Virus record (IMG/VR): IMGVR_UViG_3300032087_005532
Span: 1-20,553 of that record
DNA length: 20,553 nt
From: a virus
Reading direction: 5' to 3' (one strand)
The notes under the pieces were generated by a model. The model was not told where the DNA came from and did no database searches. It worked only from the letters and a program-made list of their open reading frames with translations. The position numbers and the translations under genes were made by a program. This document shows, piece by piece, positions 1 to 20,553 of the stretch. Each line of letters starts with the position of its first letter. Positions within the stretch are counted from its first letter, which is position 1.

Positions 1-1
1 T

Positions 2-37
2 ACTTTAGAAAAGATGCGTCAGGCATTCGGCATTTAA
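2..37 (+). CDS. 3' end of an upstream gene (partial)
   Basis: The window opens inside a frame ending TLEKMRQAFGI followed by TAA and, two bases on, TAG. Only 11 codons are visible, so the product cannot be named. It is preferred over the other open frame at the left edge because its stop lies just ahead of a hairpin that resembles a terminator, as expected at the end of a virion transcription unit. Confidence 0.4.
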   Translation, partial: TLEKMRQAFGI

Positions 38-53
38 TAGTGTGTGTTGTAAC

Positions 54-90
54 GAAGGGCCGGCTCAGAGATGGGCCGGTCTTTCTATGT
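54..90 (+). terminator. Probable rho-independent terminator
   Basis: An 11-bp stem (54-64 with 75-85, including two G-U pairs) has the GC core GGCCGGC/GCCGGTC, a 10-base loop and a pyrimidine-rich tail TCTTTCTATGT. It follows the stop at 35-37 closely. The T tract is interrupted, so efficiency is uncertain. Confidence 0.5.
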
Positions 91-605
91 CTGATGACCT
101 GTTACAGAGAGGACAGGTTTGTAGAGAGAGGGTTACCCCGCTCAGAGAAGTTAACGTGCGAATATTCCTATATAGAGAGTTGGGTCCGAGAAAGGAGAGA
201 GCCCATGCCAAATAAAATTTTTTTGCGTGCTCGAAACTTCTTATATACCCCGGGGGCCCTTTCCTTCCTTCTGCTTATTCTAAGACCCACCCTTTGTAGA
301 AGGGTATAAAATTACCATACAATACTAACGCCATTGCTATAGAGATCTAGAAAATACTCAATCTCTATATCACTACCTGGAGTGGTCTTACACGAACTCA
401 GTAATAAGAGCATTAGAAATAGCAGTATTCTCATATATAGAGATATTTATTATTTTCCATTTCTACTATATTGCCTGTTATATCAGGTATATTTAGATAT
501 ATGGAATGATAGAGTATACCGAACTTCGGAGACCATCTGCGACAAATCCGCGCTTTGCTTTGTTGTGCGGGAATTTGCGCGATGGTTAAAAATGTGGTAA
601 TTCTA
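91..605 (+). other. Hairpin-rich segment without a convincing gene
   Basis: No frame here looks like a phage protein and no tRNA T-loop signature was found on either strand. By eye the first 220 bases are clearly GC-richer than the flanking genes and purine-rich (many GAGAG runs). Stems can be drawn at 97-102/113-118 (ACCTGT/ACAGGT), 289-294/300-305 (ACCCTT/AAGGGT), 338-346/361-369 (TATAGAGAT/ATCTCTATA), 472-477/484-489 and 532-553/565-586. TATAGAGA recurs near 171, 338 and 434. A structured noncoding RNA or a long untranslated leader would fit. A 34-codon frame from 205 with the Shine-Dalgarno AAGGAGA is a weak alternative. Confidence 0.4.
532..586 (+). other. Long imperfect hairpin upstream of a late promoter
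   Basis: ACCATC (532-537) pairs with GATGGT (581-586). The helix continues through GCG/CGC, CAAAT/ATTTG, CC/GG and GCGC/GTGC, with single-base bulges at 538, 542, 569 and 572, to an 11-base loop at 554-564. This is about 20 pairs in total. No T tract follows, so it is not an ordinary terminator. It ends 20 bases before the TATAAATA at 606. Confidence 0.6.
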
Positions 606-613
606 TATAAATA
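606..613 (+). promoter_or_regulatory. T4-type late promoter, exact TATAAATA
   Basis: Exact TATAAATA, ending 5 bases before the ATG at 619. In T4 this octamer occupies roughly -13 to -6, which would place the transcript start at the ATG itself. No Shine-Dalgarno lies between. Confidence 0.65.
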
Positions 614-618
614 ATAAT

Positions 619-921
619 ATGGAAGATCTTAAGAAATTATCTAAAAATGAGCTTGAAGAACTAGGTCGTAAGTATGGCTTAGAACTAGATAGAAGAATTT
701 TAAAAAATAAGATGGTCAAGCAGTTAAAAGATCATATTGACTCTCTAGATAAGTCTGATTTAGAGGTTATAGCTAGAGAAGATGGTGTTGAGTTAGATAG
801 AAGACTTAAGAAAGAAACCTTAGTAGAGCAGGTAGCAGACATTGGAGCACCGGTTGTGGAAGAATCTGTTCAAGAAACAGATGAACAAAGAAGACAAAGA
901 CTTCGTAATCTTAACATCTAA
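619..921 (+). CDS. Small protein with two tandem HeH/LEM-like helical repeats
   Basis: This 100-residue protein contains two copies of a helix-extended-helix-like unit. Residues 8-37 hold LSKNELEELGRKYGLELDRR and residues 45-72 hold SDLEVIAREDGVELDRR. Both share the pattern L..[LI].R..G.ELDRR followed by K and a hydrophobic helix. Such units resemble the HeH/LEM/SAP-like folds of small phage and nucleic-acid-associated proteins, but neither binding nor a virion role can be proved here. The C-terminal tail (about 78-100) is acidic and then basic (QRRQRLRNLNI). The start follows directly from the exact late promoter upstream. It is the first gene after the long noncoding segment and is probably co-expressed with the next gene. 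Confidence 0.75.
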   Translation: MEDLKKLSKNELEELGRKYGLELDRRILKNKMVKQLKDHIDSLDKSDLEVIAREDGVELDRRLKKETLVEQVADIGAPVVEESVQETDEQRRQRLRNLNI

Positions 922-924
922 TTG

Positions 925-932
925 ATTAAATA
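925..932 (+). promoter_or_regulatory. Late-promoter-like ATTAAATA element
   Basis: ATTAAATA followed by 5 bases and the ATG at 938. This is the same geometry as the exact TATAAATA sites, and no Shine-Dalgarno is present. Confidence 0.5.
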
Positions 933-937
933 ATTAC

Positions 938-1309
938 ATGGCATTAGGAGACAATACAGCATTTTTTAACGAAACTACTTTTGGTTTAGGTGATGAACAA
1001 ACATCTGTAACAGGTGTATCTGGTATGTTAGTATCAGACGGATCTGGAGCAAAAGCTTTATTCACTAAACTAGATTCACTTAATTCAGTAACAGTAACGA
1101 CAAGCGCAATGATTGGCGGTGTTGAATATGAATTAGACATCGACACTGCATATAACGGTGAAATTATTGCAGTTATCAATGGTGATAGGTTATCAACACA
1201 ATTTACATTTGATTCTACCGCATCAAGTGCATTCCAAACAGCATCTGCTGAAGGATTTAATTCAGTTGGTCCTACATTGAGAAGATTGTATCAGCTTGGA
1301 TACGTTTAA
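938..1309 (+). CDS. Unknown small protein, possibly virion-associated
   Basis: This 123-residue protein is not recognised. It has no Cys, signal peptide or membrane segment and is rich in Ser, Thr, Gly and Ala. Alternating hydrophobic stretches (VTVTTSAMIGGVEYELDID, then IIAVINGDRL) suggest a mainly beta fold, and the C-terminus is more helical (PTLRRLYQLGYV). It sits 16 bases after the HeH-like gene and is followed at once by a strong terminator, so it closes the unit that begins at 619. A small structural or decoration protein is possible, on context only. Confidence 0.7.
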   Translation: MALGDNTAFFNETTFGLGDEQTSVTGVSGMLVSDGSGAKALFTKLDSLNSVTVTTSAMIGGVEYELDIDTAYNGEIIAVINGDRLSTQFTFDSTASSAFQTASAEGFNSVGPTLRRLYQLGYV

Positions 1310-1330
1310 ATCGATTTAATTTAATATAAT

Positions 1331-1367
1331 AAAGCGTGATTGTTCCGGAAATGATCACGCTTTTTTT
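1331..1367 (+). terminator. Rho-independent terminator
   Basis: A perfect 10-bp stem AAAGCGTGAT (1331-1340) with ATCACGCTTT (1354-1363) is followed by a run of Ts to 1367. It lies 21 bases after the stop of the preceding gene and ends the unit that starts at 619. Confidence 0.9.
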
Positions 1368-1377
1368 ATGGGAACTG

Positions 1378-1386
1378 TGATATAAT
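1378..1386 (+). promoter_or_regulatory. Extended -10 promoter (TGATATAAT)
   Basis: TGATATAAT matches the extended -10 form TGnTATAAT of host-type promoters, placed just after a terminator. The expected transcript start, about 7 bases on, coincides with the GTG at 1393. No convincing -35 box is visible. Confidence 0.5.
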
Positions 1387-1392
1387 AGAGTT

Positions 1393-1842
1393 GTGATTAT
1401 CGTTGAACTTAAATTTGATAAACAAATGAGACAGCTATTCAAGTCTCTAGACATTGATATAAAGAAGTTGCAGAGATATAGCTCATTTATATTGAATGAA
1501 TATAAGAATACTAGAAAGGTTTGGTTCTACGATTTAAAGGTAAACATGGTTGAGTGTAATACATCTGGTTATTACTTCGGTGAAGATCTGATAGAGATAG
1601 GTAGAAGATCACCTAAACGTTCTATACATCAGAAAAGGATTTGGTTCTTAAGCTCTTTCTTTCATGAGTTATGTCACTTTGCTCAAGATAATTTAGATAA
1701 GGTGACAGGTTCTAAACTAGACTATAGTGAGGAAGATGCTGCAAAGTGTACGGATAAGTACTATAAGAACCCTATGGAGATACAGGCCAGGTTGTGGGAA
1801 GAGAAATATACTAATGCTTATATAGAGTTATTTCATAATTGA
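1393..1842 (+). CDS. HExxH metallopeptidase-like protein
   Basis: This 149-residue protein carries a zinc-protease signature HELCH (His91, Glu92, His95) after a hydrophobic helix, and a plausible third ligand at Glu129 in NPMEIQAR. That arrangement occurs in small phage and SprT-like putative metallopeptidases, where the two His and a downstream Glu bind zinc and the first Glu is catalytic. Substrate is unknown. No signal peptide is seen, so it should act in the cytoplasm. Start is GTG at 1393, 7 bases after a TATAAT box and without Shine-Dalgarno. Its last 15 bases overlap the 3' end of the convergent gene 1828-2214. It lies between a terminator and a convergent gene, so it is a self-contained accessory unit. 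Confidence 0.75.
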   Translation: MIIVELKFDKQMRQLFKSLDIDIKKLQRYSSFILNEYKNTRKVWFYDLKVNMVECNTSGYYFGEDLIEIGRRSPKRSIHQKRIWFLSSFFHELCHFAQDNLDKVTGSKLDYSEEDAAKCTDKYYKNPMEIQARLWEEKYTNAYIELFHN

Positions 1843-2214
1843 CATCTTAATATATTCGATGTCGGTTTGAATTTCAGCAATTCTTCTCTCCAAAGCTATC
1901 ATATTTTCTTGCATTATAATGTTACCGTCTTGAGTGATAACATTTGATATGAGAGTTTCAAGTTTTTCTATTAAAGGTAAAAGTTTAGAAATTTCTGTTT
2001 GATTTTGTGAGATCATAAATCGTAAAGCTTGTGTCTCAGTTTCAAGATTATCTAGCTTTAAAACTATGATCTCTTTGTCTTTATTATACACTTCCTGTGA
2101 TACATATTTATTGTTAAACCATAGTGCAGCTAACGCTCCTAGAGTTGCTAATATAAATGTAGCAAAATTAAGATTATCGAGAGCATTTTTAAGAAAACTT
2201 GATTCTAAACTCAT
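1828..2214 (-). CDS. Membrane-anchored coiled-coil protein
   Basis: This 128-residue protein has one clear membrane segment near the N-terminus (about residues 16-33, FATFILATLGALAALWF) followed by a long helical, heptad-like region (about 45-125; VLKLDNLETETQALRFMI, then LPLIEKLETLISNVI). The flank after the membrane segment is mildly charged. A membrane-tethered rod of this kind fits a spanin-like, holin-associated or superinfection-exclusion role, but no family signature decides it. It is a single reverse-strand gene that overlaps the metallopeptidase gene tail-to-tail by 15 bases and diverges from the gene at 2247. It has its own AATAAATA element. Confidence 0.7.
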   Translation of the reverse strand: MSLESSFLKNALDNLNFATFILATLGALAALWFNNKYVSQEVYNKDKEIIVLKLDNLETETQALRFMISQNQTEISKLLPLIEKLETLISNVITQDGNIIMQENMIALERRIAEIQTDIEYIKMSIMK

Positions 2215-2220
2215 TTATTA

Positions 2221-2228
2221 TATTTATT
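2221..2228 (-). promoter_or_regulatory. Late-promoter-like AATAAATA element (reverse)
   Basis: Read on the reverse strand, AATAAATA ends 6 bases before the ATG at 2214. It pairs with the forward element at 2233 in a 32-base divergent gap. Confidence 0.5.
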
Positions 2229-2232
2229 AATA

Positions 2233-2240
2233 CTTAAATA
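2233..2240 (+). promoter_or_regulatory. Late-promoter-like CTTAAATA element
   Basis: CTTAAATA followed by 6 bases and the ATG at 2247, with no Shine-Dalgarno. It cannot be a by-product of an upstream stop codon, because the neighbouring gene is divergent. Confidence 0.5.
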
Positions 2241-2246
2241 TTATTA

Positions 2247-2612
2247 ATGAGTGAACAGTCAAAAATTTTTAACTTATATGAGAGTATGAATCAAAGTGGG
2301 ATAGCTTATGATCAGCAAAGAAATAAAAACTCGTATAAGTATACACCGGCACAAGGTAAACCTAGTTTTACTAAAGACGCTATACCTACCGTATCGAGTG
2401 TCAAGATGCAGGGAGCTGCATATACACCTAATGGTATTAGCGATGAAGAAGTTCATATTAAAGGATATGGTACTTTAGAGAGTAGACAAGTTGAAAAATT
2501 ATTATCTGATATCAAAAGTGATATACATGAACTTATTGAAAAAAATGTGACAGGTGCTATTTTGAAAAGTAAAATAGATTTATATACATCTCTCATCCAA
2601 CAAATTACTTGA
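2247..2612 (+). CDS. Unknown protein
   Basis: This 121-residue protein is not recognised. The N-terminal 70 residues are polar and probably extended (many Ser, Lys, Tyr and Gln). Residues about 78-121 form an amphipathic helical region (VEKLLSDIKSDIHELIEKNV, then ILKSKIDLYTSLIQQIT). There is no signal peptide, membrane segment or Cys. It starts 6 bases after CTTAAATA and is followed after 30 bases by the phosphoribosyltransferase gene. The opening KIFNLYESMNQ resembles starts of small marine-phage virion-associated proteins, but that is only a weak impression. Confidence 0.6.
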   Translation: MSEQSKIFNLYESMNQSGIAYDQQRNKNSYKYTPAQGKPSFTKDAIPTVSSVKMQGAAYTPNGISDEEVHIKGYGTLESRQVEKLLSDIKSDIHELIEKNVTGAILKSKIDLYTSLIQQIT

Positions 2613-2642
2613 ATTTATTAGATTTTGTTATATAATTGATAT

Positions 2643-3101
2643 ATGGCAAATATTGTTAATCTATCTTGGAATGATATTGATTTTCTAGCAGATCGTTTAG
2701 TAGAGCAGATCTACCATAAAGATCTAAAATTTGATACTATATTAGCATTAGGTAGAGGTGGTTTAGTACCAGGATCTATTCTTAGTTATAAGCTAAAAGT
2801 CTCTAATTTACAAAACCTTGGCATCAATACGAGAGAAGATAATGGTAAATTTATCGATACTATCATCTATCAAAAGCCTGGAAATGTTGAAGGTAAAGTA
2901 TTAGTAGTTGATGATATCAATGATAGTGGTAAAACTTTTACCGCAGTTAGTTCATACATTGCTTCTAACTATGATATCAATGAAAATGATGTTTATTATG
3001 CGAGTTTAACTACAAAAAGTAATTCTGAGTTCAGTTTTAACACTATTACCGGTAATATCTTCTATACAGACAGTTGGTTAGTGTTTCCTTGGGATAAATA
3101 A
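2643..3101 (+). CDS. Type I phosphoribosyltransferase
   Basis: This 152-residue protein carries the PRPP-binding signature VLVVDDINDSGKT (about residues 86-98), with the two adjacent Asp typical of type I phosphoribosyltransferases, and an upstream LALGRGGLVPG loop (about 35-45). Both are hallmarks of hypoxanthine/xanthine/guanine PRTase-like enzymes, which join a base to 5-phosphoribosyl-pyrophosphate to make a nucleotide. The hood region that sets base specificity is too divergent to read. Length is normal for the compact family. A role in nucleotide salvage during infection is the simplest reading. A link with the deazaguanine genes at 15055-17303 is possible but unsupported. Its final codons and stop form part of the start element of the next gene. 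Confidence 0.85.
   Translation: MANIVNLSWNDIDFLADRLVEQIYHKDLKFDTILALGRGGLVPGSILSYKLKVSNLQNLGINTREDNGKFIDTIIYQKPGNVEGKVLVVDDINDSGKTFTAVSSYIASNYDINENDVYYASLTTKSNSEFSFNTITGNIFYTDSWLVFPWDK
3093..3100 (+). promoter_or_regulatory. Late-promoter-like GATAAATA element
   Basis: GATAAATA followed by 5 bases and the GTG at 3106. The fixed spacing supports GTG as the start, since the overlapping ATG in another frame is followed at once by TGA. Confidence 0.5.
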
Positions 3102-3105
3102 TTAT

Positions 3106-3804
3106 GTGAAGAGTAGACCATTTTATTTTGAGATTAAGGATATGCTTACGCAGTTTGTAGCTGCATTTGATGATATCGTCATAGGTCGTTTTAATAAAGA
3201 TAGAGAAGAGAAGGATAGAATAAACGCTCGTTATATATATGCACCAAAACAGAGAGTGTTGCATGATTTAATTAACGAAAATAAAACACTTACTTTACCA
3301 GTTGTATCTGTTAATGTTACGAGTATATCCAGAGATGAAAGCCGTGTTTTTAATAAGCTAGATGGTTTTTATTATCAAGGAAATGTCGGTCAAGAAAAAG
3401 TTTCTAGGCATATTAAAGCACCGGTACCGATTAATATTTCATTAGCTGTTTCAGTTATGACGAGATATCAAACTGACATGGATCAAATTTTAAGTAACTT
3501 TGTACCATTTTGTAACCCGTATATAGTTATATCATGGAAAGTACCTGAAGCATTTAATTTAAGCGTAGATCAGGAAATAAGAAGTGAAGTGTTGTGGGAT
3601 GGTAGTATAAGTATGAACTATCCAGTTGAGCTTAACGGTAGTCAAAAAGCAAGAGTGACTGCAGATACAACATTTACAATTAAAGGGTGGTTATTTAAAG
3701 ATACAGATAATCCATCAGGTAATATTTTCTTTATCGATCAAAATTTTCACCCAACAACTGAATTAGAGTATTACGATAATTACGAATCATTATCTGCTAA
3801 ATAA
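3106..3804 (+). CDS. gp15-like tail completion / sheath stabiliser protein
   Basis: This 232-residue protein resembles the T4 gp15 family. Near the N-terminus a helix (DMLTQFVAAFDDIVIGR) is followed by a strand with YIYAPKQRVLHDL (about residues 45-57) and then a LPVVSVNVTSISRDESR segment. These match the family's order of 'F..l...f.I.R', '[VI].Y.pK.k.l' and 'PR.s..i..i.yd..R'. The C-terminal half is beta-rich with a GWLFKD motif. In T4, gp15 caps the tail tube and sheath and joins the tail to the head. T4 gp15 is somewhat longer (272 residues). Start is GTG, placed 5 bases after GATAAATA. It precedes the adhesin genes, consistent with a tail module. Confidence 0.75.
   Translation: MKSRPFYFEIKDMLTQFVAAFDDIVIGRFNKDREEKDRINARYIYAPKQRVLHDLINENKTLTLPVVSVNVTSISRDESRVFNKLDGFYYQGNVGQEKVSRHIKAPVPINISLAVSVMTRYQTDMDQILSNFVPFCNPYIVISWKVPEAFNLSVDQEIRSEVLWDGSISMNYPVELNGSQKARVTADTTFTIKGWLFKDTDNPSGNIFFIDQNFHPTTELEYYDNYESLSAK
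3796..3803 (+). promoter_or_regulatory. Late-promoter-like GCTAAATA element
   Basis: GCTAAATA overlaps the stop codon of the gp15-like gene and lies 6 bases before the ATG at 3810. No Shine-Dalgarno is present. Confidence 0.45.
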
Positions 3805-3809
3805 TATAT

Positions 3810-5405
3810 ATGACTCAAACACTTTCAGGTAACCCTCAAATAACAGGTATTTCATATAACGGGGTACTTTTGCAAAGTGATCTCACACTTACTAAAAATA
3901 TTTCCGGTCAAGTTATCCTCAACGGTTACGGTTTTCGTAATACAACTAACGTTTTAATAAGTGCGGATAATGAAACTGCATATACAGAACTTACATCAAT
4001 ATCAATTTTTGATAATCTACCACCTGTTTCAGGTCAATTGACATCGTTCAATATATTAAACGATAATCAAATTGAAATTAACGGTATAAACATCTACCCG
4101 GGTGGTGATGCAAAAATAAGATTTATACCTTATAATATCGTTGGATATGATTTCTCTGACTTATCTTATCTCGATGTATTATCAGGCAGAGGTATACCAA
4201 CAACATTCATCAATATACCACCACAGTTAAACCCTTTTGAAGGGACGATATATACATTAGGTGAGCAAGATGATTATTCTCGTACTGGCAATACGTTGAC
4301 TTCGTTGAACGGTCCAAGATTTGCAATAGATGTAACAGGTTTAACGGAATTAACTATACTAAGTACAAATACTGCTAATGGGTTATCTGCAACTACTAAA
4401 TATCCATATAAGAGCTTATATTATCTTGACGATATTTTTATAACTAAAAGTCGAGATTTTATCTACCCTTTACCGGAAAGTAGAATTTATAAACTTAATA
4501 GAGAATATTACAATGAATTAGGTAGGAGAACTACTGACGTGTTCTTTATTAGCGGAGGTATATCACCACCTATTATATTAGGCAGTATAGCTACAACCTG
4601 GCAAACGATATCATCAACACCTAACCCGAACGGTGAAGAAGATAAATTTAGATTTTTAAATAACCCTACCGAAACTTCAGGAGAATGGAATACAGAATGG
4701 TGGGGGTATAGTGCTCGTGATTTATATAACTTTTCCGGTACATCTTATAAAGGTATAGGTATAAGTAGTGAAAATAATGTAACCTTGATAACCCCGAGAC
4801 ATGGTGTATGTAATAATCATTACGGGAATAATCCTATAGCTGGGGATACTGTTTTTTATTACGACCATACAACGGGAGCAGCGATAAGTGCTATTGTCGA
4901 AGCTGCATCAGCTACCGGTGTTGATGATATCAGAATGGTAAAATATGACCGTGATTTGACTGCTTTAGGTAATATTAAAGTATATAAACTACCGTTATAT
5001 ATTGAAAATATAAACCCAAATACATATTGTACTATTTATCAAGGTGGTAATGGACCGTTCGGTACAGGTAGCTCTGATAGACATGCTGGGTTAGGTACAC
5101 AAACCGAATATGATTATCTTGGTTCTATGTTATTTCAAACAAAATTAGGTGCTACAGATTTATGGTCAGTCTCATCTATATTTACAGGTACTTATTTTGC
5201 TTTAAGTAGTTTAGATGTAGGTGATAGTAGTTCACCCACGTTCATTATATATAACAATGATATTTTACTTGCTTCAACCTTCTGGTTTGGTAACGGTGCA
5301 GGACCTAATTATGGTTTATCAGCCATACAAGCAGTATTATCTTCTGGAATTGAAACATTAGGTAATAGTGAAGGTTATATATTATCTACAGTTGAGTTGC
5401 CATAA
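3810..5405 (+). CDS. Tail/adhesion protein with C-terminal trypsin-like serine protease domain
   Basis: This 531-residue protein has two parts. Residues 10-110 look like IPT/Ig-type beta domains (ITGISYNGVLL, then VILNGYGFRNTTNVLI), common in phage tail and adhesion proteins. Residues about 300-530 carry the ordered hallmarks of a chymotrypsin-fold protease: His331 in ITPRHGV, an Asp at 373 in DDIRMVKYD, and a nucleophile Ser473 in GDSSSP (GDSGGP in classical trypsins). A hydrophobic strand (TFIIYNNDILLAS) follows Ser473, as in the family. All three triad residues are present, so activity is plausible. The substrate could be a host surface protein, or the tail protein itself. It lies between the gp15-like gene and the fibre gene, with only a decayed fibre start and one small gene between it and the latter. 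Confidence 0.7.
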   Translation: MTQTLSGNPQITGISYNGVLLQSDLTLTKNISGQVILNGYGFRNTTNVLISADNETAYTELTSISIFDNLPPVSGQLTSFNILNDNQIEINGINIYPGGDAKIRFIPYNIVGYDFSDLSYLDVLSGRGIPTTFINIPPQLNPFEGTIYTLGEQDDYSRTGNTLTSLNGPRFAIDVTGLTELTILSTNTANGLSATTKYPYKSLYYLDDIFITKSRDFIYPLPESRIYKLNREYYNELGRRTTDVFFISGGISPPIILGSIATTWQTISSTPNPNGEEDKFRFLNNPTETSGEWNTEWWGYSARDLYNFSGTSYKGIGISSENNVTLITPRHGVCNNHYGNNPIAGDTVFYYDHTTGAAISAIVEAASATGVDDIRMVKYDRDLTALGNIKVYKLPLYIENINPNTYCTIYQGGNGPFGTGSSDRHAGLGTQTEYDYLGSMLFQTKLGATDLWSVSSIFTGTYFALSSLDVGDSSSPTFIIYNNDILLASTFWFGNGAGPNYGLSAIQAVLSSGIETLGNSEGYILSTVELP

Positions 5406-5411
5406 AATATT

Positions 5412-5444
5412 ATGGCTGACGTGACAATATCAGATTTAAATTAG
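5412..5444 (+). pseudogene. Remnant of a fibre-gene start (10 codons then stop)
   Basis: The reading frame MADVTISDLN followed by TAG repeats the opening of the fibre gene at 5868 (MADVLISDLS). The DNA also matches upstream: TATTATGGCTGACGTG is identical in both. After codon 10 the similarity is lost and no open frame continues. This looks like the stump of an earlier fibre gene or a duplicated 5' end left by recombination, rather than a functional peptide gene. Confidence 0.6.
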
Positions 5445-5479
5445 TAGAGAAAACATATTCGATATTTACGGTGATTATT

Positions 5480-5487
5480 ATTAAATA
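5480..5487 (+). promoter_or_regulatory. Late-promoter-like ATTAAATA element
   Basis: ATTAAATA followed by 7 bases and the ATG at 5495, with no Shine-Dalgarno. Confidence 0.4.
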
Positions 5488-5494
5488 ATAATAA

Positions 5495-5863
5495 ATGATT
5501 AAGACTAATAAAAATTATATTGAAAGTTTAAATCCTTGCGACACCGGCAAAAATAATTTATATAAAAAAATATCTGCATTAGATAAAGCTGTTGAATTTG
5601 ATCTACTTATAGCTGATTTTAATGATGTTATTTGGTTTTTAACCCAATCAGAAATTGGTAAGAATGCAATTTCTGATATACTTTTAAAATACCATGAATC
5701 TTTGCAGGATAATCAATATAAAAGAAAAGTGTATAGAATTATGGTAAGATTTAATTCTAACAATAATGTGGAGAATTTATTTATTTTAAATAAAAATGAT
5801 AATCATTTTGAAAATTTCTTCAAGACAGAATGTAACAATTTAAACATATCTTTAACTAAATAA
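5495..5863 (+). CDS. Unknown protein inserted between two tail-protein genes
   Basis: This 122-residue protein is not recognised. It is Asn- and Lys-rich, with a hydrophobic/aromatic core segment LLIADFNDVIWFLTQ (about residues 37-51) and an N-terminal NPCDTGKNN. There is no membrane segment or signal peptide. The pattern of an early Cys followed by a D.IWFL strand recalls small phage accessory proteins, but no family can be named. Its coding sequence is very AT-rich. It lies between the decayed fibre start (5412-5444) and the intact fibre gene (5868), which suggests arrival with the recombination that duplicated the fibre 5' end. Confidence 0.65.
   Translation: MIKTNKNYIESLNPCDTGKNNLYKKISALDKAVEFDLLIADFNDVIWFLTQSEIGKNAISDILLKYHESLQDNQYKRKVYRIMVRFNSNNNVENLFILNKNDNHFENFFKTECNNLNISLTK
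5855..5862 (+). promoter_or_regulatory. Late-promoter-like ACTAAATA element
   Basis: ACTAAATA overlaps the stop of the preceding gene and lies exactly 5 bases before the ATG at 5868. Confidence 0.5.
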
Positions 5864-5867
5864 TATT

Positions 5868-7538
5868 ATGGCTGACGTGTTAATTTCTGATCTTTCTTTT
5901 TCACAACCATTATCTGGAGATGAATTGCTCCCCATAGTACAGAACGGTACATCTTATAAGGTATCAGTCAGTGCTGTTGGAGGTACAGGTGGTGATACAG
6001 AAAACATTAACGGTCGATGTAATAATATTGGTATCGGTTATAACTATAGTAGTATTGTCGGTGGTGAATGTAATGACGTAGATGGTAACTGTAGTTTTAT
6101 TGGTGGTGGAAAAGTTAATCTATTATCAGCTGATCTTGGGTTTATTGGTGGTGGTACTGGTAATATTGTATATGCACCAGGTGGTTTTATAGGAGGTGGT
6201 GCGGGTAACGATATATGTTCCAATACATGCCTTGATACTATCGGTGGTGGTAATAGTAATACAGTTCATCCAGGATTTAAATTATCATTTATCGGTGGTG
6301 GTAGTGGTAATTTTATGGTAACCTGTAACTCTTGTGCAAGTGCAGATCCAAGTTTCAGTAACCGCGGTAATGTAATTGTCGGTGGTTCATCAAATTCGAT
6401 GGGTACCCCAGGTAGTCCTTTGAAAGGATTACCACCAATGACTAAAGATTTATGCCATAATACTATTGTAGGTGGCTATTTCAACAAAATTTATAAATTT
6501 GGTACAATTACTGAGACATTACCAGATGAAGATATAGAATCAAAATATAGCTTTGTAGGTGGTGGGTTATATAACCGTGTAAACGGTAACTATACTACTA
6601 TAGTTGGGGGGACCAATAATAAAATATATTCCGGGGTAAAAAGTAGTTTTATAGGCGGTGGTGCGTGGAATACAGTTCGTAGCGTTCCAGGTACTTCTGG
6701 TTCAAATTACTCAACTATTGTAGGAGGTTTTGGTAATACGCTTTCCGGTAACTGCAGCGTCATACTTGGTGGTAATCAAAATACACTATCTGCTGATTTC
6801 GGATTTATCGGCGGCGGTGCAACTCATACAATTAATAGTATAGGAGGTATAATTGGTGGTGGTTCGCAAAATACGATTGAAGAAAATACTTTTATCGATA
6901 CCATTGGTGGCGGTAACGGTAACTGTGTAGGTGCTAGTTTTAAGAATTCATTCATCGGCGGTGGTCTTGGTAATACGATGACCAGTGCTAGCACGGCTAG
7001 GTTTTGCTCATCTTTTAGTTCTTACACAAATAGTATAATAAGTGGTCGTGAAAATAATCTCGGCGGGTATAATTTTACGAAAACTATGTGTTCAAATACT
7101 ATTGCCGGTGGTCAATTTAACGGTATAGGTGGGGTATGTTTACAGACATATCCTAATGAAGATTTTACAGCAAATCATAATTTTATAGGCGGTGGTAAAC
7201 GAAACGCTATAAATGGTCACTGCTCTGGTATCGCTGCTGGTTATCAGAATGAAATATTTTCAAACCTTTCAGGCGCATTTATCGGTGGTGGTGTATATAA
7301 TACGATACGTAACGTCGACGGTGCATCTAATGGCCATCATTCATCTATTTTAGGTGGTAAATGTAATACAATAAGTCACGATGAATCATTTATCGCTGGT
7401 ACAGGTATAACATCGGTTTCATCTAATATGCTACATGCAAATACATTATACTTAAGTGCTGCAGCTTTACCAACTACTGACCCCGGTATACCAGGCGTTG
7501 TGTGGAGAGATGGTACAGACTTAAAGATTAGCGTTTAA
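5868..7538 (+). CDS. Tail fibre/adhesin built from Ile-Gly-Gly-Gly repeats
   Basis: This 556-residue protein has three parts. Residues 1-38 form the N-terminal module common in marine phage fibres (ISDL, then SGDELLPIVQNGTSYKVSVS), which probably attaches to the virion. Residues about 50-510 are short beta repeats with consensus [FT]IGGG..N followed by a turn, typical of a trimeric beta-helix or YadA-head-like fibre. Residues 520-556 are a C-terminal module (LYLSAAALPTTDPGIPGVVW) that recurs at the ends of phage fibre proteins. The repeats fall into two long tandem units (see the repeat entries). There are 15 Cys, unusually many for a fibre. It is the likely receptor-binding or distal fibre component. 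The MADV start is fixed by ACTAAATA upstream. Confidence 0.8.
   Translation: MADVLISDLSFSQPLSGDELLPIVQNGTSYKVSVSAVGGTGGDTENINGRCNNIGIGYNYSSIVGGECNDVDGNCSFIGGGKVNLLSADLGFIGGGTGNIVYAPGGFIGGGAGNDICSNTCLDTIGGGNSNTVHPGFKLSFIGGGSGNFMVTCNSCASADPSFSNRGNVIVGGSSNSMGTPGSPLKGLPPMTKDLCHNTIVGGYFNKIYKFGTITETLPDEDIESKYSFVGGGLYNRVNGNYTTIVGGTNNKIYSGVKSSFIGGGAWNTVRSVPGTSGSNYSTIVGGFGNTLSGNCSVILGGNQNTLSADFGFIGGGATHTINSIGGIIGGGSQNTIEENTFIDTIGGGNGNCVGASFKNSFIGGGLGNTMTSASTARFCSSFSSYTNSIISGRENNLGGYNFTKTMCSNTIAGGQFNGIGGVCLQTYPNEDFTANHNFIGGGKRNAINGHCSGIAAGYQNEIFSNLSGAFIGGGVYNTIRNVDGASNGHHSSILGGKCNTISHDESFIAGTGITSVSSNMLHANTLYLSAAALPTTDPGIPGVVWRDGTDLKISV
6093..6755 (+). repeat. Long coding repeat, unit 1 of the adhesin
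   Basis: Residues 76-296. The order of landmarks is SFIGGG, LLSADLGFIGGG, LDTIGGG, LSFIGGGSGN, KDLCHNTIVGG, LPDEDI, SFVGGG, SFIGGGAWNTV, and YSTIVGG to SGNC. The same order recurs in unit 2, so the two halves arose by an internal duplication of about 210-220 codons. Confidence 0.7.
6756..7373 (+). repeat. Long coding repeat, unit 2 of the adhesin
   Basis: Residues 297-502, with landmarks matching unit 1: TLSADFGFIGGG, IDTIGGG, NSFIGGGLGN, KTMCSNTIAGG, YPNEDF, NFIGGG, AFIGGGVYNTI and HSSILGGKCN. Spacing is kept except for a deletion of several residues near position 400. The divergence indicates an old duplication. Confidence 0.7.
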
Positions 7539-7582
7539 TTACATACTTATAATAGTTTAAAATTATCGAATATGTGATAAAT

Positions 7583-7590
7583 ATTAAATA
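7583..7590 (+). promoter_or_regulatory. Late-promoter-like ATTAAATA element
   Basis: ATTAAATA followed by 9 bases and the ATG at 7600. The spacing is looser than at most sites. A TATAAT also lies at 7551-7556, and no Shine-Dalgarno is present. Confidence 0.4.
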
Positions 7591-7599
7591 ATAACTATA

Positions 7600-9345
7600 A
7601 TGGCTGACCAACAAAATAGCGCAGGACAATCTGGTTTTTTAAAGAATATCGTTAATAAATTACCTTACCAGTCTGTTGACTTTAATAAAGTATTACAGGA
7701 TTTAAATCCTAAGTACGATACTTTCCAGGAAACAGGTATGAGAAGAGTTGAAGCTTTAGCTAAAAACTCTATCTTTTATAATAACGAGTTTAATAATACT
7801 GGCGCTGGTCAAATAAGTGTAGATGGTAATTATAGTGCTTTAGTATATGCTAATATTGAAGAAAATAAAGGTGGTAGATTAAGAGATTATCGCGTAATGG
7901 CATCGTTTTCTGAAATTAGTGATGCATTAGATGAAATTTGCGACGAATGTATTAATAAAGATGAAGATGGTAATATTGTAAATCTTACTTTTAGAAACAC
8001 TGATATTGATGAAGAAAAGCAGCAAAATGTTAAAGATGAGTTTGAAAAATATATTGATTATTTTCAGCTAGATAAAAAAGGTTTCGAGTTCTTCAGACAG
8101 TTATTAATTGAAGGTGAAGTATATTTTGAGCATATTGTACATAAAGGCTATACTGAAGATGGTATTTTAGGTGCAGTTGTATTACCTAGTGATCTTATTG
8201 ACCCGATTTATGATAATATTCAAAATATGATCATTAAAGGTTATATTTTACGTAAACCAATATTTGACCCTAATAAGCCTGAAAAGATTGAAAAGTTTGA
8301 TTTCATACCAATGGATGAAAATCAGATATCATATGTAAACTCTGGTATTTGGAATCAAGACAAAACGTTTAGACTACCTTTTATTGAGAATGCTAGAAGA
8401 GCTTATCGTCAGTTATCATTAGTTGAAGATGCTATTGTTATATATAGACTTGTTAGAGCACCAGAACGTCTCGTGTTTAACGTTGATGTGGGTAACATGG
8501 CTCCGCCAAAAGCTGAAGCATATCTTAGAAAGCTTATTCAAGAGTATTGGAGTAAAAAGACGTTTGATAGTAATCAATCTGGTCAAGTACAGAAGTTTAA
8601 TCCACAAAGCATGCTTGATTCATTCTGGTTTGCTAAGAGAGCAGGTTCAGAAGGTACATCAGTTACTCAATTAGCTGGTGGTGCTAACTTAGGTGAGTTA
8701 TCTGACTTGATGTATTTTGTTAATAAACTTTATAAAGCGTTAAAAGTACCTCTCAACAGATTAAACCCTGAAAGTCAATTCAGTGACGGTAATGAAATAT
8801 TAAGAGAAGAATTAAAGTTTGCTAAATTTATTATTAGACTACAGCAGCAATTTGCAACTGGTCTTAAAAATGGGTTTATTACTCATCTCAAACTTAAAGG
8901 TTATTACGATGAGTATGATTTAAAAGCTCCTAATATTCATTTAGAGTTTAATGTACCTACCAATTTCTATGAGTTAAGAGAAAGTCAAAAGCTAGAGCTT
9001 AAAGCCACAAACTTTAATAATTTAGCGTCTAATGAATTTGTTGCTGCGACTTATGCGCAAAAACGTTATCTTGGTTGGAATGATGTCGATATCAAAGCTA
9101 ATAGGGAATTTTTACGTAAGGATGCAGAATTGCAATGGGAATTACAGCAAATAAATGCTGGTGGTCCTAACTGGAGAGACGATCTGGAAAAGCAAGCAGC
9201 CCCTGATGAAGTCGGTGCTATGGCTGGTGTTGGTGGTGAGGTTAGTGCTGAAACACCTCCTGAATTCGGCGGCGGCCCAGCTGATACAGGTGAAGAAGCA
9301 GCTCCAGAAGAAGCAGTTCCTGAAGAGCCCGCAGCTGAAGTTTAA
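7600..9345 (+). CDS. 20: Portal vertex protein (T4 gp20 family)
   Basis: This 581-residue protein has the gp20 landmarks: RLRDYRVMASFSEISDALDE and ICDECI (about residues 96-121), a core with EGEVYFEHI (about 172-180), the strongly conserved YRLVRAPERLVFNVDVGNM (about 282-300), and the region around LNRLNPESQF (about 387-396). gp20 forms the dodecameric ring at one head vertex that starts prohead assembly and is the channel for DNA packaging and exit. The length is close to T4 gp20 (524) plus an acidic, Pro/Ala/Glu-rich tail (about 540-581) that is extra and probably disordered. It is followed stop-to-stop by a tiny reverse-strand gene. Confidence 0.93.
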   Translation: MADQQNSAGQSGFLKNIVNKLPYQSVDFNKVLQDLNPKYDTFQETGMRRVEALAKNSIFYNNEFNNTGAGQISVDGNYSALVYANIEENKGGRLRDYRVMASFSEISDALDEICDECINKDEDGNIVNLTFRNTDIDEEKQQNVKDEFEKYIDYFQLDKKGFEFFRQLLIEGEVYFEHIVHKGYTEDGILGAVVLPSDLIDPIYDNIQNMIIKGYILRKPIFDPNKPEKIEKFDFIPMDENQISYVNSGIWNQDKTFRLPFIENARRAYRQLSLVEDAIVIYRLVRAPERLVFNVDVGNMAPPKAEAYLRKLIQEYWSKKTFDSNQSGQVQKFNPQSMLDSFWFAKRAGSEGTSVTQLAGGANLGELSDLMYFVNKLYKALKVPLNRLNPESQFSDGNEILREELKFAKFIIRLQQQFATGLKNGFITHLKLKGYYDEYDLKAPNIHLEFNVPTNFYELRESQKLELKATNFNNLASNEFVAATYAQKRYLGWNDVDIKANREFLRKDAELQWELQQINAGGPNWRDDLEKQAAPDEVGAMAGVGGEVSAETPPEFGGGPADTGEEAAPEEAVPEEPAAEV

Positions 9346-9495
9346 TTAGTCTTTCCAGATTAAAACTAAATTAGGCCCTCTTTCCAATACTTGTATAAGT
9401 GTATTTGTACCTACTGTTGTATCGATAAATGTACCTAAATATGCAGCAGACATTCCTGCTGAAACGGGTGGAACTAAAGTTGCGTGATAAGCCAT
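9346..9495 (-). CDS. Small unknown protein, 49 residues
   Basis: A complete reverse-strand frame (MAYHATLVPPVSAGM to LVLIWKD) with an AATAAATA element exactly 5 bases before its ATG. The stop codon abuts the portal stop through TAATTA. The protein is mainly hydrophobic and beta-prone, with Pro-Pro and Gly-Thr turns, no Cys and no clear membrane helix. It is not recognised. The correct element, the intact frame filling the whole gap and the same junction type as at 10698 and 20249 all argue that it is a real gene. It is divergent from the gp13-like gene at 9541. Confidence 0.65.
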   Translation of the reverse strand: MAYHATLVPPVSAGMSAAYLGTFIDTTVGTNTLIQVLERGPNLVLIWKD

Positions 9496-9500
9496 ATAAT

Positions 9501-9508
9501 TATTTATT
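9501..9508 (-). promoter_or_regulatory. Late-promoter-like AATAAATA element (reverse)
   Basis: On the reverse strand AATAAATA ends 5 bases before the ATG at 9495. Together with the forward element at 9528 it fills the 45-base divergent gap. Confidence 0.5.
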
Positions 9509-9527
9509 ATAACAACATGCTTAATTA

Positions 9528-9535
9528 ATTAAATA
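9528..9535 (+). promoter_or_regulatory. Late-promoter-like ATTAAATA element
   Basis: ATTAAATA followed by ATTGT and the ATG at 9541. The 5-base spacer ATTGT is identical to the one before gp21 at 11733. Confidence 0.55.
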
Positions 9536-9540
9536 ATTGT

Positions 9541-10698
9541 ATGGCAAAGTGTGATATAGCTCCAATTTCTGGATTTCAAAGTACGAATCTCAATTCTAAA
9601 GTAGATAATTTTAATAGACTTGGTGATAGAATATTAAGGACGTTAGGTTATCCTTTTACAAATGTTGAGATCCATAGAGATCAGTTATATGAGAATATTA
9701 GTATTGCTATTGAATACTTTAGTAAATTTGCTGGTTATACAAAAGAATACTTAATTTTTGATAGTAACTTATATCAAAAAGATTATGGTATAAAATTAGA
9801 CGATTTATTTACGCTCCAAAATAGTGATACATTTAAAGAGCAGAAAGATTTAAATACACCTAATAAAGACTTTACAAAGGAAATAGATAATACGGAAACA
9901 GTATATATTGCAACGTCGAGTATTGATGGTTCATTGTTTAGTTCTATATCTAGCTTATCATCTGCTTTAGAAAATGGAATATCAGCTAACGATGTATTTA
10001 CTGACGGTTTTTATAATGAAATAGAGAGTGAAGTACCATCAGTTAGTTCTCTCTTTATACCTCAAGTTAAAAATAACTTTACTAGAAAAGGTGATGTTGT
10101 AAGTGAAGAAGAACAATTTGTTAATAGTTTTGACTATGATACAATGGATTATAGAAAGGTTATTGCTGTTACCGATTTCGAAGAAGGTTCAAGTACAGGT
10201 ATCAATACACTCTTTACTATTGAACAAACATTAGCACAACAAACATACTTTAGTTATGCTATGGGTAATTACGGGTTTGATTTAATTAGCTGGTATACAC
10301 TTAAGAATTGGCTCGAAACAAGAGAAAAGATGTTAGCTACTAAGAGGTCTTATACATTCGATGAAAGGACTCAATTATTAAGAATGTTCCCTCAACCAAA
10401 TGCTAGTGATAGTAATGTGAGATTTTATGGTGTGGTTTCATGCTACGTCGAAAGACCTATTAGAGATTTGGTTAAAGAGTTATGGGTGTATCAATACGCA
10501 TTAGCTCTTACAAAGATGGCTGTTGCTAATATTAGAGGTAAGTATGGAAACGTTACTCTTTTTGGTGGTGGTAGTGTAAATGCGTCAGATTTAATGACAC
10601 AAGGTTTATCTGAAAAAGATAAATTGGAAGAACAGTTAATGTCAGGAGCAGCTCCAGGTCAAGGAGATGCAGATCCAACATTATTCTTCGTTGGATAA
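9541..10698 (+). CDS. 13: Neck protein, T4 gp13-like
   Basis: This 385-residue protein fits the gp13-like neck family of marine T4-type phages. The N-terminal module is RLGDRILRTLGYPFTNVEI followed by an acidic helix ISIAIEYFSKFAG and TKEYLIF (about residues 27-80). The family's middle block is DFEEGSSTGINTLFTIEQ then YGFDLISWYTLKNWLE, and its C-terminal block is LVKELWVYQYALALTKMAVA with FGGGSVNASDL and a closing SEKDKLEEQL. T4 gp13 joins the packaged head to the tail with gp14. The protein is longer than T4 gp13 (309), with extra Ser-rich sequence near 110-190. It sits between portal and head-completion genes, as expected for a head-neck module. Confidence 0.7.
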   Translation: MAKCDIAPISGFQSTNLNSKVDNFNRLGDRILRTLGYPFTNVEIHRDQLYENISIAIEYFSKFAGYTKEYLIFDSNLYQKDYGIKLDDLFTLQNSDTFKEQKDLNTPNKDFTKEIDNTETVYIATSSIDGSLFSSISSLSSALENGISANDVFTDGFYNEIESEVPSVSSLFIPQVKNNFTRKGDVVSEEEQFVNSFDYDTMDYRKVIAVTDFEEGSSTGINTLFTIEQTLAQQTYFSYAMGNYGFDLISWYTLKNWLETREKMLATKRSYTFDERTQLLRMFPQPNASDSNVRFYGVVSCYVERPIRDLVKELWVYQYALALTKMAVANIRGKYGNVTLFGGGSVNASDLMTQGLSEKDKLEEQLMSGAAPGQGDADPTLFFVG

Positions 10699-11226
10699 TT
10701 ACTTAGCTTCAAAGACTTCTATTAGTTTTTGAATGATTCCACTTACATCATTTATATCTAGTTTTTCTTCACCTTTCGATTTTGATGTTGTTTTTTTAGG
10801 TGTCTGCACTTCTATTTCATAATCACCGTAAACATCATCATCTTCTTCGCTTATAGAAAGATCTATCTCTTCATTTTCTTGTGTATTATCCACATCAACA
10901 GGTTGATTTAAACAACCTATATCAGTTAAAATAATATCTAGTAATTGTTTTGTATTATTTTCTTCTTTACTCCTACCTACAAAATCAATTATTTCACTCT
11001 GTGTAAATTTACCTTTTAATTCCTTTACAGGGTTATTATAACTGCCGTAACAGAGGTGTACGAGATATTTAATTGTAATTTCAGCTGAGTCTTTTATCAA
11101 ATAAAAGGCCCCTTTTTTGTTAATAGTTACACCGGTATCCGGTTTTTCATGGGCAATTTTAGCCGGTCTCATTAAATTTCTTTGACGTATACTGCTATTT
11201 GTAATGATTTTTTCTTCGAAAGTCAT
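10699..11226 (-). CDS. Unknown protein with acidic linker
   Basis: This 175-residue protein is not recognised. Residues 1-110 look globular (helices around ITIKYLVHLCYG and FTQSEIIDFVGRSKEENN). Residues about 120-145 are strongly acidic (EENEEID-like, EEDDDVYGDYEIE), followed by a Lys/Ser/Thr linker and a final helix (VSGIIQKLIEVFEAK). Acidic linkers of this kind occur in proteins that bind DNA-binding partners or mimic DNA, but nothing here proves that. Start MTFEEK at 11226 is chosen over an upstream in-frame ATG because TATAAATA lies exactly 5 bases before it. Its stop abuts the stop of the gp13-like gene as TAATTA. Confidence 0.75.
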   Translation of the reverse strand: MTFEEKIITNSSIRQRNLMRPAKIAHEKPDTGVTINKKGAFYLIKDSAEITIKYLVHLCYGSYNNPVKELKGKFTQSEIIDFVGRSKEENNTKQLLDIILTDIGCLNQPVDVDNTQENEEIDLSISEEDDDVYGDYEIEVQTPKKTTSKSKGEEKLDINDVSGIIQKLIEVFEAK

Positions 11227-11231
11227 AATTA

Positions 11232-11239
11232 TATTTATA
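11232..11239. promoter_or_regulatory. Single shared late-promoter element between divergent starts
   Basis: TATAAATA on the reverse strand (TATTTATA forward) sits in the centre of an 18-base gap. The reverse ATG at 11226 and the forward ATG at 11245 are each exactly 5 bases away from the octamer. Confidence 0.55.
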
Positions 11240-11244
11240 ACGTT

Positions 11245-11709
11245 ATGCGAATAAAAAAAGATAAAAGATATCGCCAAGGTATTTTTAAACCGGTCAACTC
11301 TAAAAAGTATATAGGTAAAGGTGACCCTGTATATAGGTCAGGATGGGAATTAAAATTTTTTAGATGGGCTGATTTAAATGAAAATATTTTAGCTTGGGGT
11401 AGTGAAAATATTATTATACCATATTTAAATCCTTTAGACGGTAAAGTACACCGTTATTTCGTCGACAACTTTATTGTATTTAAAGATAAAGATGGTAATA
11501 AAAATAAATTTTTAATTGAAATAAAACCTAGTAAACAAACACAAAAGCCTGTAAAGACGAAATATAAAAAAACGAAAACATTATTATATGAGCAAAAAAT
11601 GTATGTACAAAATACAGCTAAATGGCAAGCAGCTAATGAATGGGCTAACAAAAAAGGTTATAAATTCTTAATAATAACTGAGAAAGAACTTAATATTAAA
11701 TGGAAATAG
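11245..11709 (+). CDS. 4: Head completion nuclease (T4 gp4 family)
   Basis: This 154-residue protein is close in length to T4 gp4 (150). It shows the family's order: YRQGIFKPVN and KYIGKGDPVYRSGWELKFF at the N-terminus, IIIPY, then HRYFVDNFIVF and FLIEIKPSKQTQ. The last two supply Asp74 and Glu92-x-Lys94, and Glu35 lies in WELKFF, giving a PD-(D/E)xK-type nuclease core. gp4 acts on the filled head before tail joining, probably trimming the DNA. The start MRIKKDK is preferred over the upstream ATG at 11182, which would overlap the divergent gene. It overlaps the longest possible gp21 frame, but not the gp21 start preferred here. Confidence 0.9.
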   Translation: MRIKKDKRYRQGIFKPVNSKKYIGKGDPVYRSGWELKFFRWADLNENILAWGSENIIIPYLNPLDGKVHRYFVDNFIVFKDKDGNKNKFLIEIKPSKQTQKPVKTKYKKTKTLLYEQKMYVQNTAKWQAANEWANKKGYKFLIITEKELNIKWK

Positions 11710-11719
11710 CTAGAGAAGC

Positions 11720-11727
11720 TATAAATA
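11720..11727 (+). promoter_or_regulatory. T4-type late promoter, exact TATAAATA, for gp21
   Basis: Exact TATAAATA followed by ATTGT and the ATG at 11733. It lies inside the longer gp21 frame that begins at 11700, and so decides between the two starts. Confidence 0.65.
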
Positions 11728-11732
11728 ATTGT

Positions 11733-12401
11733 ATGGGATTAAATCTAATAGTTGAAACACCAGCTCCGAAAGAAGAGTTTGAGTATATCGTGGAAGAAGG
11801 TAACTCAAAAGATAAGCAAAATTTTTATATAAAAGGACCATATATGATGGCGGAAGGTGTAAATCGTAACAAGAGAATTTACCCTTTAGAGGAAATGCAA
11901 AGAGAGATTAAGCGCTATGAAAACTTCATGGTAAAGACAGGTAGAGCTATGGGTGAATTGAACCATCCTACTACTGCTGATGTTGATCTCGAGAGAGCTT
12001 GCCATTTAGTTACAGAGTTATCACAAGATGGTAATGTTTTTTATGGTAAAAGTAAGGTACTTTCTACACCGACAGGTTTAATTGTTAGATCTCTTATTAA
12101 TGACGGGGTGAGAGTTGGTATGAGCTCTAGAGCTCTTGGTCAGCTTATTCCTGAATCTGGTCAAGATGGTGTTAATAGAGTTAAAGACTTTAAATTAGTC
12201 GCTATTGATTGTGTAGCTGATCCATCTTTTCCAAAAGCTTTTGTTAATGGTATCTTGGAAAGTAAGCAATACGTTGTAAATAAATATGGCCAGTTCGAAG
12301 AAATGTATGATAACTTTGAAAATAGCATTGCAACAATGCCTCTTAAAAATAAAGACGACTTTTTAAAGGATAATATTATTAAATTTCTTAAAAGCCTATA
12401 A
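11733..12401 (+). CDS. 21: Prohead core protease (T4 gp21 family)
   Basis: This 222-residue protein is the serine protease that matures T4-type proheads by cutting scaffold and capsid proteins. Signatures are MMAEGVNRNKRIYP (about residues 38-51), GELNHP with catalytic His78, and VGMSSRALG with the nucleophile Ser at 131/132, followed by VKDFKLVAIDCVADPSFP. The fold is that of herpesvirus-type assembly proteases. The frame is open from an ATG at 11700, but 11733 is preferred: TATAAATA lies 5 bases before it, and MGLNLIVETP aligns with the opening of T4 gp21 (NEPQLLIET). It is followed by the small core-like gene, gp22 and gp23, the T4 order. Confidence 0.92.
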   Translation: MGLNLIVETPAPKEEFEYIVEEGNSKDKQNFYIKGPYMMAEGVNRNKRIYPLEEMQREIKRYENFMVKTGRAMGELNHPTTADVDLERACHLVTELSQDGNVFYGKSKVLSTPTGLIVRSLINDGVRVGMSSRALGQLIPESGQDGVNRVKDFKLVAIDCVADPSFPKAFVNGILESKQYVVNKYGQFEEMYDNFENSIATMPLKNKDDFLKDNIIKFLKSL

Positions 12402-12408
12402 TACAAAT

Positions 12409-12552
12409 ATGAAGGAAAATAAAACAAATATAAAGAAATTTATTAGTAATGTAATGAACCGCGAATATAAAAAGGCGAGTTCCGATTTATCTACTGTAAT
12501 TAACAAGAAAATTGAACAGAAGATATTAAATAATAATATAAATATTTTTTAA
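12409..12552 (+). CDS. Small prohead-core-like protein between gp21 and gp22
   Basis: This complete 47-residue frame is Lys- and Asn-rich and helical (KKFISNVMNREYKKASSDLS, then VINKKIEQKIL). The pattern 'F..n.m...Y..A...L...in.Ki..ki' is seen in short proteins near gp21-gp22 of marine T4-like phages, and T4 itself carries small core proteins (gp67, gp68) beside gp21. A minor prohead-core role is therefore likely but unproven. A CTATAATA-N5-ATG arrangement precedes it, only 7 bases after the gp21 stop. Its last codons contain the gp22 promoter. Confidence 0.7.
   Translation: MKENKTNIKKFISNVMNREYKKASSDLSTVINKKIEQKILNNNINIF
12537..12544 (+). promoter_or_regulatory. T4-type late promoter, exact TATAAATA, for gp22
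   Basis: Exact TATAAATA inside the 3' end of the preceding small gene, 10 bases before the gp22 ATG. The predicted leader is only about 5 bases. Confidence 0.65.
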
Positions 12553-12554
12553 TT

Positions 12555-13415
12555 ATGGACATCAAACAAATTTTATCAGAAGCTACTAACGGTGCACTCA
12601 ATGAAGAAGTGTTATCTGAAATTGAAAACGTTTTCGAGCAGAAAGTAAACGATAAGGTTGAAATTCACGTTGAACAAGCTCTTAACGATCAAGACGAATT
12701 ATACACTGAAAAGCTCAATGAGTTAGTTGAGAAGATCGATGCTGATCATTCTAGCAAGTTGAAGAGAGTTGTAGAAGCTATCGATAGTGATAGAGCTGAA
12801 AAATTACAAATGGTAATCGAAAAATATGAAAGTGCTTTAAATGAAGAAGCAGAAAACTTTCAGTCACAATTAATTGATAGTATTTCCGATTACTTGGATG
12901 TTTATTTGGAAGAAAAAATTCCAGTTGAAAGTGTTCAAGAAGCAGTAAAGAACACTAAAGCTAAGAAAATTTTAGAAGGTTTAAGAAACCATCTAGCAGT
13001 TGATAGTGCTTTAGAAAAAGAAAGCATTAAAGAAGCCGTAATCGACGGTCATAATCAAATTAATGAAGCTTCAAAGAAGCTTGAGTCTGTTGCAGAAGAA
13101 AATGCAGTTTTGAAAGAAGAATTAGATACAGTTAAAGCTGGTTTAATGCTTGAACAAAAGACTGCAGGTCTTGATAAGAAGACGAAGCAATATATAAACA
13201 AGGCACTTAAAGGTAAGGACGCAGAGTTCATTGCTGAAAACTTTGATTATACATTGAAGCTCTTCAAGAAAAAGGAAAGCGACAGACTCGAGACATTGAA
13301 AGAAGAAGCTTTGAGTACTAGAGAAAACGTAGATAGAGTTGTTTACGAATCTAAGCAAGAAATTGTTGAAGAAAAAGTAGCATCACCTTATCTATCAGAA
13401 TTATCAAAGTACTAG
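12555..13415 (+). CDS. 22: Prohead core scaffold protein (T4 gp22-like)
   Basis: This 286-residue protein is rich in Glu, Lys and Ala and is almost entirely predicted helix and coiled coil, with related segments in series (ELVEKIDADHSSKLKRVVEA, then IDSDRAEKLQMVIEKYESAL). No Cys or catalytic motif is seen. Composition, length (T4 gp22 is 269) and position between gp21 and gp23 identify the internal scaffold around which the head assembles and which gp21 then degrades. The C-terminus (SPYLSELSKY) resembles the capsid-interacting tails of such scaffolds. The coding sequence uses more G and C than the accessory genes, in line with high expression. Confidence 0.88.
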   Translation: MDIKQILSEATNGALNEEVLSEIENVFEQKVNDKVEIHVEQALNDQDELYTEKLNELVEKIDADHSSKLKRVVEAIDSDRAEKLQMVIEKYESALNEEAENFQSQLIDSISDYLDVYLEEKIPVESVQEAVKNTKAKKILEGLRNHLAVDSALEKESIKEAVIDGHNQINEASKKLESVAEENAVLKEELDTVKAGLMLEQKTAGLDKKTKQYINKALKGKDAEFIAENFDYTLKLFKKKESDRLETLKEEALSTRENVDRVVYESKQEIVEEKVASPYLSELSKY

Positions 13416-13496
13416 AATTTCCTATAAATTTTTAGGTATTCCTGAGTTTCCTGGTTTTTTAAAACCTTGGGGTCGTTATAAAGGAAATATATATTT
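13416..13496 (+). promoter_or_regulatory. gp23 leader with Shine-Dalgarno
   Basis: The leader holds TATAAATT near 13423 (one mismatch to the late octamer), a palindromic GGTTTTTTAAAACC near 13453-13466, TATAAA at 13477-13482 and the Shine-Dalgarno AAGGAA at 13481-13486, 10 bases before the ATG. It is the only major gene in the window with a clear ribosome-binding site and a real 5' leader. Confidence 0.6.
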
Positions 13497-14978
13497 ATGA
13501 ATACAATTAGACCTACACAGGCTTATATTGACGAATCGAGAGCTGCTCAACTTCTTGAAAAGTGGGCTCCAGTATTGGATTACACTTCTAAGAGTGTTGC
13601 AGCTATTGAAGACAGTCACACTCGTTTGAACACTGCTATGCTTTTGGAAAACCAAGAAGCATGGTGCTTGAATGAAGCTGGACCTAACTACACTGGTACC
13701 GGTAACGTTGCTGGTCGTGATGGTTCGCTCGGTAATGCTACATCTATTGGCGCAGGTACAGATGCTTCTGGTACTCCTGGTACTGATAGCTATGCTTCCG
13801 GTGACTATCGTCTTCCAAAGATCTTGATTCCAATGATTAGACGTACTTTTCCCGAGTTAATTACAAATGAAATCGTTGGTGTTCAACCAATGGCTGGTCC
13901 AGTTGGCCTTGCATTTGCTCTTCGTTATCGCTACAGTGGTGAAACACTTGGTACTGGTATCGATGGTAAGACAGGTGCTGGTAACACTCCTGCAGGTCAG
14001 GTTGGTGTACTTGATAGTATCACCCCTGGTACCGAGGCTGGTTACCAAGAGCTTAAGACAGCTTACACTGGTACATCTGCTGGTTACCTTTCTGGTAACT
14101 CTGACTTCGCCTTCGCAGACGGAGATAATGGTGTAGCAGCACTTCTTAGAAACTTCGAAGTTACAGGTAACATTCCTACAATGGAAGTTTCTTTCGAGAA
14201 GACAGCTGTTGAAGCTGGTACAAGACGCTTAGGCGCTCGCTGGTCGGTTGAGCTTGAACAAGATCTTAAGAACATGAATGGTATCGATATCGATACTGAA
14301 TTGACAAACGCTATGTCGTATGAAATTCAGGCTGAAATCGACCGTGAAATGCTTATGAGAATGATTCAAGTTGCTCTTAATGCAGGATCTGGTAACGGAT
14401 ACTCCATCTGGGCTCCACAATCGGCTGATGGCCGTTGGTTAGTAGAACGTAACCGCGACTTCTATCAAAGATTGATCGTTGAAGCAAACAGAATCGCTGT
14501 GAGAAATCGCCGTGGCGCTGCTAACTTCATCGTAGCTACACCACGTGTATGTGCTATCCTTGAAATGCTCCCTGAATTCCAGTGGGTACCTGTTCAAGGC
14601 AACGTTAATACACAACCAGTTGGTGTTGCTAAGATCGGTAATCTTGGTGGTCGTTTCAACGTTTACAGAGACACTCGTACTGAAGGTCAGACAATGGGTA
14701 ATGATTTATCCACTGCTGCAAGTGCAAGTGTTGAGTATGCGTTGCTTGGTTACAAGGGTCCAGAGTTTTATGACACTGGTATCATCTACTGCCCATACAT
14801 CCCGGTTATGGTACAGAGAACAATTGGTCCGAATGACTTCGCACCTCGCGTTGGCTTGCTAACCCGTTATGGTGTTGTTGACAACATCTTCGGAGCAAAT
14901 CTCTACTACCACGTTATCATTGTAACAGGACTCGGTCAAGCGTTTACACCTGGTACTAACAGCGTGTACTTCGGCTAA
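13497..14978 (+). CDS. 23: Major capsid protein (T4 gp23 family)
   Basis: This 493-residue protein has the gp23 core features: TRLNTAMLLENQEAW near 42-56, LPKILIPMIRRTFPELI (about 105-121) followed by GVQPMAGPVGLAFALRYRY, TRRLGARWSVELEQDL, the helix EIQAEIDREML, NFIVATPRVCAILE, and near the C-terminus YCPYIPVMVQRTIGP with NDFAPRVGLLTRYG. It forms the hexamers of the head shell. Leu58-Asn-Glu60 followed by Ala-Gly matches the gp21 cleavage rule (Leu/Ile-x-Glu, cut before a small residue) and lies where T4 gp23 is trimmed (after residue 65), so maturation cleavage after Glu60 is likely. Codon use is markedly GC-richer than in its neighbours, as expected for the most abundant protein. Confidence 0.96.
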   Translation: MNTIRPTQAYIDESRAAQLLEKWAPVLDYTSKSVAAIEDSHTRLNTAMLLENQEAWCLNEAGPNYTGTGNVAGRDGSLGNATSIGAGTDASGTPGTDSYASGDYRLPKILIPMIRRTFPELITNEIVGVQPMAGPVGLAFALRYRYSGETLGTGIDGKTGAGNTPAGQVGVLDSITPGTEAGYQELKTAYTGTSAGYLSGNSDFAFADGDNGVAALLRNFEVTGNIPTMEVSFEKTAVEAGTRRLGARWSVELEQDLKNMNGIDIDTELTNAMSYEIQAEIDREMLMRMIQVALNAGSGNGYSIWAPQSADGRWLVERNRDFYQRLIVEANRIAVRNRRGAANFIVATPRVCAILEMLPEFQWVPVQGNVNTQPVGVAKIGNLGGRFNVYRDTRTEGQTMGNDLSTAASASVEYALLGYKGPEFYDTGIIYCPYIPVMVQRTIGPNDFAPRVGLLTRYGVVDNIFGANLYYHVIIVTGLGQAFTPGTNSVYFG

Positions 14979-15003
14979 TCTTGATATAAGATACGAACAG
15001 TTT

Positions 15004-15040
15004 GAGACCTGGTTCATTTCTGAGCCAGGTCTCTTTTTTT
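15004..15040 (+). terminator. Strong rho-independent terminator after gp23
   Basis: GAGACCTGG (15004-15012) pairs with CCAGGTCTC (15025-15033), extended by four inner pairs to a TTTC loop and followed by seven Ts. It ends the capsid unit. No T tract lies on the other side, so it would not stop reverse-strand transcription well. Confidence 0.93.
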
Positions 15041-15054
15041 GTCTAATTATATAA

Positions 15055-15984
15055 CTATTGCTTAGACGTCTTGATATGTGCTACCGAGGTATCAACTAAA
15101 CCTGGAGCTAACTTTTCGATAAGTTCATTGCTAGTTGCTCTTACCGGGTTAATATCAATACCACCTCTACGTGCATATAAACACATGACAAACAACTCAG
15201 AAGGGTTACACATATCATGTAAACGTTTATAGATACATTCACAAATTTCTTCATGGAAATGACACTCATCTCTAAAAGAAATAACATACTTTAGAATAGA
15301 TTGAGGATCGATAACTACATTTGATTTAAGGTGAATGAATACATCACCCCAGTCAGGTTGAGACGTTACACGGCAGTTACTCTTAAGTAGACCGGAGTAA
15401 AACTTCTGTTCTACTTCTACACCTTCATCGAACATACCTTCAATCAACGTCGGGTCTTCTGTATATTGAGTAATTTTCAACTCATTGATATCTTGTAGAT
15501 CTACGTTTTCATACTCTCCAATATCCCATTCTCGTCTTGCACCGATGTTAGAGCTATCTACTTGATGACCGAGATGGAAGAATACACTAGCTTGACCACC
15601 CAGAAGAAAAGTTAAATCGTTACTAACTGTTTCTTCAAATTTCTTAATAGCGTCAAGTTTATCGCTACCCATTTTTTGCATGTTAAACGAATTTAAGTAA
15701 AGCTTAATACTCTTACTCTCAACAATATACTCACTATTACATGGGTAATTGATCTTCAACACACCTGTAACTGGTAACCCGTTATCTAAAAGGAATGAAC
15801 ATTCATATGCATTCCAGGTATCTGAACCTACAAAAGGTAGACTATCATTAAAGATATTAAGATATTGTCTATTATTTTCTCTTGGTTCCTTTACAAGCAA
15901 TTCAGGATCATATGTACTCTTATATTGAGATGTCTGACCTAGATGCTTACTAATATTACTGTTATCTAGTACGTTATTTGCCAT
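15055..15984 (-). CDS. queF: 7-cyano-7-deazaguanine (preQ0) reductase QueF
   Basis: This 309-residue protein is of the long, two-domain QueF type (E. coli 282). It has the QueF signature ESKSIKLYLNSFN (89-101), the catalytic Cys204 in LLKSNCRVTSQPDWG, which forms a thioimide with the nitrile, Asp211 in PDWG as proton donor, the substrate-binding FHE (243-245), and ARRGGIDINP. QueF reduces preQ0 to preQ1 with NADPH, normally for queuosine in tRNA. All key residues are intact. The ATG at 15984 overlaps the kinase-like gene by 11 bases and is chosen over an in-frame TTG 9 bases upstream. As the last gene of an operon with a DpdA-like enzyme, it most likely supplies preQ1 for phage DNA. Confidence 0.95.
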   Translation of the reverse strand: MANNVLDNSNISKHLGQTSQYKSTYDPELLVKEPRENNRQYLNIFNDSLPFVGSDTWNAYECSFLLDNGLPVTGVLKINYPCNSEYIVESKSIKLYLNSFNMQKMGSDKLDAIKKFEETVSNDLTFLLGGQASVFFHLGHQVDSSNIGARREWDIGEYENVDLQDINELKITQYTEDPTLIEGMFDEGVEVEQKFYSGLLKSNCRVTSQPDWGDVFIHLKSNVVIDPQSILKYVISFRDECHFHEEICECIYKRLHDMCNPSELFVMCLYARRGGIDINPVRATSNELIEKLAPGLVDTSVAHIKTSKQ

Positions 15985-16522
15985 AATTATCAAATGTATT
16001 ATATATTGTTTCTAATCGTTCTTCAACTGAACCTTTTAATCTTACAACATTTATTTTATAATGTTGAATAGCTTCTTCAAATAAATCGATCATCTTATTT
16101 CTAAATTCAACATTAGCACTTCTTTGACCATCATCTACTAAAGGTATATCAGGTTCAGTATAAAATATAATATCGTATTTTTTGATCAATTTCTCAAATA
16201 GATAACTAGCATGCAATGTAATAGCTTCAGGTACTTTACCTGTATAATACTGATACGTTGTATACATAAACCCATCTAGAATACACCTATCTAAAATGAC
16301 ATTTTTATTTCTATAAACTAAGTAGTTATGTAAATGACTATTTAAGATAGCTAGTTGAGTAAATTCATCACCATCTTCATTGATATTAAGATTATATTGC
16401 TTCGTCAGTCGTCTAGTAATTTCTGGCACGAAATCAAACTTACGAAACCTTTTATCCGTTTTTAACATTTCGAGTAAAGTAGATTTACCCGTACTTTGAG
16501 CTCCTGTAAAACTAATAACCAT
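15974..16522 (-). CDS. P-loop AAA/NadR-like kinase-type protein
   Basis: This 182-residue protein has a Walker A motif GAQSTGKST (residues 7-15), a conserved VPEITRR segment, a kinase-like ILDRCILDGFMYT strand-turn (Walker B/DR region), a YDIIFYTEPDIPL strand and a lid-like basic segment (QRSANVEFR). This order is that of the NadR/AAA_28 group of small nucleoside or ribosylnicotinamide kinases common in phages. The substrate cannot be read. Its position, overlapping the DpdA-like gene upstream by 11 bases and queF downstream by 11 bases, makes it an obligate neighbour of the deazaguanine genes. It may phosphorylate a deazaguanine-related nucleoside or act in NAD salvage. Start MVISFTG is chosen because the P-loop directly follows, as is usual in the family. 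Confidence 0.82.
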   Translation of the reverse strand: MVISFTGAQSTGKSTLLEMLKTDKRFRKFDFVPEITRRLTKQYNLNINEDGDEFTQLAILNSHLHNYLVYRNKNVILDRCILDGFMYTTYQYYTGKVPEAITLHASYLFEKLIKKYDIIFYTEPDIPLVDDGQRSANVEFRNKMIDLFEEAIQHYKINVVRLKGSVEERLETIYNTFDNYGK

Positions 16523-17303
16523 GACCAATAATATCTTTAAAGCACCAAACGTTGTGATCAATATTTTCCCATTCCGTATCTGTTACTTCGTGGTCAATTA
16601 GATCTGCTAACATAATAGAAGGCTTCTCATTCAATCCTAGATCACCAGTATATCGAAGTTCCTTAATACCCGCAACGACAGGATTTGAAGTATCGACAGA
16701 TCTAATCGTACGATCACCTACATAATTTTTAAATTCTTTTGCAAGAGAACATCCTAATAGATGGTGAGGTTTGTTTTTATTCCAAATACCATCATCTTTA
16801 AGATCTTTAATTAGCTTTTGTCTACCAGAACACCATCTTTCAAGTTTTGTCTTACCGCGACCAGTTACGATATAATAACTGAAGTCGAAACTAATTGCAA
16901 TGTAATCAGCATTTTCTGACATATAATTATAGCAGTCTACAATTTCATCATATGTTTTACCTTGTACAGCCCCGATCTTTAGACCAGGTAGGTCAGTATA
17001 CTTATTAACAAAATCATGAAAGCTTTTAATAGTTGCATAACCATCTTCAAGTACATCAGGTACGATGTAATATGATGGCTTAAGTTCTTTAGCATATTTA
17101 GCAAACTTCTCCGAATCAAACGATTCACCTAATTCGAAGATACTGTTATCGAGTAGAACTTCTCTACCCATCTTTACACTATTCTTAAAGAATTCATAAT
17201 ATTTAGGATGCGTTTCAAATAAATGAACGAGAGCATAATCATAATCATTATACTCACGTGATTTATCTAAAATAGAAATAGGACTTTCATGCGATACAAT
17301 CAT
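16512..17303 (-). CDS. dpdA: DpdA-like DNA-guanine transglycosylase
   Basis: This 263-residue protein resembles phage DpdA, the TGT-fold enzymes that exchange guanine in DNA for a 7-deazaguanine. Visible landmarks are LLDNSIFELGE (Asp52, matching the TGT substrate-binding Asp), YIVPDVLEDGYAT (Asp83), KIGAVQGKTYDE (the TGT Gln-Gly region), HHLLGCS (180-186) and SVDTSNPVV (Asp204, the candidate nucleophile). The TGT zinc site is absent, as in compact phage forms. It is the first gene of a three-gene overlapping reverse-strand operon ending in queF, and that context strongly supports the assignment. It diverges from the gene at 17353. Assignment is by motif recall and context, so a related TGT-like protein of other function is not excluded. 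Confidence 0.78.
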   Translation of the reverse strand: MIVSHESPISILDKSREYNDYDYALVHLFETHPKYYEFFKNSVKMGREVLLDNSIFELGESFDSEKFAKYAKELKPSYYIVPDVLEDGYATIKSFHDFVNKYTDLPGLKIGAVQGKTYDEIVDCYNYMSENADYIAISFDFSYYIVTGRGKTKLERWCSGRQKLIKDLKDDGIWNKNKPHHLLGCSLAKEFKNYVGDRTIRSVDTSNPVVAGIKELRYTGDLGLNEKPSIMLADLIDHEVTDTEWENIDHNVWCFKDIIGHGY

Positions 17304-17311
17304 AATACAAT

Positions 17312-17319
17312 TATATAAA
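17312..17319 (-). promoter_or_regulatory. Promoter-like TTTATATA for the dpdA-queF operon
   Basis: On the reverse strand TTTATATA (extending to TATATAATT) lies 8 bases before the ATG at 17303. It is the only promoter-like element for the three overlapping genes, and it departs from the late octamer, so earlier expression is possible. Confidence 0.4.
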
Positions 17320-17336
17320 CAAAACCTATATTATCA

Positions 17337-17344
17337 AGTAAATA
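17337..17344 (+). promoter_or_regulatory. Late-promoter-like AGTAAATA element
   Basis: AGTAAATA followed by 8 AT-only bases and the ATG at 17353. No Shine-Dalgarno is present. Confidence 0.4.
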
Positions 17345-17352
17345 TATTATAT

Positions 17353-18021
17353 ATGGCTAAATTAACCCCGGATATAGATAATTTTACAAAAGGTATAAAT
17401 AAAACAATTCCTTCAAAAACGGAAAATCTATCCCCTAAGTTAAGACAGACAGTTATCGATAATTCCGTAACTTCTGTTAAAGGTGATATATGTAATAAAA
17501 TTGACGGTGCAATAAATTTAATAACCGGTTTAAAAACAGGTAGTAATAATCTTTTCGGTAAAATAGAAGATTTTGATATCGATAGTTTTTTTGAAGGTCC
17601 TTTGCAACAAATAAATGATAAAATAAATGATGTTGTAACTACCTTTAATAATTCATTAAATTCATTTAAGAGTCAAGAGTTTAATTTGCAAAATTTAATA
17701 GACGATCAAATTAATAAGTTGAATAGTCAACTAACAGAAAGATTTGAATCTACTAAAATTGCAGTTGATGGTTTTGATAATTCGTTAGATGAAATTAAAA
17801 ATTTTACCAATAAAACGATAAGAGATATAAATATAAATCCCAACTTTAAGGATGGTTTACAATCTTCTCTTTGTGATCAATCAAAAACTGATATGATAAA
17901 CAATGCATTAAAGCAAAAATCAATTACACAATTAGCTGACAGTCAAGAAGATTTGATAAACAAGTCTAATGAATTAATTAATAGTGTAAATTTAGATGAA
18001 ATAACAAGTAGTTTCGTATGA
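17353..18021 (+). CDS. Unknown helical protein upstream of the spike gene
   Basis: This 222-residue protein is not recognised. It is rich in Asn, Ile, Asp, Lys and Ser and mostly helical, with probable coiled coils (LQQINDKINDVVTTFNNSL near 84-102, then LIDDQINKLNSQLTERF). There is no membrane segment, and two Cys are present (about 47 and 178). Its TGA overlaps the ATG of the gp5-like gene in ATGA, so the two are translationally coupled. That coupling suggests a partner of the baseplate hub or spike, such as a chaperone, a hub component or a tail-internal protein. Confidence 0.75.
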   Translation: MAKLTPDIDNFTKGINKTIPSKTENLSPKLRQTVIDNSVTSVKGDICNKIDGAINLITGLKTGSNNLFGKIEDFDIDSFFEGPLQQINDKINDVVTTFNNSLNSFKSQEFNLQNLIDDQINKLNSQLTERFESTKIAVDGFDNSLDEIKNFTNKTIRDININPNFKDGLQSSLCDQSKTDMINNALKQKSITQLADSQEDLINKSNELINSVNLDEITSSFV

Positions 18022-20249
18022 AAGAATTTAATAGTATATATCTAGGAATAGTCGTTCAAAATAATGACCCTGAAAAAAGAGGAAGGGTTAAAGTTTACGT
18101 TCCACACATATCTGCAAATGTCTATGATAAATGGATGCAAGATAAACTTAATAAAAAGTTTAAATTTCCTGGTAGTAATATAGACCAGGATTTAACACCT
18201 ATATTACAAGATTTGAAGATTATTTTACCTTGGGCTGAAACAGCTGCCCCTTTAACTAGTGAAAATGCTTCTGGTAGGTTTAATAATTATAATTTATTTG
18301 GTAGTATATCAGATAGCAATTTCCGTACTAATACAGAACAAGCATCATCAACAGCACCGGGTGAAGCATATGAAAAAAGCTATCTCAGATTAAATGATGC
18401 ATTTGACGGTAACAATACTAATACGAACAATACTAATCCCTATTCGTACATGTATAAACCTGGTGTGTATTCTAATAAAGCAAAAGGTTCATTTGGTATA
18501 CCTAGTGTCGGTTCTCATGTATACGTATTTTTTAGAGATGGTAATCCATTATTTCCGGTTCTGATTGGTGCTAGTTTTGGTACTAGTGATTGGAAAGGTA
18601 TATATGATAGTGAATTAGATTACCCAGGTAAGTATGAAAACTATGATGCTGCAAATACTGAAGAAGATGTAAATGTGGATAATTATCGTAATAAGTATGT
18701 ACTAAATCAAAAAGGCGGGGTTTTTGAAATAGTGAATTCCGATTTAAATGAAAAAATTAAGTTAACACATTATAGTGGTTCATTCAAAGAGTTTAACAAT
18801 CAAACTAATATTGAACTAGCTTCAAAAAACGATCAAAAGTTAGTTTTAAATGACCAGTTTAATACCGTTCAAGGAAATAAGAATGAATATACCGGTAAAA
18901 ACTTAGACACAGTTATAACTAGAGATAATTATAGAAAAGTTGGAAATTTGAATAAAGAATATTTTCAGCAATGGAAAGATATTGTAAATGTCATCCAAGA
19001 TAATAAACAATTATTTGAAATAAAGAGAGCTACCAATAACGATGTAAAGGATTCAAATGGTAATGTAATTATAAAAAGAAATAGTTCTCAGCAAACAAGG
19101 TCAGGCTCTTTTGCAAGTTTTCCGGTAACTGATGGTACGGTTAAAAATAAATCTTTAAATAATACAACTACAGTTCCAACTACACCGACTAATGATGATG
19201 ATGCTGCTAGTTTAAATCAAACGCATAGTTCTGCATCTAATACATCACCGAATCAATCTAGATGGTCAGATCAAGCAGATAAATCTTGGGGACCCGGTGG
19301 TGTTGGAAAAAGTTTATCAACGCAAAACGGTAACTGGGATATAGATGATCGTAAGGAAAATTTAAAAACTATTATTGAAAGTAATCTTAAAAAGTTAACT
19401 GATATTGAGTTAGAATTAGGTTTAGGTGGTAGTGAAATAATAGAAATATCTAAACATAAATTAGAGACAGTTGGTACTTTAATGAATGATTTTGGTAGTA
19501 TTAGATTAGATAAAATTGGTAAGTTAATTAATAATGAGGTACTAGTCGATAATACTAGTACATATACCAATAAATCGGAAAGCCCGTTATTGGAGTATGT
19601 TCACGTTCAAGATTTACCAGGTGGTAACTATACTTTAAATGTATCTAATAGATACAATGTAATGGTCGGTGCTGGTGGTTTAAACCTTAAGTCTTATGGC
19701 CCGGTAAATATTTCTGGAACTATTACCAATGTTGCAGGTGAACAGGTTAATATTGGTTCCGATAATGAAATAAATATTGATTCAAATACTATTAATATCA
19801 GTGCTGAAATTTTAAGATTAAGAAATAAGAGACAAAGACAAATTTTAGTCGATAATAGTTTAGGTGTAAGTGCTAATGTAATTATTGGAGGCGGTTTATC
19901 AGTGGAAGGTGAAACATATTTACAACATGTTACTGCACCTGTTGAATATCAAGTAACTGAAACAGCTCAAAGTAACCTAAAAACTGGAGCTACTTTTAGA
20001 GCGACACTATCTAACCCTAGTAGTACAGATACCGGGTCGCAAGGTGCAGGTATAAGAGTGGGGGATGTAACCTTAACCATTGTATCATCTGACAACAATG
20101 TCGTTGATTCTCATTCACATATTTTTCAAAACTTACCATTAACTTTGAAAGCAAGTAATACAGATGTACGCACAGCTGCTCAAAATAATAATATTAATAC
20201 TGGTAATATTAGAAGTGTTGCTGAACCGCAGCATAATGAGAAAAAATAA
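18018..20249 (+). CDS. 5: gp5-like baseplate central spike/hub protein
   Basis: This 743-residue protein begins with a gp5-type OB domain: YLGIVVQNNDPEKRGRVKV (8-26), then a LPWAETAAPL strand (70-79), and after an inserted Asn/Ser/Thr-rich stretch GIPSVGSHVYVFFRDGNPLF and PVLIGASFG (160-188), the usual end of the fold. A gel-like Asn/Thr/Ser linker spans about 360-430. Residues about 565-655 contain beta-helix-like repeats (VNISGTITNVAGEQVNIGSD, then INIDSNTINIS), the needle of the spike. No lysozyme domain like that of T4 gp5 is visible between the OB domain and the needle, so the spike appears non-enzymatic. A HSH motif near residue 700 may bind metal. The start lies in the ATGA overlap with the preceding gene. 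Confidence 0.85.
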   Translation: MKEFNSIYLGIVVQNNDPEKRGRVKVYVPHISANVYDKWMQDKLNKKFKFPGSNIDQDLTPILQDLKIILPWAETAAPLTSENASGRFNNYNLFGSISDSNFRTNTEQASSTAPGEAYEKSYLRLNDAFDGNNTNTNNTNPYSYMYKPGVYSNKAKGSFGIPSVGSHVYVFFRDGNPLFPVLIGASFGTSDWKGIYDSELDYPGKYENYDAANTEEDVNVDNYRNKYVLNQKGGVFEIVNSDLNEKIKLTHYSGSFKEFNNQTNIELASKNDQKLVLNDQFNTVQGNKNEYTGKNLDTVITRDNYRKVGNLNKEYFQQWKDIVNVIQDNKQLFEIKRATNNDVKDSNGNVIIKRNSSQQTRSGSFASFPVTDGTVKNKSLNNTTTVPTTPTNDDDAASLNQTHSSASNTSPNQSRWSDQADKSWGPGGVGKSLSTQNGNWDIDDRKENLKTIIESNLKKLTDIELELGLGGSEIIEISKHKLETVGTLMNDFGSIRLDKIGKLINNEVLVDNTSTYTNKSESPLLEYVHVQDLPGGNYTLNVSNRYNVMVGAGGLNLKSYGPVNISGTITNVAGEQVNIGSDNEINIDSNTINISAEILRLRNKRQRQILVDNSLGVSANVIIGGGLSVEGETYLQHVTAPVEYQVTETAQSNLKTGATFRATLSNPSSTDTGSQGAGIRVGDVTLTIVSSDNNVVDSHSHIFQNLPLTLKASNTDVRTAAQNNNINTGNIRSVAEPQHNEKK

Positions 20250-20465
20250 TTAAGTAGATAATTCCTTATATTGTGTTATCCAGCTTGATCTATAGTATTT
20301 ATTCCACAAAAAAACCGCTCTATATCTTCCTATATCACGGCCTTCTTTTTCGGATTCTATCCACTTGAGCTTGTCAATCTCTTGCTGTTCTTGCTTAAGA
20401 AATATATAAACCTTTGAGCTATAGAACTCCTTACCCACATATATATTTAATTCTTTTTGTAGCAT
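20250..20465 (-). CDS. Small conserved-type protein with WIESEKEGRDIG motif
   Basis: This 71-residue protein has a helical N-terminus (KVYIFLKQEQQEIDKL) followed by KWIESEKEGRDIGRYRAVFLW (about 34-54) and a final aromatic/basic segment (NKYYRSSWITQY). The motif 'kWIESEk.GrDIG...A...W' recurs in short bacterial and phage proteins of unknown function, often with a downstream W..h..W pattern as here. No enzyme role is known from it. Its stop abuts the spike gene's stop as TAATTA. The upstream bases hold only a weak TTATATTT near the ATG. It is the last complete gene in the window. Confidence 0.75.
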   Translation of the reverse strand: MLQKELNIYVGKEFYSSKVYIFLKQEQQEIDKLKWIESEKEGRDIGRYRAVFLWNKYYRSSWITQYKELST

Positions 20466-20553
20466 AAAAATATAATTATCATTAATAAACTACATAGTCC
20501 TCCAGATATATAGTTAGTTATTAGAATTGGGTTTAAACCTATTTCTCCAATAG

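Follow-up and report, generated by a model that had tools for sequence, protein, structure and literature searches.

A compact minus-strand operon in a marine, T4-like phage brings together a DpdA3-type guanine transglycosylase (DpdA), an AAA_28 P-loop kinase and the preQ0 nitrile reductase QueF, and it is likely, as far as DpdA and preQ1 alone are concerned, that this operon replaces guanine in the phage DNA with preQ1. The kinase lying between the two enzymes is, on the evidence of gene neighbourhoods, a recurrent partner of DpdA3 in unrelated phages. The genes, folds, catalytic residues and conserved linkage on which this reading draws were established directly. For phages that replace every guanine, the recurrent pairing of DpdA3 with a kinase and the association of a purine phosphoribosyltransferase (PRT) with 7-deazaguanine systems point to specific proteins that may take part, and they open to direct test whether bases are exchanged on DNA or in the nucleotide pool; the kinase might recycle guanine or phosphorylate a modified nucleotide.

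The window and its operon

The window, by which we mean the whole stretch of DNA analysed, is a virus record of 20,553 bases (IMG/VR IMGVR_UViG_3300032087_005532) whose structural module is T4-like, with a Gp20-like portal, a prohead protease and a Gp23 major capsid protein. The three reverse-strand genes (dpdA 17303-16512, kinase 16522-15974, queF 15984-15055) and both of their 11-base overlaps were found exactly as first described. The features used here are as follows.

16512-17303, minus strand: dpdA, putative DpdA3-type guanine transglycosylase of 263 aa (fold, invariant residues, homologues)
16512-16522, minus strand: dpdA/kinase overlap of 11 bp, ATGGTTATTAG (sequence; kept in relatives)
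15974-16522, minus strand: AAA_28 P-loop nucleoside/nucleotide kinase of 182 aa, ATG at 16522 (PF13521, fold, motifs)
15974-15984, minus strand: kinase/queF overlap of 11 bp, ATGGCAAATAA (sequence; kept in relatives)
15055-15984, minus strand: queF, long-form preQ0 nitrile reductase of 309 aa, ATG at 15984 (PF14819, PF14489, 3bp1)
15004-15033, strand not given: strong hairpin resembling a terminator, between queF and the convergent capsid gene (folding energy)
2643-3101, plus strand: PRT (PF00156, 2e-9), unlinked to the trio

The kinase start was placed at the ATG at 16522, the TTG at 16561 in the list of open reading frames being an artefact of the longest-ORF rule. Both overlaps are kept in 29 of 44 distinct IMG/VR relatives whose DpdA is at least 75% identical, and are therefore not due to chance. 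The hairpin lies in a 71-nt stretch with a minimum free energy of -20.4 kcal/mol (z -5.6). Relatives of the trio differ from the window gene by gene, L010 being 93% identical in DpdA, 68% in the kinase and 93% in QueF, and L012 being 89, 87 and 67% identical, respectively; this mosaic of alleles, seen in these and related loci, suggests single-gene recombination inside the operon. Elsewhere in the window, a 556-aa protein with recurring FIGGG/xIxGGxxN motifs (5868-7538, plus strand) is probably structural, a repeat fibre or an adhesin-like protein, and a protein with a TnsA-like endonuclease fold (PF08722; 11182-11709, plus strand) falls in the PHROGs class of head closure, as in T4-like phages.

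The transglycosylase

No match to the 263-aa protein was found by sequence in Pfam, NCBIfam or the PDB, and its two matching PHROGs families are both of unknown function, so that the DpdA assignment is upheld by fold and not by curated sequence libraries. The AlphaFold2 model (pLDDT 91, pTM 0.89) has a TIM barrel of the tRNA-guanine transglycosylase (TGT) type, which places the protein in the TGT/DpdA superfamily: the best 50 Foldseek matches in the PDB were all TGTs (best E 9.7e-9, the rest up to about 1e-7), and the viral models matched included the Cellulophaga phiST homologue, several proteins annotated as queuine tRNA-ribosyltransferases and the DpdA2 of nt-1. A profile of 18 homologues also recovered, weakly (E 0.02), the solved DNA-guanine transglycosylase 7ui4. 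The original prediction, which had made a position inside or outside this fold decisive, thus stood in calling the protein DpdA-like.

Residues D52, D83, R161, H181, G184, D204 and N251 are invariant among homologues down to 22% identity, and D52, D83, D204 and the HLLG motif are so in sets of 18 and 23 homologues. An alignment of weak significance with Escherichia coli TGT pairs VQG with IQG, HHLLG with RYLMG and D204 with the FDC aspartate. Judged from these positions, the catalytic aspartates of the superfamily (general base and nucleophile) and its base-pocket motifs appear to be present.

It is in the type of enzyme that the first assignment has to be corrected. The protein is 49-53% identical, over more than 90% of its length, to homologues from Campylobacter firehammerviruses and from Flavobacterium phage vB_FspM_immuto (immuto), and would thus be of the small firehammervirus/immuto type (DpdA3) rather than a classical DpdA1 or DpdA2. 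We use the label DpdA3 on the strength of this homology and of the definition of the subfamily, which is said to have been named by Cui et al. in 2023 (NAR) and tied to complete replacement of dG. When the DpdA3 profile was aligned by hhalign to individual DpdA1 or DpdA2 sequences, the result was not significant, and fold comparison was therefore used. Net charge was uninformative as an indicator of a DNA or nucleotide substrate, since TGT, DpdA1, DpdA2 and DpdA3 are all acidic.

QueF, the predicted base and the supply of preQ0

The profile searches that left the transglycosylase without a Pfam or NCBIfam match recovered both halves of QueF (PF14819, 7.7e-32; PF14489, 1.3e-22), and the protein matches the bimodular QueF structure 3bp1 (E 6e-46). 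Cys204, Asp211, His244, Glu245 and the NADPH motif ESKSxKLY are invariant in 18 relatives. The score against the NCBIfam equivalog TIGR03138 is below cut-off (256.8 vs 293.45 bits), with nearly the whole model covered. By domains, catalytic Cys/Asp and His/Glu pairs and NADPH motif, the protein is predicted to be an intact long bimodular nitrile reductase, as had been claimed. Two phages that carry both QueF and DpdA provide a guide to the product: Dp-1 DNA carries dPreQ1 (PMC6884629), and in DNA of Vibrio phage 6E351A a mass that fits dPreQ1 amounts to 15% of dG (PMC12028318). Because QueF is intact and these phages carry dPreQ1, preQ1 rather than preQ0 is the best prediction for the base, in agreement with the original prediction.

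A formyltransferase lies in the same block in 36 of the 98 IMG/VR loci that have 2 kb or more of downstream DNA, as it does in immuto, where we presume formylated preQ1 to be the product. Among the 44 loci of the clade to which the window belongs it was never found, and this clade would represent a formyltransferase-less subtype with dPreQ1 as its expected nucleoside.

No homologue of FolE, QueD, QueE or QueC was found in the window, as previously noted. A 185-kb contig with a DpdA 89% identical to that of the window (L012) encodes QueC above cut-off, QueD, FolE2 (GCHY-1) and a QueE-like protein, and QueC and QueD are each present in 13 of 14 larger relative records. Because of these genes in relatives, preQ0 is probably made by the phage from genes elsewhere in its genome, of which the window is a fragment; of the two sources first proposed, the host or elsewhere in the genome, it is the second that the relatives bear out. 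Genes for spermidine synthase and S-adenosylmethionine decarboxylase lie near the QueE-like gene of the 185-kb relative (L166:405-1594).

Relatives of DpdA and of the trio

Homologues of the window DpdA are present in 32 of 50,697 phage records, with hosts Campylobacter (15), Cellulophaga (5), Bacillus (5), Flavobacterium (4, immuto) and Chryseobacterium, Aeromonas and Weizmannia (one each), and at least 502 relatives were confirmed in IMG/VR. The search for the trio in other phages, proposed at the outset, found it on more than 90 IMG/VR loci, so that it is not unique to the window, and in immuto the same genes occur with the formyltransferase inserted. A grouping of 2019 placed the Campylobacter phages among phages without DpdA (PMC6884629); DNA of CP220 and CPt10 is reported to contain dADG (PMC8306585), and dG is completely replaced in firehammerviruses (PMC10273834).

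The kinase and its pairing with DpdA3

The kinase matches PF13521 (AAA_28) at 2.3e-22 (80.4 bits against a cut-off of 27), its fold is nearest to those of NadR ribosylnicotinamide kinase, dCK, dAK and TMK, and its Walker A, DRC and DDGxRS motifs are invariant. Domain and motifs thus identify a putative AAA_28/NadR-type P-loop nucleoside kinase, as had been proposed. The NadR model itself (TIGR01526) scores below cut-off (39.6 vs 341 bits), and the adenylyltransferase domain is absent.

The original prediction regarded the kinase as a non-standard member of such systems. It proves instead to be a recurrent partner, which the neighbourhoods examined indicate to have been supplied by several different kinase families. 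An AAA_28 kinase shares a locus with DpdA in 92 of the 98 IMG/VR loci, in 83 of them within 1.2 kb; in L049-L053 the formyltransferase-kinase-QueF block is intact but lies about 6.5 kb away from DpdA. In other lineages the neighbour of DpdA3 is an AAA_18 kinase (phi13:1 and MA9V-3; in L171, AAA_18 lies inside a larger protein), a phrog_761 'thymidylate kinase' (BSTP12 and Youna2) or a T4 gp1-type dNMP kinase (Ahp1 and L175). The Ahp1 kinase is an extra copy, as a separate and stronger dNMP kinase match lies about 174 kb from DpdA in record coordinates. In a small sample whose members are partly related, a kinase adjoins DpdA in nine of 10 phages taken to represent DpdA3 (eight detected by Walker A, L171 by Pfam) and in the tenth, MaInes, a dNMP kinase lies about 6 kb off in the same cluster, whereas no adjacent kinase was found by the same Walker A test in five DpdA1/DpdA2 control phages. 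These controls are isolate phages, because the Bacillus and CAjan DpdA retrieved no or few loci from IMG/VR. The more divergent DpdA relatives L177-L195 also showed no adjacent kinase.

Several further genes were seen in these neighbourhoods. Large relatives carry a second, longer AAA_28 kinase paralogue (among others G001 at 53.7 kb; G002 at 43.8 kb, L168:3579-4346; L170:10390-11145), which lies beside QueE in L170 and in the QueE/QueD region in L168; most large relatives, and also CP220 and CC_R7, have two kinases per genome. In several phage groups, distant DpdA genes are adjoined by that of a small protein that carries the motif EGxHxxP...HRHxF and matches no Pfam family with confidence (L004:7174-7521, L175:4621-5001, L177:921-1289), which in L171:4082-4996 forms the N-terminal part of a protein, apparently fused to the AAA_18 kinase. 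A dCTP deaminase-like (DCD) gene lies near DpdA in two distant DpdA groups (L008:7430-7966, L171:3555-4082), and others are DCD-like by sequence resemblance (L175-L195, L005:3806-4363).

The purine phosphoribosyltransferase

The PRT, which co-occurs with these systems and lies about 12 kb from the trio on the opposite strand, was overlooked in the original prediction. Of the 50,697 phage records only 31 have a homologue of it. The Campylobacter, Cellulophaga and Flavobacterium groups in which the DpdA homologue occurs account for 24 of these, and the Brevundimonas phages MaInes and StAshley for another two; MaInes has preQ0 genes and, beside its DNA polymerase, an unannotated 266-aa gene (L210:3676-4476) that matches the DpdA3 profile (2e-13) and was located by way of the PRT homologue. 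A further one, Synechococcus phage BUCT-ZZ01, combines a QueE-PRT-QueD-FolE cluster with a relative of DpdA2, and the remaining four records are unannotated. The PRT thus appears to track 7-deazaguanine systems, and since the 31 records come from few independent lineages this is an association and not a count of independent events. Several copies are annotated as xanthine-guanine phosphoribosyltransferase, and the natural reading of its role would be that it salvages guanine released in the exchange. The DpdA3 phages of Bacillus and Weizmannia have the kinase, but no homologue of the PRT was found in them, and recycling fits these phages less well.

Mechanism and alternatives

The identity of the base, the extent and site of exchange and the substrates of kinase and PRT are what we infer in the following scheme, to which, taken as a whole, we give an even chance. 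FolE2, QueD, QueE and QueC encoded elsewhere in the phage genome (judging from relatives) would make preQ0, which QueF would reduce to preQ1; the DpdA3-type transglycosylase would then put preQ1 in the place of guanine. Its substrate is most likely replicated DNA and the replacement most likely extensive, and G-reading restriction enzymes would fail to recognize the preQ1-DNA. The kinase, as part of the module, would act on (deoxy)guanine nucleotides and, most likely, would work with the PRT to return expelled guanine to the GTP/dGTP pool (guanine to GMP to GDP), pulling the exchange forward. The TGT fold, conserved catalytic-type residues and intact QueF, the DpdA homologues in phages with complete dG replacement, the preQ0 genes of large relatives and the linkage of kinase and PRT support this scheme; the distance and strand of the PRT and the lack of an adjacent kinase in L177-L195 weaken it. 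Exchange on DNA is favoured over exchange in the nucleotide pool because dADG phosphates were reportedly not detected in Campylobacter phage infections and because no dGTP-removing enzyme was found in the clade: of the three hydrolase families tried, MazG, HD and PRA-PH, none reached its cut-off in the large T4-like relatives of the window. A later survey is also said to have termed 7-deazaguanine insertion post-replicative.

It is possible, if on balance unlikely, that DpdA3 instead acts on dGMP or another deoxyguanosine nucleotide, the resulting d(preQ1)MP being phosphorylated by the kinase and incorporated by the polymerase, with complete replacement of dG as the consequence. DmtZ of Z-genome phages, which exchanges the base of a nucleotide, offers a precedent (PMC12884076). 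It is with DpdA3, and not with DpdA1 or DpdA2, that nucleotide kinases from several families pair, the Ahp1 dNMP kinase beside DpdA is additional to a canonical one, a DNA polymerase adjoins in several phages, and the phi13:1 and immuto groups have MazG-type or PRA-PH hydrolases close to DpdA. The two reports just mentioned and the hydrolase search in the window's relatives count against it. MazG/PRA-PH was dropped as a universal DpdA3 partner, not having been found in the window's clade, and the HD-domain neighbour in CP220 was not counted as a dGTPase because it is an HD + AAA_33 protein, which we take to resemble the RNA-repair enzyme HD-Pnk. Rather unlikely, in our estimation, is the broader proposal that DpdA3 enzymes generally are nucleotide-level (dGMP) transglycosylases with kinases co-opted independently from several families to feed the polymerase, total guanine replacement then being made before replication and not after.

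An improbable reading is that DpdA and QueF modify DNA with preQ1 while the kinase is a general dNMP/NMP kinase for replication, merely co-transcribed; dNMP kinases are common in phages and the kinase block of L049-L053 is distant from DpdA, but the linkage in 92 of 98 loci and the convergent pairing in other lineages argue otherwise. That the trio raises host tRNA queuosine instead of modifying DNA, an idea raised for phages with preQ0 genes and without DpdA (PMC6884629) and in keeping with the use of preQ1 by bacterial TGT, is hardly credible given a TGT-fold protein whose homologues occur in phages with modified DNA and which has 263 aa against the 375 aa of E. coli TGT.

Comparison with known systems

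Z-genome phages (PurZ, DatZ/MazZ, DmtZ) likewise combine complete base replacement with phage nucleotide-metabolism enzymes; they differ in the base and in having unrelated enzymes, and no dNTP hydrolase was found in the window's clade. Dp-1 and 6E351A resemble the window in having DpdA and QueF, with dPreQ1 as the predicted product, but have a DpdA1- or DpdA2-type enzyme and partial modification (1.7 and 15% of dG, respectively), and Dp-1, unlike the window, has no kinase beside DpdA. The firehammerviruses CP220 and CPt10 have, like the window, a DpdA homologue (49% identical) followed directly by an AAA_28 kinase (40%), as well as a PRT; in contrast to the window, no QueF homologue was found in them, and their base is dADG, with dG wholly replaced. 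The closest known arrangement is that of immuto, which shares all three proteins (DpdA 53%, kinase 35% and QueF 47% identical) and their order but has the formyltransferase and a small ORF between DpdA and the kinase and preQ0 genes adjacent, neither of which the window has, whereas the 11-bp overlaps are a feature of the window. By sequence, then, the parts of the window all come from known families, and immuto already has the genes in this order plus an insertion. What appears new relative to the accessible literature is the formyltransferase-less subtype with 11-bp overlaps, which is widespread in IMG/VR, the convergent pairing of DpdA3 with kinases and the association with the PRT.
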